Assembly (NCBI GenBank): GCA_006226595.1
Contig: SBGP01000005.1
Coordinates: forward strand, 1 to 64,000
Origin: Deltaproteobacteria bacterium
Lineage (GTDB): Bacteria; Myxococcota_A; UBA796; GCA-2862545
Reading direction: 5' to 3'
DNA length: 64,000 bases
This document shows positions 1 to 64,000 of this stretch, in pieces. The notes below the pieces were generated by a model. That model saw only the letters and a program-made list of their open reading frames with translations, was not told the origin of the DNA and made no database searches. The stretch's first letter is position 1. Each line of letters begins with the position of its first letter. The position numbers and the translations under genes are program-made.

Positions 1-14
1 GTGAACATGTTCAC
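1..14. promoter_or_regulatory. 14-bp perfect palindrome, probable TetR operator
   Basis: GTGAACATGTTCAC is its own reverse complement and ends three bases before the ATG of the TetR-type gene. TetR-family repressors commonly bind such palindromes next to their own gene, so autoregulation is the simple reading. The site touches the window edge, so a longer operator or a divergent target gene cannot be seen. Confidence 0.55.
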
Positions 15-17
15 TTC

Positions 18-686
18 ATGGAAGAGCCACGCACGAAGAAAGGGGAAGCCACGCGTCAGAAGCTGCTCGACACCGCTGTCGAGCTGTTCACGACGCAGGG
101 CTACGAGAAGACGACGATGCGGGCGGTGGCTCGAGAGGCGGGAGTGAGCGTCGGGCTTGCGTATCGCTACTTCGAGGGCAAGGAGGCCCTCGTCGCCGGG
201 CTGTACGCGGGGCTCGCCGAGCGCTTTGTCGCGGAGGTCGCGCTGCCAGAGGGGTCGTGGACCTCCCGGGGGCTGCACGCGCTGAACGTCAGTCTGGCCC
301 TGCTCGAGCCGCATCGCGGGGTGCTGGCACAGCTCATGGCGTCCAGCTTCGCCCATCATCGGCTCTCGCCGGCGCTCGCCGACAGCGCTGCCCAGGTCGA
401 GGCCGTGTTTCGCGACGCCGTGTCCGGCGCGCGCATGCCGCCGCCCCAGGCCGAGCGACTCGGCGAGGTCCTGTACTTCGGGCAGTTGCTCGTGCTGTTG
501 TTCTGGGTCCTCGATCAGAGCGAGGGGCAGCGGGCGACGCGGGCGCTGCGGGCCTGGCTTGCCGGGACGGTGCCGATGCTCGGCTTCGCTGTCATGGTGC
601 CGGGCGTGCTCTCTCCGGTGTTCGCGCTGCTCGACATCGCGCGGCACGGCATCCTCGGAGAGGTGCCGACCGCACGGAGCAGGTGA
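18..686 (+). CDS. TetR/AcrR-family transcriptional regulator
   Basis: A 222-residue protein of usual TetR length. Residues about 10-60 form the DNA-binding helix-turn-helix, with the typical run TTMRAVAREAGVSVGLAYRYF followed by KEALV. The rest is a helical ligand/dimerisation domain without a recognisable ligand signature. The gene starts right after a perfect 14-bp palindrome that probably is its operator. The neighbour on the other strand ends one base after this stop, so the two genes converge. The inducer and target genes are unknown; targets probably lie left of the window. Confidence 0.9.
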   Translation: MEEPRTKKGEATRQKLLDTAVELFTTQGYEKTTMRAVAREAGVSVGLAYRYFEGKEALVAGLYAGLAERFVAEVALPEGSWTSRGLHALNVSLALLEPHRGVLAQLMASSFAHHRLSPALADSAAQVEAVFRDAVSGARMPPPQAERLGEVLYFGQLLVLLFWVLDQSEGQRATRALRAWLAGTVPMLGFAVMVPGVLSPVFALLDIARHGILGEVPTARSR

Positions 687-1868
687 TCAGCGGCCCCACA
701 CCACGTGTACGCGCGCGGTGTCCGGGTCCCCGATGACCAGGTCGTCGAGTCCGTCTCCGTCGAGATCCGCGCCGCCAGCCATCGAGGCGCCGAAGTCGAA
801 GCCCCGGCTGCGCAAGCGCCACACCTCGCCCTCGGCGTCCACGATCTGCACGATGCTGCGGTCGACCCCGTCGTGGATTCCGTCCCATCCGGCGACCGCG
901 ACCTCGGAGAGGCCGTCGCCATCGAGATCGCCGACGTCGACCACGCGACGCCCGAGCTGGTGGTTGTCGTAGTCACCCTCCGAGGCGACCTCGACGAGGC
1001 TGCCGTCAGTGAGACCGAAGGCGAGGGCTCCCCGCGGCGCGAAGTGCGCCATGCCGAAGGCGATGTCGCGCAGCCCGTCGCCATCGAGGTCCTCGGTGAC
1101 CGCGACGCCGCTTCCTGCGAAGTCGCCGGCGGCGGGGCCGATGAAGCTCAGGTCAGGGTCCGCGAGGTTGGTCATCGCATCGAGGAACACGTGGACCTCG
1201 CCGCGCTCGTTGTCTTCGGGATGCGGGCTCCGCGGACGGCCGAGCACGACGTCGTCGCGGCCGTCGCCGTCGATGTCGGCCACGGCGACGTGGTGTTCCC
1301 ACTGTCCGCCGAAGCGGCGCTGCGTCGCGACGGGGGCCGCGTCGAAGGACAGCGGACCGGTCCACAGGGTCACGTCCTGCTCGTTGGCGGCGATCAGCTC
1401 GTCGATGCCGTCTCCGTCGAGATCGCCGACGGCGAGCTCCGGCGCCATCTCGGAAACCGCCAGTCGATCGAGGGTGCCGGGCGTCACAAAGCCGGTGAGC
1501 TCTCCGGGCACGATGCGCAGCTCACCGGGCGACGAGCAGCCATCCGAGAATACGAAGGCAGAGGCACCCCCTTCGAGCAGCCGACCGGCGGCCAGCGACG
1601 GTCCGATGCAGCCGCCCTCGTCGAGCGCGACGACGAGATCGGCGTCGTCCAGGACGAGCGGGCCGGTGACGGGCCCGTGGAACACGTAGACCGCGCCCTC
1701 GGTGAACGTGTCGACGACGAGCAGGTCGGCCTGTTCGTCGCCGTCGACGTCGTGCGCGAGCACGCCGCCTCCGATCTCGGAGGTCTCGGGCCCCCCGAGG
1801 AGGACCTCTGCGTCGTTGGACGCGGTACAGGCGATGCACAGGAACAGCGGAAGAGTTCGTTTCATCAT
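687..1868 (-). CDS. FG-GAP/VCBS-repeat lipoprotein
   Basis: A 393-residue exported protein starting at the Met-Met-Lys pair. The N terminus (MMKRTLPLFLCIACTAS) is a signal peptide ending in a lipobox-like IAC, so it is probably a lipoprotein. The body contains about six copies of the calcium-binding FG-GAP motif, for example DVDGDEQAD, GDLDGDGID, ADIDGDGRDD, EDLDGDGLRD and ADLDGDGLDD, which predict an integrin-alpha-like beta propeller. The frame stays open upstream to 2357, but that extension has no export signal and runs through the asnB leader region, so it is rejected. The role is unknown; such proteins are common surface proteins in Myxococcota. Confidence 0.85.
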   Translation of the reverse strand: MMKRTLPLFLCIACTASNDAEVLLGGPETSEIGGGVLAHDVDGDEQADLLVVDTFTEGAVYVFHGPVTGPLVLDDADLVVALDEGGCIGPSLAAGRLLEGGASAFVFSDGCSSPGELRIVPGELTGFVTPGTLDRLAVSEMAPELAVGDLDGDGIDELIAANEQDVTLWTGPLSFDAAPVATQRRFGGQWEHHVAVADIDGDGRDDVVLGRPRSPHPEDNERGEVHVFLDAMTNLADPDLSFIGPAAGDFAGSGVAVTEDLDGDGLRDIAFGMAHFAPRGALAFGLTDGSLVEVASEGDYDNHQLGRRVVDVGDLDGDGLSEVAVAGWDGIHDGVDRSIVQIVDAEGEVWRLRSRGFDFGASMAGGADLDGDGLDDLVIGDPDTARVHVVWGR

Positions 1869-2021
1869 GGGCGGAACATGCGGCGTCGCGGCGAGCGCCG
1901 CGCTTTCACGCGATGACTCATGGCGGTGTGCCTTCGTGGCATGCGGGTTGTCGAGGCCCACGGGATGGGTATCGAGCGGTGTTCCGTGGCGACGTGCACG
2001 GGGCAGGAAGCGACTTCGCCG

Positions 2022-2050
2022 TTGACAGAGGGGGCGAGGCCCGGTCATGC
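2022..2050 (+). promoter_or_regulatory. asnB: candidate promoter of the asnB leader
   Basis: TTGACA at 2022-2027 is a perfect sigma-70 -35 box. A 17-base spacing leads to TCATGC at 2045-2050, a poor -10 box. If used, transcription would begin only a few bases before the leader ATG at 2061, so the leader peptide would be nearly leaderless. The -35 box is clear; the -10 box is doubtful. Confidence 0.35.
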
Positions 2051-2060
2051 TCCTCGAGAC

Positions 2061-2141
2061 ATGACGACGACCCACCAGGCCTGCACGCTTCCCACCGCCC
2101 CGGTGCACGCCGTCCTGTCCAACAACAACAACACCACCTGA
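2061..2141 (+). CDS. Asn-rich leader peptide of asnB
   Basis: A 26-codon reading frame starts at ATG 2061. It contains four consecutive AAC (Asn) codons at 2121-2132, then Thr-Thr and TGA at 2139-2141. It ends 61 bases before asnB, whose product makes asparagine. Regulatory codons for the end product shortly before the leader stop are the hallmark of amino-acid attenuators such as the his, thr, leu and trp leaders. The stop codon lies inside hairpin A of the attenuator that follows. No strong ribosome binding site precedes the ATG. The peptide itself probably has no function beyond ribosome stalling. Confidence 0.8.
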   Translation: MTTTHQACTLPTAPVHAVLSNNNNTT

Positions 2142-2196
2142 CCGTTGCCCGTCGGGTGAGCGTCCCTCTGGACCGCCGGCACGGCGGGCAGGAGGA
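2135..2196 (+). promoter_or_regulatory. asnB: putative asparagine-responsive translational attenuator
   Basis: Three exclusive pairings can be drawn. Hairpin A: CACCTGAC (2135-2142) with GTCGGGTG (2151-2158), 8 pairs with one G-U, including the leader stop. Hairpin B: TGCCCGTC (2146-2153) with GGCGGGCA (2183-2190), 8 pairs with one G-U. Hairpin C: CCGCCG (2173-2178) with CGGCGG (2182-2187), extended by 2163-2170 with 2189-2196 (one mismatch), which buries the asnB Shine-Dalgarno AGGAGG at 2190-2195. A and B share 2151-2153; B and C share 2183-2190. A ribosome stalled on the Asn codons would cover the left arm of A, allow B, break C and expose the ribosome binding site. No U-run follows C, so control is probably at translation. 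The pairings are seen; the mechanism is inferred. Confidence 0.7.
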
Positions 2197-2202
2197 GACG
2201 AC

Positions 2203-3903
2203 ATGTGCGGCATCTTTGCGATTCTCGACCACAGCGACGCGGACTCGGCGCGGGCCCTGGCGCTGACCCAGGCCCCGCTTCTTCGGCATCGCGGCCCGGA
2301 CTGGAGCGGCTTGTACGTGGACGAGCAGGTGGCGCTGGCCCACGAGCGCCTCGCCATCGTCGATCCCGCCTCCGGTGCCCAGCCGCTGACGAGCCCGGAC
2401 GGTGCCCTGGTCCTCGCGGTGAACGGCGAGATCTACGACCACCAGGTCCTGCGTCAGCGCTCCCCCGCGTATGACTTCCAGACGGCCAGTGACTGCGAGG
2501 TCCTGCTCGCCCGCTACCGGGACGTCGGGGAGGCGATGCTCGGCGAGCTTCGCGGCATGTTCGCCTTCGTGCTCTGGGACCGTGCGGCGGGCACGTGGAT
2601 GATTGCCCGCGACCCGAACGGCATCATTCCGCTGTACTGGGGCTGCGACGCGGAGGGACGAACCCTCGTCGCCAGCGAGCTCAAGGCGCTGGTGGGGCAC
2701 GTGGAGCGCGTGCACAGCTTCCCGCCCGGCCACGTGATGACCTCGGAGGACACGGCTCCGCGGCGCTGGTACCACCGGGTCTGGCATCGCGCGGCCAGCG
2801 AGCCTCTGCCCACGCGGGTCGGGCATCCCGACGGACTGCGTCAGGCCCTTGCGGACAGCGTGCGGGCGCACCTCATGTGCGACGTGCCCTACGGCGTGCT
2901 GCTCTCCGGCGGACTCGACAGCTCGGTGGTCGCCGCACTCGCCGCGCGCTTCGCCCGGGGGCGGGTCGAGTCCGGGGGCTCGGAGGAGGCCTGGTACCCG
3001 CGGCTGCACACCTTCTCGATCGGGCTCCGGGGCTCTCCGGACCTCGCGGCGGCTCAGGAGGTCGCGGATGCGCTCGGCACCGTGCACCACGGGTTCACGT
3101 TCACGGTGCAGGAGGGCCTCGATGCGCTCTCCGAGGTGATTCGTCACCTCGAGACCTTCGACGTGACCACGGTGCGGGCGTCGACGCCGATGTGGCTCAT
3201 GGCCCGCCGCATCCGTGCCCTGGGCGTGAAGATGGTGCTCTCGGGCGAGGGCAGCGACGAGCTGTTCGGCGGCTACCTGTACTTCCACAAGGCACCCGAC
3301 GACCGGGCCTTCCACGAGGAGACCGCGCGCAAGCTCGGCGATCTGCACCTCTACGACTGCCTGCGCGCGAACAAGTCGATGGCCGCGTGGGGGGTCGAGT
3401 GCCGCGTGCCCTTCCTCGACACCCGGTTCGTGGACTACGCGATGTCCATCGACCCCTCCGCGAAGCGGTGCGGGGGCGGGCGCATCGAGAAGGAACTGCT
3501 GCGGCGTGCCTTCGAGGGGTGGCTGCCGCAGCGCGTCCTGTGGCGCCAGAAGGAGCAGTTCTCGGACGGTGTGGGCTACGGGTGGATCGATGCGCTGCGC
3601 GACTTCGCGGAGCAGCGGGTGAGCGATGCCGAGCTCGCCGGGGCAGCCGAGCGCTTCCCCAGCGGAACGCCGCGGACGAAGGAGGCGTATCTGTACCGGG
3701 CGCTGTTCGAGTCGCACTACCCCTCGGCAGACGCCGTGGCGACGGTGCCCGTGCAGGACTCGATCGCGTGCAGCTCACCCGTGGCGCTGGCGTGGGACGC
3801 GAGCTTCCGGGCGAGCGCCGACCCGAGTGGACGCGCGGTCGCCGGCGTGCACGGCGAGTCGTGGTCGCCGGATCAGGCCGAGGTCCACGCGAAGATCGGG
3901 TAG
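2203..3903 (+). CDS. asnB: asparagine synthetase B (glutamine-hydrolysing)
   Basis: 566 residues, close to the usual 550-650 of AsnB. It converts aspartate, glutamine and ATP to asparagine, glutamate, AMP and PPi in the cytoplasm. MCGIFAILD exposes the nucleophilic Cys2 of the class II glutaminase domain (about 1-200), with the expected HRGPD and VNGEIYDH motifs. The synthetase domain carries the ATP-pyrophosphatase loop SGGLDSS at about 235-241, and later SGEGSDELFGGY and ECRVPFLD. AGGAGG precedes the ATG by seven bases and can be hidden in the upstream hairpin. The Asn4 leader implies repression by charged tRNA-Asn. The last 31 bases overlap the end of the convergent gene downstream. Confidence 0.95.
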   Translation: MCGIFAILDHSDADSARALALTQAPLLRHRGPDWSGLYVDEQVALAHERLAIVDPASGAQPLTSPDGALVLAVNGEIYDHQVLRQRSPAYDFQTASDCEVLLARYRDVGEAMLGELRGMFAFVLWDRAAGTWMIARDPNGIIPLYWGCDAEGRTLVASELKALVGHVERVHSFPPGHVMTSEDTAPRRWYHRVWHRAASEPLPTRVGHPDGLRQALADSVRAHLMCDVPYGVLLSGGLDSSVVAALAARFARGRVESGGSEEAWYPRLHTFSIGLRGSPDLAAAQEVADALGTVHHGFTFTVQEGLDALSEVIRHLETFDVTTVRASTPMWLMARRIRALGVKMVLSGEGSDELFGGYLYFHKAPDDRAFHEETARKLGDLHLYDCLRANKSMAAWGVECRVPFLDTRFVDYAMSIDPSAKRCGGGRIEKELLRRAFEGWLPQRVLWRQKEQFSDGVGYGWIDALRDFAEQRVSDAELAGAAERFPSGTPRTKEAYLYRALFESHYPSADAVATVPVQDSIACSSPVALAWDASFRASADPSGRAVAGVHGESWSPDQAEVHAKIG

Positions 3904-4415
3904 TGATAGCCGTCCTCGCGACGCACGGACCAGTGCCGGCCGCACGCGGCGCAGCGCACGCGGTAGTCGGTGCAGTAGCGCTCGGGATCGGGTTGCTGGT
4001 GTTCGACGACCCAGGCGTCGCCGTACGGTGCGGCGCCGTGGCGGGCTTCGGCGGCGCACGTGCAGCCGCCCGAGCCCCGCGCGGCCATGGCGTCGTGGGC
4101 GTGGTCCGCGTCGACCCGCCAGTCTCGGAGTCCGCTTCGGGCGGGCAGGCGCGGTCGCACGGTCGCGAGGCGCTCGAGGTGGTCGGCGCCTCCGTGGCGA
4201 CGCAGGGCGTCGCACGCGCTCATGCCGAGGGAGGTGGGGTCGTCGTCGGCCATGGACTCGAGGGCGAGCAGGGCGGCCTCGGTGAGCACACTCGCCGGCA
4301 TTCGACCGGTGTCGACCGCGGCGTGGGCCTGCTTCCAGTGGGCGGCCCCCGCGTCGAGTGAGTGCGCGTAGGCGGTGCGCAGGTCGATGAGCCAGCGTTC
4401 GGCGGGGGACGGCAT
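3873..4415 (-). CDS. hypothetical protein with Cys-rich C-terminal region
   Basis: 180 residues, not recognised. The N-terminal two thirds look helical (MPSPAERWLIDLRTAYAHSL). The C-terminal third has CTC near residue 119 and RCAACGRHW near 155-163, which together could form a zinc ribbon of the C-x-C...C-x-x-C type. The GC-skewed codon pattern and lack of stops in a long frame favour a real gene. Its 3' end overlaps the end of asnB by 31 bases tail to tail, which could allow antisense interference. The function is unknown. Confidence 0.65.
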   Translation of the reverse strand: MPSPAERWLIDLRTAYAHSLDAGAAHWKQAHAAVDTGRMPASVLTEAALLALESMADDDPTSLGMSACDALRRHGGADHLERLATVRPRLPARSGLRDWRVDADHAHDAMAARGSGGCTCAAEARHGAAPYGDAWVVEHQQPDPERYCTDYRVRCAACGRHWSVRREDGYHYPIFAWTSA

Positions 4416-4451
4416 GGCACCTCCACGGTCGAGCTTATAGCGTCAGGGGCG

Positions 4452-5165
4452 CTAGACAGCGGCGAACACGTCCGCGAGGAAGCGCTCCATCGCGAGCCGC
4501 GAGCGACGGTCGGCCTCCGCGTCGTACACCGTCCCGCGCTGGGGGTCGTTGGCTCGCGGGTTGGTGAACGCGTGGACCACGCCCGGGTAGGCGTGCAGCT
4601 GCCAGTCGGCGTCGATGCGCTTCATCTCCTCGGCGAACGCGCCGACGTCGGAGGGCGGGGCCATCGGATCGTCCTGGCCGTGGAGTACGAGGATGCGGGC
4701 CCGTACCCTGGCGTCCAGCCGGCTGCCGATCTTGAGCAGGCCGTGGAAGCTGACCACGCCCCGCATCGGAAGGCCCATACGCGCGCAGAGGATGGCGCAC
4801 AGACCGCCGAAGCAGAAGCCGATGGCTGCGGTGCGGGCCGCGTCGACGCCATCGAGGGCCAGCACCTGCTCATGGGCCGCCGCGAGGCGAGACCTCAGCG
4901 TCTCGGGGGCGCGGATCAGGCCGTGCATCAGGGCTCCGCAGGTCTCCGCGTCGTTCCCGCGCTGACCCACACCGTACAGGTCGATGGCGACGCCGATGTA
5001 GCCGAGGGCGGCGAGCTCGCGGGCGCGGCGCTCCTCGAACTCGCTACGCCCGCAGTACGCGTGGCACACCATCACCGCCGGGTGGGGGCCGTCGCCGTCC
5101 GGCCACGCGACGTACGCGTCGAAGGCATGGCCGTCGAGGGAGTAGGGGATGGTGGCTGTGCGCAT
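4452..5165 (-). CDS. dienelactone hydrolase-family alpha/beta hydrolase
   Basis: 237 residues, the normal size of this family. The catalytic triad is visible: Cys118 in the nucleophile elbow GFCFGG, Asp at about 166 in HGQDDP, and His198 in YPGVVHAF. A Cys rather than Ser nucleophile is characteristic of dienelactone hydrolases, which open lactone rings in chloroaromatic degradation, though many relatives have other ester or lactone substrates. It has no signal peptide, so it is cytoplasmic. The substrate cannot be deduced from the neighbours. Confidence 0.88.
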   Translation of the reverse strand: MRTATIPYSLDGHAFDAYVAWPDGDGPHPAVMVCHAYCGRSEFEERRARELAALGYIGVAIDLYGVGQRGNDAETCGALMHGLIRAPETLRSRLAAAHEQVLALDGVDAARTAAIGFCFGGLCAILCARMGLPMRGVVSFHGLLKIGSRLDARVRARILVLHGQDDPMAPPSDVGAFAEEMKRIDADWQLHAYPGVVHAFTNPRANDPQRGTVYDAEADRRSRLAMERFLADVFAAV

Positions 5166-5187
5166 CGGGCCTCCGCTGCGCGCGAGC

Positions 5188-5712
5188 CTACTCCTCGTGG
5201 GGGTGCACCGGGTCGACCTTCCACGGGCCGATGCCGGTGATCTGGAGGACCATGGGGTCGTCGCTCCACACGAAGTGGGCGGTCTCGGCGCGGTTCACGT
5301 AGTAGTCGCCGGGGGCGAACTCGGTGGACGCCTCCTTGTCGACGACGTCTCCGAAGCCCACGTGGACCTTGCCCTCGAGCAGGGTGACGCGCTCGTTGCG
5401 AGGGTGCGTGTGCGGCGGGAGCACGAAGGGCTCGTCGGTCTTGATGCGCAGCGTGAAGATCTGCGGTTCGCGCGGGCTTCCTTCGAGCACGGCCATCTGG
5501 CATCCCAGGCCGGAGAGCGGTCCCGGCGGACACGGACCCCAGGTGAGCTCGTCCGGCCGATGGACGATCTGCTTCACGCCGTCGGGGAATGCGGCCTCGA
5601 GGTCCAACGTCGGTGCGGGCGCCGGCGCGGGCTCGGCGGCGGCCGCGGGTGCGGGCGGGGGCTCGGGCGGTGCGCCGCAGGCGACGAGGGAGAGCAGCAG
5701 CAGCGTACGCAT
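5188..5712 (-). CDS. cupin-domain lipoprotein
   Basis: 174 residues from the ATG preceded by GGAGGTCCC. The start MRTLLLLSLVACGAPP is a lipoprotein signal with lipobox LVAC, followed by a Pro/Ala/Glu linker. The C-terminal half is a single cupin barrel: PPHTHPRNERVTLLEGKV resembles cupin motif 1 (H-x-H...E...G) and the later AHFVW supplies the second His. It therefore probably binds a metal in the periplasm or outer membrane. The frame is open upstream to 5895, but that part has no signal peptide and no ribosome binding site. Function unknown. Confidence 0.8.
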   Translation of the reverse strand: MRTLLLLSLVACGAPPEPPPAPAAAAEPAPAPAPTLDLEAAFPDGVKQIVHRPDELTWGPCPPGPLSGLGCQMAVLEGSPREPQIFTLRIKTDEPFVLPPHTHPRNERVTLLEGKVHVGFGDVVDKEASTEFAPGDYYVNRAETAHFVWSDDPMVLQITGIGPWKVDPVHPHEE

Positions 5713-5929
5713 GGGACCTCCGGGGTGCGCGGAGTCTGCCACATGCGAAATCTCAGGTGATGTCGTTTGCTCCGTGGCTTTCCTCGCTCGTTGCGGCGTC
5801 GGCGTTCGCGCGGGTGCCGCCCGCTCCGGGGGAGCCGTGACCCCGGGCGAGCGACGATTCACACGGGATTCAAGTGGGAGACGGCTCGTCCTCACGGGCG
5901 GGGCCTACGAAGGACCCGAAGGAGGGCTC

Positions 5930-6241
5930 ATGTCCCACGTCACTCGCATCCTCGCCTCACTCGGTGTCGTCGTCCTCTCGGTGGCGGCTGCTGCCTTCGT
6001 GTTCTTCGGCTTGTTCGTGTACGGCATGGGCATGGGGGCGTTCTCCTCCTCGGACTTCGCCCGATTCAGCGGCATCGCGGAGGTCGCGATGTGGGCAAGC
6101 CTGCTCGGCGTCCCCGCGCTCTCGGTGGGCAGCCTCGTGGCGACGGTCCGCGGCTGGCCGGGGTGGGCCTACGGCCTGGGCGCGCTGCTCGCTGTGCTCC
6201 CGGTCGGGCTGTTCTTCGTCGCGACGACGGTCCTGTACTAG
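5930..6241 (+). CDS. small integral membrane protein
   Basis: 103 residues from an ATG preceded by GGAGGG. Three hydrophobic segments are visible: about 6-32 (ILASLGVVVLSVAAAAFVFFG), 50-72 (AEVAMWASLLGVPALSVGSLV) and 80-102 (GLGALLAVLPVGLFFVATTV). No family is recognised. The frame extends further upstream in the sequence, but without an initiation signal. Divergent from the cupin lipoprotein across a 217-base gap. Confidence 0.65.
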   Translation: MSHVTRILASLGVVVLSVAAAAFVFFGLFVYGMGMGAFSSSDFARFSGIAEVAMWASLLGVPALSVGSLVATVRGWPGWAYGLGALLAVLPVGLFFVATTVLY

Positions 6242-6280
6242 CGGCACAGGCGCGTTAGCCGCTGGGGCGAGGAGGTGTCC

Positions 6281-6766
6281 GTGGCCATTCCCGAGGACTT
6301 CGCCGCCGAGTCCCTGTACGACGAGAGCGGCTGGTTCATCCACGACGTGCTCGAGATCGATCGCGAGGCCAAGCGGGTGGTCGCGCTGGTCGACACGACC
6401 CGCCTCGGACCACTGGTCGACTCCCAGCGGAGCTTTCCCGGACACGACAAGCACTTCCCGGGGGCGGTGGCGGTGCAGCTCACCGCGACGCTAGGCTGCC
6501 TGTTGTGCACCTACGTGCTCGACATGCGTGCCACCGAGGGCTGGGTGGGCTTCGGCACGCACATCCACTCGGCGAAGTTCCCGACGATGGGCATCATCGG
6601 GCCGCCCGTGCACGCGGCCGTCGAGATCGTGCGCCATCGCTCCATGCGCGGCACCCACTTCATCCGCTACCGCTTCCACTACACGCAGGAAGGCCGGGAC
6701 GTGTACGTGGCCGAGCACTCCGCGGCGTGGTTCCAGAGCGAGCACCGCGGCCCGCTCCCGGGCTGA
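6281..6766 (+). CDS. hotdog-fold-like protein of unknown function
   Basis: 161 residues. GTG at 6281 is chosen because GAGGAGG ends five bases before it; a second in-frame GTG at 6275 overlaps that ribosome binding site. The pattern QLTATLGCLLCTYVLDMRATEGW, then GTHIHSAKFPTMGIIGPPV, then a strand-rich end ending in AEHSAAWF, resembles MaoC/thioesterase-type hotdog domains, but no catalytic signature is certain. It has no signal peptide. Function unknown, possibly an acyl-CoA or acyl-ACP binding or hydrolase-like protein. Confidence 0.65.
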   Translation: MAIPEDFAAESLYDESGWFIHDVLEIDREAKRVVALVDTTRLGPLVDSQRSFPGHDKHFPGAVAVQLTATLGCLLCTYVLDMRATEGWVGFGTHIHSAKFPTMGIIGPPVHAAVEIVRHRSMRGTHFIRYRFHYTQEGRDVYVAEHSAAWFQSEHRGPLPG

Positions 6767-6812
6767 ACCGGCCGCAGTTGCGACCGTCGGCGTGACTGCC
6801 GTACGGTGAGGC

Positions 6813-8339
6813 ATGCGCAACGTCATTCGAAGTGTGGGCTTGGGTTGGATTCTCGGCGCGTGGCTGTGCGCCGGCTGTGCGGGGACTCAGGACGAGACCG
6901 ACCTGACCGACGAGGTGGACTCGGCGGCGACGGACTCCGCGGAGGCCACGGACTCGGGCGGAGCGGACTCCGGCGAGCCCGAGCTCGCGAGCTGGAACGA
7001 GGCGCGGCCGATCATCGAGGCGCGGTGCAGCCGCTGCCACACGGCGGACCGCTTGTGCACATACCGGCGGCTCGAGACGCACGCGGACGTCTCTGCACTG
7101 CGGTCCAACATCCTCGACAAGATCTCGGCGGCGCCCTCGCACGGCCAGCGCATGCCGCTGGTCTCGACCCACACGCACCCCTCGGCGGGGTGCGAGCCGA
7201 CGCATCCGCAGCTCAACGACCGCCGCCTCACCGACGCCGAAATGGCCACGTTGGTCGAGTACCTCGGGCGCACCGACCACCTGGAGTACGACGACACCCA
7301 TGCGCCGCTCACCCCGCCGGTCGTGCCCGAGCTGGCCGGTAGCGTCGCCTACACCTCGACGCAGTTCGACGTGATCAACGACGGCTTCCTCGACCCGCCG
7401 GGTGGTCCGTCCGACGACTACATGCACGACTATGGCTACGACGAGCGCGACTACGACCAGATGGAGGACGACTGGTTCTGCATCGCCTTCGACCCCGCTC
7501 GGGTCGACCCGGGTTTTCTCACGGGCATCCAGGTCCAGACCGAGAGCGGCCAGATCTACCTGAACTCGCAGCTGTACATCGATACCAGCGGCGGGTTCGC
7601 GACCGCTCGACAAGCTGCTACGGAGCGAGGCACCGACTGGTACCGCTGCGATGCGGGGCTCGGGTTCGCGGACGCGGTGCCCCTGTGGCGGACCGTGCCC
7701 GGCGGTGAGGCGGTGGAGCTGCCCTCGGGAGTGGGACTGCGCTTCGAGCCAGGGTGGACCTTCGTGCTTCGCGCGGACTTCCACACGCACTACGACGCCG
7801 ACGAGTTCAACCGCCTCGAGCAGAACGGGGTCATCGACTACGACGCGGGCACGATGACCTGGTTCAACCGGGCGACGGTGCGCGCGCGGTGGGCGGCACC
7901 GTCGGAGGTGTCCCGCGAGATGTCGTGGATGGCGGTGGGGCCCAGCACCCAGGCCGAGCGCGATGCGTTCGCGGTGGTGCCGGGCCAGAGTCAGCTCACG
8001 TACAGCGCGACCGTGCCGACCGATCCCGCGGGCAGCTTCGCCGTGTTCTCGGCCGAGGTCGGCATGGGCAAGAACGGGCGAGTCGCGAGTCTCGCAGCGA
8101 ACGACGGCACGTGTATCGCGAACAACGCCAACTTCTCGCCGAAGTGGATCGAGCAGGCGCTGTACGCCGAGAGCGATGCGCCTGTGCTCGACGCGGGCGA
8201 CCAGGTCGATCTCCGCTGCGACTACATGAACGGGACTCAGGACCCCGTGCTGTGGGGGGCCGAGGGGGAGGCGACGGTGTGGGGCCGCAAGGAGCGCTGC
8301 AGCGCGCTGGTCTTCTACTACCCGCAGTCCGCGCGCTAG
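6813..8339 (+). CDS. c-type haem lipoprotein, monooxygenase-like body
   Basis: 508 residues. The signal peptide ends with lipobox CAGC at about residue 22, followed by an acidic Asp/Thr/Ser/Glu linker. A single c-haem site CSRCH lies near residue 73 with the surroundings of a cytochrome-like domain. The remaining about 350 residues are rich in Asp, Trp and His (FHTHYDADEF) and resemble exported copper-monooxygenase-like proteins of Myxococcota, but I cannot identify the copper ligands. It is probably on the outer membrane or in the periplasm. Its stop overlaps the stop of the convergent WYL gene by 4 bases. Confidence 0.8.
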   Translation: MRNVIRSVGLGWILGAWLCAGCAGTQDETDLTDEVDSAATDSAEATDSGGADSGEPELASWNEARPIIEARCSRCHTADRLCTYRRLETHADVSALRSNILDKISAAPSHGQRMPLVSTHTHPSAGCEPTHPQLNDRRLTDAEMATLVEYLGRTDHLEYDDTHAPLTPPVVPELAGSVAYTSTQFDVINDGFLDPPGGPSDDYMHDYGYDERDYDQMEDDWFCIAFDPARVDPGFLTGIQVQTESGQIYLNSQLYIDTSGGFATARQAATERGTDWYRCDAGLGFADAVPLWRTVPGGEAVELPSGVGLRFEPGWTFVLRADFHTHYDADEFNRLEQNGVIDYDAGTMTWFNRATVRARWAAPSEVSREMSWMAVGPSTQAERDAFAVVPGQSQLTYSATVPTDPAGSFAVFSAEVGMGKNGRVASLAANDGTCIANNANFSPKWIEQALYAESDAPVLDAGDQVDLRCDYMNGTQDPVLWGAEGEATVWGRKERCSALVFYYPQSAR

Positions 8340-9325
8340 CGCGCCTCGAGCGAGGCCAGGCCCTCGGCAAACAGCGTGCGCACGCGCTCGACGAGGGCAG
8401 GGGGCGAGATCGGGCGGAGCTTTCCGCCGAAGGACGCGATCCACGCGGCGACTTCGGGCAGGCCCGCGGCCTCGAAGGAGAGCACCACTGCGCCGTCGGC
8501 TTCCTCGCGGATGCGCTGGGTGTGGTGGTAGGTGCGCTCGCGCGTGAGGTGTGCGACCTCGGGGGCGAAGCGAACCGCGATGCGGTGGATGGCCTGCTCC
8601 TGGTACACACCGAAGCCGGACTTCGCGAAGTCCTCGACGTCGAAGGACGGGTCGGGCTCGAAGGTCTCGTCGAGGATCTCGGCGTCGACGACGCGCTGCA
8701 CCGCGAAGATGCGGACGCCCTCGTTCTTGCGGCACCAGGCAATCAGATACAGCCGCCCGTTGTGGAACCAGGTGGCGTAGGGCTCGACGTCGCGGGGCTC
8801 GGGGTCTTCTCCCGGCTTGGCGTAGGACAAGCGAAGCACCTGCTCGACGTGGATGGCTTCCTGGATGGTGTCGATCGCCGCGCTGTGCTCGCCATACGCG
8901 CCGGGAGCGCTGAACGATGCGAGGTTGAGCTGCGCCATCTGCTCGACGAACTCCCGGCCGCTCGGGGTGAGCATGGCTTCGAGCCGCTGGCGGAGGTCGG
9001 CGAGGGCTTCGCCGGCCGTCGTCTGCTGAAGCGGCTGGGCGAGCTGCTCGGTGAACAGGATGGCGAGGACCTCGGTCGGGCGCACGGGCACGTTCCACTC
9101 GCCCTTGCCCTCGCGGAGCACGCGCCAGCGACCTTCCTCGGACTCGAGGCCGAAGCCCGCATCCTGCAGCGCCTCGAGGTCCCGGTACACGGTTCGCAGG
9201 GACGAAGGCTGGTCGATCACCTCGGCCAGCTCCTGCACCGTGAGTCCGCGGCGAGCGGCTTCGAGCGCGCGGAGCAGCGCCCACTGGCGAAGGACCTGAC
9301 GACCTCGCTGAACTTCTCGGACCAT
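8336..9325 (-). CDS. WYL-domain (YafY-like) transcriptional regulator
   Basis: 329 residues from MVREVQRGRQ. An N-terminal winged helix-turn-helix (about 15-70; LTVQELAEVIDQ, RTVYRDLEALQDAGF) is followed by a WYL domain with WFHNGRLYLIAWCRKN and a conserved Arg-Phe-rich end (GVRIFAVQRVV), then a WCX-like C-terminal region. WYL regulators sense small ligands or nucleic acids and control stress or defence genes. No target is suggested by the neighbours, which converge. An in-frame ATG 36 bases upstream is possible but less likely. Confidence 0.88.
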   Translation of the reverse strand: MVREVQRGRQVLRQWALLRALEAARRGLTVQELAEVIDQPSSLRTVYRDLEALQDAGFGLESEEGRWRVLREGKGEWNVPVRPTEVLAILFTEQLAQPLQQTTAGEALADLRQRLEAMLTPSGREFVEQMAQLNLASFSAPGAYGEHSAAIDTIQEAIHVEQVLRLSYAKPGEDPEPRDVEPYATWFHNGRLYLIAWCRKNEGVRIFAVQRVVDAEILDETFEPDPSFDVEDFAKSGFGVYQEQAIHRIAVRFAPEVAHLTRERTYHHTQRIREEADGAVVLSFEAAGLPEVAAWIASFGGKLRPISPPALVERVRTLFAEGLASLEAR

Positions 9326-9544
9326 GTCAACTGCCTCGCTCGCGTCGGCTCGAGAGACCACCCCTCGACGCCGACGGTCGTGTGGAAACGCCTACGAAGT
9401 ACCACGAACATGCGGGGGCGTGGGCTTGGACAGCCGTGGTCGTGACCTCAGCTGTCAACGAGGCGCCCTAGCCTTGACCCGCCCACCGAGCTGTTCGGTG
9501 ACGCAAGGCTTGGATGAAGGGGACGCCCCGTTGGCATGTTGGCC

Positions 9545-9573
9545 GGGCGGCAGCGCCAGTGTGGCTGCCGCCC
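9545..9573. other. 10-bp GC-rich hairpin in the 9326-9647 gap
   Basis: GGGCGGCAGC at 9545-9554 pairs perfectly with GCTGCCGCCC at 9564-9573 around a 9-base loop. It lies in the 322-base gap between the start of the WYL gene and the start of the Asp-rich lipoprotein, about 75 bases before the latter. No T-run follows on either strand, so it may be a leader hairpin or an operator. The rest of the gap holds no gene I can support. Confidence 0.45.
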
Positions 9574-9647
9574 GCGCTCCTCGTGTCGGCCTCTGAGGCA
9601 GGGACGTCCACAGCGGATGACCCGTTCGCGGGTGGTCGAGGTGTGCG

Positions 9648-10103
9648 ATGAAGATGCGAGAGATGGTGCTGGTGCTGGGCGTGGCAGGAGCCTGTGGCAG
9701 CGAGCCCGACGAGTGTCCGGACGGGTTCCTGCGCGACAACGCGGGCAACTGCATCCAGATGACTGGCGGGGATGCGGACACGGATGCGGACAGCGACACG
9801 GATGCGGACAGCGATGCCGACTCCGATGCGGATACCGACACGGACGTGGAGCCGTCCATCGTGTGGGTGGATGCCTACTGCGACGGCACCGCGAGCAACT
9901 GGGACTGGCTGGTGACCATCGACCTCGGCACCGACGTGCCCGCGGTGGCGGTGTCCTGCGACATCTACCAGACCAACGCCTACTACGGGTACATCGACCT
10001 GTTCAACGTCGGCGGAGGCACGCTCTGGTACGGCGATGCCTGGGAAGACGACCTGGGCATGAACTGCGACTATACCTGGTTGGCGGACTGCTATGCCTGG
10101 TAG
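9648..10103 (+). CDS. small lipoprotein with Asp-rich repeat linker
   Basis: 151 residues (a second start at Met3 is possible). MKMREMVLVLGVAGACGSEP has a lipobox GAC. DECPDGFLRDNAGNCI follows, then a roughly 25-residue linker alternating Asp with Ala/Thr/Ser, encoded by short repeats around 9773-9848. The C-terminal 85 residues contain four Cys and many aromatic residues (GTASNWDWLV, CDYTWLADCYAW) and look like a small disulfide-bonded beta domain. This signal-linker-domain design is common in myxobacterial surface proteins. Function unknown. Confidence 0.75.
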   Translation: MKMREMVLVLGVAGACGSEPDECPDGFLRDNAGNCIQMTGGDADTDADSDTDADSDADSDADTDTDVEPSIVWVDAYCDGTASNWDWLVTIDLGTDVPAVAVSCDIYQTNAYYGYIDLFNVGGGTLWYGDAWEDDLGMNCDYTWLADCYAW

Positions 10104-10301
10104 TGCCACCAGCGCGGACCGCGGCGTCCACGCATCGCCGCGGGTGGTGGCGCAGCCGCCCGAGCGCGTTCGGGTCATGGCGGCTCAGCCGAGCCTGAAC
10201 GACCTGTTCATGCTCCGGGGCGTGATGCACGCCGAGTGGTGCTTGCTGGTGGTGGGCTTCGCGTGCCTGCTGTGTGCGAGGGCCTGATCCCAGACGCACG
10301 A

Positions 10302-10335
10302 GCGGCCGCGCGGTGCGTGAACACCGGGCGGCCGC
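10302..10335. terminator. bidirectional hairpin between convergent genes
   Basis: GCGGCCGC (10302-10309) with GCGGCCGC (10328-10335), and inside it CGGTG (10311-10315) with CACCG (10322-10326), around loop CGTGAA. There is only a single G-G mismatch. It sits between the plus gene ending at 10103 and the minus gene ending at 10358. No T-run is present, as is usual in such GC-rich genomes. The 255-base gap otherwise holds no gene I can support. Confidence 0.6.
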
Positions 10336-10357
10336 GGAGAACGCAGAAGACACTCGC

Positions 10358-13300
10358 CTAGGGCTGCAGCGAGACCCACTCGTCCATGGTCGAGATGCTG
10401 CAGCCGTGAAGCTCGTGGCCCCGGCCGCGCTCGAGCAGGACGATGATCTGCGCGCAGCTGCAGCCGTTGGTGTCCTCCATCGTGTAGGCGCGCTTGGGGC
10501 CGACGCCCTCGGGGTCGACGGTGTCGAAGATGCCGTCGCCGTCGATGTCGGCCCAGCGGTTGATCCCCAGACCCTGGAAGGGCACGCCCGCGTCGAGGTC
10601 GGACTCCGCGGTGTCCGGGCACACGTCCACGTCGCCGCAGATGCCGTCGCCATCGGCGTCGTCGAAGGCGTCGTTGGCGCACACGTCGCACACGTCGCCC
10701 ATGCCGTCGCCGTCGCTGTCGAGCTGATCCGGGTTGGCGTCGCTCGGGCACGTGTCGCAGGCGTTGGTGAAGCCATCAGCATCGGCGTCGACCACGCAGT
10801 CCTCGGAGTCCTGGGCCCACGTCGCGGCACAGGTGGAGGGGCTGTCGGTGCAGTCGGCGTACGCGGTGGTCGCGTCGTCGTAGCAGGCGGAAGGGCAGCT
10901 GTCGGTCGGCGCATCGCAGCCGATCAAGCAGGCGTACTCCACGTCGATGGACACCTGCACGCAGTTGGCGCCCGGGTCGTCGGCCTCGCAGGCGAGCATC
11001 GCCTCCATGGCGTCGGCGGCACACTGGGCCTCGCACGGCGGCGGACCGTCTTCGTCACAGGCATCGCCGATGCCGTCGCCGTCCCAGTCGGCCTGGTCGG
11101 GGTTGTAGACGTCGCAGTTGTCGTCGTCGTCGCCCGTGCCGTCGCCGTCGTCGTCCCCATCGCAGGCGTCGCCGAGGCCATCGCCATCGGTGTCGGTCTG
11201 ATCCGGGTTGGGCACGCCCACGCAGTTGTCGTCCTCGTCGTCGGTGCCGTCGTCGTCGGTGTCACCGTCGTCGTCCGTGACGAGCTGGAGGATGATGTTG
11301 AGCAGGCGGTCGGCGAGCAGGTCCTGCGAGGTGAGCAGGAACGGCGCATAGGCCGTGTTCACCGGCGGCTCGACGATGATCTGGAACAGCGACTCCGGGA
11401 TGTCGGCGGTGCACACGCGGGTGTCCAGCTCGTCCTGGCACGTCTCGTAGCAGGTCGAGAAGCCACTGCCGTAGTTGCCCCCACACACGCCCGAGTCTTC
11501 GCCGGAAGCGAGGCAGTCGTTGTACGCCTGCTCCTCGGCCATCCAGCACTCCTGGTCGCAGATCCAGGGGTCGCAGGGCACCTCGACGGTGCCGGCCTCG
11601 CGCGTCGGCAGCATGACGAAGCGCGCGCGACCGTCCGCGCCGACGTTGGCGTAGCCCCAGTTCTCCGAGCCGGTCCAGGTGACGCCGTCGCCAGAGAAGG
11701 GCTCGATCTGGTACGAGCCGACGCGCAGCGTCGAGTTCGGGACCGGGCTGCCGAAGATGTCCTGCACGAAGGTGTCGAGCCAGGTCAGCGGCAGGGCCAC
11801 GTCGAGCTCGCGATCCGTGGTGAGCGAGAGGGTGCCACCGTACAGGTTCCACGACGTCGACACGTAGCCGGTGGTGCCGTCCGACTCGCTGTGGCCGCCC
11901 CACATCCGCAGGTTCCAGTCGCCCGTACCCGCGTAGAGCGAGTAGGCGCCGGTGCTGTCGGTGCACGCCTGGCGGCTGAACCAGCGCTGGCTGAGCTGGA
12001 AGCACTGGCCGGGCACCGGAGCGCCATCGCGTCCGGTGACCACGCCGTACACCTGCACACCGGGGGGCGCGACGAGGGTGACGGTGGTGTCGACCGGCGC
12101 GGTCACGCCTTCCTCGGCGATGGGGCCGAGCTGGGTGGACTGCGGCGGATCCGCGGCGACCACGAAGGTCGAGGCCTGCAGGTCCTGCGTGCACACTCGG
12201 GTGTCGAGCTCGTCGAGACAGGTGGTGCGGCAGGCGCTGTAGTTCGTGTACCAGTCGTCCCAGCAGGTGTAGTCGGTGGGGTCCGCGTTCTGGCAGTCCA
12301 TCGCGAGCTGATCGGCGACCTGGTAGCACTCGGTGTCGCAGACGCTCTCCGTGCACGGCACCTCGACGGTCGCGTCCTGCTGGGTCGCGAGCAGCGTGAA
12401 GCGGGCGAGGCCGATGTCGTCGCCACTGCCGGTGCGGCCGTAGTTCTGCGAGTTGTTGCCCGTCCAGCGAATGTCGGTGGACGTGAACGGGTGCACGTTC
12501 GAGTTCGTGGAGAACGCGGTGCTGTTCGGCACGGGGGCACCCTGGCCGTCCTCGAGGTGGACGTCGAGCGCGACCGTCGGCAGGGTGATGTCGCGGTAGC
12601 TGTCGGTGAGCAGCTCGAGGGACCCGCCATACAGGTTCCAGTTGCTGCTCGTGTAGCCATTGCCGGTCGCCTCGTTCCACGAACGACCGCCCCACAGCCT
12701 CACGGACCAGGTACCCGGCGCCACCTCGATCGAGAAGGCGCCGGTGACATCCGTGCACTCCTGCTCCTGGAGGCCGTTCCGGCTGAGCGCGATGCACTGG
12801 CCCTGCATGGGCGTACCGTCGCGGTCGAGCACGCGCCCCGCGAAGATCAGCGTCTCGGGCAGGACCACGGTGTGGCTGGTGTCCACCTGTGCCGTGAGGC
12901 CGTCGTCGCGCTGCTGCGGCAGGTTCGGGTCCTGAGGATGCACGGTGACCGAGAACTGCGACTCGGTCACGGGGTAGGTGCACACCCGCGTGTCGATGTT
13001 GTCGATGCAGTCGGCGTAGCAGGTCTGGTAGGTGTCGTCGTAGACGGTCCAGCAGTCGGTTCCGCCGGCCGTCTCGCAGTCGATGCGTGCCTGTTCTGCG
13101 TCGCTCCAGCACTCCTGGTCGCAGACGTAGGGCTCGCACGGGACCTCGACTTCGCCGTCCGCCTGGGTCTGGAGCAGGGTGAAGCCGAGCTGCCCGGAGG
13201 CGTCGGTCAGGCCGTTGCCGTTGTTGTTGCTCCCGGTCCAGCGCAGCCCCTCGGAGGTGAAGGCCTCGACGACGGAGTTGCTGACGTACACCTGGGCGTC

Positions 13301-13960
13301 GGGCACCCGCGTGCCCGAGCTGGTCTCGACGGTGAGGTCGAGGGACACGGTCGGCAGCACGTAGTCGTGGTGGGTGTCGGCAGGCAGCGACAGCTGGCTG
13401 TACAGGTTCCAGCCCGAGCTGCCCCACTGGCCGGTGTGGGCGGGGCGGTTGCCGTACAGTCGCACGTCGTAGTCGCCCGCGATCACGTCCACGGTGAACG
13501 CGCCGGCGACGTCCGTGCACACGTTGTACTGCTGGAGCGCGCCCTCGCCGTACAGGTAGAAGCACTGGCTCGGCAGCGGGTTGCCCGAGCGGTCGCTGAC
13601 CGTGCCCGAGTAGGTGACGGCGCTCGCCGGCAGGACCATGACGATGTCGAGGTCGCTGGAACCCGAGACCACCACGTCCGGGCTGATCGACACCAGGAAC
13701 GGGCTGCCGACGGGCGGGGTCGCGCGTACGGTCCACAGGCCGTCGGCCACCGACGCGATGTCGTACAGGCCTCCCGCGTTGGTCGTCGCGCTCGCAACGG
13801 TCGCGTCGGTGGCATCGAGAACCTCGATGAACACGTTCTCGAGCGGTGCGTTGGTGCTGTCGGTGACCAGACCCGAGAGGGAGCCGGCGTAGGCGGGAGC
13901 CATCCACACCAGCGCGCTGCCGAGGGCAGCGACACGGGGGATGAGCGGGGAACAATGCAC
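10358..13960 (-). CDS. large secreted modular protein: carboxypeptidase-regulatory-like and Cys-rich modules, thrombospondin-3 repeats
   Basis: 1200 residues from GTG preceded five bases upstream by GGAGG. The signal peptide ends APAYA at about 25. A carboxypeptidase-regulatory-like beta domain (28-110) is followed by three homologous modules of about 240 residues. Each module has a GxPxxxQCxxL strand, TSxWNLYGG, a WTGS-type motif, VEVPC...CDQECW and a Cys-rich helix pair ending DTRVCT. Next come thrombospondin type 3 calcium repeats (for example [17 protein letters not shown]) and two Cys-rich segments. It is probably an extracellular or surface structural protein stabilised by calcium and disulfides. 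Function unknown. Very long open frames on the opposite strand are composition artefacts. Confidence 0.88.
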
Positions 13961-14253
13961 GAGGACCTCCGTCGTCCGGGGCAGGGAAGCCGCGCTGCTA
14001 TGCCAAAGCGACGCACCGGCAAGCGGGTTTCAGAGGTCTCTGGATCGAGTACCGTCGCGCGCTCGCAGCTGTGAATGCCGATAGCTGCCGGATGCGCCGA
14101 AAATTTTTGGCGTCACCGGAGATTTTCTTACATCTGTGTGGATTGGGTGCTTTTGCGCCGTCTGGACAACTGAATGGTGCATCACTCGGAACGCGCGCGA
14201 TCGTGACGGCGACGAGTGACCGGGGGGGCTAGGATCTCCCCTCGGAGGTCGAG
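13961..14253. promoter_or_regulatory. divergent promoter region with AT-rich patch
   Basis: This 293-base gap separates the divergent starts at 13960 (minus) and 14254 (plus). It holds the most AT-rich stretch seen in this neighbourhood, around 14095-14135. The near-palindrome CGCCGAAAATTTTTGGCG (14095-14112) is followed by GATTTTCTTACATCTG. Promoters and an operator for either gene are likely here, but no convincing -35/-10 pair could be fixed. Confidence 0.4.
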
Positions 14254-15117
14254 GTGTGGTTGCTGTTCTTCCTCGGGTGTCAGGCCAGTGGGCAGCCGGT
14301 CGAGTTCGTGGAGCTCCCCGCAGGCACGGTCGAGCGTGGCACCCCGCAGAGCTTTGACCGGGGTGTCGGTCACCAGTGGAACCGCGCGCCCGGTGACACC
14401 CTCTCGGTGTCCGCGTTCGCGATGGCGAAGACGGAGACCACGGTCGCCCAGTACCGAGCCTGCATCGAGGCCGGGGCATGCCGGACGCCGTGGATTGCGT
14501 ACGAGAAGGACTCGTGGAAGGAGGACTGCACCTTCCGGGACGTCGGCCACGACAAGCTGCCCGTGAACTGCGTGTCCATCGGCCAGGCGAGCACCTTCTG
14601 TGCGTGGGCGGGCGGGCGTCTGCCCACCGAGGCGGAGTGGCAGTACGCGGCCAGCAGCGCGGGCACGCGGGGGCCATATCCGTGGGGAGAGGCCAAGCCG
14701 ACTTGCAAGCATGCGGTGGTCGCGTTCACGGACCCGAAGCCCGGAGAGCTCGCCGAGTGCGCGCAGGGCATTCAGCCCGTGTGTTCGCGTCCGGCCGGCA
14801 ACACGGCACAGGGACTGTGCGACATGGCCGGCAACGTGCAGGAAGCGGTGGCCGACTGGTGGGACCCGGACGCGCACGAGCTCCCCGACAAGCAGGACCC
14901 CACCGGTCCGGAAGCGGGCTGGACCAACGGAAAGGCGGGTCCGGGGCACGTGATCCTCGGGGGGCACTACAACGACGCCGCATCCACCGACGGCATGCCC
15001 GACAACCTCGCGGTGTACCTCACCCCCGGCTGGCGCGAGATGTGGCCCGACGGGTCTGATGGCGCGGCGCGGGTGTACGAGACCGGCTTTCGCTGCGTGA
15101 GGGCGGTGGCGCCGTAG
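14254..15117 (+). CDS. SUMF1/formylglycine-generating-enzyme-like lipoprotein
   Basis: 287 residues from GTG behind a GGAGG. MWLLFFLGCQASG is a short lipoprotein signal. The family pattern follows: FVELPAGTVERGT, KTETTVAQYRAC, PVNCVSIGQASTFCAWAGGRLPTEAEWQYAA, YPWGE, LCDMAGNVQEAVADW and GFRCVRA at the end. True formylglycine enzymes oxidise a Cys in sulfatases, whereas most bacterial secreted relatives are binding or structural proteins or sensors. The active-site Cys pair cannot be assigned here. Function uncertain. Confidence 0.85.
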   Translation: MWLLFFLGCQASGQPVEFVELPAGTVERGTPQSFDRGVGHQWNRAPGDTLSVSAFAMAKTETTVAQYRACIEAGACRTPWIAYEKDSWKEDCTFRDVGHDKLPVNCVSIGQASTFCAWAGGRLPTEAEWQYAASSAGTRGPYPWGEAKPTCKHAVVAFTDPKPGELAECAQGIQPVCSRPAGNTAQGLCDMAGNVQEAVADWWDPDAHELPDKQDPTGPEAGWTNGKAGPGHVILGGHYNDAASTDGMPDNLAVYLTPGWREMWPDGSDGAARVYETGFRCVRAVAP

Positions 15118-15276
15118 GACAGGCGCGGCGGCCTCCGGGGTTGGGCTGGAGAGTGGGCCTCGAGACGGGTCTTTTCGCCTCGGTCGGCCAGCGGCGTTTG
15201 ATTCGCGTGAGATCCGGCGACAGGACCGGAAGGGTAGGTGCGGGCCGCCCCGAGTGGGGCCATTCATGGAGACCCC

Positions 15277-18200
15277 GTGCGTTCCCTGTCCTTGCTCTTC
15301 CTCCTCGTCGGCTGTGCCGACCTCCCGAACGAAGCGGGTCCCGACGGCTCGGATGCCCGCCTGCTCGCGTACCCGGTGAAGCAGTCGGCCACCCAGGACT
15401 TCCTGGACCTCGCCGAGATTGCCCCGGGCGTGGTGCCCTGTGCCAACGTCGGCGCGAGCCAGTGGACCGAGTCCGGGTGCTACAACCTCCAGCTGCCGCC
15501 GCAACCCTCGATCGTGCGTTCGTACGTGACGGCCCACGCCTCGGAGGGCCCCACGAATACGAACGTGGTGCCGTTCGGTCAGGAGCAGAGCCAATGGGTC
15601 GGCGGGCAGACCGTGCAGCTCGGCACGCGCTCATCCGTGGACGGGCGGCTGCAGCTGATCTCGTACCACCACGAACCGGTCCTCGGCATGGTGTACCCCG
15701 AGAACCTCACCCGCGGATGGCAGACCCAGCTGGGCGCCCGCGTGCAGCCCTCGGGAGCGACGGTGACGGTGAGGCCGTGGATGCTGATGAGCGACGACAG
15801 CATCTTCGGGGCGGCCGAACTCACCCAGAGCGGAAACTATCCGCACTACCCATGGTCCGGTGGCAGCGACCTGTGCAGCCGCGGGGAGGAGAGCGAGCCC
15901 TACGCGTGCCAGGCGCGAGCGTCCGCCACCCATCCGTTCATCGACGGCACCTGCTGGGACATCTCGATGATGACTGCGTTCACCCGGAGTGGCGAGTCGG
16001 AGTTCCGGAGCAACCGCCTGACCGTCTTCGCGGCCCACGCGGACGTGATTCCCACGCCGGATGACGACATCACGGCGACCGGCACGCTGGACCGACGCGT
16101 GGTGCTCTACCCGACGGCCGGTGTGGAGCGGTTCGGCGAAGGACTGGTCGACGGGCGCCGTCGCCTGCCGCCATGGTCGGACTTCGAGGCCCAGGCCGCG
16201 TTCGCGGCGCATGGCGGGTCGAGCTCGAACCCCTGGGTAGCGGCGCGCGACATGGCGAGCAACGAGTGCGCTGGCTTCGACAGTAGCGAGGTCGGCATGC
16301 CGCGATGGTGCTGGTTCTTCGCCGACCAGCAGACCAGTGGAGCCGTGCAGTCGCCGGACGAGCTGCAGAGCAGCACGTTCGTGCCGATCGAGCTGTCGAC
16401 CACAGCCGATGGCAAGGTCCTCGTGGGGCACGACGCGCGTGGTTCAGCGGGGGTTGGGGTGTTCTACGCCCACACCGACAACGCGTGCGACGCCTCGGGC
16501 TGGCGGGTCGCGAAGCCCCTGAGCCGAGCGGCGACCGACCCGGATGTACACGGCACCTACGGCTTCGCCGAGCACCCGATGCTGATGCCGGATGGCACGG
16601 CGCCTCCGGCCGGTCGGGCGATTGCGGGGGCCTACCCGTGGATCGACCGCTCTGGCGCGAACGTGTTCATCGGCGGGCACGTGCATCCCCGCGGCTGGCG
16701 CGAGTGTGGCGGACCTGCCGTTCAGGGCAGCGACTGCACCGCCGGCCTGGTGACCGACGCGAGCCACAAGAACGCCAAGGCGCCGAAAGTGTGGGGACTG
16801 TGGACCCGCGGCAAGATCGTGTACCTCGACGGGGTGCTCGAGGGAACCGACTACACCCGACGAGCGGACGGCGTCGACCAGCTTCCGTTCTACCTGTCTT
16901 TGTTCGACGACGCGGATTGGGTGCCGGTTCGGCCGGGCAACAACACCGACTTCTTCAGCCTCGAGCACCTGTTCAACCACTACGACGCGCTCGTGCCGAT
17001 CACGCCGGGCGACGTCGTGTGGACGGTGACGGCCGGCAAGAACCACGTGAACGGCGAGGTCGTGTTCGACGACTACCTGATGGAGGGGGGCCTCGTGGTG
17101 GCCCCGATGAACGCCAGACTCAAGGGCGTGCCGTCGTCGAGCGACGCGGGAGCTCCCCTGGCGTTCCGTCGTGAGAACGGCATGAGTATCGACCCGGCCC
17201 AGCCGAGCGACCCGACCTATGAGGCGTTCACCGGGAACGGACTCTTCCTTCAGAACAACGCGCCCCTGCCGCTGGAGACGCTCCCGATCCTCGAGCTCCG
17301 GGGCGGGGCATTCATTCCCCCGGTGAGCACGGGTGTGGTCGGGCGCGGCGTGTACCTCGACGGTCTCAATGACCGCATCGAGGTCGGCAACCTGTCGCAC
17401 GTGCGGGACTTCTACCTTGGCGCCTGGGTCGAGCCCCAGGACGGCAACGAGCGGACGCTGTTCGAGCTCTTCGATGGTGCACGCGTCAACGTGTCGGGCT
17501 CTGCGGTCCACCTTCGCCTCGATGACGGCTACGCGAGCGGCTCTTGCTCGCAGGGCAACACCACTGTCAGCTGGACCGGGCTGAGCCTGCCGGTCAATAC
17601 GTGGCACCACGTGGCGCTCGCGGTGGAGCAGCGGACAGGACAGACCCGAGTGCGCTTGTACGTCGACGGCACCGACCTCGGCGTGCGCACGGTGAACACG
17701 ACGACCCACTGGATGTCCCGCAGCTTCGTACTCGGCACCAACGACAGCTGGTGTGCCGACGGCGTGACCTACGCGCCGGTCAAGGGCTGGGTGGACGAGC
17801 TCAAGCTGTTCGAGCTCTCTCCAGGGGCCTTCGATAGCGACTACCTCGAGGAGGTCGCCTGCAACCGCGCTCTCGGAAGCCTCGGAGCCTTCGGGACCTG
17901 CGAGCAGATCGACTTCCGCACCTCCGAGACCCTGGATGCCAACGGCGTAGGCAGCGGACTCGAGTTCGCGAAGACCGCCTACGACGACGTCAGCTGCGGC
18001 AGCGACACGCATCGCAACGGGGATCCCGACTGCCTGCGCGAAGACCGCCTCGGTCTCGTCGAGCTCGATCCCGATCTGCCGCGTCCGGACCACAGTGGGA
18101 ACGGCTTCTGTCTCGAGTGCCACCAGTCGGGCTATCCGCAGGGACTTGGGGACGAGTGGACGCGCTTCGACCTGTCGACGGCCGCGCTGACGACCGGCGC

Positions 18201-18996
18201 GATGCCGATGCACGACGACCCGCGCCGCCAGCCTTCCCAGGCGCTGGCGATCCACGACTTCGACCTGTTCAACGGTGTGGAGACCGTGCTTCACGAGGAT
18301 GCAGCGAGGAACGAGTACTGCGACGGCGTGGACAACGACGGCGACGGCACTCGGGACCGGGGCTGCGGCTTGTGTCCCGCGCCCCAGGTCGAGGTCGGGC
18401 GGGTGGCCTTCGAGAGCGGGCGGATGCCGCTGTTCCGACAGCCGGACGGGACCTGGAATCCTCGGGCTGTGTCGACCATTGCGACGGGAGGGGCGGGTGA
18501 AGCGGCCAACTATTGCGGTGTGCAGTTCGCGCTGCCCGGCACCGCGATGGCCGTGCTGCCCATGAACGGGGACCTCAAGCCTTTCGTCGACGCCAGCTAC
18601 CGACTGCTGCCCTCTGTCGGGACCGAGGAGTATGTGTGCTGCGGTTCGCCCAGCGCGTCGCCCCCGTCGCCGAGGGTCGCGCTCGAGGCCTCGATCACCC
18701 CGATCCGCTTCGACGATGCCAACACGACGATGAGCGTGAGCTGCAACGCGGCCAGCGCCACGGGCTCGGGCATCGACTGGAATCGCACGCTGTACTGCGA
18801 CGCCGGAGCGGTCAGCGTGTCGTGTACCGGCGAGCATCCCGAGCTGTGGATTGCGGTCGGAGACCAGGCGCCTCGCGAGTTTGGCAGCTGCACCTCCACA
18901 TCGTGTTCGGCCACGACGACTGTCGGCGACACGCGTGCCGCGATCGAGTGTCGCTACGACCAGTACCATCCGCCACTGCGGGACGGCCTGTTCTAG
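15277..18996 (+). CDS. large lipoprotein with LamG-like domain, haem site and metal-binding motif
   Basis: 1239 residues from GTG 15277 (TGGAG upstream). The signal VRSLSLLFLLVGCADLP has lipobox LVGC. The first about 650 residues resemble the haem/monooxygenase-like lipoprotein at 6813 in style (many Trp, His and Gly; GGHVHPRGWREC). A concanavalin-like LamG domain spans about 686-868 (GVYLDGLNDRIEVGNL...HHVALAVEQ...LYVDGTDLG). A c-haem motif CLECH lies near 945 and CDGVDNDGDGTRDRGC near 1014, the putative metal-binding motif frequent in Myxococcota. A Cys-rich tail ends the protein. Probably surface exposed; function unknown. Confidence 0.85.
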   Translation: MRSLSLLFLLVGCADLPNEAGPDGSDARLLAYPVKQSATQDFLDLAEIAPGVVPCANVGASQWTESGCYNLQLPPQPSIVRSYVTAHASEGPTNTNVVPFGQEQSQWVGGQTVQLGTRSSVDGRLQLISYHHEPVLGMVYPENLTRGWQTQLGARVQPSGATVTVRPWMLMSDDSIFGAAELTQSGNYPHYPWSGGSDLCSRGEESEPYACQARASATHPFIDGTCWDISMMTAFTRSGESEFRSNRLTVFAAHADVIPTPDDDITATGTLDRRVVLYPTAGVERFGEGLVDGRRRLPPWSDFEAQAAFAAHGGSSSNPWVAARDMASNECAGFDSSEVGMPRWCWFFADQQTSGAVQSPDELQSSTFVPIELSTTADGKVLVGHDARGSAGVGVFYAHTDNACDASGWRVAKPLSRAATDPDVHGTYGFAEHPMLMPDGTAPPAGRAIAGAYPWIDRSGANVFIGGHVHPRGWRECGGPAVQGSDCTAGLVTDASHKNAKAPKVWGLWTRGKIVYLDGVLEGTDYTRRADGVDQLPFYLSLFDDADWVPVRPGNNTDFFSLEHLFNHYDALVPITPGDVVWTVTAGKNHVNGEVVFDDYLMEGGLVVAPMNARLKGVPSSSDAGAPLAFRRENGMSIDPAQPSDPTYEAFTGNGLFLQNNAPLPLETLPILELRGGAFIPPVSTGVVGRGVYLDGLNDRIEVGNLSHVRDFYLGAWVEPQDGNERTLFELFDGARVNVSGSAVHLRLDDGYASGSCSQGNTTVSWTGLSLPVNTWHHVALAVEQRTGQTRVRLYVDGTDLGVRTVNTTTHWMSRSFVLGTNDSWCADGVTYAPVKGWVDELKLFELSPGAFDSDYLEEVACNRALGSLGAFGTCEQIDFRTSETLDANGVGSGLEFAKTAYDDVSCGSDTHRNGDPDCLREDRLGLVELDPDLPRPDHSGNGFCLECHQSGYPQGLGDEWTRFDLSTAALTTGAMPMHDDPRRQPSQALAIHDFDLFNGVETVLHEDAARNEYCDGVDNDGDGTRDRGCGLCPAPQVEVGRVAFESGRMPLFRQPDGTWNPRAVSTIATGGAGEAANYCGVQFALPGTAMAVLPMNGDLKPFVDASYRLLPSVGTEEYVCCGSPSASPPSPRVALEASITPIRFDDANTTMSVSCNAASATGSGIDWNRTLYCDAGAVSVSCTGEHPELWIAVGDQAPREFGSCTSTSCSATTTVGDTRAAIECRYDQYHPPLRDGLF

Positions 18997-19055
18997 CCGT
19001 CTCGACTCGGGGGCTGCAGGTGGGCGCGTTGCGCTCCTGTGGCCCCCCAGAACAC

Positions 19056-19976
19056 TCAGCCTGGGTTGGGGGACAGCTCTTCCGCCGAGGCGTGGAGCAG
19101 TCCACGGAACCAGCGGTGCGCCGGGTCCGCCTCGTAGCGGCCATGCCACAGCAGGGTCATCGGTGCCGTGGGCATCGGGAGGGGGCAGTCGAAGCGCTTG
19201 AGCGGCCAGCGGCGCACGAACTGCTCGGCACCGGGCGTGACGACGACCGAGAGCATGTCCGTGCCCGGCAGGATCCACGGGAGCGCGAGCAGGTAGGGGA
19301 TGCGCACGGCAATCCGGCGCTCGCGGCCCATGCTCGCGAGCACGTGATCGACGAAGCTCGGACCCTCCCCGCTGAGGCTCATCATCGCGTGGGGATAGGC
19401 GCAGAACCCGTCCACGTCGAGATCTTCGAGCGGGTGATCCGCGCAGCACACGACGGACCACGTCGGCGCGGTGCCGGCAATCGGCTCCTGCACGAGACCC
19501 GAGGGGATGTCGATGGGCGGCGCGGTGGCGACGTCGATCCTGCCGTCCTCGAGTGCCCGGGCCAGGTCCTCGGGGGGCCGCACGATGCGGAGCTCGGCGA
19601 GCGGGGCCTCGGCGCGAAAGCGGCGGAACAGGGCCTCCGCGAGTGCGGCCACGACGCCGTCCTGGGTCGCGAGGGTGCAGGTTCCCGCGTAGCGCGACGG
19701 GTCGAAGGCCCCGCGGTGTGCGACGACGCCCTCGAGGGTCGCGAGCGCCTGCCGCAGCTCCGGCTGGAGTGCCAGGGCGCGTGGCGTCGGCACCATTGCG
19801 CGGCCCGATCTCACGAGTAGCGGGTCGTCGAACAGCTCCCGAAGCTGGCGCAGGGTGTGGCTCATCGCGGACTGGGTCACCCCCACGCGCTGGGCGGCGA
19901 GGCCCACACTCCGCGCGTCGAGCAGGGCGTCGAGCGCCACCAGCAGGTTGAGATTGATCGCCCGCAGAGCAGACAT
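19056..19976 (-). CDS. LysR-family transcriptional regulator
   Basis: 306 residues starting MSALRAINLNLLVALDALL. The N-terminal winged helix-turn-helix (about 6-65) has AAQRVGVTQSAMSHTLRQLRELFDDPLLVRSG, typical of NodD/SyrM-like LysR proteins, and is followed by the substrate-binding domain. GAGGAG lies five bases before the chosen ATG; an alternative ATG overlaps that site. It is divergent from the glutaredoxin/GST-like gene, with a palindrome in the short gap, so it probably controls that gene and itself. Confidence 0.9.
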   Translation of the reverse strand: MSALRAINLNLLVALDALLDARSVGLAAQRVGVTQSAMSHTLRQLRELFDDPLLVRSGRAMVPTPRALALQPELRQALATLEGVVAHRGAFDPSRYAGTCTLATQDGVVAALAEALFRRFRAEAPLAELRIVRPPEDLARALEDGRIDVATAPPIDIPSGLVQEPIAGTAPTWSVVCCADHPLEDLDVDGFCAYPHAMMSLSGEGPSFVDHVLASMGRERRIAVRIPYLLALPWILPGTDMLSVVVTPGAEQFVRRWPLKRFDCPLPMPTAPMTLLWHGRYEADPAHRWFRGLLHASAEELSPNPG

Positions 19977-19983
19977 GAGCACT

Positions 19984-20001
19984 CCTCATGGAATCATGAG
20001 G
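19984..20001. promoter_or_regulatory. palindromic operator between divergent LysR and GST-like genes
   Basis: CCTCATG (19984-19990) and CATGAGG (19995-20001) are perfect inverted repeats separated by GAAT. They lie in the 81-base gap between the divergent starts, and the left arm overlaps the Shine-Dalgarno region of the LysR gene. LysR proteins bind such interrupted palindromes. Binding here would allow autorepression; this is inferred from position only. Confidence 0.55.
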
Positions 20002-20057
20002 ATACATGTGCTTCCGGGCAAGCGCGCGGCGGAGCATGGTGAACGCAGGAGGTGCCC

Positions 20058-20468
20058 TTGCAACCCCTCGTGCTCTACGCCTACGAAGGCTGCCCCATGT
20101 GTCGGCGTGTGCGCCTTGCCATCGAAGACCTCGACCTCGTGACCGAGGTGCGGCCGTGCCCGCGTGGCGGCACGCGCTTTCGGAACGAGGCCATCGAGCG
20201 CTCCGGCAAGCGTCAGTTCCCGTTCCTGGTCGATCCCAATACCGACACGGCGATGCTCGAGAGCGCCGACATCGTGAAGTACCTGTACGCGACGTACGGG
20301 GAGGGGCGGGATCCGAGCCACCTGCTCGGGCCCGGCTTTCACCTGAGGAGCGTGGTGTCTCGCTTCCAGGCCGATCCGGACTACACGCGCCGCAAGGAAC
20401 TGTGCCGATCGGAGACCGCCTACCTGTGGCATCCGGGCGAGGGGACGCGCGAGCGGATCGACGCCTGA
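20058..20468 (+). CDS. glutaredoxin/GST N-terminal-domain protein
   Basis: 136 residues. TTG at 20058 is preferred because AGGAGG (20047-20052) ends five bases before it; a GTG at 20052 overlaps that site. It opens LVLYAYEGCPMCRRVRLAIEDL with a CPMC redox pair, followed by KRQFPFLVDPNT (cis-Pro strand) and ESADIVKYLYATYG, the pattern of a thioredoxin-fold GST N-terminal domain. The last about 45 residues are not a GST C domain. Probably a glutathione-dependent thiol oxidoreductase under the divergent LysR regulator. Confidence 0.82.
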   Translation: MQPLVLYAYEGCPMCRRVRLAIEDLDLVTEVRPCPRGGTRFRNEAIERSGKRQFPFLVDPNTDTAMLESADIVKYLYATYGEGRDPSHLLGPGFHLRSVVSRFQADPDYTRRKELCRSETAYLWHPGEGTRERIDA

Positions 20469-20559
20469 CGCGGGTCCGCGGCGGTCTCGCGAGCGGCGGA
20501 GACGGTCTGGCGCTTGTCTCTGTGCGCTTTCCTCTGCAAACTTGCGTTTCGGAGGAAGG

Positions 20560-21387
20560 GTGGGGAAGCATACAGACGCGATTGCCCGACGCCGGGCGGT
20601 TGCCGCGGGCAGGTACCTGGCCGGGTCCTGGCCCGCGTTGCTGGTTCTCGTGGCCTGTGGAAAACCGATCGATGGTGCGAAGGTTCCCACCGCGGAGCTT
20701 CAGGCCAGCATCCACCTCGGTGCCGACGCGAGCTCGCGGGCGACCGACCTCTCCGTTCGCTTCACCTATGAAGAGAAGGGTGGGTCACGTGCGGTGCTCC
20801 TCCGGGATGCCGATACGGTACGAGCGACGGTTCGCTACGAGACCGTCGACGGTCCGGTCGAGGACGTGGTGGACGTGGCTCGCGCCTACGAGGGCTCCGT
20901 GGGGTACGAGGCCGAACTCGACGTTCCGAGCGGCGCGCAGGTCGAGGTATCGCTCGACAGGAGCCGCTCCTCCCGAGACCTGGACGTCGGGGTCAGCGCG
21001 CCATCCAGCACCGTGACCATGCCGGAGACCTTCGAGGTCATCGTCCCCGAGGCCTGGTACGTCGGGGATTCGATCGAGCTGCAGTGGTCCGCTGCCACGG
21101 ATGGCGGCGACATGGAGATCGACGTCGATGGCGACTGCCTCCGCAATCCCTTGATCGGTGGCGGACCGTTCCCGTTGGAGACCGAGGACGACGGAAGCTA
21201 CTTTTTCGAGGTCGATCGGCTTCCCTGGGATGACGAGGCCACCGAAGGTTGCGAGGTGGAGGTCAGCTTCCGGCGAGTTCGAAGCGGCACCCTCGATCCC
21301 GCCTATGGAGGCGGTGGCATCTATGTCGCACGGAGCGCGGTCCTGGCAGCGCAGTACACCGCAGCGGTGGGGGACACGGGTGGGTGA
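20560..21387 (+). CDS. hypothetical lipoprotein
   Basis: 275 residues from GTG 20560, with GGAGGAAGG directly before it. A positively charged start, then ALLVLVACGKP, gives a lipobox LVAC at about 35. The body is acidic and strand-rich (VRFTYEEKGGSRAVLLRD, DVGVSAPSSTVTMPE, DCLRNPLIGGGPF), with two Cys that may form a disulfide. No family is recognised. The next gene starts inside its last codons, so the two are probably co-translated. Confidence 0.7.
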   Translation: MGKHTDAIARRRAVAAGRYLAGSWPALLVLVACGKPIDGAKVPTAELQASIHLGADASSRATDLSVRFTYEEKGGSRAVLLRDADTVRATVRYETVDGPVEDVVDVARAYEGSVGYEAELDVPSGAQVEVSLDRSRSSRDLDVGVSAPSSTVTMPETFEVIVPEAWYVGDSIELQWSAATDGGDMEIDVDGDCLRNPLIGGGPFPLETEDDGSYFFEVDRLPWDDEATEGCEVEVSFRRVRSGTLDPAYGGGGIYVARSAVLAAQYTAAVGDTGG

Positions 21388-21958
21388 CGCCGTCGGAAAG
21401 CAGACGACAAAGCGCATTCTCCGCGCCACCGTGGTGGCATGCCTGGCCACCGCCCTGTCCGGAGCGGCGCACGCGGCGGAGGTGAGTCCCTTGTTCGGCC
21501 TCGGCATCGGCGGCGGACCCAGTGACATCGGCGGTGCGAAGCGGGGGGCATTCGAGCTCGATGTCGACGCGATGGCCTTGCTCACAGAGGTCTTCGACGG
21601 TCCATTTGACTTTCTCGGCAATCCCACCAGCTTCCACGCGTTGGTGGGCGTGCGGGTCGGCCAGGCCTTTCGCGGTGATGCGGGCATGCGAACCCGCGTC
21701 GAGGGCGTGTTCGGGCTCGGCTATCTCGGCTTTCTGTCCCAGCTGTCGGTGGGCCCCTTCCTCCACGCACAGTACGGCGGCAACGACCCCCACATGGCGG
21801 TTGGCGGAAGCGTGCGCCTGGGCCTCGGGCTGGCGCCCGTTTTGTCGATCGAGCCCTACGGGAGGGTGTACAGCGTGCTCGCATCCGAGCGCGTAGGCGG
21901 GGATGCGGGCGTCCAGTTCCGCATTGGCATTCCGCTGGGATTCGATCCCACCGAGTGA
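21380..21958 (+). CDS. outer-membrane beta-barrel-like exported protein
   Basis: 192 residues from GTG 21380, overlapping the end of the lipoprotein gene by 8 bases. The signal peptide runs through RILRATVVACLATALSGAAHA. The mature part shows alternating hydrophobic strands with many Gly and ends GVQFRIGIPLGF, as expected for a small barrel. No ribosome binding site is evident, so translational coupling is likely. Function unknown. It is the last gene left of the candidate island. Confidence 0.65.
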   Translation: MGDAVGKQTTKRILRATVVACLATALSGAAHAAEVSPLFGLGIGGGPSDIGGAKRGAFELDVDAMALLTEVFDGPFDFLGNPTSFHALVGVRVGQAFRGDAGMRTRVEGVFGLGYLGFLSQLSVGPFLHAQYGGNDPHMAVGGSVRLGLGLAPVLSIEPYGRVYSVLASERVGGDAGVQFRIGIPLGFDPTE

Positions 21959-22054
21959 CGTACGCGGTGACGGTGCCATCCGTGTCGGATCGGGTGTCGA
22001 GCGGGGAAGGAGGGCCGAGCGCGACCCTGGGCTGTCCCCGGAATCGGGAAGAAG

Positions 22055-22099
22055 TGGCACCCCCGAGACGACTCGAACGTCCGACCTTCGGATTAGGAA
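22055..22099 (-). repeat. truncated tRNA-Arg 3' half, left end of candidate island
   Basis: These 45 bases are identical to 42945-42989, which is the CCA end, acceptor strand, T arm, variable loop and anticodon loop (through TTCCTAA) of tRNA-Arg(CCT). Beyond 22099 similarity stops abruptly and no 5' half can be drawn, so this copy cannot make a tRNA. Both copies have the same orientation, as expected for attL/attR of an element integrated in the 3' half of the tRNA gene. It lies in the gene-free stretch 21959-22288. Confidence 0.85.
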
Positions 22100-22288
22100 G
22101 CCCCGGAACAGGCCCTGAACCCGCACGGAAAGCCGCGCCCCGCCTGTGCCACCAGGGTGATGGGACGTTGGTGGTACACTGGATGGGCGTGCGGCCGCCG
22201 TCGGAGGTGCCGATGGTCTTGAGCCCATGCTGCGGATGATTCTGGGGTAGGTATGGGCTCGGCGTTCGCGGCCACCAACGAGGGACGC

Positions 22289-23455
22289 ATGGCGAGAGTC
22301 TTGTTCAGCGCACTTCCCGCATACGGGCACATCGTCCAACTGGTGGCCATCGCGCGGGAGCTGGCCCGGCGGGGGCACGAGGTGGCGTGGGCCCTCGACC
22401 CCGGGATGCACCACCGCGTGGGGCCGGACGAGGCGCGGCGCTACCCCACACGCACCGCCTTCGCGCCGGTCACCGACCCCCGCGAACGCCGCCGCAGCAC
22501 GCGCTCCCGCGCCATCCGCGACTTCTTCGGAAGCACGGTCCCCGGCCTCGCCTTGTCGATGATCGAGGGCATCGAGGCGGCGGTGGACGACTTCGAGCCC
22601 GACGTCCTCGTCACCGAGCTCGGCTGCTACGCGGCCTCCATCGTCGCCCGTCGGCGGGGACTCCCCTGGCTGGTCGTGAGCAGCACCGTGGTGCTCTACA
22701 ACGAGCTGTACACGCAGCTTCCTGGCATCGGGGACTGGGTCCAGCGTGGGGTCACCGACGCGCAGCGACAGGCGGGCGTGGAGCCCCTGCCGTGGCCGCT
22801 CCGCTCTCCCTGGGGAAACCTGGTCACGGGGCCGCCCGGCGTGGCGGGGCTCGACCCGGACATCCGACCGACGGACCACCTGGTGGGTGCGGTGCTGCCC
22901 CCCGACCCGGTTCCGGTGACCGAGGAGGTGCTCGCGTTCCTGGCGCGGCACGAGGTGACCTTCGCCGTGTCCTACGGCACGGTCTCGCCCCACGACGACA
23001 CCCGCTGGCTCCGGGGCCTGCTCCAGACGCTGGGATCCAGGCCGAACCTCGGCGTGGTGATCTCGTCGAAGCTGGACTTCGGGACGCTTCCCCCCGCGGT
23101 GATGCAGCGCCCCTGGTTCCCGTTCTCGATGGGCACGCTGATGCCGCACGTGGACGCCTTCGTGAGCCACGGCGGGCTGAACTCGGTCACCGAGGCCCTG
23201 TTCCACGGCACGCCCATGCTGCTGCGGCCGCTGGCCTACGATCAGCACCCGATCACCGCGGCTCTCGAGCGCATGGGCGTCGGCATTGCGCTCACTCACC
23301 GGGTCGGCGTCGAGCACGCCGTGGAGCGCATCCTGGAGCCGGTGTACGCGGAGCGCGCTCGGGTCTGTCAGCAGGAGCTGCGCCGGATGGGCGGGACCTC
23401 GGAGGCCGCGGTTCGCGTCCTGGCGACGGTAGGAGCGCCGTGTCCGTCGCCCTGA
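22289..23455 (+). CDS. GT1-family (UGT/MGT-like) glycosyltransferase
   Basis: 388 residues from ATG 22289 with GAGGG just upstream. MARVLFSALPAYGHIVQLVAIARELARRGHEV is the typical N-terminal Rossmann start with the acceptor-side GH. The C-terminal donor-binding signature is visible: PHVDAFVSHGGLNSVTEALFHGTPMLLRPLAYDQ (about 290-323). Family members move sugars from nucleotide donors to natural products, lipids or macrolides. It is the first gene inside the island and overlaps the epimerase gene by 16 bases. Acceptor and donor are unknown; a polyketide or lipid made by the distal operon is an obvious candidate. Confidence 0.88.
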   Translation: MARVLFSALPAYGHIVQLVAIARELARRGHEVAWALDPGMHHRVGPDEARRYPTRTAFAPVTDPRERRRSTRSRAIRDFFGSTVPGLALSMIEGIEAAVDDFEPDVLVTELGCYAASIVARRRGLPWLVVSSTVVLYNELYTQLPGIGDWVQRGVTDAQRQAGVEPLPWPLRSPWGNLVTGPPGVAGLDPDIRPTDHLVGAVLPPDPVPVTEEVLAFLARHEVTFAVSYGTVSPHDDTRWLRGLLQTLGSRPNLGVVISSKLDFGTLPPAVMQRPWFPFSMGTLMPHVDAFVSHGGLNSVTEALFHGTPMLLRPLAYDQHPITAALERMGVGIALTHRVGVEHAVERILEPVYAERARVCQQELRRMGGTSEAAVRVLATVGAPCPSP

Positions 23456-24381
23456 TCGCGGGAGGTGCCGGGTTCATCGGCGTGCACCTCGCCCGGCGGC
23501 TGCGGCGCGAGGGCTGGGTCGTACACGTGGTCGACGACCTGAGTGGTGGAAGTGCCCACCACCTGCCGTTGCTCGAGGCGGAGGGCGTGGCGGTGCACGT
23601 GATGCCCATCGCCGACCCGGACTTCCGTGCGCTGCTGGGACAGCTCGCGCCGACGCGCGTCTACCACCTGGCCGCCAACAGCGACGTGCGCGCGGGTGTC
23701 GCGTCCCCGGACCTCGATCTTCAGCGCACCTTCCTCACCACCGTGGACCTGACTTCGGCGCTGCATGCCGCACCTCCCTCCGAGCTCGTCTTCCTCTCGA
23801 CCTCGGCGATCTGGGGCGCGCGGACGGGCGCGCTCGCGGAGGGCACGGGCTCGCTGGAGCCGCAGTCGGCCTATGGCGCGTGCAAGCTCGCCTCCGAGGC
23901 CTGGCTGTCGGCCCATGCCCATCGCACTGGCCAGCGCACCTGGGTCTTCCGGCCTGCGAATGTCGTGGGCCCCCTCGCGACCCACGGCGTGATCCTGGAC
24001 TTCCTCCGCAAGCTGGCGCAGGACCCTCTGCAGCTGGAGGTGCTGGGCGATGGGCGTCAGGACAAGCCGTATCTCCACGTCGACGACCTGCTCGCCGGCA
24101 TCGAGACGGGGCTCTCCGAAGGTGTGGCCGAGCCGCTCGCGGTGTTCAACGTGGGGCCCTCGGACGGGGTGTCCGTGCGGTGGATCGCCGAGACGGTCGT
24201 GGCCGAAGCCGGGGTAAAGGCGGCGATTCGCTACGGGGAGACCCCCGGGGGCTGGCCAGGCGATGTGCCGCGCTATCGCTACGACAGCGGCAAGCTGCGG
24301 GGTCTGGGGTGGGCGCCCGCATACACCTCGGCGCAGGCGGTCCGCGCGACGGTCCGAGCCCTGCTGGCCGAGCGCCGCTAG
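23440..24381 (+). CDS. NAD-dependent nucleotide-sugar epimerase/dehydratase
   Basis: 313 residues from GTG 23440 (AGGAG upstream), start inside the end of the glycosyltransferase gene. It is an extended SDR: NAD-binding GGAGFIGVHLARRL near 7-20, HLAANSDV, FLSTSAIWGA and the catalytic YGACK. It ends with RYRYDSGKLRGLGWAP, typical of GalE/Gmd/heptose-modifying SDRs. Being next to a complete GDP-heptose pathway, it could modify that sugar at C-4 or C-6; a UDP-glucose 4-epimerase-like role is the alternative. It is cytoplasmic. Confidence 0.85.
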   Translation: MSVALIAGGAGFIGVHLARRLRREGWVVHVVDDLSGGSAHHLPLLEAEGVAVHVMPIADPDFRALLGQLAPTRVYHLAANSDVRAGVASPDLDLQRTFLTTVDLTSALHAAPPSELVFLSTSAIWGARTGALAEGTGSLEPQSAYGACKLASEAWLSAHAHRTGQRTWVFRPANVVGPLATHGVILDFLRKLAQDPLQLEVLGDGRQDKPYLHVDDLLAGIETGLSEGVAEPLAVFNVGPSDGVSVRWIAETVVAEAGVKAAIRYGETPGGWPGDVPRYRYDSGKLRGLGWAPAYTSAQAVRATVRALLAERR

Positions 24382-24389
24382 ACCCGGCG

Positions 24390-25802
24390 CTACAGGTCCT
24401 CGAGCCCGGGAAGCGCGAAGTGCGTCACGCCCAGGCGACGGGCCTCGCGGAGCCCCGAGATGATGGCGCCCTGAGTGGTCTGGAAGTACGGACCCGCCGT
24501 GTGTTCGCCCGCGAAGAGCACGCGTCCGTCGATGGGCTCGGCCAGCAAGAGGGCATCGGCGAGGCCCGTGCCCACGCGCGGGTAGCTCACGGACCCTCCG
24601 GTGTACGGGTCCTGGTGCCAGCGGGTGACGTGGGTGGCAACGGGGGTGCCCGCGTCCTCGCCCAGCTCGGTCTCGAAGGCGGCCAGCGCGTGGTCCACGA
24701 GCTCGGCGTCGGTCCTGGCATCCCAGTCCGATGCGATGGGGCCCGAGTAGAAGCAGATCACCGTGGGGGCGCCGGCCTGCTCGGTGTGATCGAAGCAGAA
24801 GGTCTTGTCCATGGGTGCGTCCGCGAGCCCTACCCAGGACGTGTCGCTCGGCCAGGACTGCGTCTCGAAGACGAGCACCACCTTCTCCAGCACCGCCATG
24901 CCATGTCCTTCCATCGCCTGGACGCGCGCCGCGGGCAGCGGGGGCTCGAAGTCGATGGCGCCATCCCGGAGCACCGCCAGCGGAACGGTGATCACGGCAT
25001 GCGAGGCGAGGTGGGTCTCCCGCGACGTGCGGACCTCTACGGCGTCGGTGTCGCAGGCGACGGCGAGGGCCGGCTCCTCGTAGCGAATGTCCAGGCCCTC
25101 CGCGAGATGCTCCACGAGCTGGACGTAGCCCCCCTGCGGGAGGGCGTCGCCGCCCGGAAAGCCGCGCTGCCAGTCCACGGCCGTGGCCGAGAGCTCGGCC
25201 GGGTTGCCGCCGTGGCCGCGATGCAGGAAGGCCTCTTCGGCCATGAACCGTCGGGCGCGTCGCCGCCAGCCCTCCACGCCGGCCTCGTCCAGCAGGAAGA
25301 CGGAGACCTCTGAGACGGAGGCGTCCTCGGCGTCCAGAGCGTCGAGCACCTTGGGGGTCTTGGAGAGCACCCGCTTGGCGTGCTGGGCCGCGGCCCACTG
25401 CTCGATGGGACCAACCTCCTCGCCGGACTCGTCCCGCATCTCGGCGGCGTCCATCAGGGGTTCGTTCGGCACCCAGGAACCGCCCATGCCCGCGATGAGC
25501 CGGGCGGTCGGGTGCGTCTCGTGCGGGCCGTGGATCCACGCGGCGCCCATGTCGACTCGCGCATCACCGACCTCGGCGGTCCACGTCCGACCTCCCGGTC
25601 GGTCGCGAGCCTCCACGACCACGACCTCGATGCCGGCGTCCGACAGCGCGCGTGCGGCGGTGAGTCCGGACAGGCCCGCACCGACGACCACCACTCGCTC
25701 GGGTGCGTCCACGGGCGTCACCTCGAGCGCGGTCTCCCACGGCACCACGCCCTGGCACCCTGCGAGCAGGAGCGAGCCAGCGATGGTGAGCGAGTGGCGC
25801 AT
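24390..25802 (-). CDS. flavin monoamine oxidase-family lipoprotein
   Basis: 470 residues. MRHSLTIAGSLLLAGCQG is a lipoprotein signal, unusual for this normally soluble family. The FAD site VVVVGAGLSGLTAARALSDAG...EVVVVEARDRPGGRTWT lies at about 37-75. The C-terminal FAD contact GRVLFAGEHTAGPYFQTTQGAIISGLREARRLG is complete. It is expected to oxidise amines (polyamine or aromatic amine) with release of peroxide in the periplasm. A flavoprotein usually needs Tat export when folded, yet no twin-Arg is seen. It is the last gene of the minus-strand heptose operon, 33 bases after the cupin gene. Confidence 0.87.
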   Translation of the reverse strand: MRHSLTIAGSLLLAGCQGVVPWETALEVTPVDAPERVVVVGAGLSGLTAARALSDAGIEVVVVEARDRPGGRTWTAEVGDARVDMGAAWIHGPHETHPTARLIAGMGGSWVPNEPLMDAAEMRDESGEEVGPIEQWAAAQHAKRVLSKTPKVLDALDAEDASVSEVSVFLLDEAGVEGWRRRARRFMAEEAFLHRGHGGNPAELSATAVDWQRGFPGGDALPQGGYVQLVEHLAEGLDIRYEEPALAVACDTDAVEVRTSRETHLASHAVITVPLAVLRDGAIDFEPPLPAARVQAMEGHGMAVLEKVVLVFETQSWPSDTSWVGLADAPMDKTFCFDHTEQAGAPTVICFYSGPIASDWDARTDAELVDHALAAFETELGEDAGTPVATHVTRWHQDPYTGGSVSYPRVGTGLADALLLAEPIDGRVLFAGEHTAGPYFQTTQGAIISGLREARRLGVTHFALPGLEDL

Positions 25803-25835
25803 GACGCCTCCACGATCAAGGTATCTCGCGGGACC

Positions 25836-26843
25836 TCAACGCCAGGCGCCCGCACCCAGGCGGGCGGACTGCAGCGCCATGAGCTCCGCGGTGTTGAGGA
25901 CCATCGCCATCCGTCGCGGGTCGAAGGAGGCCATGCGCAGCGAGGTGATCAGGTGAGCCATGTCCGGGGTGAGCTCGGGGGTGCCGAGGTGCGCGGCCAC
26001 CGTGGGGCTGTGGACGAGCTGGTCCAGGTAGGGCCGGTCGACGATGCGCAGCGCCAGACCCAGGGTGATGCCCTGGTGGTTGACGACCTTGTGCCACTCG
26101 TAAGGTGGGTTGAAGAGCACGTCGCCGGCTTCGACGTGGACCACGTCGTGGGGCCGGGGCTCGACCGGCGACTCGCGTCCGCCCGAGGGGTAGATCAGCT
26201 CCTCGTGGTGGGTGAGCTGGTCGCCGGGGGCCGGCGGGTGCGTGGACCAGCGCTTGGTACCGCGGAGGGCCACGAACAGGTTGGCGGTCGGGAACATGTG
26301 CCAGTCGCTGCCCGGTGCGCCCTCGGAGGGCTCGGCGAAGGCCGTGGCGTTGAAGCCGAGAAAGGCGTGCCCACGAAGTTCCCAGTCCGGGATCTGGAAC
26401 CATCCAGCGGCCAGCGCGGCGTCCCGTACGTGGTGGAAGAAGTCCTCGCCCCAGGGGTAGCGACGCAGGGCGGAGAAGCCGCTGGAGATGTCGCCCATGT
26501 AGGCATAGACCTCTCGCTTCTCCTCGAACACGGCGTCGAACAAGTCGCGGACCCGGCCCGTCCGTCCGCTGACGTAGTTGTAGTCGGTGCGATGGTTCGG
26601 ACCGCGGAAGGCGACGGGGTCGGTGCCTTCCCGCTCGCGCCACAGGTAGCGGGCGCGGGGGTCCGTCTCGAGGAAGGCTCGGGTCCCGAGCTCGGGGGCG
26701 AGCCGGGCCATGCCGCGGAACAGGACCGGGTGGCGGTACTGCTCGCTGGTGTCCTCGAGCAGGGCGCGGGTCAGCGCGTGCTGATGCACCTCCGGCGGGC
26801 AGATCCGCAGGTAGCCGTGTTGCAGGTCGTCGGGCCGTTCCAT
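25836..26843 (-). CDS. cupin_8/JmjC-like protein with altered iron site
   Basis: 335 residues, no signal peptide. The C-terminal half carries the cupin_8 pattern: WHMFPTANLFVALRGTKRWSTHPP (about 181-204) and GDVLFNPPYEWHKVVNHQG (about 240-258). In active 2-oxoglutarate hydroxylases the first motif is H-x-D; here it is His182-Met-Phe184, so the acidic iron ligand is missing, while the distal His251 is kept. It could be inactive, a binding protein, or use another ligand. It lies 9 bases downstream of gmhA and is probably co-transcribed. Substrate unknown. Confidence 0.78.
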   Translation of the reverse strand: MERPDDLQHGYLRICPPEVHQHALTRALLEDTSEQYRHPVLFRGMARLAPELGTRAFLETDPRARYLWREREGTDPVAFRGPNHRTDYNYVSGRTGRVRDLFDAVFEEKREVYAYMGDISSGFSALRRYPWGEDFFHHVRDAALAAGWFQIPDWELRGHAFLGFNATAFAEPSEGAPGSDWHMFPTANLFVALRGTKRWSTHPPAPGDQLTHHEELIYPSGGRESPVEPRPHDVVHVEAGDVLFNPPYEWHKVVNHQGITLGLALRIVDRPYLDQLVHSPTVAAHLGTPELTPDMAHLITSLRMASFDPRRMAMVLNTAELMALQSARLGAGAWR

Positions 26844-26852
26844 CGGCCGAGT

Positions 26853-27422
26853 CTAGACCGAGCCTTCGCCGCGGAGGGCGTGGACGATGGCGTGGTGGAC
26901 GACCACCTGGAGGTCCTCGGCCAGGAAGGTGCCCGCGAGTGGTGCGACCACGGACACCTGGCAGTGCTCGCGTGCCCGGCCGCCGGCCTGACCCAGGATG
27001 CCTACGGTGTCGGCGCCTTCGGCGCGTGCGTGGGCCAGGGCGCGGACGATGTTCTCGGACTCACCGCTCGTGGTCAGCGCGATGACCAGGTCCCCGGGGT
27101 CGAGGTGGTCCCGAAGCGACTCGACGAACACGTCGGCGAAGTCGCCATCGTTGGCTCGGGCGGTGAGCAGGGCCGGGGCCTCGGTGGGGCAGAGGACCCG
27201 GAGGCGCTCGCCGGAGAGGCCGCGAACACTGTGGGAGAGGTCCACGGCGAAGTGCGCGGCCGCGGCGGCGCTCCCGCCATTGCCGAACACGAAGACCTTG
27301 GCCCGGGTGCCGATGCGCGCCCGAATGCGCGCGACGATGGCGTCGATGGCGGCCACGTCGAGGGCGGCCACCGCCTCGCGGTGACGGTCGAGGTAGCGGT
27401 GGATGGTGCCGGCGGAGTCCAT
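26853..27422 (-). CDS. gmhA: sedoheptulose-7-phosphate isomerase
   Basis: 189 residues, the normal GmhA size (about 190-200), with a single SIS domain. VFVFGNGGSAAAAAHFAVDLSH is the phosphosugar loop; ALTTSGESENIVRAL is the second SIS signature. It converts sedoheptulose 7-phosphate to D-glycero-D-manno-heptose 7-phosphate, the first step of heptose nucleotide synthesis. The next two genes upstream supply all later steps, which makes the assignment firm. The gap to hddA is 35 bases, on the same strand. Confidence 0.88.
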   Translation of the reverse strand: MDSAGTIHRYLDRHREAVAALDVAAIDAIVARIRARIGTRAKVFVFGNGGSAAAAAHFAVDLSHSVRGLSGERLRVLCPTEAPALLTARANDGDFADVFVESLRDHLDPGDLVIALTTSGESENIVRALAHARAEGADTVGILGQAGGRAREHCQVSVVAPLAGTFLAEDLQVVVHHAIVHALRGEGSV

Positions 27423-27457
27423 GCCGCCTGTCTAACGCATATGGAGGGGCATCAGGC

Positions 27458-28363
27458 CTACAGGATTCGGGCGCCACTCGGGGTGAGCCGCACCGGATGC
27501 CCGGGGAGTGCGGCGCCCAGGGCCTCCCGTCGCGAGGGGGGCACGACCATGAGCAGGAAGCCACCACCCCCGGCGCCGAGCAGCTTTCCGCCGAGCGCGC
27601 CCAGGACCAGGGCTTGTTCGTACAGCGCGCGAATGGGCGGTGTCTCGATGCCCGGGGCGAGGGTGCGCTTGAGGGCCCAGCCCTCGGAGAGGTGTGCGGC
27701 GAGGGCCTCGACATCGCCCTGAGCCAGGGCGGCGTGGGTCGGCGGCACCAGCGCAACGAGGGCCCGGGTCCGGGCGCGTATGTCGGCTCGCGCGAGGGCT
27801 TCCCCCTGGTGCTTCAGGATGCTCGCCGCCTGTCGCGTGGTCCGGGTGTCGACGAGCCACAGGTGCGCCGAGAGATGCGCTAGCTGCGCGTCCGAGAGGG
27901 CGAGGGGACTGACCTCCACCCGCCCCTCGGCGCCGAAGACCATGTGGTTCACCCCACCGAAGGCCGCGGCGTAGGCGTCCTGGCGACCGACGGGAAGCGC
28001 CAGATCGACGAGCTCCACCGCGCTGGCATCGCGTGCGAGCGCGACCGGGGACTGCCCGGAGGCGCCGTGATGGGCCCGGCAGGCCAGCAGCGCGGCGACC
28101 GTGGCGGCGCTGGAACCACCGAGCCCGGAGCCGATCGGAGCGTCGGAGTGGGTGGCGAGCGCGATCTCCGGAGGCAGGCCCTCGCGGGCGCGCACCGCCT
28201 CCATCAAGGGGTTGTCGACACGCCGAGGGCCGCCCACCGTCGCGGTCACGCCCCAGGCCAGGGTGGCGGAGACGACGGCGCCGGGCTCGTGATCGCAGAA
28301 GGCGGGCAGGTCCGAGCCCCCGCCGGCGAAGGAGATGCGCAGGGGGGCCCAGGCGCGGGTCAC
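27458..28363 (-). CDS. hddA: D-glycero-alpha-D-manno-heptose 7-phosphate kinase
   Basis: 301 residues; a GHMP kinase. It starts VTRAWAPLRISFAGGGSDLP, the N-terminal pattern of HddA. The ATP loop is IGSGLGGSSAATVAAL near 95-110, and the C-terminal motif is GGKLLGAGGGGFLLMVV. HddA phosphorylates heptose 7-phosphate at C-1 in the alpha configuration, which commits the sugar to the GDP branch rather than the ADP branch of LPS heptose. The GTG start shares GTGA with the stop of the upstream fusion gene, so translation is coupled. Confidence 0.87.
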   Translation of the reverse strand: MTRAWAPLRISFAGGGSDLPAFCDHEPGAVVSATLAWGVTATVGGPRRVDNPLMEAVRAREGLPPEIALATHSDAPIGSGLGGSSAATVAALLACRAHHGASGQSPVALARDASAVELVDLALPVGRQDAYAAAFGGVNHMVFGAEGRVEVSPLALSDAQLAHLSAHLWLVDTRTTRQAASILKHQGEALARADIRARTRALVALVPPTHAALAQGDVEALAAHLSEGWALKRTLAPGIETPPIRALYEQALVLGALGGKLLGAGGGGFLLMVVPPSRREALGAALPGHPVRLTPSGARIL

Positions 28364-29670
28364 GCCGTCTCCGACAGCAGGAGGGCCACGGCCTCGGGGA
28401 GTCCGTGCGCGTGGTGGTCCGCGTGATGACGCACGCCCTCCTGGTCCACGAACGCCGCGTCTTCGGCGTGACCGATGCCCACACAGCGAACACCGGCGGC
28501 CCTCGCCGCGGCGATGTCCCGCCAGGAGTCCCCGATCATCCAGGTCCGGGACCGGTCGGCGGGCAGCGTGGCCAGCCAGGACTCGAGCATCCCCGGGGCC
28601 GGCTTTCGACACGCGCACGGGCCCTTGAGCTCGGCCCGCTCGCCGGGGAAGCCGCCATCGGGGTGGTGTGGACAGTGCGCGTAGCCATCGAGCCAGGCTC
28701 CGGCCTCCGCGAGCCGCGTCTCCAGGCGGCGACGCACGGCCTCGTGATCGGCCTCGCTCATCCATCCCTTGGCCAGGCTCGGCTGGTTCGTGGCGACCGC
28801 GACCAGCCAGCCGGCCCGATTGAGCTCGGCCACGGCGTCGGCGACCCCCTCGAGAAGCTGCAGCGACTCGGCGTCTTGGACCCCGCCAATCTCGCGGTTC
28901 AACACGCCGTCGCGGTCGAGGATGGCGAGCGGACGGGGCTGATCGAGTCGCCGTGCGTCGGCGCGGCCGCTGCGCACGTCCTCGTCCACCTGGGTCCAGC
29001 GCGTCGGTGTGCCCGCGTCCTTGAGGTACTCCGTGGTGGCGTAGGCGCAGACGGTCTCGCCGTCGGCCACCAGCCGCGGGAAGAGGTCGCGGAACAGGTC
29101 CGCGGGCCTCGGCGCCAGCCGGTCGAGCGCGCGGGAGTCGAGCACGTGGAGCGCGGCCGACGCCAGGTTGCGCAGCTCCGGGCGCGGCTGGTCCTTCGGG
29201 TGGAGCGCCACCACGTGGCCGCGGGCGTCGATCTCGACCTGATCCGAATCGTGGGGATGGTCGTTGGGGTGCACGACCAGCGTGCAGGCCGCGCCGCTCG
29301 ACGTGTGGGCGGCGAGCAGCCGTGCGAGGTCCACCGATACGAACACGTCGCCGTACAGCACCAGCACCGGCCCCGAGAGGACGTCTCGCGAGGCGACCAG
29401 GCAGCCGGCGGTGCCCAGCGGCGCTTCCTCGACGCAGTGGTGCAGGCGCAGCGGCCCCCAGCGGTCGCCCAGGGCCTCGCGAATCGCGGCGGCGCCGTGG
29501 CCTTCCAGCAGCCACACGTCCCGGATCGAGGTCTCGGCGACGGCGTCGAGCAGCCAGTGCGCGAGGGGGCGACCCGCGATGGGCAGCAGCAGCTTGGGTC
29601 CGTAGAAGACCTGGGCCAAGCGGGTGCCGCGGCCGCCACAGAGGATGACCGCATGTTGGGGTGTGGGCAT
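28360..29670 (-). CDS. fused heptose-1-phosphate guanylyltransferase (HddC-like) and heptose bisphosphate phosphatase (GmhB-like)
   Basis: 436 residues with two enzymes. Residues about 5-235 are a sugar-phosphate nucleotidyltransferase: ILCGGRGTRL, GPKLLLPIAGRP and LVLYGDVFV. Residues about 247-436 are a HAD phosphatase of the GmhB/histidinol-phosphatase type: LAILDRDGVLN with catalytic Asp252 and Asp254, VATNQP, the zinc knuckle CPHHPDGG...CACRKP, and MIGDSWRDI. Together with gmhA and hddA this completes GDP-D-glycero-alpha-D-manno-heptose synthesis; the two fused activities are consecutive steps. The divergent lipoprotein gene starts 175 bases away. Confidence 0.85.
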   Translation of the reverse strand: MPTPQHAVILCGGRGTRLAQVFYGPKLLLPIAGRPLAHWLLDAVAETSIRDVWLLEGHGAAAIREALGDRWGPLRLHHCVEEAPLGTAGCLVASRDVLSGPVLVLYGDVFVSVDLARLLAAHTSSGAACTLVVHPNDHPHDSDQVEIDARGHVVALHPKDQPRPELRNLASAALHVLDSRALDRLAPRPADLFRDLFPRLVADGETVCAYATTEYLKDAGTPTRWTQVDEDVRSGRADARRLDQPRPLAILDRDGVLNREIGGVQDAESLQLLEGVADAVAELNRAGWLVAVATNQPSLAKGWMSEADHEAVRRRLETRLAEAGAWLDGYAHCPHHPDGGFPGERAELKGPCACRKPAPGMLESWLATLPADRSRTWMIGDSWRDIAAARAAGVRCVGIGHAEDAAFVDQEGVRHHADHHAHGLPEAVALLLSETA

Positions 29671-29806
29671 GGGGCCGATCGTAGCGGGTGCGACCTCGCC
29701 CGTCCGAGGGTGCATTCGCGCACCATGTGTGTCTTTTGCCCCAGAACCGTCGGCCCGTCTGGCCGCTGAACCCGTGCATCGACCGGCCTCGGGTTGCGCG
29801 GGCGGT

Positions 29807-29822
29807 TGGAACGAGGGTTGCA
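29807..29822 (+). promoter_or_regulatory. candidate sigma-54 (-24/-12) promoter
   Basis: TGGAAC-GAGGG-TTGCA matches the sigma-54 consensus TGGCAC-RNNNN-TTGCW at all but one specified position, with correct GG/GC spacing. It lies 23 bases before the GTG at 29845; transcription would start near 29833, directly before the GGGAGG ribosome binding site. It would drive the lipoprotein and the two Tat/PDZ genes. No activator gene or upstream activator site is evident nearby, so this rests on sequence match alone. Confidence 0.45.
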
Positions 29823-29844
29823 TGTGCCAAAACGGGAGGCGCAC

Positions 29845-30696
29845 GTGCGATCGACGTGGACTCGAAACATGGGCCTGATGGGCCTGACGGTGATCCTGGC
29901 CGCAGGCTGCGGCCGACGGTTGGACGAATCCGTGCTCGGCGACGAGGTGCGGCTGCTCTTCCGCGACTTCGACGATGCGCCCGAGACGCTGCCCGCGACG
30001 CTCGGTCGCATCGACGTGCTGATGGACTCGGACCTGACGCTCGACGCCAAGCGCAAGCGGCCCCGCTCCTTCGAGACCGAGCAGCTCACGGCGGAGTTCC
30101 GGGGGGACCTGGAACTCCCCGAGATCGACGACTCTCTCGAGCAGCTGGGCATCGGAATCGCGGCCATGAGCCGGCACGACCTGCAATCCAACCTCGAGGC
30201 CCAGGTGCAGGAAGACCAGGTCTGCATCAACGCGAACGCGGTCAAGTGCCACGCCCGCATCGGGATCACCGATGTCGAGTGCTTCCTCGACGGGTCCTGC
30301 GACGTGTACCGCACGCTCAACGACATCCGGCTGGAGACGACGGTCGTCGACTTCTGGCTCACCGACGTGCCGGTGGACTTCCGCCGCGTCGAGCTCGAGG
30401 ACGGGCGCAGCGCGGCCATCGCCCGCACCTGGCTGCCGGAGGTGGCCCTGTCGGACCGCGAGCGCAGCGAGTGGCGGCAGCGCTTCGGCGTGGACGTGTT
30501 CGTGGAGGATGCGACCGACCCGACCACCACCCGACGTCTCTATGCCACCTGGCTGGGCGGCAACGTCAACGGCATGGGCAACCGCTCCACCGCCCAGGTC
30601 ATCTTCAACGGCATGGACCAGGGCTTCGAGAACCCGGACGACTGGCTCGACGGCGACGAGTGCAAGATCGACACCTCCGACTGCGAGTGGCCCTAG
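29845..30696 (+). CDS. hypothetical lipoprotein
   Basis: 283 residues from GTG 29845, five bases after GGGAGG. VRSTWTRNMGLMGLTVILAAGCGRRL has lipobox LAAGC. The mature protein is acidic and strand-rich, with four Cys in the middle and end (QVCINANAVKCHARIG, DVECFLDGSCDVY). No family is recognised. It leads a plus-strand run with the two PDZ genes, 15 bases before the first one, and so may act with them at the envelope. Confidence 0.72.
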   Translation: MRSTWTRNMGLMGLTVILAAGCGRRLDESVLGDEVRLLFRDFDDAPETLPATLGRIDVLMDSDLTLDAKRKRPRSFETEQLTAEFRGDLELPEIDDSLEQLGIGIAAMSRHDLQSNLEAQVQEDQVCINANAVKCHARIGITDVECFLDGSCDVYRTLNDIRLETTVVDFWLTDVPVDFRRVELEDGRSAAIARTWLPEVALSDRERSEWRQRFGVDVFVEDATDPTTTRRLYATWLGGNVNGMGNRSTAQVIFNGMDQGFENPDDWLDGDECKIDTSDCEWP

Positions 30697-30711
30697 GCCG
30701 CGGGAGTTTCG

Positions 30712-32088
30712 ATGGAACGACGAGATTTCCTGCAGCGGGCGGCGGCGTCCCTGGCCCTGGCGATGACCCCGGCGGTCGAGGGCTGCGCGACCATCGGCGG
30801 GCCCGACCTCGCGTCCCTGGCCAAGGCCGAGCCCGCCACGCTCGGGGCATGGCTGCACGCCCGTACCCAGGTCATCCGCGAGCGGGCCTGGGACTCGGAG
30901 ATCGTGCCCTACGCCCTGGAGCGAGGGGTCGAGCGCGGGCTGATCGGCGACGTGCTCACCGCGCTGTGGTCCACCTCCACCTTCCGCGACATGCCCCAGA
31001 AGGTGCAGCGCTTGCCGGAGGTGCAGCGGTGGATGCTCGAGCTGGGCCCCGCGCTGGCGCGGGCGGCCTTCGGGGCTGCCGACATGCTGGAGGCGTTGCC
31101 GGACGAGGATCTCGACGCGCTGGACACCGCCCTGGCCGAGGACGAGGACCCCATCGGCTGGTTCGCCATGGCGCTGGGTCAGCGAGGCGAGGAGGCGGGC
31201 ATCTCGGACGAGCGCCGCGACCAGTCCCTGGCCGTGATGCGTCAGGTCGAGTGGCGCATGAAGAAGCAGTCGTCGAAGACGGTGCTCCAGGGGCTGGTGG
31301 ACCGTGTCGACCGGGAGTGCCGGCGCGGCGGCTTCCGGCGGTCCGAGTGGCGTGAGCGACTGGCCGACGAGGAGCCCGGCTGGGCGCTCCTGCGGCCGGC
31401 GGTCGAGAGCGTGGACGACGCGGCCGTGCAGAAGCTCGTCGATGGGGTGGTACCGACCTCGTGGACCGAGCCCCTCGCCACCACCGGCGGTCACCTGGGC
31501 CTGTGGATGGAGGAGACGGACTCGGGCGCGGGTGTCGGGGTGTCCGCGGTGCGGCGCGGATCTCCGGCGGCGATGGCCGGCCTGCAGAGCGGCGATGTCA
31601 TCGAGCGCATCGATGGGGTGGAGGTCGGCCCGGACGCCCTGGTGGTCAGCCTGTGCGCCAAGCCCGCCGGCGAGGCCGTGCTCCTGGACGTGCGCCGCGG
31701 CGAGGAGCGGGTGTCGGTCCGTGCCGTCCCCGCGGATGGCCCCGGCGACCGCATGGCCGCCGTGTCGCTGACCCCCAGCGAGGAGGAGCGCTTCCGAGCC
31801 ATGTCCTCGGCCTACCGCATCTACATGCTGGGCATCGGCATGGCCAAGTGGGGCTCCATCATCTTCGGCGTGGGACTCATGGCGCTGCTCGGAGGCATCG
31901 GCCTGTCCACGGTCTCGGCCTTCGGCGCGGGCATGGCGGTGGCTGGGGGCCTGGCGACCGTCGGCGGGCTCGTGCTGATGATCCTCAGCCTCTTCGTGAT
32001 CGCCATCGGCAACGTCGGCATGTCGCAGCAGCGTCGAGAGTGGCTCGACCGCAAGGCATCGGGAGGTCGGCTGCCCGATGAGCAGTAG
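30712..32088 (+). CDS. Tat-signal protein with PDZ domain and C-terminal membrane segments (copy 1)
   Basis: 458 residues. MERRDFLQRAAASLALA is a twin-arginine signal; VEGC at about 22-25 may be a lipobox. A helical domain (about 35-245) contains LWSTSTFRDMPQKVQRLPEVQRWMLELG and QVEWRMKKQ. A PDZ domain spans about 259-345 (GHLGLWMEE...RRGSPAAMAGLQSGDVIERIDGVEV). No protease catalytic residues are seen. Two or three hydrophobic segments (about 375-445) end the protein. The next gene is a close paralogue. PDZ domains bind exposed C termini, which suggests a role in envelope protein or complex handling; this is inference. Confidence 0.78.
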   Translation: MERRDFLQRAAASLALAMTPAVEGCATIGGPDLASLAKAEPATLGAWLHARTQVIRERAWDSEIVPYALERGVERGLIGDVLTALWSTSTFRDMPQKVQRLPEVQRWMLELGPALARAAFGAADMLEALPDEDLDALDTALAEDEDPIGWFAMALGQRGEEAGISDERRDQSLAVMRQVEWRMKKQSSKTVLQGLVDRVDRECRRGGFRRSEWRERLADEEPGWALLRPAVESVDDAAVQKLVDGVVPTSWTEPLATTGGHLGLWMEETDSGAGVGVSAVRRGSPAAMAGLQSGDVIERIDGVEVGPDALVVSLCAKPAGEAVLLDVRRGEERVSVRAVPADGPGDRMAAVSLTPSEEERFRAMSSAYRIYMLGIGMAKWGSIIFGVGLMALLGGIGLSTVSAFGAGMAVAGGLATVGGLVLMILSLFVIAIGNVGMSQQRREWLDRKASGGRLPDEQ

Positions 32089-32117
32089 CTTCCACCACCG
32101 TCCACCGAGGAGTGGCC

Positions 32118-33473
32118 ATGGAACGACGTGACTTCCTCTCCCGGGTCGCGGCCTCGCTGGCCCTGGCGATGACGCCCTCGCTGGAAGGCTGCGCCACCGT
32201 CGGCGGCCCCGACCTGCGAGCGCTGGCCGCGGCGGAGCCAGCGACCCTTGGCTCCTGGCTGCGCGCCCGGACTCTGGTCATCCAGGAGCGTGCCTGGGAC
32301 TCCGAGCTCGTGCCCTATCTGCTCGACCGAGGCGCGGATCGCGGGCTGGTGGGCGATGTGCTCACCGCCCTGTGGTCGACCTCCACCTTCCGGGACATGC
32401 CCCAGGAGGTGCAGCGCCTGCCCGAGGTGCAGCGGTGGATGCTGGAGCTGGGCCCCACGCTGGCGCGGGCCGCCTTCGGCGCGGCGGATCTGCTCGACAC
32501 CATGCCGGAGACGGACCTCGAGGTGCTCGACGCCGTGATCGAGGACGAAGAGGACCCCATCGCGCGCTTTGCCGAGGCCCTGGGCCAGCGGGGTCAGGAC
32601 GCCGGCATCGCGGACGAGCGCCGCGAGCAGTCCATTGCGGTGATGCGTCAGGTCGAGTGGCGCATGAAGAAGCAGAAGACCCGCGCGGTCCTGCAGGGGC
32701 TGGTCGATCGGGTCGATCGTGTCTGCAAGCGCGCGGGCTTCGAGCGCTCGGAGTGGCGGGCGGTGCTCGCCGAAGAGGAGGAGGCCTGGTCCCGTCTGCG
32801 GCCGGCGGTCGAGGGCGCGGACGAGGCCTCGCTCGCGGCCGTGGTCGATCGGGTGCCCGAGGACCTGTGGAGCGAGCCGCTCGCCACGACTGGCGGGCAC
32901 CTGGGGTTGTGGATGGAGGCTCCCGCCGCGGGCGGCGGCGTGCGGGTCGCTCAGATCGGGCCGGGATCGCCAGCGGAGGCGGCCGGACTCCAGGTCGAGG
33001 ACATCATCGAGCGGGTCGATGGGGTGGACGTCGGTCCGGACGAGCTGGTGGCCGTGCTGTGCGCCAAGCCCGCGGGCGAGGCCGTGCGCCTGGATGTCCG
33101 CCGCGGCAAGGAGGCGCTGACCCTGAACGCGGTGCCCGAGGCTGGCCCCGGGGACCGCATGGCCCGCGTCGCCCTGACCCCGGAGGAGCGGGAGGAGTTC
33201 CGCGCCATCTCGTCGGCCTATCGGGTGTTCCGCGTGGGTCTGGGCATGCTCCAGTGGGGCGCCATCAGCTTCGCCATCGGTCTGCCCGCCATGCTCGTGG
33301 GTGGCCTGATGGGGTCAGGCGCAGGCGTACTCCTGGTCGTCGGCGGTGTGCTCACCGTGGGTGGCGTCCTGCTGATGATCATCAGCCTGTTCGTGCTCGC
33401 GATCAGCGGCATCGCGATGGAGTCCGAGAAGCAGCGCTGGCTCGAGCGGCGGCGTCGCCTGCGCGTGCGCTAG
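32118..33473 (+). CDS. Tat-signal protein with PDZ domain and C-terminal membrane segments (copy 2)
   Basis: 451 residues from ATG 32118 with GAGGAG upstream. It has the same architecture as copy 1: MERRDFLSRVAASLALA, LEGC, the helical block with TSTFRDMPQEVQRLPEVQRWMLELG, QVEWRMKKQ, a PDZ domain (about 258-340; GSPAEAAGLQVEDIIERVDGVDV) and terminal membrane segments. Most positions match copy 1, so it arose by tandem duplication; the insert between helical and PDZ parts and the last membrane segment differ most. It overlaps the convergent sulfotransferase gene by 4 bases. Confidence 0.78.
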   Translation: MERRDFLSRVAASLALAMTPSLEGCATVGGPDLRALAAAEPATLGSWLRARTLVIQERAWDSELVPYLLDRGADRGLVGDVLTALWSTSTFRDMPQEVQRLPEVQRWMLELGPTLARAAFGAADLLDTMPETDLEVLDAVIEDEEDPIARFAEALGQRGQDAGIADERREQSIAVMRQVEWRMKKQKTRAVLQGLVDRVDRVCKRAGFERSEWRAVLAEEEEAWSRLRPAVEGADEASLAAVVDRVPEDLWSEPLATTGGHLGLWMEAPAAGGGVRVAQIGPGSPAEAAGLQVEDIIERVDGVDVGPDELVAVLCAKPAGEAVRLDVRRGKEALTLNAVPEAGPGDRMARVALTPEEREEFRAISSAYRVFRVGLGMLQWGAISFAIGLPAMLVGGLMGSGAGVLLVVGGVLTVGGVLLMIISLFVLAISGIAMESEKQRWLERRRRLRVR

Positions 33474-34570
33474 GCCCGGCCGAAGGGCGGCGGGAGCGAC
33501 CGAATCCGCCGGCCCAGGGCCCGCTGGGCAATGCCATAGTGCCGAAGCGGTGGAATGGCGCGGGGGATGCGGACGGGTGCGGACTCCAGCTGGGCCGAGA
33601 CGGGGCCGGGCTCCCAGCCAAAGTGCGCGTACAGGCTCGTGATCACGGCCTTGGGGTCGCGCATCAACGCTCGATAGGGGACGAGGACGCGCTGGTTCTC
33701 GGGCAGCGTCTGCCACACCCGCCCAGCGTGTTCGAGCAGACTCAGCTGCCCTTCGACACTCGCCCGCACCACCTCGACGGGGGGCCGTCGTTCGCCGGTG
33801 AGCAGGCTCCAGACCTGTGCTTCGGCGTGGATGTACGAGGCCAGGGACTCCTCCGGCGCCCGGAGGGCGAGGATGAAGCGGGCATCGGGAAAGCGCGCGT
33901 GCAGGCTCGCCATCCACCCGAGGAAGTTGGGGCTCTTGCCGAGGGAGGTGCGCGCGCGACCGTCCTGGTGCTGCTGGCGCCGCAGGCTGCCCGCGTAGAA
34001 GTCCATCCACCGGTCGCGCTCGGACGCCGGCAGCGTGTCGGGCACCCACCACTCGCCGTTGATGTCCGAGGCCGCCAGCAGCTCGGCATGGGGCGTCCCG
34101 AAGTGGTGGGCGAGGGTGAAGGCCTCTTCCTCGGGGAGGGTCCACCCGATGGCGTGGTGGGGGTCCACGCGGTCGAAGACGCCGCGCTCCACGGCCTCGC
34201 GGAAGCGATGGACGGGGCCGAACCGGGGCTCGAGCGCCCACCAGCGCGCCGCGGCCCGCTGCAGCGTCACCGAGGGCAGGAGATGCTGCCAGAGGGCCGT
34301 GGTGCGGAAGCGGTCCTCGTCCCGGGCGAGCAGGCGGTGGAGGTAGGTGGTGCCGCTCCGGGGCATGCCCACGACGAAGACCGGAGCGACGACGCGGTCG
34401 CTGGCGAGGTCAGGGAAGCGCCAGTCGTCCACCGTGCGCCCGAGCCGGACGGCGCCCACGAGCGGGGGGAGGGCGGCCAGCGTGAGCAGGGCGGCGCGGC
34501 GTGCGGGACCGGGCTCGGCCTCGGTGGCGAGCCAGCGCAGGGTCCGCAAGTAGCGACGGCGACCGCTCAT
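33470..34570 (-). CDS. PAPS-dependent sulfotransferase-family protein
   Basis: 366 residues. The 5'-phosphosulfate loop APVFVVGMPRSGTTYLHRLLA lies at about 62-82 and the 3'-phosphate region RFILALRAPEESLASY near 232-247. Such enzymes move sulfate from PAPS to hydroxyls of carbohydrates, lipids or small molecules. It is the last gene of the minus-strand polyketide/fatty-acid operon, 25 bases after the dehydratase gene, so its acceptor may be that operon's product or its sugar. PAPS synthesis genes are not in the window. Confidence 0.87.
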   Translation of the reverse strand: MSGRRRYLRTLRWLATEAEPGPARRAALLTLAALPPLVGAVRLGRTVDDWRFPDLASDRVVAPVFVVGMPRSGTTYLHRLLARDEDRFRTTALWQHLLPSVTLQRAAARWWALEPRFGPVHRFREAVERGVFDRVDPHHAIGWTLPEEEAFTLAHHFGTPHAELLAASDINGEWWVPDTLPASERDRWMDFYAGSLRRQQHQDGRARTSLGKSPNFLGWMASLHARFPDARFILALRAPEESLASYIHAEAQVWSLLTGERRPPVEVVRASVEGQLSLLEHAGRVWQTLPENQRVLVPYRALMRDPKAVITSLYAHFGWEPGPVSAQLESAPVRIPRAIPPLRHYGIAQRALGRRIRSLPPPFGRA

Positions 34571-34595
34571 CGGGCCTGGTGGGGAGTCGGGGGAC

Positions 34596-35204
34596 TCATC
34601 CGAACAGGGGCGGCAGCTTCAGGTCGGGGACGATGGCCGCCGCCAGGGTGCCGGTCATCACGAGCTCGCCGCGGGCGGTGGCGCTCACCTTGAACCGCAG
34701 CTGCTCGCCCAGGCGATGGGTGAGGCGTGCCTCGTAGATCAGCTCGCAGCCGGGCTGCACGGGCTTCAGGAACTTGAACTGGATGCCGCCCGAGACGCCC
34801 AGGGGCATGGCGCCGACCTGCGCGAAGGCCGCCAGGATGGGCGCTTCGGGACGGGGGCGGTAGCCGGGGTGGAAGGTGAAGCCCTGCTCGAGGTTGGCGA
34901 GGTCGCCGAGCATCTCGTCCCGAGAGCGGCCGCTGTCGACGTAGATCTGCTCCATGGTGCCGAGGATGTACGCCAGGCTCGCGCACTGGCTCGCGCCCTC
35001 GACCATGAGTGCTCCTGGGAGCAGGGCCAGTCCGGGGAAGTGCCCCCCGAACACGGGCTCGTTGGCGGTCAGGAAGCGGCTCGCACGCGCGGCGGGACCT
35101 TCGGGGTCGAAGTGGTTCACCCGGTCCACCATGAGGAAGGGCGGCTTCTGGGGCAGAAGGCGGCGCACCAGCTCGGGACCGACGTCGATGGGGAGAAAAG
35201 CCAT
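34596..35204 (-). CDS. FabZ/FabA-like 3-hydroxyacyl-ACP dehydratase
   Basis: 202 residues, longer than FabZ (about 150) and closer to FabA-like or polyketide dehydratases. LLPQKPPFLMVDRV, NEPVFGGHFPG (catalytic His55) and LLPGALMVEGASQ (acidic Glu69) are the hotdog-dehydratase signatures. It removes water from 3-hydroxyacyl-ACP to give the 2-enoyl chain. It lies 14 bases after the ketoreductase gene; with no enoyl reductase in the operon, the product may keep its double bonds. Confidence 0.88.
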   Translation of the reverse strand: MAFLPIDVGPELVRRLLPQKPPFLMVDRVNHFDPEGPAARASRFLTANEPVFGGHFPGLALLPGALMVEGASQCASLAYILGTMEQIYVDSGRSRDEMLGDLANLEQGFTFHPGYRPRPEAPILAAFAQVGAMPLGVSGGIQFKFLKPVQPGCELIYEARLTHRLGEQLRFKVSATARGELVMTGTLAAAIVPDLKLPPLFG

Positions 35205-35218
35205 GGGGTTCCTCGGGG

Positions 35219-35974
35219 CTAGAGCGACAGGCCGCCGTCGACGACAAGCTCGGCACCGTGCATGTAGGACGCGGCATCCGAGGCCAGGAAGGCCACGGCC
35301 TCGGCGACTTCGGCGCCCGTGCCCATGCGACCGACGGCGATCTGCGCGACCACCTTCTCGATGTGGGCGCGGTTGGCGCGCTCGGTCATGCCGGAGTCGA
35401 TGAGGCCTGGAATCACCGCGTTGACGCGGATGCCCTTGGGGGCGAGCTCACGGGCCACGGTGCGGGTGAAGCCGAGCACGCCGGCCTTGGCGGCGCTGTA
35501 GTTCGCCTGGGTGGGGGCGGCGCGGCGGGCCGAGACGGAGGCCACGTTGATGAGTACGCCGCTCTGCTGGCGGAGCATCTGGCGCAGGGCCGAGCGGGCG
35601 ACCCGGAACATGCCGGAGAGGTTCGTGTCGATGACGTCCTCCCAGTCCGCATCGCTCATCATCAGCACCGGGCCGTCCGCCACCACCCCGGCGTTGTTGA
35701 CGACCACGTCCAGGCGGCCGTGGGCGCGGATGAGCGTGGAGATGCCGCGCTGCACGGCACTGGCGTCGCGCACGTCAAAGGGCATGGCCTCGACGCGGGC
35801 ACCGGCCTCGGAGAGCTCGGCGACGAGCGCGTCCGCAGGTTCCTGGCGGCGTCGGTAGTGCACCAGGACGTGGGCCCCGCGGGCGGCGAGCAGGCGACAC
35901 ATGTCGGCGCCGAGTCCGCGGCTGCCGCCGGTCACGAGCACGACCTTGTCGTCGAGGCGAAGAGAGTCGGTCAC
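35219..35974 (-). CDS. SDR-family 3-oxoacyl-ACP reductase (FabG-like)
   Basis: 251 residues from a GTG that shares GTGA with the stop of the oxidoreductase gene. NAD(P) site VVLVTGGSRGLG near 11-22, NNAG near 90, catalytic Ser in NVASVS, and YSAAK. The C-terminal VDGGLSL is typical of FabG. It reduces the 3-keto group after each condensation. The operon position between the ketosynthase and dehydratase genes supports this role. Confidence 0.9.
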   Translation of the reverse strand: MTDSLRLDDKVVLVTGGSRGLGADMCRLLAARGAHVLVHYRRRQEPADALVAELSEAGARVEAMPFDVRDASAVQRGISTLIRAHGRLDVVVNNAGVVADGPVLMMSDADWEDVIDTNLSGMFRVARSALRQMLRQQSGVLINVASVSARRAAPTQANYSAAKAGVLGFTRTVARELAPKGIRVNAVIPGLIDSGMTERANRAHIEKVVAQIAVGRMGTGAEVAEAVAFLASDAASYMHGAELVVDGGLSL

Positions 35975-37401
35975 GAGGGGGCTCCGCACAGGGTTCGGCC
36001 GGCGATCAGACCGGAGGTGAGCGAGGGAAGGTAGCCGCTGCCACCGTAGGTCCAGGCGCCCGCGTGGTGCAGGCCACCGACGGGCGAGGCGATGGGCAGG
36101 CGACGGGGGCCGGACTGGCTCGGGATGGCGCGGCTGCCGTGGATGGTGCCGCCGGGGTGACCGGCGTAGTGGGCGAAGGTGGCGGGACGGGAGAGCGAGC
36201 GCGCCACGGCGTGGGCGTTGAGATCGACACCGAGCTCGATGCGCGCGCGGCTCAGCATGGCCTCGGCCAGGGCCTGGCTGCGCTCCACGGTCCATTCTTC
36301 AGGCTCCGCCTCGACGGCCACGGTGAGCGAGGCGACGCCTTGTCCCGGAGGGCAGCAGGTGGGGTCGACCCGGTGCTGAAGCACCAGGGTCATGTGCTGG
36401 GGATCGCCGGCCTCGATGCGCAGGGTGTACGCGCCGCGGAGGAAGACCTCGTAGGGCAGGTCGGGCAGGTCGCGATCGAGGCCCAGCCAGAGCTTGACCA
36501 CCGAGGTGCCGAGCGTCAGGCGTTCAAGGCGTCGGGCGAGGCGTCGCGGGGGGCCGCAGTCGAGCAGATTCTCATAGAACAGCGTCGGGGCGATGGCGCA
36601 CACCACGTCCCGGGTCGGGATGCGGCCGCGCGGTGTGTGCACCGCCGAGACGCGGCCACGGGCGGTCTCGACGCCGGTGGCGGGGCAGTCGGTCCAGATC
36701 TTGCCGCCGTGGGCGCGCAGCTGTTCGGCGAGCGCGTCGGTGATCGCCTGCCCGCCGCCGATTGGGAAGGTGCCGCCGTCGCGCTGGTAGCTGGCGATCA
36801 TGCTCAGGAAGGGCACCGCCGCGAGCTCGGCCGGTCCCAGTCCCAGGTAGCCCGAGAGGGCCGAGAACATCGCCTGGGCCTGGGGGTCGCGGAGATGTCG
36901 CTCGATCACCTCGCCGGCGGTGGCGTCCAGGAGCGAGGCCAGTCCGCGCATCGGTGGCAAGACCTCGCCCGCGAGGCGTGCGTCTCGGTCGCGGACGTAG
37001 GCGCTCTGGGCTTGGACGCAGAGCTCGGACAGGCGCGCGAGGCCGTCGGCCTCGTCGGGGAAGTGCGTCGCCAGGGCATCGATCCAGGCGTCGAGCCCGT
37101 GGGGCACCTCGAGGTCGTGGGCGGGCCAGACCTCCCGGCGCATCTCCTCGGGGCGCACGAGTGCGATGCGCTCGCGCAGGCCCAGGGCCTCCCAGACCGC
37201 GGCATTTGAGCCGCCCGGCTCCACCCCGTCGAGCAGGTGAAGGCTGGCTTCGAAACGGAAGTCGCCTCGCCGGAAACAGGTCGCGTAGCCGCCGACGTGG
37301 GGCTGGGCCTCGCAGAGCACCACCTCGCGGCCCAGGCGCGCCGCCTCGACCGCGGCCGCCAGGCCACCCAACCCTCCGCCAATGACGACCACGTCCGCCA
37401 A
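35971..37401 (-). CDS. CrtI/phytoene desaturase-like FAD oxidoreductase
   Basis: 476 residues. VVVIGGGLGGLAAAVEAARLGREVVLCEA is the N-terminal dinucleotide fold. The end, LHHAGAWTYGGSGYLPSLTSGLIAGRTL, is the CrtI C-terminal FAD contact. The start is TTG at 37401, immediately after the stop of the GcvT-like gene; GTG 37392 is an alternative. CrtI-like proteins desaturate, isomerise or saturate polyenes, and in lipid gene clusters act on acyl chains. Its substrate may be the ACP-bound or released chain. No carotenoid genes are near. Confidence 0.85.
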   Translation of the reverse strand: MADVVVIGGGLGGLAAAVEAARLGREVVLCEAQPHVGGYATCFRRGDFRFEASLHLLDGVEPGGSNAAVWEALGLRERIALVRPEEMRREVWPAHDLEVPHGLDAWIDALATHFPDEADGLARLSELCVQAQSAYVRDRDARLAGEVLPPMRGLASLLDATAGEVIERHLRDPQAQAMFSALSGYLGLGPAELAAVPFLSMIASYQRDGGTFPIGGGQAITDALAEQLRAHGGKIWTDCPATGVETARGRVSAVHTPRGRIPTRDVVCAIAPTLFYENLLDCGPPRRLARRLERLTLGTSVVKLWLGLDRDLPDLPYEVFLRGAYTLRIEAGDPQHMTLVLQHRVDPTCCPPGQGVASLTVAVEAEPEEWTVERSQALAEAMLSRARIELGVDLNAHAVARSLSRPATFAHYAGHPGGTIHGSRAIPSQSGPRRLPIASPVGGLHHAGAWTYGGSGYLPSLTSGLIAGRTLCGAPS

Positions 37402-38511
37402 TCAGCCCCCGGTGCTCGGGCGGTAGCCCTCGGGGTACTCGACCTCGTCCCGATAGGCGTACTCGTGCTTCTGGGGCTGCACGAACAGGCTTCGGTTCAG
37501 CAGCCACGGTGCGGAGCGGGTGTGCGCGGGGTGCTCGCCGATGCGGTACTCGAAGCCGCTCTGGGCGTAGGGCATGTCGAGCACCGCGAGCACTCGGTGG
37601 CCGTCGCCGAAGACGTCGGGGGCCGTGGCGACTACGGCGCCGATGGGGGCGCCCTCCGCGGTGACCGCGTCGCCGGGGCTCACCTGGGCGGGGCAGTCCA
37701 CGGCCGTCAGCCGTCGACGCAGCCCGGACGCGCGGTGGGCCTTGACGGCCTCGAGCCCCACGGCCTCCTCCTTGAAGAAGTCGATGCGCCAGCGAAGCTG
37801 CAGCTCCATCGCGTCCAGCCCGCTGCGTCCTTCGCGGTGGATGTCGAAGACCCAGTTCTCCAGCGAGCAGTGTCGGAGCGCGTCCTGGCCGACGACCCCG
37901 ATGTCGAGGGCCTCGCCGAGCTCGAGGATCCGCCCGAAGTGGTCGGAGGCGACCTCGTCGGGGGCGAGGATCAGGTAGCCGAACTCGCCTGTGCGGCCGG
38001 CGCGGAGGACCACGCTTCCGTCGTCGGCTTGGAAGGCCGCGAGGTAGGGCAGTCCGATGATCCCGGGGCTGTCCCACTTCGCCATCAGCTCCCAGGCGAA
38101 GGGACCGTCCACGCCCATCAGGGTGTGGTCGCGGTGCACGTGGGTGGGCACGTGGTCCGGGGTGAGCGCCTGCGCGAGGGCTTCGGCGGGGAGGCCCTGC
38201 CCGAAGACGAACAGCTCCCCGCGGACGTAGCCGACCAGGAGGTCCGCCAGGGGCTTGCCCTCGTCATCGAGGAGCACCGCCTGACGGAACTGCCCGTCCC
38301 GAAGGGCGAGGTCGGTGGCCACCCTCTCCTCGAGGGCGTCCAGGGCACTGTCCTCGGCGTAGTGGAGCACGGTCACGTGGGGGAGCAGGCTCAGGGCGAC
38401 CCGGTCGCGGATCGTCGAGACCTCGTCGACGAGGTCCGCGTAGGCGGCGGGTGCGTCGACCTGGTCCAGGGCGATGCGGGCGGCGGGCTCGGGTCCGACA
38501 TGCACGCTCAT
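37402..38511 (-). CDS. GcvT/YgfZ-like folate-binding-fold protein
   Basis: 369 residues, similar in length to aminomethyltransferase GcvT. VTVLHYAEDSALDALEERVATDLAL, GVDGPFAWELMAKWDSPGI, RTGEFGYLILAPDE and LENWVFDIHREGR resemble the T-protein fold (DHARME-type body plus C-terminal barrel). The canonical one-carbon role makes no obvious sense in this operon. A folate- or one-carbon-dependent chain modification, or a folate-independent binding role, is possible. The ATG overlaps the stop of the ACP gene by 4 bases, so it belongs to the operon. Confidence 0.8.
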   Translation of the reverse strand: MSVHVGPEPAARIALDQVDAPAAYADLVDEVSTIRDRVALSLLPHVTVLHYAEDSALDALEERVATDLALRDGQFRQAVLLDDEGKPLADLLVGYVRGELFVFGQGLPAEALAQALTPDHVPTHVHRDHTLMGVDGPFAWELMAKWDSPGIIGLPYLAAFQADDGSVVLRAGRTGEFGYLILAPDEVASDHFGRILELGEALDIGVVGQDALRHCSLENWVFDIHREGRSGLDAMELQLRWRIDFFKEEAVGLEAVKAHRASGLRRRLTAVDCPAQVSPGDAVTAEGAPIGAVVATAPDVFGDGHRVLAVLDMPYAQSGFEYRIGEHPAHTRSAPWLLNRSLFVQPQKHEYAYRDEVEYPEGYRPSTGG

Positions 38512-38804
38512 GCGCCCTCCTCGGCGGCGGCATCCGCGAGGATGCGGTCGACGATGGTGTTGATGGTCCGCAGGTGCGGCACCGCGAGCACCCGGTCCTC
38601 CTGCAGCCGCATCCCGAAGTGCGACTCCAGGGCCACCAGCAGCTCGACGGCGTCGATCGAGTCCAGGCCGATGCCCGTGCCGAACAGGGGGGCGTCCGGG
38701 TCGAGGTCGTCGGCCTCCACCTCGAGGAACGCGGCCTCGACAATGGCCTGCTGCACGCGGGCGAGAATGCCCTGCCTCTCGGTGAGGCGGTCCATGAGGG
38801 TCAT
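38508..38804 (-). CDS. acyl carrier protein
   Basis: 98 residues from ATG behind GGAGA. GIGLDSIDAVELLVALESHFG contains the phosphopantetheine Ser49 in the DSID context, which is commoner in polyketide-type and specialised ACPs than the DSLD of housekeeping AcpP. It carries the growing chain. Start and stop overlap the neighbouring genes by 4 bases each (ATGA), so stoichiometric translation with the ketosynthase is likely. Confidence 0.92.
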   Translation of the reverse strand: MTLMDRLTERQGILARVQQAIVEAAFLEVEADDLDPDAPLFGTGIGLDSIDAVELLVALESHFGMRLQEDRVLAVPHLRTINTIVDRILADAAAEEGA

Positions 38805-40957
38805 GCGGGGTTCTCCTTGGAGCTCCAGAGGGTGGCGGTGGCGCCCGAGTCGCGCGACACGCTCAGCACGAGCACGTGCCGGGCCTCGCCTCGAGACATG
38901 GCCTCGACCGCGGCGCAGACGGCGAGCACGGCGTTGGCGGAGGGGGCGAGTCCGAGCTGGGCGTCGGCGACGAGGACCGGGCAGTCCACGGGTAGCGAAG
39001 CGGCGATGGCGGCGTGGGCGGCATCGGTGGTGACCAGGGCGAGGTCTGGCGTGGCCTCGCGTGTGGCGCGGGTGACGGCCGTCCGCCAGTCCGAGGGGCC
39101 CGTCCACCCCCAGCCCGCGAGCTGGGCCGCGCCGTCGTTCGGGTCGAGGAGCACCGCGGCCCCTGCTTCCGTGGCCGGGGCGTGTCCCTGGGTGGTGCGG
39201 GCCCTGTCCGCCGACAGGTACGAGGTCTCGTCCGCGGCCGCGGCCAGGAGGCCGTCGAACTCGGTGTGGGTCGCCAGCCAGTGGACGCCGAGCAGCAGCG
39301 CCTGATGACCCGAACCGACGCCGCTGCGAAGGGTGATGCTCGGGCCCTTGGCCTGCAGGGCGATGCCCGCGGCTCCGGCGGGGGCGTTCATCACCATGCG
39401 GGCAAAGGCGGCGGCCGAGGCGCTGGCCAGGCTCGGACGGCAGCTCTCGGCGAAGGCGAGCACGCTGGTCTGCGGTCCATCCGCCGTGCCGACGAGCATG
39501 CCGAGACGGTCGGCACTTCCGGGGCGTCCGGGACGCATGTCCGCCGCGCGCAGGGCCTCGGCGCAGGCCGCGGTGAGGATCCGGGAGAGCGGGTCCAGCC
39601 CGCGGGCCTGAACCCGTCGAAGGGCCCGGCGGAGCTCGGGGTCGGGCAGCTTGCCGGCCTCCCGACCGTCGCGCAGGGCATCCAGCACCGAGCCGCCGAA
39701 GGACGTGACGGTGCCGACCGAGCGGACGTACACCGGGCGACGGCTGTGGACGGGCGCCTCCGCGGTGGGCCCGCCGAGGACCAGGGTGACGTTGGTCCCC
39801 CCGAAGGCCGAGCTGTGGCTGATCGCCGTGCCCACGGGTGTCGGGCGGGCCGTCGGTTCGCGGACGACGTTGGCGGGGCCGGGCTTGCGGGGTGGGGTGG
39901 CCCGCAGGGAGGGAGGCAGTGCGTCGTGCGCGATGGCCGCCACTGTCGTGAGGGCCTCGAGCATGCCGGCCGAGCCCTGCGTGTGGCCGATCTGGCTTTT
40001 CGTGCTGCTGACCGGCACGTCGCCAAGACCCGCGAGGTCCAGGGCCAGCGACTCGGCGCTGTCATTGGCTTCGGTGCCGGTGCCGTGCGCGTTGTAGTAG
40101 TCGATGGACCCGGCGTCCCGACCGGCGTGGGCCAGCGCGCTGCGCATGGACTGGGCGATGCCCGTGCCGCGCGGCTCCGGAGAGGTGGCGTGGTAGGCGT
40201 CCGAGGACCCGCCCCACCCGAGGAGGGTGGCCCGCGCTCTGGCGTGGCGAGCCCGCGCCGACCCGCGCGTCTCGAGGAGCACGGCACCCGCGCCTTCGCC
40301 GAGGGACATGCCCACGGGTCCGCCGAAGGGTGCGCAGACCCCGGCGGAGAGGGCCCCCACGGCCGAGAAGCCGGCGAACAGCCAGGGATGCACCGAGTCG
40401 CTCGTGATCACGAGCACGCGCTCGGCCAGCCCCGACTCGAGCACCACCTGCGCCAATCCGAAGGCGTGGCCTCCCGAGGCACAGGCCGTGCTGATCGAGC
40501 TCCGAGGCCCGGTGAGGCCCAGCGCCTCGCACAGCACGGGCAGGAAGCTCGCGAACGCCCCGGTTTCCAGCAGGACGGCGGCTTCCTCGGGGCGCTTGTG
40601 CTTGATGGCGTCGAAGTAGCCCTCGGTGTCCGCGGCGCCCGCGCTGGTGCCCAGGATCACCGGCAGTGCCGCCAGCGCGGCCTCGTCGAGATCAGCGTCC
40701 GCGAGCGCGCGTCGTCCCGCGTGGATTGCGAAGGCGATGGCCGCGTCCTCGTGCCCGGCCTCCTGCCGCAAGTGGATGGTCTCCTCGGCCGAGAAGGCGC
40801 TGGCGACCCGCGTTTTCAAGTCCGAGAGGTCGTAGCGGTCGACCTCGCGGAATCCATGTCGCCCGTGCGACACGCTCTCCCAGAGGGCCTCGGACGTGTG
40901 GCCCAGGGGCGCGCACACGCCGACGGCACTGATCACGATGTCGGTGGGTTGGGGCAC
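38801..40957 (-). CDS. ketosynthase fused to a chain-length-factor-like domain
   Basis: 718 residues from GTG behind GAGG. Residues about 5-396 are a complete KAS: Cys159 in STACASGGHAFG, His291 in YYNAHGTGTEAND, His325 in SQIGHTQGSAGM, and the closing SSAFGGTNVTLVL. Residues about 409-718 are a second thiolase-fold half in which the active Cys position is Val547 (GPSITLRSGVGSGHQAL) and the two His motifs are absent, as in chain length factors (KS-beta). Type II systems normally encode KS and CLF as separate, dimerising proteins; here they are one chain. It condenses malonyl units on the ACP. Confidence 0.9.
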   Translation of the reverse strand: MPQPTDIVISAVGVCAPLGHTSEALWESVSHGRHGFREVDRYDLSDLKTRVASAFSAEETIHLRQEAGHEDAAIAFAIHAGRRALADADLDEAALAALPVILGTSAGAADTEGYFDAIKHKRPEEAAVLLETGAFASFLPVLCEALGLTGPRSSISTACASGGHAFGLAQVVLESGLAERVLVITSDSVHPWLFAGFSAVGALSAGVCAPFGGPVGMSLGEGAGAVLLETRGSARARHARARATLLGWGGSSDAYHATSPEPRGTGIAQSMRSALAHAGRDAGSIDYYNAHGTGTEANDSAESLALDLAGLGDVPVSSTKSQIGHTQGSAGMLEALTTVAAIAHDALPPSLRATPPRKPGPANVVREPTARPTPVGTAISHSSAFGGTNVTLVLGGPTAEAPVHSRRPVYVRSVGTVTSFGGSVLDALRDGREAGKLPDPELRRALRRVQARGLDPLSRILTAACAEALRAADMRPGRPGSADRLGMLVGTADGPQTSVLAFAESCRPSLASASAAAFARMVMNAPAGAAGIALQAKGPSITLRSGVGSGHQALLLGVHWLATHTEFDGLLAAAADETSYLSADRARTTQGHAPATEAGAAVLLDPNDGAAQLAGWGWTGPSDWRTAVTRATREATPDLALVTTDAAHAAIAASLPVDCPVLVADAQLGLAPSANAVLAVCAAVEAMSRGEARHVLVLSVSRDSGATATLWSSKENPA

Positions 40958-41079
40958 GGAAACCTCGGCACACCCTGATGCAAGGGGCATGCCCGCGCGG
41001 GACGGTGCGGACGATACCTTGGCTGCGCGCTTTGCCCCAGCGGCGCGTGCTCGGCTTGCGGGATCTGGCCCACTCGGGA

Positions 41080-41982
41080 CTAGCAAGGCAGCAGGGTCAC
41101 CTCGTCCGGAGTCCCCACCAGGTGCAGGTCCTCGCGTCGCCATCCGTTGTGGTGGGCGAGGGCTCGGAGCACGCGTCCGGGGCCGACCGCCGCGAGCCGC
41201 GAAACCCCACAGTCGTGCAGCTGGCCAAGCAAGCCGGCCCACCGCACCGGCGCGGTGCACTGCAGGACCATCGTGGCGAGGGCCCGCGCCCCGTCGTGCG
41301 TGGGGGCCTCAAGGAGCCCGGAGACGTAGGGACGAGCCAGTCGGGCGGGCACATGGGGGGCCACGCGCTCGCCGAAGGGCGCCGCGGTGAGATCAAGGCC
41401 GGGGTGGTGCCAGGGACCGCCCACCTGCAGGCGCCGGCCACCGTGGGTTCGCTGCACGCGCTGCAGCGCCTCCGGCGGGCCGCTCACTACCCATTCGCGG
41501 GGGGCGTTGTGCGCGGCGAGGACCAGGCTCGGTTCCCCCGCCAGCAGGGCCTCCACCTCGGCTTCGGACACTGGATCCGCCGTGCTCGCGGGCGTGAGGG
41601 CGAGCAGGTCACCAGGGAGCCCGCGTGCGGCCTCGGCGAAGGCGCGTCCCCGCTCCACGGCGAGCTCCACCACCAGGTGCGGGTCGAGATCGGCGGCGGC
41701 CGCCAGGGCCAGGAAGTCACCGAAGGAGTGGCCCGCGACCATTGCGACCTCGCGGGCGTCTCGGAGGGTGGGCCAGACGGCCATGCAGGCCACTGCGAGC
41801 AAGGGCTGGGCGACGTCGGTCCGCGTCAGGTGCGCCCCCCGACGGACCAGTCGAGCCAGGTCCTCGCCCATCGCCTTGGAGGCCGTGTCCAGCAACGGCG
41901 GGAGCGCAGGGGTCTCCAGCACCGCCTGGGGCTGGCGACGCGGCAGGGCGCCCTGTCCGGGAAACAGCACAGCCAGTGTCAT
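41080..41982 (-). CDS. malonyl-CoA:ACP acyltransferase-like protein (FabD-like)
   Basis: 300 residues from ATG 41982. LAVLFPGQGALP opens the protein, and GHSFGDFLAL (Ser86) is the acyltransferase elbow; WHHPGL near 188 supplies the catalytic His. It loads the extender unit on the ACP. It is the first gene of the minus-strand polyketide/fatty-acid run, 122 bases before the ketosynthase gene; that gap holds no gene I can support. The frame is open further upstream (to 42495), antisense to a Tat gene, which I reject. Confidence 0.88.
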   Translation of the reverse strand: MTLAVLFPGQGALPRRQPQAVLETPALPPLLDTASKAMGEDLARLVRRGAHLTRTDVAQPLLAVACMAVWPTLRDAREVAMVAGHSFGDFLALAAAADLDPHLVVELAVERGRAFAEAARGLPGDLLALTPASTADPVSEAEVEALLAGEPSLVLAAHNAPREWVVSGPPEALQRVQRTHGGRRLQVGGPWHHPGLDLTAAPFGERVAPHVPARLARPYVSGLLEAPTHDGARALATMVLQCTAPVRWAGLLGQLHDCGVSRLAAVGPGRVLRALAHHNGWRREDLHLVGTPDEVTLLPC

Positions 41983-42042
41983 GGGCCCCAGCCTACCAAG
42001 GCGAGGGGCGCGTGCGGTAGCCTTTGGTCCTGGGAGGCGCCC

Positions 42043-42900
42043 ATGCCTGAGCTGAGCCGACGGACCTTTCTCGGCCTCGCGGTCACCGCGGCCGCCGCAC
42101 CCACCGACGCGCTCGCTAGCGTGCCCGCGGCCCCGCCACGACCTCTGGACGAGGCGATGCCGGGGGTGCTCGCGCAGGAAGAGGCGCTGCTCACGCGCCC
42201 GTTTTCGCACGACCCGGCGGACCTCTTCCACGGGTGGACGGCGGAGCAGCTGCTGCGCCAGTCGATGGCCACGGCTCTGTGGGCCGGCCACTACCGCTCG
42301 CTTACGCCCGAGGAGCGCGACACCCCGGAGGTCCAGGCGATGCTCGCCGAGCGCAAGGCCGGCATGGGAGCGACGCTGATCGGCGCGGCCGCCCAGCTCG
42401 ATGCGCTGGACCGCGAGACGGCGGCCGAGCTGGACCTGTTGATCGCGGAGAGCCCCGAGGTGTTCGAAGAGGCGCGGTCGGCGCTGTTCGCGCACGCCGA
42501 GAAGGAGGAGCTCCCCAAGGCCGTCAAGAAGCGCTTCGACCGGTGCTTCGAAGATCTGGAGTGGAAGATCCAGAAGCAGGGCATGTTCGCCGTTGCCCAG
42601 GCAATCGTCGGGAAGTTCGATCGACTGGCGGCCCGTGAGGGGCTGGACTGGAGGGCCGCAGCGTCGACCTCCGCCTCGGTGCCGTTCCGCCAGGACGCCC
42701 AGCCGACGAACGCCGGCGATGCGATCGGCGCGCTCGTCCTGCTCGCGCTCGGCATCGGGGCCGTGTACCTCGGCCTCGCCATCGGGCCCATCGCGGGGTG
42801 GTTCGTGGTGACCCTCGGCGTACTGCTGATCCTCGGCGCGCTGATCACGGCCATCATTGCGGGGCGGCTACAGCAGCGGCGGCAGGAGCTCGCGCCGTAA
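42043..42900 (+). CDS. Tat-signal helical membrane protein, third member of the island family
   Basis: 285 residues from ATG 42043 with GGGAGG upstream. SRRTFLGLAVTAAAAPTDALAS is a twin-arginine signal. The helical block is related to that of the two PDZ proteins: LWAGHYRSLTPEERDTPEVQAML matches their LWSTSTFRDMPQ...PEVQRWML, and DLEWKIQKQ matches QVEWRMKKQ. It lacks the PDZ domain but keeps two C-terminal membrane segments (about 222-275). It is divergent from the acyltransferase gene across 60 bases and is the last gene before the tRNA. Confidence 0.75.
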   Translation: MPELSRRTFLGLAVTAAAAPTDALASVPAAPPRPLDEAMPGVLAQEEALLTRPFSHDPADLFHGWTAEQLLRQSMATALWAGHYRSLTPEERDTPEVQAMLAERKAGMGATLIGAAAQLDALDRETAAELDLLIAESPEVFEEARSALFAHAEKEELPKAVKKRFDRCFEDLEWKIQKQGMFAVAQAIVGKFDRLAAREGLDWRAAASTSASVPFRQDAQPTNAGDAIGALVLLALGIGAVYLGLAIGPIAGWFVVTLGVLLILGALITAIIAGRLQQRRQELAP

Positions 42901-42944
42901 GAGCCCATTCCGAGGGCTCCCGGGACGAAGCAGGGGAGAGGAAC

Positions 42945-43020
42945 TGGCACCCCCGAGACGACTCGAACGTCCGACCTTCGGATTAGGAATCCGCTGCTCT
43001 ATCCACTGAGCTACGGGGGC
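42945..43020 (-). tRNA. tRNA-Arg(CCT)
   Basis: 76 bases including an encoded CCA. The acceptor stem GCCCCCG pairs with CGGGGGT (one G-U), with a D arm GCTC...GAGC, an anticodon stem-loop with TTCCTAA (anticodon CCT), a T arm GGACG/CGTCT (one G-U) with TTCGAGT, and discriminator G. It reads rare AGG arginine codons. Its 3' 45 bases are repeated exactly at 22055-22099, marking it as the likely integration site of the island. Confidence 0.96.
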
Positions 43021-43105
43021 GTGGCGAGCGCCTAACCGCCTTTGCTTCGAATGCCGAGCCGCGCCGCGCGTCTGCATGGTCAGCCACCCACACCACGGGA
43101 ATGAC

Positions 43106-43834
43106 ATGCGCCTGACCGCCTTCGCCCTGTTTCCGCTCCTCGCCGCCTGCGGGTCTACCGACCAGGAGGAGTTCTTCCTCTCCTTCGACCCGGAGGGCGC
43201 GAGCGTGCTGCGCGTGGACACCAACGACGGCGACATCACCGTGAACAGCGCGGATGTCGCTGCGGTCGAGGTGGCCGGGGTGTCGTTCGGCCGCGGGGTG
43301 AACGAGGACCGCGCGCAGGAGGCGCTCGAAGGAAACCGCTGGGGAGGCTCCGTCGCCGATGGCGTGGTCTCGGTGTTCGGCTCCGCCTCTGACCGCGGCC
43401 AGGTCGATCTGTTCCTGACCGCGCCCGACCGTCTGACCGCGGACCTCGTGGCCGGCGGCACCGCGACCCTCGAAGGGCTCGAGGGCTCGCACGTGGTCAC
43501 CGCAGACCGCGTGGTGGCACGCAACCTCGGCGGCGAGGCCGATCTGTATGCGCGAGAGCGCGGCATGGACGTCGAGCTCATGCCGTGGAACGACGCGCAC
43601 ATCCGCCTGCAGTCCCACGGCGGCGATGTGGTGGTGTATCTGCCCTATGGACTCGACTACGACCTGCGCATCTTCGGAGATCCGGAGCACGAGCTCACGG
43701 TGGCCGACCTTGGCTTCGACTTCACCCACCTCGGGGTCGGCGCCTTCGCCGGAGAGCGCGGCACAGGCGAGGTGGAGGTGTCCATCCACGTGGAAGGGGG
43801 CGACGTGACCGTGCGCGAGGCAGGGAACCGATGA
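43106..43834 (+). CDS. lipoprotein with DUF4097-like beta-repeat body
   Basis: 242 residues from ATG 43106. MRLTAFALFPLLAACGST has lipobox LAAC. The rest is repeats of short strands with alternating Val and Asp (LRVDTNDGDITVNSADVAAVEVAGV, ADLVAGGTATLEGLEG, LQSHGGDVVVYLPYGLDYDLRIFG, VEVSIHVEGGDVTVREAG), as in DUF4097-type right-handed beta helices. Function unknown. It is the first gene right of the tRNA and precedes the kinase gene by 42 bases, possibly with it in one operon. Confidence 0.78.
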   Translation: MRLTAFALFPLLAACGSTDQEEFFLSFDPEGASVLRVDTNDGDITVNSADVAAVEVAGVSFGRGVNEDRAQEALEGNRWGGSVADGVVSVFGSASDRGQVDLFLTAPDRLTADLVAGGTATLEGLEGSHVVTADRVVARNLGGEADLYARERGMDVELMPWNDAHIRLQSHGGDVVVYLPYGLDYDLRIFGDPEHELTVADLGFDFTHLGVGAFAGERGTGEVEVSIHVEGGDVTVREAGNR

Positions 43835-43876
43835 GCCTTCCCACTCTCACACGATAGACTCGACCTCGGAGGACGC

Positions 43877-46636
43877 ATGCTGGAACCGGGCGAGGTCGTC
43901 GATCGCTACACCGTCGAGGAGATCCTCGGACAGGGCGGCATGGCCGTGGTGTACCGGGTTCGGCACAACCAGCTGGACAGCCTCCACGCGCTGAAGATCC
44001 TCACGATCACCAACCCGGGCATCAAGGACCGCTTGCTGCAGGAGGGCAAGGTCCAGGCTTCGCTGCGGCACCCGAACATCGTGGCGGTGACCGACGTGCT
44101 CGAAGTTCGCGGCGCTCCGGGCCTGGTCATGGAGTTCATCGAAGGCCCGGGCTTGGACGGCTGGCTCCAGCAGCAGCAGCCGACGGTCGACGAGGCCGTG
44201 CGGCTCTTCGAGGGCATCTGCCTCGGTGTGGCCCACGCCCACGACAAGGGCGTCATCCACCGCGATCTCAAGCCCGCCAACGTGATGATGGCGCCGGCTT
44301 CGGGCACCTGGGTCCCCAAGGTCGCCGACTTCGGGCTCGCCAAGGCGGTCACCGAGGATGGGTCGATGCAGAAGACCCGCTCCGGCGTGACCATGGGCAC
44401 GCCCCAGTACATGGCCCCCGAGCAGATCCGCGACGCGAAGAGCGTCGATCAGCGCGCCGACGTGTTCAGCCTCGGGTGCATCCTCTACGAGCTCGTCTGC
44501 GGACGGCCGCCGTTCGTCGGTCCCGACATCCTCTCGATCTTCAATGCCGTCGCTTCGGGCAGCTTCCCGGCGGCGGTGAGCCTGGTCCCGGACCTCCCAC
44601 CCGAGGTCCGCGATGCCATCGAGGGCGCGCTGGTCGTCGATCGCGACAGCCGCATCGGCAGCGTCAACCAACTGCTCGAGGTGCTTCGCGGTGCGCCGCT
44701 GCCCGAGTCGGCCATGCTCGCGTCGATCGAGCGCACGCAGGGCGGGCCGCGGACCTGGGCCCCGGAGATGGGGGTCGGCGTCGCCGCGTCGACCGAGCGA
44801 GCGCCCCGCCAGGCCACGAGCAGCGGTCCCGGCACCGGGACTCTCGACCCGGGCTCGGCCCCATCCTTGTCGTCGATCGCACCGACCGGGCGCAAGCTCA
44901 GCCTCGTGGCAGGCGTCGCGATGGTCGGCATCGGTGTCGTCGGCGCGTTGGCGGTGGCGGGTATCGCCGGTGGTGCCCTGTTCGCCTCGAACGCCGTCGA
45001 GTCCTCGGTGCTCGCAGCCCTCGATGCCAACGGTGATCTCGGCGCATCGGGCGTTGATCTGGGGCCCACGGGGCTGGTGATCACCGACTTCACCATCGAC
45101 GGGCCGGATGGAAGGCCTGTGCTCGAGGCCGACTCCCTGCGCTTCGAGGCGAGCCCGGCGGCATTTCGTGGCAACCGCTGGGACGTGAGCCGGCTCGTGA
45201 TCTCCGGCGTCTCCGGCGAGCTCGAGCGCGGTGCGGACGGGCGCTTCCACCTCTCCGCGGCGACCGAGAAGTTGCTGCGTGGCGGCTCGGCCTTCGGCGT
45301 GAAGGCGACCGAGGTCGTGATCGAGGACGGCCAGCTGTCGCTGAAGAGCGAGGGGGACGCGCTCACGGTCGAGTGGGATGGCGCGACCCTCAGCGACTTC
45401 GACCTTGGCCTGAAGGGCGGCATGCAGTGGACCGCGGGTGGCGGCTCCATCAGTGGGCTCGATGTGGGTGCGGCGGATCCCATGCTGCGCGCGGCCGAGA
45501 TCCAGATCACGGATGGACGCGCCGATGTCCGCGACCTCGAGCTGTGGGTGAGGGGACGGACCGACGGCATGCTCGACCTGCCGCCGGTGATCGCCGACGA
45601 GGTGGCCGACTGGGCCGGCGGCACGCGTCACGAACCGGAAGAGCGGGACTGGCTCGGCTTCGATCTCTCCGGGCTTCCGGTGGCGATCTCCGAGCTCCAG
45701 GCCAGCTCGGGCACCCTGCACCTCGTCGAGCGTGCCCACGGCGTGAAGACCGCGAGCTGGGACGTGGTCCTCGATCGCCTGTCGATCGGACCCGCCGGCG
45801 GCGATCGCGTGCCAGTCGGCCTCTCCGGTGCACTCGGCTCGGGGCGGATCACCGTGGACGGCGACGTGTCGCGGGATGGGCTCATCCGTTTGGCGGTGGC
45901 CGGGCGTTACCTGCCCCTCGACACCTTCGAGCCGTACATCCGGCCTTCGCTCGACCGCTACCAGGTCAAGCCGTCCTCGGGGACCGTGGACATGTCGCTG
46001 TCGCTCACGGCGCAGCGCAACACCTTCGCGGCCGTGCTCGAGCTCGAGGGCAAGGACATCGCCTTCGAGGCGGACGGCACACCGGATCGCCGCGGCAAGC
46101 GCCTGCTCAAGAAGCGGAGCAAGATCGAGTCCACCGAGCTGCTCGAGATGAACCTCGCGGACCAGGGTTCGTCGCCGATCCAGGAGACCACCGAGGCCAT
46201 CCGCGATCTGCTCTTCGAGCCGGCGGGCGGCGGCATCGTCGACGCGGCCAAGGCGGCCGAGCGTGAGCGTCTGCGGCGCCAGAAGGAAGAAGAGCTCGCG
46301 GCGGCCCGCGACGCAGCAGCCGAGGAAACCCCTGCCAGCGGCGGTCACACCACCGGCAGCGGCGGGACGACGACCGGCGGCGGAGGCTCGACCGGTGGCG
46401 GCGGGACGACGACCGGCGGCGGGGGCTCCACGGGTGGCGGCGGGACGACGACCGGTGGCGGAGGATCCACCGGTGGTGGCACGACGACCGGCGGTGGCGG
46501 CGGCACGCAGCCCGAGCCGAGTACCGAGCCCGCCGAGGATGGGGCCCCGACTCAGGAAGAGGTCAAGGAGACCTGGCAGCGCGTGAACCGAGGCGTGCGC
46601 GATGCGCTCGACGACTTCCGCATCCGCAAGAAGTGA
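43877..46636 (+). CDS. membrane-anchored Ser/Thr protein kinase with AsmA/DUF748-like exported region
   Basis: 919 residues; GGAGG precedes the ATG. The Hanks-type kinase domain (about 10-275) is complete: GQGGMAVVY, Lys40, HRDLKPANV with Asp130, DFGLAK at 151, and GTPQYMAPEQ near 174-183. A Ser/Thr/Pro-rich juxtamembrane region follows, then one membrane segment (about 338-362). The roughly 440-residue outer region repeats amphipathic strands (GLVITDFTIDGPDGRPVLEADSLRFE...LVISGVSGELER) as in AsmA/DUF748 proteins. It ends with a Gly/Thr/Ser repeat linker (about 818-880) and a charged helical tail. The outer part may sense lipids or the envelope; the domain fusion is unusual. Confidence 0.87.
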   Translation: MLEPGEVVDRYTVEEILGQGGMAVVYRVRHNQLDSLHALKILTITNPGIKDRLLQEGKVQASLRHPNIVAVTDVLEVRGAPGLVMEFIEGPGLDGWLQQQQPTVDEAVRLFEGICLGVAHAHDKGVIHRDLKPANVMMAPASGTWVPKVADFGLAKAVTEDGSMQKTRSGVTMGTPQYMAPEQIRDAKSVDQRADVFSLGCILYELVCGRPPFVGPDILSIFNAVASGSFPAAVSLVPDLPPEVRDAIEGALVVDRDSRIGSVNQLLEVLRGAPLPESAMLASIERTQGGPRTWAPEMGVGVAASTERAPRQATSSGPGTGTLDPGSAPSLSSIAPTGRKLSLVAGVAMVGIGVVGALAVAGIAGGALFASNAVESSVLAALDANGDLGASGVDLGPTGLVITDFTIDGPDGRPVLEADSLRFEASPAAFRGNRWDVSRLVISGVSGELERGADGRFHLSAATEKLLRGGSAFGVKATEVVIEDGQLSLKSEGDALTVEWDGATLSDFDLGLKGGMQWTAGGGSISGLDVGAADPMLRAAEIQITDGRADVRDLELWVRGRTDGMLDLPPVIADEVADWAGGTRHEPEERDWLGFDLSGLPVAISELQASSGTLHLVERAHGVKTASWDVVLDRLSIGPAGGDRVPVGLSGALGSGRITVDGDVSRDGLIRLAVAGRYLPLDTFEPYIRPSLDRYQVKPSSGTVDMSLSLTAQRNTFAAVLELEGKDIAFEADGTPDRRGKRLLKKRSKIESTELLEMNLADQGSSPIQETTEAIRDLLFEPAGGGIVDAAKAAERERLRRQKEEELAAARDAAAEETPASGGHTTGSGGTTTGGGGSTGGGGTTTGGGGSTGGGGTTTGGGGSTGGGTTTGGGGGTQPEPSTEPAEDGAPTQEEVKETWQRVNRGVRDALDDFRIRKK
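46361..46507 (+). repeat. 39-bp tandem repeat encoding Gly/Thr/Ser linker
   Basis: Three 39-bp units begin at 46361, 46400 and 46439, followed by a partial unit from 46478. Each encodes 13 residues of the form GGTTTGGGGSTGG. The unit is a multiple of three, so copy-number change would alter linker length without breaking the kinase reading frame. Confidence 0.85.
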
Positions 46637-46698
46637 GCCCTCGGCGGTTCACCTGAACGCGGTGTGATCCGGGCCTCGCTCGGGGTATCGTGCCCGCC

Positions 46699-47082
46699 AT
46701 GAGCACTGGCACCGCGCGCTACCGTTTCGAGTTCCGCCTCCTCGACTGGGCCGAGTCCTTCGCACGAGGTCTCGCCGGGTCCCGGCGGTCGTTCTTCATC
46801 GGCTTTCGACCGGATGGATCGCTGCGTCGCGTGTACGTGTCGCTGCCGAACCGCGAGTTCGACGCGGAGGGCAAGCGCATGCTCACCGAGGCCTATCGCA
46901 GCTGGTTCCTGTTCCAGCCGCACGAGGAGGCCGGCAATGGCTACCTCGAGTGGCTCGATCTCCCCAAGGAGGTCCCGGAGCGGTGGCTGGGCGATCGTCT
47001 CGGCGCCGAGGACTTCCTCGACGTACGCCACGCGGAGTCGCGCGAAGACTGGCCTCGCTCGTGGCGGGTGATCGTCCGCTGA
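46699..47082 (+). CDS. hypothetical protein
   Basis: 127 residues from ATG 46699. It has no signal peptide or membrane segment. It is rich in aromatic and charged residues (RYRFEFRLLDWAESFARGL, RRVYVSLPNREFDAEGKRML, WFLFQPHEEAGNGYLEWLDLP). I do not recognise a family. It follows the kinase gene by 62 bases and precedes the SUMF1 operon, with codon use like its neighbours. Confidence 0.65.
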   Translation: MSTGTARYRFEFRLLDWAESFARGLAGSRRSFFIGFRPDGSLRRVYVSLPNREFDAEGKRMLTEAYRSWFLFQPHEEAGNGYLEWLDLPKEVPERWLGDRLGAEDFLDVRHAESREDWPRSWRVIVR

Positions 47083-47166
47083 CCCGGCGAGATCGCGTGG
47101 TTGTGCCCCTCCCGCGCGGTGCGTTACGAGAGCGAACCCGTCACTCACCGACCCACGGAGGCAGTC

Positions 47167-48018
47167 GTGAGCGTGCAGTCCCTCGATCTCGATAGCGTGC
47201 AGAACCTGGCCCCCAGCGAGCGCATCGAGGCTCTCGTTGCCCTCGGCAAGCGTGCCCTGGACGACGGCACCGATCGCGACGCCGTGGTCGCCGCGCTCGT
47301 CGGCGAGCTCGAGGCGGGCACCGGCTCCCCCAAGGAGCGGGTGGCGCTCGGCGAGGTGCTCGGCCTCCTCGGTGATCCGCGCCTGCGGAGCCCCCAGGAC
47401 GAAGAGTACTGGGCCCGCGTTCCCGGTGAGGACGGTGACATCGTCATCGGCCGCTACATGGTGACCAACGCCGAGTACCAGGCCTACGTGGACGCCGGTG
47501 GCTACGAGCCGGGCGATCACTGGGACGACGAGGGTCGGGCGTGGCTCGAAGGCACCGAGGATCCGTGGCCGGTGCGCGCCGCGGGCAGCGACGTGGCCCA
47601 GTTCGTGGTTCCGAACCAGCCGGTCGTCGGCATCTCGTGGCACGAAGCCGCGGCCTACGCGCGCTACCACGGCTGCCGCCTGCCTCGCTTCGACGAGCGC
47701 CTGTGGGTCGTGCGCGGCGAGCAGCGCCGTCCGTACCCGTGGGGCGCGCCCTTCGGTGACGGCAACTCCAACACGAAGGAAGAGGTGCTCGGTCGACCCA
47801 CGGCGGTTGGACTGTTCCGCAACGACCGCACGCCCGAGGGTGTGTACGACCTCGCCGGCAACGCGGCCGAGTGGGCCGAAGACGGCGCGGGCGACGAGCA
47901 CTGGATCCATCCGGGTGCGTGGGATGCCCCGTCCATGGCGGCGTGGGCCAAGGCGCGCGAGATCGAGCCCGCGACCTCGCGCTGGGGCGGTCTCGGCTTC
48001 CGCCTCGTGCGTGAATGA
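47167..48018 (+). CDS. SUMF1/formylglycine-enzyme-like domain protein
   Basis: 283 residues from GTG 47167 with GGAGG five bases upstream. A helical N-terminal part (about 1-75; AVVAALVGELEAG) precedes the SUMF1 fold: RYMVTNAEYQAYVDAGGY, PVVGISWHEAAAYARYHGCRLPRFDERLW, YPWG, VYDLAGNAAEWAED and WGGLGFRLVRE. It has no signal peptide. The two Cys of true formylglycine enzymes are not evident, so it is probably a non-enzymatic or divergent member. The next gene starts within its last 4 bases. Confidence 0.82.
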   Translation: MSVQSLDLDSVQNLAPSERIEALVALGKRALDDGTDRDAVVAALVGELEAGTGSPKERVALGEVLGLLGDPRLRSPQDEEYWARVPGEDGDIVIGRYMVTNAEYQAYVDAGGYEPGDHWDDEGRAWLEGTEDPWPVRAAGSDVAQFVVPNQPVVGISWHEAAAYARYHGCRLPRFDERLWVVRGEQRRPYPWGAPFGDGNSNTKEEVLGRPTAVGLFRNDRTPEGVYDLAGNAAEWAEDGAGDEHWIHPGAWDAPSMAAWAKAREIEPATSRWGGLGFRLVRE

Positions 48019-48716
48019 GCAAGCAGCGCAAGAGCTCCCACTCCCAAGGACAGCGCCAGGGGCAGAGCTCCGACGGCGCGTCGCTCGACGCTGAACTCGG
48101 CGTCGGAAACCATGCGCTCGCCGAGGAACTCGGCGGCATGGCCGCTGCGGTGCCTCCCGCCGATGACGACACCGTGCTCGAGATCGCGTTTCCGTGGCTC
48201 GAGCAGGCGGCCCTGGCGCTGCACCTCGAGCCGCGCCCTGATGCCGAGATCGAGCGCATGGTGGCCCTGCTCGAGCGCAGCCACTTCGATCGCGACCACA
48301 AGGACACGCTGCTCGACAAGATCGAGGGCGACCAGGCGGCGGCGGTGGCGGTGCAGGATGCGCTGGAGCGCGCCGTGGGCGAGATCGACGAGGACACGCG
48401 CAGCGCGCTGATCGACACCCTGGATCAGGCGTGGACGGCACTGTCCGAGGGAGAGCCCGCGGATGGCCAGTGGCAGTGGAACGAGCAGCGCTTCTCGCTC
48501 GGCGAGGGCGAGGCCAGCGCCGCCGATCGCGCCGGCACGTTGATCGCGTCGCTGGTCGACGGTCTGTCCGGCGATCAGCTCGGCCTCGAGCTCGCCGAGA
48601 AGGGCGGGGGAGCCGCGGTGGCTCGCTTCTGCCGCAGCGTGGTCCTCGCTCGAACCTTCGACGAAGAAGAAGAAGAAGAGGGCGGCGGTGCCGTCCCTGC
48701 GCCCGAGGAGGGCTGA
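48015..48716 (+). CDS. hypothetical acidic protein
   Basis: 233 residues, start overlapping the SUMF1 stop by 4 bases. The N terminus is basic and disordered (MSKQRKSSHSQGQRQGQ); the middle is helical and acidic (PDAEIERMVALLERSHF, EIDEDTRSALIDTLDQAW); a short Glu run lies near the end. No family is recognised. Its stop TGA shares a base with the next ATG, so the three genes 47167-49504 form a translationally coupled unit. Confidence 0.7.
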   Translation: MSKQRKSSHSQGQRQGQSSDGASLDAELGVGNHALAEELGGMAAAVPPADDDTVLEIAFPWLEQAALALHLEPRPDAEIERMVALLERSHFDRDHKDTLLDKIEGDQAAAVAVQDALERAVGEIDEDTRSALIDTLDQAWTALSEGEPADGQWQWNEQRFSLGEGEASAADRAGTLIASLVDGLSGDQLGLELAEKGGGAAVARFCRSVVLARTFDEEEEEEGGGAVPAPEEG

Positions 48717-49504
48717 TGTCGCTCGCGCCTGCGGAACGCGCTGCGTTCCTGGACCTGTTGCCCGAGCTCGGTCCGGATGGCGACCGTCGCAAGATCTCGG
48801 CCTTCCTCGCCGAGCATCCGCATGCCGCCGGAGAGCTGGGCGCGCGTCCGGGCATGGATCAGGTGCGTGCGGGTCTGCTGCGCGTCGTCGACGAGCTTGG
48901 GGACGAGGACGACCTGCGGGACCAGGCTCTGGCGGCGCTATCCGCCTACGCCGAGGATGTGCAGGACCCCGATCCGGCGGTGCTCCTCGAGCGTGCGCCG
49001 TCCTGGGTGGGGCTCGCCTGGCTCGAGGCTCGCGGCGAGTCCGGGTGGACCTCCGAGGCCGCGCTGGAAGCGGCGGAGCTGGCGCGGACCGGGTTCGCGG
49101 CCGCCAAGATGACCGGCATCGGTGAGGGAGAGCTGCTGTGGGCGCTGGCCGAGGCCGCCGCCGAGGTCGGGTGGACCGACCGTGAGCGCTTTCTGCTCGA
49201 CGAGGCGCGCCAGGCGTCGTTCGAGGCGGAGGAGCGGGCCGGGGAGGTCGCGCTGCTCTACGCGATGCGTTGCCTCGAGGACGGCGACGAAGCCGGGCTG
49301 GGCATCCTCGAAGAAGTCAGCGAGCTCGAGGCCGCCAGCGCGCGCACGCGCATCCATGCTCGCGCGATTCTCGGCGCGGTGGCGTCCGAGCGGGGGGACC
49401 GTGAGGCCGCGCGCGCGTGGTTCGAGGGGGCCCTCGCAGAGGTCGATCCCGACGAGGAGCCCGATGTCGCGGCGCAGCTCGAGAGCACGCTCGCAAGTCT
49501 GTAG
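48716..49504 (+). CDS. helical-repeat (TPR-like) hypothetical protein
   Basis: 262 residues of almost entirely helical character: SWVGLAWLEARGESGW, AALEAAELARTGFAAAKM, GELLWALAEAAAEVGW and RTRIHARAILGAVASERGDREAARAWFEGALAEVDP. The last segment reads like a tetratricopeptide repeat. It has no signal peptide, so it is cytoplasmic. It is the third gene of the SUMF1 unit and probably an adaptor of unknown partners. Confidence 0.72.
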   Translation: MSLAPAERAAFLDLLPELGPDGDRRKISAFLAEHPHAAGELGARPGMDQVRAGLLRVVDELGDEDDLRDQALAALSAYAEDVQDPDPAVLLERAPSWVGLAWLEARGESGWTSEAALEAAELARTGFAAAKMTGIGEGELLWALAEAAAEVGWTDRERFLLDEARQASFEAEERAGEVALLYAMRCLEDGDEAGLGILEEVSELEAASARTRIHARAILGAVASERGDREAARAWFEGALAEVDPDEEPDVAAQLESTLASL

Positions 49505-49585
49505 GGTCCGACACCCGATGTCGTGAAATGACACGGGTCGAATGATGGGCGGGAGCGGGCGTCGATCGGCGTGAAGGAGGTGCTC

Positions 49586-50233
49586 TTGCGCACACTCATC
49601 GCCCTCATCGCTCTCACCCTGACTCCCACGGCCTTCGCCCAGGACGGCGGACAGGTGAAGTTCGCCAAGGCCGAGCTCGCCGAGTCCCGCGCCGATCTTC
49701 GCGACGCTCGCCACGATCTGCGCGCGGTGCGCCGCGCCGTGCGTCGCTGGGAGAAGGCGGCTGCCCGACGCGACTGGGACAAGGCGCGCGGCATCGACCC
49801 GGAGATCTACGGCTTCCTGCGCAGCGAGCGCGAGGAGACCGCCGGGGAGATCCAGGAAGCCAAGAAGGAACTCACGCAGTCCGAGCGGGAGGTAGCGGCG
49901 GCCCGTCGAGAGGCGGAATCCAGTCGCGGGGCTGCCAGGCAGGACGATCGCCAGGACCTGCGGGACGACCGCAAGGATCTAGCCGACGACCGGCGCGACT
50001 TGCGGACCGAGGAGGTGCGTCGCGAGCGGATCGCGCGGGTCTCCCGGGAACTTCGCGACCTGCAGCCCGCATTTCGGGGCGCCCGCCCTGGCGGAGCGAA
50101 CGTGAAGCGCAAGCAGACGCTGCTCGGGCAGCTCGAGCAGCTCGCCGAGCGCGACCTCCGCCAGGCGCTGGCCGAGGTCGACGAGGACAAGATCGAGCTT
50201 CGCGAAGATCGCGTCGAGCGGCGTGAGGACTAG
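49586..50233 (+). CDS. secreted coiled-coil protein
   Basis: 215 residues. TTG 49586 is chosen because AAGGAGG lies five bases before it. A signal peptide (LRTLIALIALTLTPTAFA) is followed by long charged helices with heptad-like Arg/Asp/Glu patterns (AELAESRADLRDARHDLRAVRRAVRRWEKAA; DDRQDLRDDRKDLADDRRDLR). It is probably a periplasmic coiled coil; no family is recognised. It converges on and overlaps the next gene by 4 bases. Confidence 0.72.
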   Translation: MRTLIALIALTLTPTAFAQDGGQVKFAKAELAESRADLRDARHDLRAVRRAVRRWEKAAARRDWDKARGIDPEIYGFLRSEREETAGEIQEAKKELTQSEREVAAARREAESSRGAARQDDRQDLRDDRKDLADDRRDLRTEEVRRERIARVSRELRDLQPAFRGARPGGANVKRKQTLLGQLEQLAERDLRQALAEVDEDKIELREDRVERRED

Positions 50234-51012
50234 TCCTCCGCGGGAGTCTCGGTCGCGGCTTCTTCCTCGGCCGGTGCCTCCGGGGGCGCTTCCTCGCCGG
50301 CGGCGGGCACGACGCGAATGACCTGGTTGATCACACGGGGACCCTCCGCCGCCGGGAGGTCCGGCAAGCAGGAGGTGATCTTCTCCGCGCAGGCCGCGAG
50401 GTGTGCCGGGGCTCCTCCGGGCGTGGTCGCGCCCCAAGCGGGGACCCCCTCGGCGCTCCAGGTCATCTTCACGGTCAGGCGCGCTTCGTCGGGAAGCTCG
50501 CCCTCGCTCGCGCCGCACGCGGCGAAGGCCGAGGCGAGGTCGGCGACCGCGGTATCCCAGGCATCCTTGTCGAGTCCCTCCGGAAGGGTGGGGCGGAGCA
50601 GCTCGATCCGCGACACATCGCCGTCCGGGTACTGCTTGACCAGGCCCTGCTCGCGGCAGGAGGCGGTCCAAGCCTCTTCCTCGGTCTGCTCGGGCTTGCA
50701 CTCGCCGACCGCGTGGAGCGTGGTGTTACGACCTCCACCCGAGACCACGAAGCCGCAGGCAGACTTCGCCTTCTTCATGAGGCCCTTCATCAGCTTCTCG
50801 GGCTCGCCCTGCGAGGGCAGGCGCTTGGCGACGATGAAGTCGATCGGGTCGAGCACCGGCGCGAGGCGCTCCTGGTTGGAGTAGCCGGAGTAGCCGATGG
50901 CCAGCTTCTCGGCGCCGATGCCCTCACGCACCTCTTCGAGGTACGCGACGAGCTCGTCGGTTGGAATGGTCTCGACCGCCTGTGCGGGCGTGAGTAGTGC
51001 GAGCCAGAGCAT
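50230..51012 (-). CDS. hypothetical exported protein
   Basis: 260 residues from ATG 51012 with GGAGG upstream. A short signal (MLWLALLTPAQA) is followed by a body with five or six Cys (KSACGFVVSGG, GECKPE, ASCREQG, FAACGAS, ACAEKITSCLP) and a Pro/Glu/Ala-rich tail. The sequence TVKMTWSAEGVPAWG resembles the AgmX/TonB-C style motifs of myxobacterial proteins, but this is weak. Function unknown. It lies 31 bases downstream of murG on the same strand. Confidence 0.7.
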   Translation of the reverse strand: MLWLALLTPAQAVETIPTDELVAYLEEVREGIGAEKLAIGYSGYSNQERLAPVLDPIDFIVAKRLPSQGEPEKLMKGLMKKAKSACGFVVSGGGRNTTLHAVGECKPEQTEEEAWTASCREQGLVKQYPDGDVSRIELLRPTLPEGLDKDAWDTAVADLASAFAACGASEGELPDEARLTVKMTWSAEGVPAWGATTPGGAPAHLAACAEKITSCLPDLPAAEGPRVINQVIRVVPAAGEEAPPEAPAEEEAATETPAED

Positions 51013-51043
51013 GGAAACCTCCTGGGGGCGAGGCTGTGAGTGA

Positions 51044-52123
51044 TCAGAGAAGGCTTTCGACGACGTCGGCTCCGCGCTGGGCCGCGTCGAGGCGAGCCTG
51101 GGCGGAAGCCGCTTGTGCCATGGCGGAGAGCCCGTCGGCATCGAGCGCGAGGGTGCGCACGGTGGACACCGCAGCGTCCAGATCCCATCCCTGCTCGACG
51201 AGCACCCTGGCCGCGCCCACCTCTTCGAGCCCGCGAGCGTTCTCTTCCTGGTGGTTCTCGGTGACGTTGGGCGAGGGGATGAGCAGCGAGGGCTTGCCGA
51301 CCGCGGTCAGCTCGGCGAGCGTGGAGGAGCCCGCCCGGCACACCACGAGGTCCGCGGCCGCATAGGCGTCGCCCATGCGGTCCTCGTAGTCGACGAGGGA
51401 CACGTGACTCGGCACCTCCTCGCCGAAGGCTCCGCGCACCTCGGCGTGGTAGCGCTTGCCGGTGAGGTGGAGGACCTGCAGGTCCTCGTGGCCGGTGGCC
51501 ACCGCGACAGCAAGCTCATTCAGGCGGGCCGCGCCCAGCGAGCCTCCGACGAAGAGCACGACGGGGCGCGCCGGGTCGAGTCCATAGCGGGCGCAGGCTG
51601 CGGTGCGGTCACCCTGGAGCACCGCCGGGTTCACGGGCACGCCGACGACGTGGCGCGGCGCATCCCCGGGCAGGCGCGTGCGGGTCTTCTCGTAGGTGAG
51701 GAGGACTTGCTGTGCCACGCGGGCGCACAGCTTGTTGGCCATCCCCGGCACGACGTTCGCTTCGTGAATCGCGCGACCGCGGCGCAGTGTCCAGGCTCCG
51801 AGCACGGCCGGCGCGGAGATGTAGCCGCCGACGCCGAGCACGGCGTCGACCTTGTCGGCCTTGAGCTTCGCGCGGGTCGCGAGAGTGGCCCGGAGCAGGC
51901 CCAGGGCGAAGCGGATCTTCCCGACCAGGCCCGCGCGTGGGTACTGCGGAGCCACGACGGGTCGAAAGTCGTAGCCGCGCTGCGGCGCGACCCGTGCCTC
52001 GAGGCGCTCGGGGTCGCCGTAGTACAGCACGGTGTGGCCGCGCTCTCGGAGCACGTCTCCGATCGCGAGGGCGGGGTACACGTGACCACCGGTGCCGCCG
52101 CCGGCGAGGGCGATGGTCGCCAT
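51044..52123 (-). CDS. murG: UDP-GlcNAc:undecaprenyl-PP-MurNAc-pentapeptide GlcNAc transferase
   Basis: 359 residues, the usual length (about 355). MATIALAGGGTGGHVYPALAIGDVL is the diagnostic N-terminal glycine loop; ADLVVCRAGSSTLAELTAVGKPSLLIPSP is the donor site and TENHQEENA follows as in MurG. It makes lipid II at the inner face of the membrane. Unusually it is not within a division-cell-wall cluster but is linked to a dipeptidase gene, whose stop shares one base with its ATG. Confidence 0.94.
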   Translation of the reverse strand: MATIALAGGGTGGHVYPALAIGDVLRERGHTVLYYGDPERLEARVAPQRGYDFRPVVAPQYPRAGLVGKIRFALGLLRATLATRAKLKADKVDAVLGVGGYISAPAVLGAWTLRRGRAIHEANVVPGMANKLCARVAQQVLLTYEKTRTRLPGDAPRHVVGVPVNPAVLQGDRTAACARYGLDPARPVVLFVGGSLGAARLNELAVAVATGHEDLQVLHLTGKRYHAEVRGAFGEEVPSHVSLVDYEDRMGDAYAAADLVVCRAGSSTLAELTAVGKPSLLIPSPNVTENHQEENARGLEEVGAARVLVEQGWDLDAAVSTVRTLALDADGLSAMAQAASAQARLDAAQRGADVVESLL

Positions 52124-53526
52124 CAGCCCTTCACTCCGTGCTTGCCCAGTGCGGCGAGCTCGGCGAGCAGGTGCACGTTCGCGGCGACGGCCTTGGCGAA
52201 GATGCCGAGGTGCAGGGACTCGTTGGGACCGTGAGCGGTGGTTCGGGGGTCCATGACGCCGTTGAGGATGAGCGGAAGGTCACCGAAGCGACGCCCGAAG
52301 AGGGCGACGAAGGGAATGGAGCCGCCGACCCCGACCTGAACGGGGCGCTCGCCCCACGTCGCCTCGTAGGCGCGGTCCACGGCGTCGAAGGCGGGGCCCT
52401 TCGGCTCGTAGAGCCAACCCTCGCCGGCCCAGCCGGCCATGGCCAGGCTGACCTTCACGCCGGCGGGGGGCTCGGTGGTCAGGGCCTGTTCGACCGCCGC
52501 GAACATCGACTCGGCGCTCTGGTTCGGCGCCAGGCGGATCGAGAGGATGGCCGAGGCCTTGCGGCGAAGGGCGTTCTTCTTGTTCGCAAGCGTGGGCAGG
52601 GTGGTGGCAACGACCGTGATGGACGGCTGACGCCACATCCACTCGGCGGGGGGGATGTCCCGGTGCGGAAGTGGAGCGACGCCGTCGACGATGTGTGCGC
52701 CCTCGCGAATCGTGGGCTCGTCGAGTGGCACGCGCCAGGCTTCGGCTCGCCACGCCTCGGGGACCTCGACTCGGCCGACCTTCATGCGGCCATCCTCGTC
52801 GGTGAGCCGGGAGATGAGCCGCACGAGCGCGATGCTCACGTCGGGCACCATGCCGCCCCACAGGCCGGAGTGCACGTCGGCGGAGAGGGCTTCGCAGGTC
52901 AGCTCGATCTCGACGAGTCCGCGAAGCGACACGGTGAGGCCCGGCACGTCCGGCGACGGGTTCTCGCAGTCGGTGAGCACCATGACATCGGCTTCAAAGG
53001 CCTCGGGGTACGCATCCATGAAGCGCTCGAGGTTCGGGCTGCCGATCTCCTCCTCGCCTTCGATGATGAGACGCACGTTGCAGGGCAGCTCGCCGCCCTC
53101 CTCGAGCCAGGCGCGGATGGCACCCATGTGGCTGACCCAGCCCCCCATGTCGTCGGCGGATCCGCGGGCGTAGAGGCGGTCGCCGATGGTGGTCGGCACG
53201 TGCGGGTCGGTGTTCCAGTTCTCCCGCTCGACCGGCTGGAGGTCGAGGTGTCCGTAGATCAGCACGGTCGGAGCGTCCTCTCCGGCTCGCATCCACTCCG
53301 CGGCGACGCAGGGAAGCGCGCCTTCGAGCTCGAGCACGCGTGCTCCGTCGAGCCCGAGGGCTTCGAGGTCGTCGCGGATGGCGGCGGCCAGGCGTCGCAC
53401 GTCGGCAAAGTGGCTCTCGTCACAGGAGATGGCCGGGATCGCGAGGTAGCGGTCGAGCTGTGCCAGGGTGTCGGGGAGTTGGCGGGCGGCGAGGTCCGCC
53501 ACGGCGGAGAGGGAGGGATGCGGCAT
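52123..53526 (-). CDS. M20-family metallopeptidase (dipeptidase-like)
   Basis: 467 residues from ATG 53526 with CGGAG upstream. Zinc and catalytic motifs: LIYGHLDLQPV (His, Asp), ARGSADDMGGW (bridging Asp), IEGEEEIGSP (catalytic and zinc Glu), TDCENPSP (Asp), and a late GVMDPRTTAHGPNE (His). The length fits the carnosinase-like M20 group. It is cytoplasmic and presumably cleaves dipeptides. The frame is open into the repeat array upstream (to 53919); that extension is rejected. One-base overlap with murG. Confidence 0.9.
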   Translation of the reverse strand: MPHPSLSAVADLAARQLPDTLAQLDRYLAIPAISCDESHFADVRRLAAAIRDDLEALGLDGARVLELEGALPCVAAEWMRAGEDAPTVLIYGHLDLQPVERENWNTDPHVPTTIGDRLYARGSADDMGGWVSHMGAIRAWLEEGGELPCNVRLIIEGEEEIGSPNLERFMDAYPEAFEADVMVLTDCENPSPDVPGLTVSLRGLVEIELTCEALSADVHSGLWGGMVPDVSIALVRLISRLTDEDGRMKVGRVEVPEAWRAEAWRVPLDEPTIREGAHIVDGVAPLPHRDIPPAEWMWRQPSITVVATTLPTLANKKNALRRKASAILSIRLAPNQSAESMFAAVEQALTTEPPAGVKVSLAMAGWAGEGWLYEPKGPAFDAVDRAYEATWGERPVQVGVGGSIPFVALFGRRFGDLPLILNGVMDPRTTAHGPNESLHLGIFAKAVAANVHLLAELAALGKHGVKG

Positions 53527-53670
53527 GGACGGCTCCGGGAGGTCGGCGAATGTAGCGCGATCTGCGGCTCGTGCGGAGGGCCTCACGGATTGTTCCGAGA
53601 TCGAGGCAGTGAGCGTCGGAGATGGCGTCGGGGAGCGGCTTCTTGACGGGGTCGGAGTAGAGCGCAGGAA

Positions 53671-54283
53671 CGGTGCCAGAGCTGGGGTAGGAGGCGGTGC
53701 CAGAACTTGGGTCGGAGGTGGTGCCAGAGCTTGAAGTCGGAGGCGGTGCCAGAGCTTGGGTCGGAGGCGGTGCCAGGGCTTGGGTCGGAGGCGGCGCCAG
53801 GGCTTGGGTCGGAGGCGGTGCAAGAGCCCGGGTCGGAGGCGGTGCCGGAGCTCGGGTCGGAGGCGGTGCCAGGGCTTGGGTCGGAGGCGGCGCCAGGGCT
53901 TGGGTCGGAGGCAGTGCAAGAGCTTCGTGGGCGGTGCCAGGGCTTGGGTCGGAGGCGGCGCCAGGGCTTGGGTCGGAGGCAGTGCAAGAGCTTGGGTCGG
54001 ACCCGTTGCCAGAGCCCGGGTCGGAGGCGGTGCAAGAGCCCGGGTCGGACCCGTTGCCAGAGCCCGGGTCGGACGCGGTGCCAGAGCTTGGGTCAGAGGC
54101 GGTGCCAGAGCTCGGGTCGGAGGCGGTGCCAGAGCTTGGGTCGGAGGCGGTGCCAGAGCTTGGGTCGGAGGTGGTGCCAGAGCTTCGTGGGCGGTGCCAG
54201 GGCCCGGGTCGGAGGCGGTGCCAGAGCTTGGGTCGGACCCGTTACCAGAGCCCAGGTCGGAGGGGCTGCCAAAGCTTCGTAGG
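53671..54283. repeat. array of about 25 copies of a 24-bp tandem repeat
   Basis: The unit is close to GTCGGAGGCGGTGCCAGAGC plus TTGG. Variants include GCGCC for GTGCC, GCAAGAGC, GCCCGG for GCTTGG, and GACCCGTTGCC for GAGGCGGTGCC. Three units end in a shortened form with CTTCGTGGGCGG or CTTCGTAGGCGG (near 53923, 54183 and 54273), each 4 bases short. A block of three variant units recurs at about 53766, 53862 and 53934, showing higher-order duplication. The 4-base deletions shift the frame and all frames are open, so coding is unlikely. It occupies most of the 831-base gap 53527-54357. Confidence 0.92.
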
Positions 54284-54357
54284 CGGATGGAGCGTTTCCA
54301 GGACGCCCTGGCACTGCTTGGCCAACGCGCGACCGCTGAGTCGAGCGGATCGGACCG

Positions 54358-54972
54358 CTACGAACCCGACTTCACATCCGCTTCCGCCCAGATGGCGCCT
54401 CGCAGCTGGCCCAGCTCGTAGCCCGTCGCCTTGTCCTCGGGGTACAGCTCCGACAGCTTGGCCTTCACGTCGTCACCGGGCGATCCGTGGCAGAGCAGAC
54501 AGGGCTCGGCGATACCGATCGGCGCCGCGAAGCGCGCCACCTTCTTCCCATCGATTTCGACCACCTCGGTCATCGGCTTCACCTCGGCCACCGGGGTGTC
54601 GCGCACCGAAGCGAACCAGGCCTGCGCCCACTCGGGCCCCGCGTTGTTCGGATTGCGCAGCTTGTCCGAGGTGCGCCCGACCTTGATCTGGTGCTCCCCC
54701 GCGACCATTGCGGTGAGTCCTTGCGCCTCCTGGCTGCACATCTCGAGGGTCGCGGCGGGTCCGTTCGCGGCGAGACCCTCGATCACCTTGGCCTTCAAGG
54801 TGCCCCCGAGCGCCTTGGCGCCTTCCTTGGCGGCGGCGAGAGCCGCGCCCTCCGCATCCGCCGAAGCTTCGGGCGCCGCGGGCTCCGCGGCACGTTCGAC
54901 CTCGACGGGCGTCTCGACAGGAGCTTCACTCCCACCACAAGCGACGAGGAGCAGGAAGACCAGGTTGCGCAC
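54358..54972 (-). CDS. DUF3365 (Tll0287-like) c-type haem lipoprotein
   Basis: 204 residues from GTG 54972, five bases after GAGG. VRNLVFLLLVACGGSEAP has lipobox LVAC, then a Pro/Glu/Ala linker. The DUF3365 pattern is present: KVGRTSDKLRNPNNAGPEWAQAWF, a single haem site PCLLCHG near 175, and YPEDKATGYELGQLRGAIWAE at the end. Relatives are periplasmic haem sensors or redox proteins. It follows the transporter ATPase gene by 7 bases, whose stop overlaps its ribosome binding site, so it may be part of the Mla-like operon. Confidence 0.87.
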   Translation of the reverse strand: MRNLVFLLLVACGGSEAPVETPVEVERAAEPAAPEASADAEGAALAAAKEGAKALGGTLKAKVIEGLAANGPAATLEMCSQEAQGLTAMVAGEHQIKVGRTSDKLRNPNNAGPEWAQAWFASVRDTPVAEVKPMTEVVEIDGKKVARFAAPIGIAEPCLLCHGSPGDDVKAKLSELYPEDKATGYELGQLRGAIWAEADVKSGS

Positions 54973-54979
54973 GCTCACC

Positions 54980-55732
54980 TCACAGGGGCGGGAGTTCCAC
55001 GTTTCGTTTGAGGAAGTCTCGCACGATGGGCTGCTTCGAGTGGATGAGCTGCTGCACGGTGCCGTACTCGACCAGCTTGCCGCCGTAGAGCATGGCGACG
55101 TAGTCCGCGATGTCCACGCAGCTGACGATGTCGTGCGTGATCACGATGAAGGTGATGCCGAGCTGCTTCTTCATGCGCCCGATCAGCTCGTCGATGGTGT
55201 CGCTCGTCATCGGGTCCAGCCCCGAGTTGGGCTCGTCGAACAGCACCACCTCGGGCTCGAGGACGATGGCGCGCGCCAGGCCTACGCGCTTGCGCTGGCC
55301 GCCCGAGAGCGCTGCCGTCGGACGGTCGTACACGTCGGGCAGCTCGACCAGCGCCAGCTTCTCCTCCGCGACGCGTCGCCGCTCGGCTTCAGAGAGGTTC
55401 GTGTGGAATCGCAGCGGAAAGGCGACATTCTCGCCGGCGGTCATGCTGTCGAACAGCGCCCCGTCCTGAAACAGCATGCCGAACCGTTTGCGCACCGCGT
55501 ACTTCTGGCGCTCGCTCGCGGTGGCCATGTCGACGTCGCCGACCCACACTTCGCCCTGGTCCGGCTCGAGCAGGCCGACGATGTGCTTGATGAGCACGCT
55601 CTTTCCGGTCCCCGAGGGGCCGATGATTGCGGTGGTCTTTCCGCGGGGGATGTCGAAGGACACGCCATCGAGGACCACCAGCTCGCCGAAGCGCTTGTGC
55701 AGGTCGACCAGGCGGATGATCGGGTCGCTCAC
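54980..55732 (-). CDS. mlaF: MlaF-like ABC transporter ATPase
   Basis: 250 residues. Walker A IGPSGTGKS at about 37-45, the MlaF-typical FGMLFQDGALFDSMTAGENVAFPL Q-loop region, signature LSGGQRKRVGLARAI, Walker B VVLFDEPNSGLDP and HD switch FIVITHDI. It energises glycerophospholipid transport between membranes with MlaE permeases and an MCE protein. The GTG start overlaps the permease stop by 4 bases. Confidence 0.92.
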   Translation of the reverse strand: MSDPIIRLVDLHKRFGELVVLDGVSFDIPRGKTTAIIGPSGTGKSVLIKHIVGLLEPDQGEVWVGDVDMATASERQKYAVRKRFGMLFQDGALFDSMTAGENVAFPLRFHTNLSEAERRRVAEEKLALVELPDVYDRPTAALSGGQRKRVGLARAIVLEPEVVLFDEPNSGLDPMTSDTIDELIGRMKKQLGITFIVITHDIVSCVDIADYVAMLYGGKLVEYGTVQQLIHSKQPIVRDFLKRNVELPPL

Positions 55733-56478
55733 AGGCCCCTCCCGCCGAACAACAGCTCGGACAGCAGGTAGTTGAGCGCCGCGCACACCACTGCGCTCAC
55801 CACCACGGCGCTGTTCGTGGCACCGCCCACACCATCTGGCCCGGGCTTGCAGTGAAAGCCGTAGAAGCAGCTCACGAAGCAGATGATGATCGCAAAGAAG
55901 AACGCCTTCACGCCGCAGTACAGGAAGTCGGTGAGGATGGTGGTCTGGGCGAAGTAGTCGAGGAACTCGCCGCCATCGAGGCCGAGCTGGAACACGGCGA
56001 CCAGGTACGCCGAGAGGGTCAGCGTGAAGATGGAGATCATCGTCAGCGCGGGGAGTACCGCGAGAATGCCGAGAAAGCGTGGCGTGATCAGGTACCACAG
56101 CGGGTTGATCGCCATGACTTCGAGCGCGTCGATCTGGTCGCGAATGCGCATCACCGCAATCTGCGAGGCCATCTCGGTGCCGGCCTTGGCGGCGACCATC
56201 GACGCCACCATGATCGGCGCCATCTCCCGCACTCCGGCGAGCGCGACGAACATGCCGATGAGCCGCTGCCCACCGAGCGGTGCAAAGGCGTTGTAGCCCT
56301 GCAGGGCGAGGTTCGTTCCGACGAAGACACTGATGATGAGCAGGATCGGCAGCGAGAGCACGCCGATGCGGTAGGCCTCCTCGATCGAGGCGCGAATCGG
56401 CGGCGGACGGGTCACGCTCGCGCGAAACCAGCTGCCGACGAACAGTCCGAAGCGCCCGAGCTCGCGCACCGCGTTCAT
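55729..56478 (-). CDS. mlaE: MlaE-family permease (second)
   Basis: 249 residues with about five or six membrane segments. VFVGTNLALQGYNAF, REMAPIMVASMVAAKAGTEMASQIAVMRIRDQIDALEVMAINPLWYLITPR is the MlaE signature, including the coupling-helix E-x-x-x-Q...EIDA-like element. It is the membrane subunit of the lipid transporter. It overlaps both neighbouring genes by 4 bases. It differs clearly from the permease encoded just upstream, suggesting a heterodimer. Confidence 0.9.
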   Translation of the reverse strand: MNAVRELGRFGLFVGSWFRASVTRPPPIRASIEEAYRIGVLSLPILLIISVFVGTNLALQGYNAFAPLGGQRLIGMFVALAGVREMAPIMVASMVAAKAGTEMASQIAVMRIRDQIDALEVMAINPLWYLITPRFLGILAVLPALTMISIFTLTLSAYLVAVFQLGLDGGEFLDYFAQTTILTDFLYCGVKAFFFAIIICFVSCFYGFHCKPGPDGVGGATNSAVVVSAVVCAALNYLLSELLFGGRGL

Positions 56479-57221
56479 CCGATCGCTCCAAACAGCGCGG
56501 AGGTGAGGAAGTAGTTGGCGACCACGAACGAGGTAACGGCGATGACCACGGTGTCGTTCACCGCGCGACCGACGCCCGCGGCGCCGCCTGTCGCGTTGTA
56601 GCCGTGGTAGCAGGCGATCAGGCCGATCAGCGCGCCGAACACGGTCGTCTTGACGAGGCCGCCGTACAAGTCGCTGGGCTGGGTGAGGGCCCACAGGTTC
56701 GCGAGGTACACGCCACCGGGCTCTCCCTTGAGGAGCACCGCGGTGAAGTAGCCCCCGGCGATGCCGCCGATGCTGCCGATGAGGTTGAGGATGGGCGTGG
56801 CGATGATCGTCGCGAGTACCCGCGGGACCACGTGCACCCTGAGGCTGTCGATCGCCATGATCTCGGTCGCGTCGATCTCTTCCTTGATCCGCATTGCGCC
56901 GAGCTCCGCGGCGAACGCACTGCCACCTTGCGCGGCGACGAGCACGCTCGCCAGCACCGGCGAGATCTCGCGGAACACGGCCACGCTGACCAGCGAGGAG
57001 AGCAGCCGCTGCGCGCCGAACATGTCGAAGATCTCGAGGCCCTGCAGCGACATCACCATGCCGACCGGAAACACGGTGGCGACGACCGGAAGCACGCACC
57101 GCGCGGTGATCAGCCACGTGTGGCGGGCGGTCTCGTTCACCTCCCACCACGGGGTCACGGCTCGCCAGCTCACGCGAGCGGCGAAGATTCCGAAGCGTCC
57201 CAGGGCGGTGACACGTGTCAT
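56475..57221 (-). CDS. MlaE-family permease (first)
   Basis: 248 residues. GMVMSLQGLEIFDMFGAQRLLSSLVSVAVFREISPVLASVLVAAQGGSAFAAELGAMRIKEEIDATEIMAIDSLRVHVVPR is the MlaE signature. The sequence diverges from the adjacent permease, so the pair resembles YrbEA/YrbEB of actinobacterial Mce systems rather than a recent duplication. It starts 53 bases from the divergent gene at 57275, so both directions probably share regulation. Confidence 0.9.
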   Translation of the reverse strand: MTRVTALGRFGIFAARVSWRAVTPWWEVNETARHTWLITARCVLPVVATVFPVGMVMSLQGLEIFDMFGAQRLLSSLVSVAVFREISPVLASVLVAAQGGSAFAAELGAMRIKEEIDATEIMAIDSLRVHVVPRVLATIIATPILNLIGSIGGIAGGYFTAVLLKGEPGGVYLANLWALTQPSDLYGGLVKTTVFGALIGLIACYHGYNATGGAAGVGRAVNDTVVIAVTSFVVANYFLTSALFGAIG

Positions 57222-57274
57222 CGCGGGGAGGTAACCCGCCGGAGCGCGGGATATGCGAGTTGCGCGGAGGGGTC

Positions 57275-57727
57275 ATGCCCGAGGAAACGGACGAGAAGGA
57301 CGCGAAGGCTGTGAAGAAGGCGAAGCGTCCGCCCACGGAGGAGGTTCCGCGCGAGCCGACCGCCGAGGAACCCGTCTCCGATCGCGACGATGCGCACTCG
57401 GACTCGGAAGAGGAGCGGGAACATCCGCACCACGACGAAGACGATGAGCGGGGCCTGTTCGGGCGCTTCACCCGCAAGCTCCGTGACCGCCGCGAGCTCA
57501 CCGATGACGCGTGGAAGGCGGTGGGTGCGGTGATCTCGACGAGCGACCGCGCGAAGTCCGACTTCATCCGCATGCTCGGACGCGAGGTTCGCCACTACCT
57601 CGACGGCCTGCAGCTCACCGAAGACCTGCGCGAGCTCGTCACCAACCACTCGCTCGAGGTCCACGCCAGCCTGCACCTCAAGCCGCTTCCGAAGCAGGAA
57701 GAGTCGGAGTCCGAGGACTCCGAGTAG
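57275..57727 (+). CDS. hypothetical charged protein of the Mla-like locus
   Basis: 150 residues from ATG 57275 with GGAGG upstream. The N-terminal half is highly acidic and disordered (KAVKKAKRPPTEEVPREPTAEEP, HSDSEEEREHPHHDEDDE); the C-terminal half is helical (DAWKAVGAVISTSDRAKSDFIRMLGREVRHYLDGLQLTEDLRELV). No signal peptide or membrane segment. It is the first of a plus-strand set with the MCE gene, which suggests a cytoplasmic accessory role. Not a family I recognise. Confidence 0.7.
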   Translation: MPEETDEKDAKAVKKAKRPPTEEVPREPTAEEPVSDRDDAHSDSEEEREHPHHDEDDERGLFGRFTRKLRDRRELTDDAWKAVGAVISTSDRAKSDFIRMLGREVRHYLDGLQLTEDLRELVTNHSLEVHASLHLKPLPKQEESESEDSE

Positions 57728-57759
57728 CCGGGGCAGGGCCCGGGCGATACTCGCCTGCG

Positions 57760-58698
57760 ATGGCCAGATCCCGAAAATACGAGCTCGGCGTGGGACTGCT
57801 CCTCCTCGGAGCGATGGTCGTGTTCGCGCTCATGGCGGTTCAGATCGGCGCCCTGGGCGGCCTGAGAGACACCGTCGAGATCGAGGCGCGCATCCCGGAC
57901 GCCACGGGGCTCACCAGCGGTGCGGTCGTCGCCGTGGCGGGTGTCGAGGTCGGCGCCGTTCGTGCACTGGCCCTCGACCACGATCGAGCTCGGGTCGTGA
58001 TGGCCGTCGACCCCAGCGCGGGCATTCGCCGCGATGCCATCGTGCGGGTGCGCGCCCGCTCGGTGCTCGGCGAGAAGTACATCGAGATCGTGCCGCAGAG
58101 CCGTGACGCCGCACCGATCGAGGCGGGAGACGAGCTCGTCGCCGCCGACGACAACTTCGAGATCGACGAGATGGTGAACCTCGTGGGGCCCCTCCTCGAG
58201 GCCCTCGATCCCGAGCAGCTCGCGACGGCGATGGACAAGCTCACCGAGGCGCTCGAGGACGATCCCGAGCGCCTGGCCCGCATGCTCGCCAACCTCGACA
58301 CCCTGCTCGTTCGCGGCGCCGAGGCGGGCGAGGCCCTCCCAGGGCTCGTCGAGGACGGCCGCCGGACCATGGCGGTGGCGCGCTCGGCACTTCACGACGT
58401 GGAGCAGCGGGCCGAAGAAGCGCAGCCGGTCGTGGCGCGTGCGGACGCCGTGCTCTCCGAGCTCGAGGCCCGCACCCCCGAGCTCCTCGCCGAGGTCGAT
58501 GGGGCGGTGGGGGATGCCCGCGCGCTCATCGACGAGACCGAGGGCAAGCTCGAAGTGATCCTCGACAACTTCTCAGGGTTCGACAAGTGGGAGCTGCGCA
58601 GGCTACTTCGCGAAGAAGGCATCGTCGTGCGGCTGCGGGCCCGAGAGGTCGCGCCCACCGACAACCCCACGTTCAAGCGAAAGGGACAGGTCAAGTGA
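57760..58698 (+). CDS. mlaD: MCE-domain protein (MlaD-like)
   Basis: 312 residues. One N-terminal membrane anchor (ELGVGLLLLGAMVVFALMAVQIGA) is followed by the MCE domain (about 38-125): IEARIPDATGLTSGAVVAVAGVEVGAVRALAL...RARSVLGEKYIEIVPQS. A long helical/coiled-coil region (about 140-270) follows, then a short basic tail. MCE proteins form periplasmic hexamers that carry lipids for MlaF/MlaE; the long helix may span part of the periplasm. The permease and ATPase genes lie on the opposite strand of the same locus. Confidence 0.9.
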   Translation: MARSRKYELGVGLLLLGAMVVFALMAVQIGALGGLRDTVEIEARIPDATGLTSGAVVAVAGVEVGAVRALALDHDRARVVMAVDPSAGIRRDAIVRVRARSVLGEKYIEIVPQSRDAAPIEAGDELVAADDNFEIDEMVNLVGPLLEALDPEQLATAMDKLTEALEDDPERLARMLANLDTLLVRGAEAGEALPGLVEDGRRTMAVARSALHDVEQRAEEAQPVVARADAVLSELEARTPELLAEVDGAVGDARALIDETEGKLEVILDNFSGFDKWELRRLLREEGIVVRLRAREVAPTDNPTFKRKGQVK

Positions 58699-59045
58699 TG
58701 CGCACCCTCTTCAGCCTCGCGGCTCTCCTCCTCTGCACCCCGGCCCTCGCCCAGGACGTCGGCTTCGTCCAGGAGGACGTCGTCGCCAAGCGCTTCCCCG
58801 ATGCGGAAGTCGACGGGCCCAGCCTGGTCAAGGGCGCCCGAGTCACCGTGCTCGTTCGCGAGGAGGACCGGGTCCGGGTTCGCGCCGGCACCACCTATGG
58901 CTGGGTCGCGGCCAGCGTGATCGCGGACACCGCACCGGAAGGCACGGCGCCCCCGGCGAGCTTTGACTCCGCGGCGCTCGAGGCGCTGCTCAAGCAGGCC
59001 GAGGCGTCGAAGATGACCGACGGCACGATGAGCGCGCCGCGCTAG
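58698..59045 (+). CDS. small exported SH3-like protein
   Basis: 115 residues; the ATG shares one base with the mlaD stop (TGATG). The signal peptide is MRTLFSLAALLLCTPALAQ. VVAKRFPDAEVDGPSLVKGARVTVLVREEDRVRVRAGTTYGWVAASVI is a bacterial SH3-like fold. The rest is a short helical tail. It is probably periplasmic and works with the lipid transporter, as the coupling suggests. It converges on the next gene by 4 bases. Confidence 0.8.
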   Translation: MRTLFSLAALLLCTPALAQDVGFVQEDVVAKRFPDAEVDGPSLVKGARVTVLVREEDRVRVRAGTTYGWVAASVIADTAPEGTAPPASFDSAALEALLKQAEASKMTDGTMSAPR

Positions 59046-59263
59046 TCCTCTTCGTCGCCCTCGACGTAGATCAGCCGCCAGCCGTAGAGGCAGGCGGCGC
59101 CCCACACGCCGGTGAACAGGCCAACGCCGAGACGCTGCCCGAACGGAAGCGCGTCCTCGGGAATGGCGAACACCGCGATGAGCGTCCCGACCACGGTGCA
59201 CGCGGCGAGGATGAACAGCAGGGTGGCAGCGCTGTGCTGCCCGTAGAGCTTCTCTTCGGCCAT
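59042..59263 (-). CDS. small membrane protein
   Basis: 73 residues with two hydrophobic segments: ATLLFILAACTVVGTLIAVFAI (about 13-34) and LGVGLFTGVWGAACLYGWRLIYV (about 45-67). The tail is acidic. No family is recognised. No strong ribosome binding site is seen. Its end overlaps the end of the SH3-like gene by 4 bases. Confidence 0.62.
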   Translation of the reverse strand: MAEEKLYGQHSAATLLFILAACTVVGTLIAVFAIPEDALPFGQRLGVGLFTGVWGAACLYGWRLIYVEGDEED

Positions 59264-59324
59264 GTGTACAGGTATCTCAGCATGCGGGGCCGCGGGCAGC
59301 GCGCAACGATCTGCTTCGGCCGGA

Positions 59325-60281
59325 TCAGCCGAACAGGCTCATCTGCACCGGAGAGACGGGGACTGGCGTCTCGGCTCGCGGCTCGGGGCGGGACTCGCGA
59401 CGTCGCTGGCGACGCGGCAGCGGTGCGGGCTTCTGCACCCGGTCGAGCGGCACGTCCGCCTTGATTGGCGCCAACGTCTCGGCCTGCTTGCCGCAGTGCA
59501 GCCGCACATCGTGACGACGGGCCCGAACCACGGCCTGATCCGCGGCGAGGAGCGCGCGCTCGGGACGGTTGTTCTCCTCGGAGAGGTGCGCGAGCACGAC
59601 CTCCTTGAGACGCCCGACGCTCACCGCACGCTCGAGCATCTCCGCGGCCTGCTCGTTCGAGAGGTGGCCGTGCGGGCTGCGAATGCGCTGCTTGAGCTGC
59701 CAGGGATAGGGGCCGTCCATGAGCAGCTCGACGTCGTGGTTGAACTCGACGACGGCTACGTCCAGGGAGGCGAGCTTGGCCTCGACCAGGCGGGTGCTGC
59801 GTCCGAGGTCGGTGATCACGCCCGCCCGTGCTCCGCCGCTGGAGACGGCGTAGGCGACCGGATCGACCCCGTCGTGGGGCACGGCGGTGGGCTCGATGGT
59901 CAGGCTGCCGATCTGGAAGTGGCGACCCGGCTCGACGCGCTCCACGCGCTTGGGCATGACGCGGTCAGAGAGACGCTGGGCGGTACCGCGGGTCATGTAG
60001 AAGGGGATGCGGTTTCCGCTCTTCTGCAGGATGCGGTCGTCGAGGACCCGGGCTGCGGCGACGTGATCGCTGTGCTCGTGCGTGACGACCACCGCCGAGA
60101 TCGGGGCATCCGCGAGACCGATCTGTGCCATGCGGCTGAGGATCTGGCGTGTGGAGATGCCGCAGTCCACGAGCACGCCGCTGCGTCCGTCTCCGATGTA
60201 GGTGCAGTTGCCGCGGCTGCCAGAGGCAAGCACCGCGACGATGAGCTGGTCGTGGAAGAGCGCGTTGTGGAGGGCGGACAT
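59325..60281 (-). CDS. YycJ/WalJ-like metallo-beta-lactamase-fold hydrolase
   Basis: 318 residues from ATG 60281 with AAGGA upstream. VAVLASGSRGNCTYIGDG is the YycJ opening; the metal motif HEHSDH is at 68-73, with later VPHDGVDPVAYAV and HLSEENNRPE. The family consists of double-strand-DNA exonucleases, reported to act in mismatch repair in bacteria lacking MutH. After a basic, disordered tail (about 270-310), the protein ends QMSLFG, which resembles the sliding-clamp-binding pentapeptide QLSLF. Cytoplasmic. Confidence 0.87.
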   Translation of the reverse strand: MSALHNALFHDQLIVAVLASGSRGNCTYIGDGRSGVLVDCGISTRQILSRMAQIGLADAPISAVVVTHEHSDHVAAARVLDDRILQKSGNRIPFYMTRGTAQRLSDRVMPKRVERVEPGRHFQIGSLTIEPTAVPHDGVDPVAYAVSSGGARAGVITDLGRSTRLVEAKLASLDVAVVEFNHDVELLMDGPYPWQLKQRIRSPHGHLSNEQAAEMLERAVSVGRLKEVVLAHLSEENNRPERALLAADQAVVRARRHDVRLHCGKQAETLAPIKADVPLDRVQKPAPLPRRQRRRESRPEPRAETPVPVSPVQMSLFG

Positions 60282-60324
60282 GGTGTCCTTCTCGGGGAGG
60301 GCAGGGGGAGGGGATCCGGGAGGA

Positions 60325-60984
60325 TCAGCGAGTGAGGAGCAGGCGGCGCTCGAGCTCGTCGATGTAGGCGGCGAGCTGGGGGGTCGGAGTGAGGGAGTGG
60401 GCGGCCTGAGCGAGCTCGAGGGCGTCGGAGACGTCACCCTGGGCTTCGGCCGCCACGGCGCGGGTCTGGAGCCCACGAGAGCTATCAGGAGAGGCTTGCG
60501 GGTAGACGCGTCGCTCGACGAGACCCGAGGGGGCCAGCTGCTCGGTGACGTCGGCGACGAGCTCGTCCTCGAGCGCGCGATGCAGCGGGCCGCGACGCGT
60601 GGGTAGGGCGGCGGTACTGTCGCCGGCGGTGCCGATGAGCCGGCCGACGGACTCTCCCTCGGCCTCGACGACGAGGAGCACGCTGCTGCGGCCTTCCCAG
60701 CCGTGAGTACGGTGGCCGTCGCTCTGGATCGACACGGTCGGCACCATGCTCTCGCTGCATCCCACCACCGCGACGCGCGTGGTGGAGAGGGGATCGACGA
60801 CGATCTCGGGGTGGCTTCCCAGCTCGCGGGTGATGCCCTGAGCGACCCCGCGACACGCCGGATCGCCGGCCACCACCGCCACTCGCCGCGTGTCGACCTC
60901 GACGGCCGCCTGCGACGGCACCGCCACGGTGACCGTCTTCGCGGCACAACCGGTGGCGAGCAGGAGTGGGAAGAGAAGCCTCAT
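60325..60984 (-). CDS. hypothetical lipoprotein
   Basis: 219 residues from ATG 60984. MRLLFPLLLATGCAAKT has lipobox LATGC. The body begins VTVAVPSQAAVEVDTRRVAVVAGDPACRG, as in lipoproteins with a CsgG/LPP20-like fold that collect small tandem domains, and a helical segment ends it (DALELAQAAHSLTPTPQLAAYIDELERRLLL), TPR-like. Function unknown. It lies 43 bases upstream of the hydrolase gene on the same strand. Confidence 0.72.
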   Translation of the reverse strand: MRLLFPLLLATGCAAKTVTVAVPSQAAVEVDTRRVAVVAGDPACRGVAQGITRELGSHPEIVVDPLSTTRVAVVGCSESMVPTVSIQSDGHRTHGWEGRSSVLLVVEAEGESVGRLIGTAGDSTAALPTRRGPLHRALEDELVADVTEQLAPSGLVERRVYPQASPDSSRGLQTRAVAAEAQGDVSDALELAQAAHSLTPTPQLAAYIDELERRLLLTR

Positions 60985-61055
60985 ATCACCAGAGTAGCCG
61001 CTGTCCGGGGCGATGGAAAGGCGCACGCGATACCCTCTGCGCCGGAGGTGAGGGA

Positions 61056-62144
61056 ATGGGACGACGAGTCGGCATCCTCACGGGTGGCGGCGACGCGCCC
61101 GGACTCAACGCGGTGATCCGTGCATTCGTGAAGCGAGGGGCCGGACAGCTGGGTTGGGACGTGGTCGGAATCGAAGATTCCTTCGACGGTCTGATGGACC
61201 GCCCGCGCCGCGTCCACCACCTGACGCCCGTCAGCTGCCAGGGACTGCTTCATCGCGGAGGCACGATCCTCGGAACGACGAATCGGGGCGATCCGTTCGC
61301 GTTTCCATCCGCGGATGGGCCTCGCGATCGCCGGCGCGATCTCGTCGAGGGTGTGAAGGCCGAGGGCCTCGAGGGTCTGGTCGTGATCGGCGGAGACGGC
61401 AGCCAGGCCATCGGTCTGCGGGTCATGGAGGAGCTTGGCATTCCCGTGATCGGCGTGCCCAAGACGATCGACAACGACCTGTCGGCTACCGACCTCACCT
61501 TCGGCTTCCAGTCGGCGGTGGACGTCGCCACGGATGCGCTCGATCGCCTTCACACCACCGCCGAGTCTCACGACCGAGTGATGTTCCTCGAGGTGATGGG
61601 CCGAGATGCCGGACACATCGCGCTTCACGCCGGTCTCGCCGGCGGCGCCGACGTGATCCTGCTGCCCGAGATCCCCTACGATCCGCACGAGGTCGCGGAG
61701 AAGGTCCGTCGCCGCAAGGCCCGTGGGCGCCCGTTCTCGCTGATCGTCGTCGCGGAGGGCGCGCTGCCGGCGCGCGAGGATGGCAGCGCGGTGCCCCATG
61801 ATCAGGTGAAGCCTCGCCTCAAGCGAGGCGGAGGAGCCGCTGCGATCGCCATGGCCCAGCTGGAAGGCCTGGTCGATGCCGAGATGCGCCACACCGTGCT
61901 CGGCCACATCCAGCGAGGCGGATCGCCGGTCCCGTTCGACCGCATCCTGGCCACCCGCTTTGGGGTGGCGGCGGTCGACCTCGTGGCGGAAGACCGCTGG
62001 GGCGAGATGGTGCGTCTGCAGAACGGCAAGGTGGGCGGTGTACCGATCCGCGAGGCGATTGCCACCTACCGTCTCGTCGACGTGCACGGCGAGATGATGC
62101 GCACGGCTCGCGCGGTTGGTGTCGAGTTCGGAGAGCGCGGATGA
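61056..62144 (+). CDS. 6-phosphofructokinase
   Basis: 362 residues. GILTGGGDAPGLNAVIRAF, VVIGGDGSQAIG (112-120), GVPKTIDNDLSATD (134-146) and HIQRGGSPVPFDRILATRFG are diagnostic. It phosphorylates fructose 6-phosphate at C-1. Gly115 at the position called 104 in E. coli PfkA indicates ATP use, whereas Lys136 at the position called 124 is usual in PPi-dependent enzymes, so the phosphoryl donor is not certain from sequence. The next gene overlaps by 4 bases. Confidence 0.9.
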   Translation: MGRRVGILTGGGDAPGLNAVIRAFVKRGAGQLGWDVVGIEDSFDGLMDRPRRVHHLTPVSCQGLLHRGGTILGTTNRGDPFAFPSADGPRDRRRDLVEGVKAEGLEGLVVIGGDGSQAIGLRVMEELGIPVIGVPKTIDNDLSATDLTFGFQSAVDVATDALDRLHTTAESHDRVMFLEVMGRDAGHIALHAGLAGGADVILLPEIPYDPHEVAEKVRRRKARGRPFSLIVVAEGALPAREDGSAVPHDQVKPRLKRGGGAAAIAMAQLEGLVDAEMRHTVLGHIQRGGSPVPFDRILATRFGVAAVDLVAEDRWGEMVRLQNGKVGGVPIREAIATYRLVDVHGEMMRTARAVGVEFGERG

Positions 62145-62644
62145 CCGCCGAGGAAGCCGTTCGCGCGTTGATCGAGGCTCTCGGCTGGCAGGACCCGGAG
62201 CTCGCCCACACGCCGGAGCGCGTGGCGGAGTTCCTGCGCGAGTACTCTCCGACCGAGGTTCCCCCGATCAGCTGCTTTCCGCATGCGGACGACGGCGTCG
62301 TGCTGCTTCGGGAGCTGCCGTACTACTCGCTGTGCGTCCACCATCTGGTGCCGTTCTTCGGCACCGCGACGGTGGCGTATGTCCCGGATGGGCGAGTCGC
62401 TGGGCTGTCCGGCATTGCGAGGACCCTCCAGGCCCTCGCTCGCCGTCCTCAGCTCCAGGAACGCCTGGCCGCCGAACTGGCCGACCGCCTCGTGGCGGAC
62501 ACCGGGGCGAGGGCGCTGGTGGTTCGCCTGCGTGCGCGACAGATGTGCATGGAGATGCGCGGTGCGCACTCGACGGGAGAGGTGGAGGTCATCGCGCAGC
62601 GCGGTGCCGTAACGGATGCCCTCCTTCGGTCGTCCGAGCGCTAG
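62141..62644 (+). CDS. folE: GTP cyclohydrolase I
   Basis: 167 residues, shorter than E. coli FolE (222) because the N-terminal extension is reduced. LCVHHLVPFFG provides zinc ligand Cys65 and catalytic His67-His68; RQMCMEMRGAHSTG provides Cys136 and His143. It makes 7,8-dihydroneopterin triphosphate for folate, or the precursor for queuosine-type deazapurines. Translationally coupled to the phosphofructokinase gene. Confidence 0.93.
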   Translation: MTAEEAVRALIEALGWQDPELAHTPERVAEFLREYSPTEVPPISCFPHADDGVVLLRELPYYSLCVHHLVPFFGTATVAYVPDGRVAGLSGIARTLQALARRPQLQERLAAELADRLVADTGARALVVRLRARQMCMEMRGAHSTGEVEVIAQRGAVTDALLRSSER

Positions 62645-62686
62645 GAGGTCGCGCTGTACCGTCGACTCGAGCTCCCGCTCCTGCAC

Positions 62687-63511
62687 ATGGACACCCTGTG
62701 GCTGCAGGTGACGGGCACGCTGTGCAACATCGCCTGCAAGCACTGCTTCATCAGCTGCGGACCCAAGGTGGACCGCCACAAGATGCTCACGCGGGAGGCG
62801 TGCGTCGCCGCCATGGACGACGCGGTGGCACGAGGATGCCGCGAGATCTGGTTCACGGGGGGGGAGCCATTCCTGCACCCCGAGATCCTCGACGTCCTCG
62901 ACGCAGCACTTGCGCGCGCTCCGGTGGGCATCCTCACCAACGGCATGCTCATCGATGAGGACCTCGCGACCGCGCTCGGTGAGCGGTTCCGCGATGCGCC
63001 TTACAACCTCGAGGTTCGCGTGTCGCTCGATGGGGCCACGGCCGAGGCCAACGACCGCATCCGTGGCAAGGGCGTCTTCGAGGCGACCCGCGAGGGCATT
63101 CGCCGGCTCGCGGCCGCGGGTGTGGAGCTCATCGTGGCGATCAGCGTGCTCGACGACAACGCACCCGAGCGTGAGGAGTTCGTGGGGCTGCTTCGCGAGC
63201 TGGGGGTGCCCCGTCCGCGCGTGAAGTGGATTCCGGTGTTTCGCATGGGGCGCGAGGCGGGACGTCAGCGAGCCTACGAGCCCTGGGAGGTCCTGGCGGC
63301 CGAAGATCTCGCCGCGGAAGACGCAGCTGTGCGGCTGATGTGCGGCACAGGACGCACGGTGACCAGCGAGGGCGTGTTCCCGTGCCCGATCCTGATCAAC
63401 GAGCCCGCGTACAAGCTGGGCTCGGCGCTTGGCGAGGCCATGGGCGCGGCACCGGTGGACCATCCGGCGTGCGCCACCTGCTGGCAGGAGTCGTTTTCGT
63501 GCTCGACCTAG
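62687..63511 (+). CDS. radical SAM protein with SPASM-like C-terminal cysteines
   Basis: 274 residues from ATG 62687. LCNIACKHCFISCG carries the C-x3-C-x2-C motif for the 4Fe-4S cluster that cleaves SAM; EIWFTGGEPFLHPEI is the GGE motif and RVSLDGATAEANDRIRG follows. The C-terminal part has CGTGRTVTSEGVFPCPI and CATCWQESFSC, which could bind auxiliary Fe-S clusters. The ATG lacks a ribosome binding site, while AGGAGG at 62643 is placed for an in-frame CTG at 62654, which would add 11 residues. Substrate unknown. The next gene overlaps by 13 bases. Confidence 0.87.
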   Translation: MDTLWLQVTGTLCNIACKHCFISCGPKVDRHKMLTREACVAAMDDAVARGCREIWFTGGEPFLHPEILDVLDAALARAPVGILTNGMLIDEDLATALGERFRDAPYNLEVRVSLDGATAEANDRIRGKGVFEATREGIRRLAAAGVELIVAISVLDDNAPEREEFVGLLRELGVPRPRVKWIPVFRMGREAGRQRAYEPWEVLAAEDLAAEDAAVRLMCGTGRTVTSEGVFPCPILINEPAYKLGSALGEAMGAAPVDHPACATCWQESFSCST

Positions 63512-64000
63512 GTTCGTTCGACAAGGTGGCGCTGTTCGGGGGGGTGTACAACAACTGGCTGGCGCTCGAAGCCACGGTTGCGGATGCGCGGCGTCGCGGG
63601 GCGCAGGCGGTGGTATTCCTCGGCGATGCGGGAGGCTTCGGTCCTCACCCCAATCGCAGCGTCGAAGGACTTCGCTCTCTCCCCATCCATGCGATTCAGG
63701 GCAACTACGACGACAGCGTCGGCCAGGGTCTCGAGGACTGCCAGTGCGGCTATACCGACCCTCGGGACAATCATTTCGCCCAGATCAGCTACGACTACAC
63801 GCTGGCCAACACCTCGGCAGAGCACCGTGAGTGGCTGAGGGGCCTTCCCGTCCGAGGCGAGCTGAAGGTCGGTGGCAAGCGTGTGCGCTTGTGTCACGGC
63901 TCTCCGCGAAGGGTGAACGAGTTCCTGTGGGAGAGCACGACTCCCGCCGGCTTCATCGACCACCTGTGCCGTGAGGAGGACGTCGATCTCATCGCGTGCA
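63499..64000 (+). CDS. calcineurin-like metallophosphoesterase (cut by window edge)
   Basis: 167 codons are visible before the sequence ends; the 3' end is missing. GTG 63499 has AGGAG eight bases upstream and lies inside the end of the radical SAM gene. FLGDAGGFGPHPNRSVEGL (GD motif), HAIQGNYDD (GN-D) and VRLCHGSPRR (GH-like) are metallophosphoesterase motifs. The first D-x-H motif is replaced by FGGVYNNWLALEA, so a metal ligand pair is missing, as seen in a known side branch of the YfcE-like group. Function unknown. Confidence 0.8.
   Translation, partial: MLDLGSFDKVALFGGVYNNWLALEATVADARRRGAQAVVFLGDAGGFGPHPNRSVEGLRSLPIHAIQGNYDDSVGQGLEDCQCGYTDPRDNHFAQISYDYTLANTSAEHREWLRGLPVRGELKVGGKRVRLCHGSPRRVNEFLWESTTPAGFIDHLCREEDVDLIAC

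Follow-up and report, generated by a model that had tools for sequence, protein, structure and literature searches.

Known attenuators and the asnB leader

In the attenuators of his, trp, leu, ilv, thr and phe genes, a short open reading frame carries a run of codons for the amino acid whose synthesis the gene serves, and the RNA between it and the gene can form pairings that exclude each other. In Firmicutes, T-box riboswitches at asparagine genes bind tRNA directly and respond to tRNA-Asn charging. In ermC, a ribosome stalled in the leader open reading frame frees a hidden ribosome-binding site, and the stalling is drug-dependent. The leader-peptide attenuators named first, from his to phe, belong to Proteobacteria (Vitreschak et al. 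2004, as cited in PMC2965389). Histidine leader peptides also precede hisS and hisZ in Firmicutes and are thought to be independent of the proteobacterial ones; translational attenuators such as ermC are named in the same paper (PMC2965389). Within Rfam 15 and the available open-access literature, no earlier description of an asparagine attenuator was found, and Asn leaders before asnB in Xanthomonadaceae and Bacteroidales are apparently undescribed so far.

The window analyzed here is a 64,000 nt stretch of contig SBGP01000005.1 (GCA_006226595.1) from a Deltaproteobacteria bacterium. Coordinates are window positions and the features given are on the plus strand. An open reading frame of 26 codons at positions 2061–2141, with the predicted translation MTTTHQACTLPTAPVHAVLSNNNNTT followed by a stop, precedes asnB. 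It starts with ATG at 2061, has four AAC (Asn) codons at 2121–2132, which are the presumed sensor, and then ACC ACC and TGA (2139–2141). The gap between this stop codon and the asnB ATG at 2203 is 61 nt. The sequence and the open reading frame call thus bear out a preliminary description of this leader. The asnB gene (2203–3903) encodes a glutamine-hydrolysing asparagine synthase B; in profile searches the protein matches NF006949 (PRK09431 equivalog) with 788 bits and TIGR01536 with 427 bits. The Shine-Dalgarno sequence of asnB, AGGAGGAG, was read from the sequence at 2190–2197.

The run of four AAY codons is found at five positions, i.e. four sites, in the 7.23-Mb genome. The leader is one of the four and the other three are all within long coding genes. 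The probability of such a run by chance in a given 200-nt stretch on one strand is about 5e-5. A likely promoter, read by eye, is at 2022–2051 and consists of TTGACA (2022–2027), an 18-nt spacer and CATGCT (2046–2051); a consensus promoter scanner made no call at 2022–2051. The two hexamers suggest a transcription start at about 2058–2060, which would leave almost no RNA upstream of the leader ATG. The same layout is found before 80 of 87 Xanthomonadaceae leaders.

The locus resembles the proteobacterial attenuators in having a short open reading frame with an own-product codon run and exclusive pairings between it and the gene. Unlike them, it would sense asparagine, its open reading frame is almost at the predicted transcript start, and it has no terminator, the Shine-Dalgarno sequence lying instead within the last hairpin. 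The hisS and hisZ leaders of Firmicutes also have a codon run, but these concern another amino acid and other genes and are transcriptional. The proposed switch and ermC share the freeing of a start site by a stalled ribosome, however ermC needs a drug and not the charging of one tRNA. A T-box and the window element would both respond to tRNA-Asn charging, whereas the T-box binds the tRNA itself. No Rfam 15 covariance model of a T-box, riboswitch or other RNA family matches in the window, and a T-box or riboswitch identity was rejected on this basis.

Alternative RNA pairings ahead of asnB

Three pairings, A, B and C, had been proposed between the leader and asnB, and folding confirms that they exist, that they are mutually exclusive and that C covers the asnB Shine-Dalgarno sequence. 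Hairpin A (2135–2158) pairs positions 2135–2142 with 2151–2158 in MFE folding of 2130–2202. Pairing B (2145–2191), the presumed on-state, excludes both A and C. Its core (2146–2153/2183–2190) has eight pairs including one G-U and extends to 2145–2154/2182–2191; a longer B is at the matching place in L005, a member of the same family. B begins 12–13 nt past the last Asn codon. Hairpin C (2161–2200), the presumed off-state, appears in both MFE and growing-chain folding. In the MFE structure of 2130–2202 it is formed by 2161–2164/2197–2200, 2165–2169/2191–2195 and an inner 2173–2178/2182–2187. The Shine-Dalgarno sequence lies inside C, which ends 2 nt 5′ of the start codon. The fold of 2130–2202 is unusually stable (z = −3.0; none of 200 shuffles was as stable). 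This is limited to 2130–2202, as the fold of 2061–2240 has ordinary stability (z = 0.3).

The preliminary description had also claimed that a stalled ribosome switches these pairings. In growing-chain folding the 5′ part of the RNA was masked to mimic a ribosome located at the Asn codons, while the 3′ end was advanced stepwise. With masking to position 2141, so that the left arm of A is covered, B has a probability of 0.98–1.00 when the 3′ end is at 2190–2199, and of 0.44 at 2202. If A is left unmasked, A and C are dominant once the 3′ end is near 2196, and at 2199 their probability is about 1.0. B therefore beats C during chain growth, which is in favor of the claim. Against it, C wins at equilibrium in every masked state when the RNA includes the first asnB codons, and 95 of 1000 dinucleotide shuffles give an equal or larger change in Shine-Dalgarno access (p about 0.1). 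In the unmasked state, 36 of 1000 dinucleotide shuffles also hide the Shine-Dalgarno sequence as well. The window folding taken alone is thus suggestive and no more. Since C wins at equilibrium and B only during chain growth, an A-B-C switch would be possible only kinetically, set during transcription. The view that B never beats C was rejected; in the longer RNA the left arm of B can also pair with asnB codons, and during chain growth there is a span in which B prevails.

Asparagine leaders in other lineages

A search of 379 genomes of the phylum Myxococcota gave 27 with a close asnB, and about 22 of the upstream regions are readable. Only two of these, the window and L005, display a similar leader, thus conservation of an Asn-run leader across Myxococcota, which the preliminary description had offered as a check, is poor and was rejected. 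L005, the sole relative for comparison of the pairings, has an asnB 68% identical to that of the window. Its open reading frame ends in NRNR and TAG, 57 nt before asnB, with only two Asn codons there and an uncertain start. Folding of L005 retains A-, B- and C-like pairings despite the changed sequence, with a B of 14 pairs; its Shine-Dalgarno sequence shows no clear switching. The sister gene L004 is without a leader.

In Xanthomonadaceae, 90 upstream regions were taken within the family of Lysobacter tolerans (L048), from the nearest asnB genes at 73% identity or higher. A short Asn-rich leader, for example one ending in VRANNNNRNNASLPRAGD and a stop codon, precedes 87 of the 90, a count that applies to that asnB clade of the Xanthomonadaceae. 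The leader is absent from more divergent Lysobacteraceae asnB genes (L015, L018, L023, L042, L049 and others) and from those of Rhodanobacteraceae. In L227 the Asn leader is also present but beyond the scanned stretch, a repeat having been inserted between leader and asnB; this is a long REP-type inverted repeat (GTCATTCCCGC...) located between the attenuator and the gene. L132 and L175 are the only two of the 90 without any leader, and G+C-rich repeats are found upstream of asnB instead.

An intrinsic terminator begins 21–39 nt past the leader stop in 80 of the 87, and the stretch that pairs with its left arm begins 10–14 nt past the last Asn codon in most. The antiterminator and terminator partners covary, e.g. 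CGCGGGC/GCCCGCG, GATGCGGG/CCCGCATC, GCAGGCC/GGCCTGC and AGCGGG/CCCGCT, so that the Xanthomonadaceae elements display pairings with compensatory changes. Own partners have a mean pairing score of 19.17, compared with 16.89 for between-species swaps (sd 0.23; highest of 200, 17.55), a test that takes no account of relatedness and involves several pair types. Of the 87 leaders, 80 have a −10-like hexamer 5–7 nt ahead of their ATG, against a background of 0.7% per position; thus these leaders are probably leaderless as well. Five members (L114, L115, L116, L118 and L119) keep the Asn leader and have a hairpin without a U-run about 90 nt before asnB. This hairpin overlaps a second one (CCGGAAGCGC/GCGCTTCCGG) just 5′ of the Shine-Dalgarno sequence, and the subgroup may represent a shift from transcriptional towards translational control.

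An Asn leader with a terminator behind it, as in most of the Xanthomonadaceae set, also precedes six of eight sampled asnB genes of Bacteroidales (five of seven readable genes of the L040 family, and L141 from the same order). In the L040 family the leaders, such as MFSPNTLFNNNNPVPD and a stop codon, are followed by GGAAAGC, which is able to pair with the left arm of the terminator downstream of it, GGCTTTCC...GGAGGCCTTTTTT. In L236 a terminator resembling that of Bacteroidales relatives is located 200–260 nt before asnB, and the leader is probably outside of the scanned stretch.

A tree of 71 AsnB proteins, labelled by leader presence, places the carriers in separate clades: the window with L005, the Xanthomonadaceae and the Bacteroidales. 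Well supported branches force at least four label changes, and the nearest AsnB proteins outside the window clade, from Rhodanobacteraceae and related organisms, are without the leader. Most simply, the leader arose independently in these clades; repeated loss of it is a less simple alternative. AsnB from two small archaeal genomes, L036 (Woesearchaeota) and L047 (Micrarchaeota), branches with myxobacterial AsnB, by either gene transfer or misbinned contigs.

Among 25 genomes checked, asparaginyl-tRNA synthetase (AsnRS) is above the curated cut-off in 23 and GatB in none. The AsnRS match is incomplete in G637, and G019 (81% complete, its asnB without a leader open reading frame) gives weak matches only. 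With AsnRS present and GatB absent, charged tRNA-Asn in the carriers would depend on free asparagine, which an Asn-codon leader could report; the pattern does not set carriers apart from non-carriers. At G000:C35:2073-2402, and also in G001, G004, G007 and G020, a frame of ~750 codons has a C-terminal part resembling GatB, which is probably the tail domain of a glutaminyl-tRNA synthetase.

Mode of control and alternative explanations

The window element is probably a ribosome-mediated asparagine attenuator of asnB. The nearly leaderless 26-codon open reading frame would be translated once the RNA emerges. With ample Asn-tRNA, the ribosome would reach the stop codon and depart; A could then form and keep the left arm of B occupied, so that C would shut over the asnB Shine-Dalgarno sequence, giving poor translation of asnB. 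With scarce Asn-tRNA, the ribosome would stall at the AAC codons and cover the left arm of A. The left arm of B would then pair just upstream of the Shine-Dalgarno sequence, C would stay open and asnB would be translated. We infer that the ribosome stalls, that B forms in the cell and that control is translational rather than transcriptional.

Several findings support an attenuator: the rare Asn-codon run exactly before an asparagine gene; Asn leaders before asnB in Bacteroidales (6 of 8) and in the sampled Xanthomonadaceae clade (87 of 90), the latter with covarying antiterminators; the position of B, which agrees with the spacing of most switching stems elsewhere (10–14 nt); the dominance of B to 2199 if A is masked and of A and C if not, with the Shine-Dalgarno sequence in C; and the presence of AsnRS without GatB. 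It is weakened by the count of two in about 22 Myxococcota, the lack of a leader in L004, the 95 of 1000 shuffles, the persistence of C in the longer RNA and the weak case of L005. The attenuator first proposed from the window therefore draws its support mainly from outside it, from the leaders and terminators of Xanthomonadaceae and Bacteroidales and from the covarying antiterminators and similar spacing of the former, while its conservation in Myxococcota is poor. Sequence comparison makes asparagine attenuation of asnB a well supported candidate for an arrangement that recurs across the three groups.

Control by hiding of the Shine-Dalgarno sequence, also part of the preliminary description, is plausible. 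A terminator scan of the window found no terminator-like site or U-run after C, ruling out an intrinsic terminator, and the Shine-Dalgarno sequence is inside C; a translational output would fit these two features and is the most likely one, although the Shine-Dalgarno sequence of L005 is not clearly switched. The Asn codons could instead be sensed with a transcriptional output, where transcription would be stopped before asnB either by C, serving as an atypical terminator, or by Rho on RNA free of ribosomes. In favor of this, U-runs follow the hairpin in the elements of Xanthomonadaceae and Bacteroidales, which look transcriptional, and hiding of the Shine-Dalgarno sequence in L005 is not clear. 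However, the missing U-run in the window and the end of C only 2 nt before the start codon make this unlikely.

Somewhat less likely still is a translated open reading frame coupled to asnB by reinitiation or by the opening of structure in passing, where the A-B-C pairings would be by-products of a G+C-rich sequence. Such coupling is consistent with the 9.5% of shuffles that reach the switch score and with C winning at equilibrium, but it does not account for the unusual stability of C, the retention of A-, B- and C-like pairings with altered sequence in L005, or a position of B that fits antiterminators elsewhere. A random, functionless Asn-rich frame before asnB is very improbable, for while the leader is rare in Myxococcota and the whole-leader fold is ordinary, there are only four such codon runs genome-wide, and Asn-rich leaders also precede asnB in two further phyla.

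The attenuator reading in its full form is that asparagine attenuation of asnB arose at least three times independently and that the window version is translational, with Asn-tRNA starvation at a nearly leaderless peptide freeing the asnB start through a three-way RNA switch; the chances of this are about even. If true, asparagine would join the amino acids whose synthesis is under leader-peptide attenuation. This control would extend to nearly all of one Xanthomonadaceae asnB clade and, separately, to Bacteroidales and one myxobacterial lineage. If the origins are independent, with two groups being transcriptional and the third probably translational, they would provide a good natural comparison of how such switches emerge, and the Xanthomonadaceae set is directly testable in cultured Lysobacter species.
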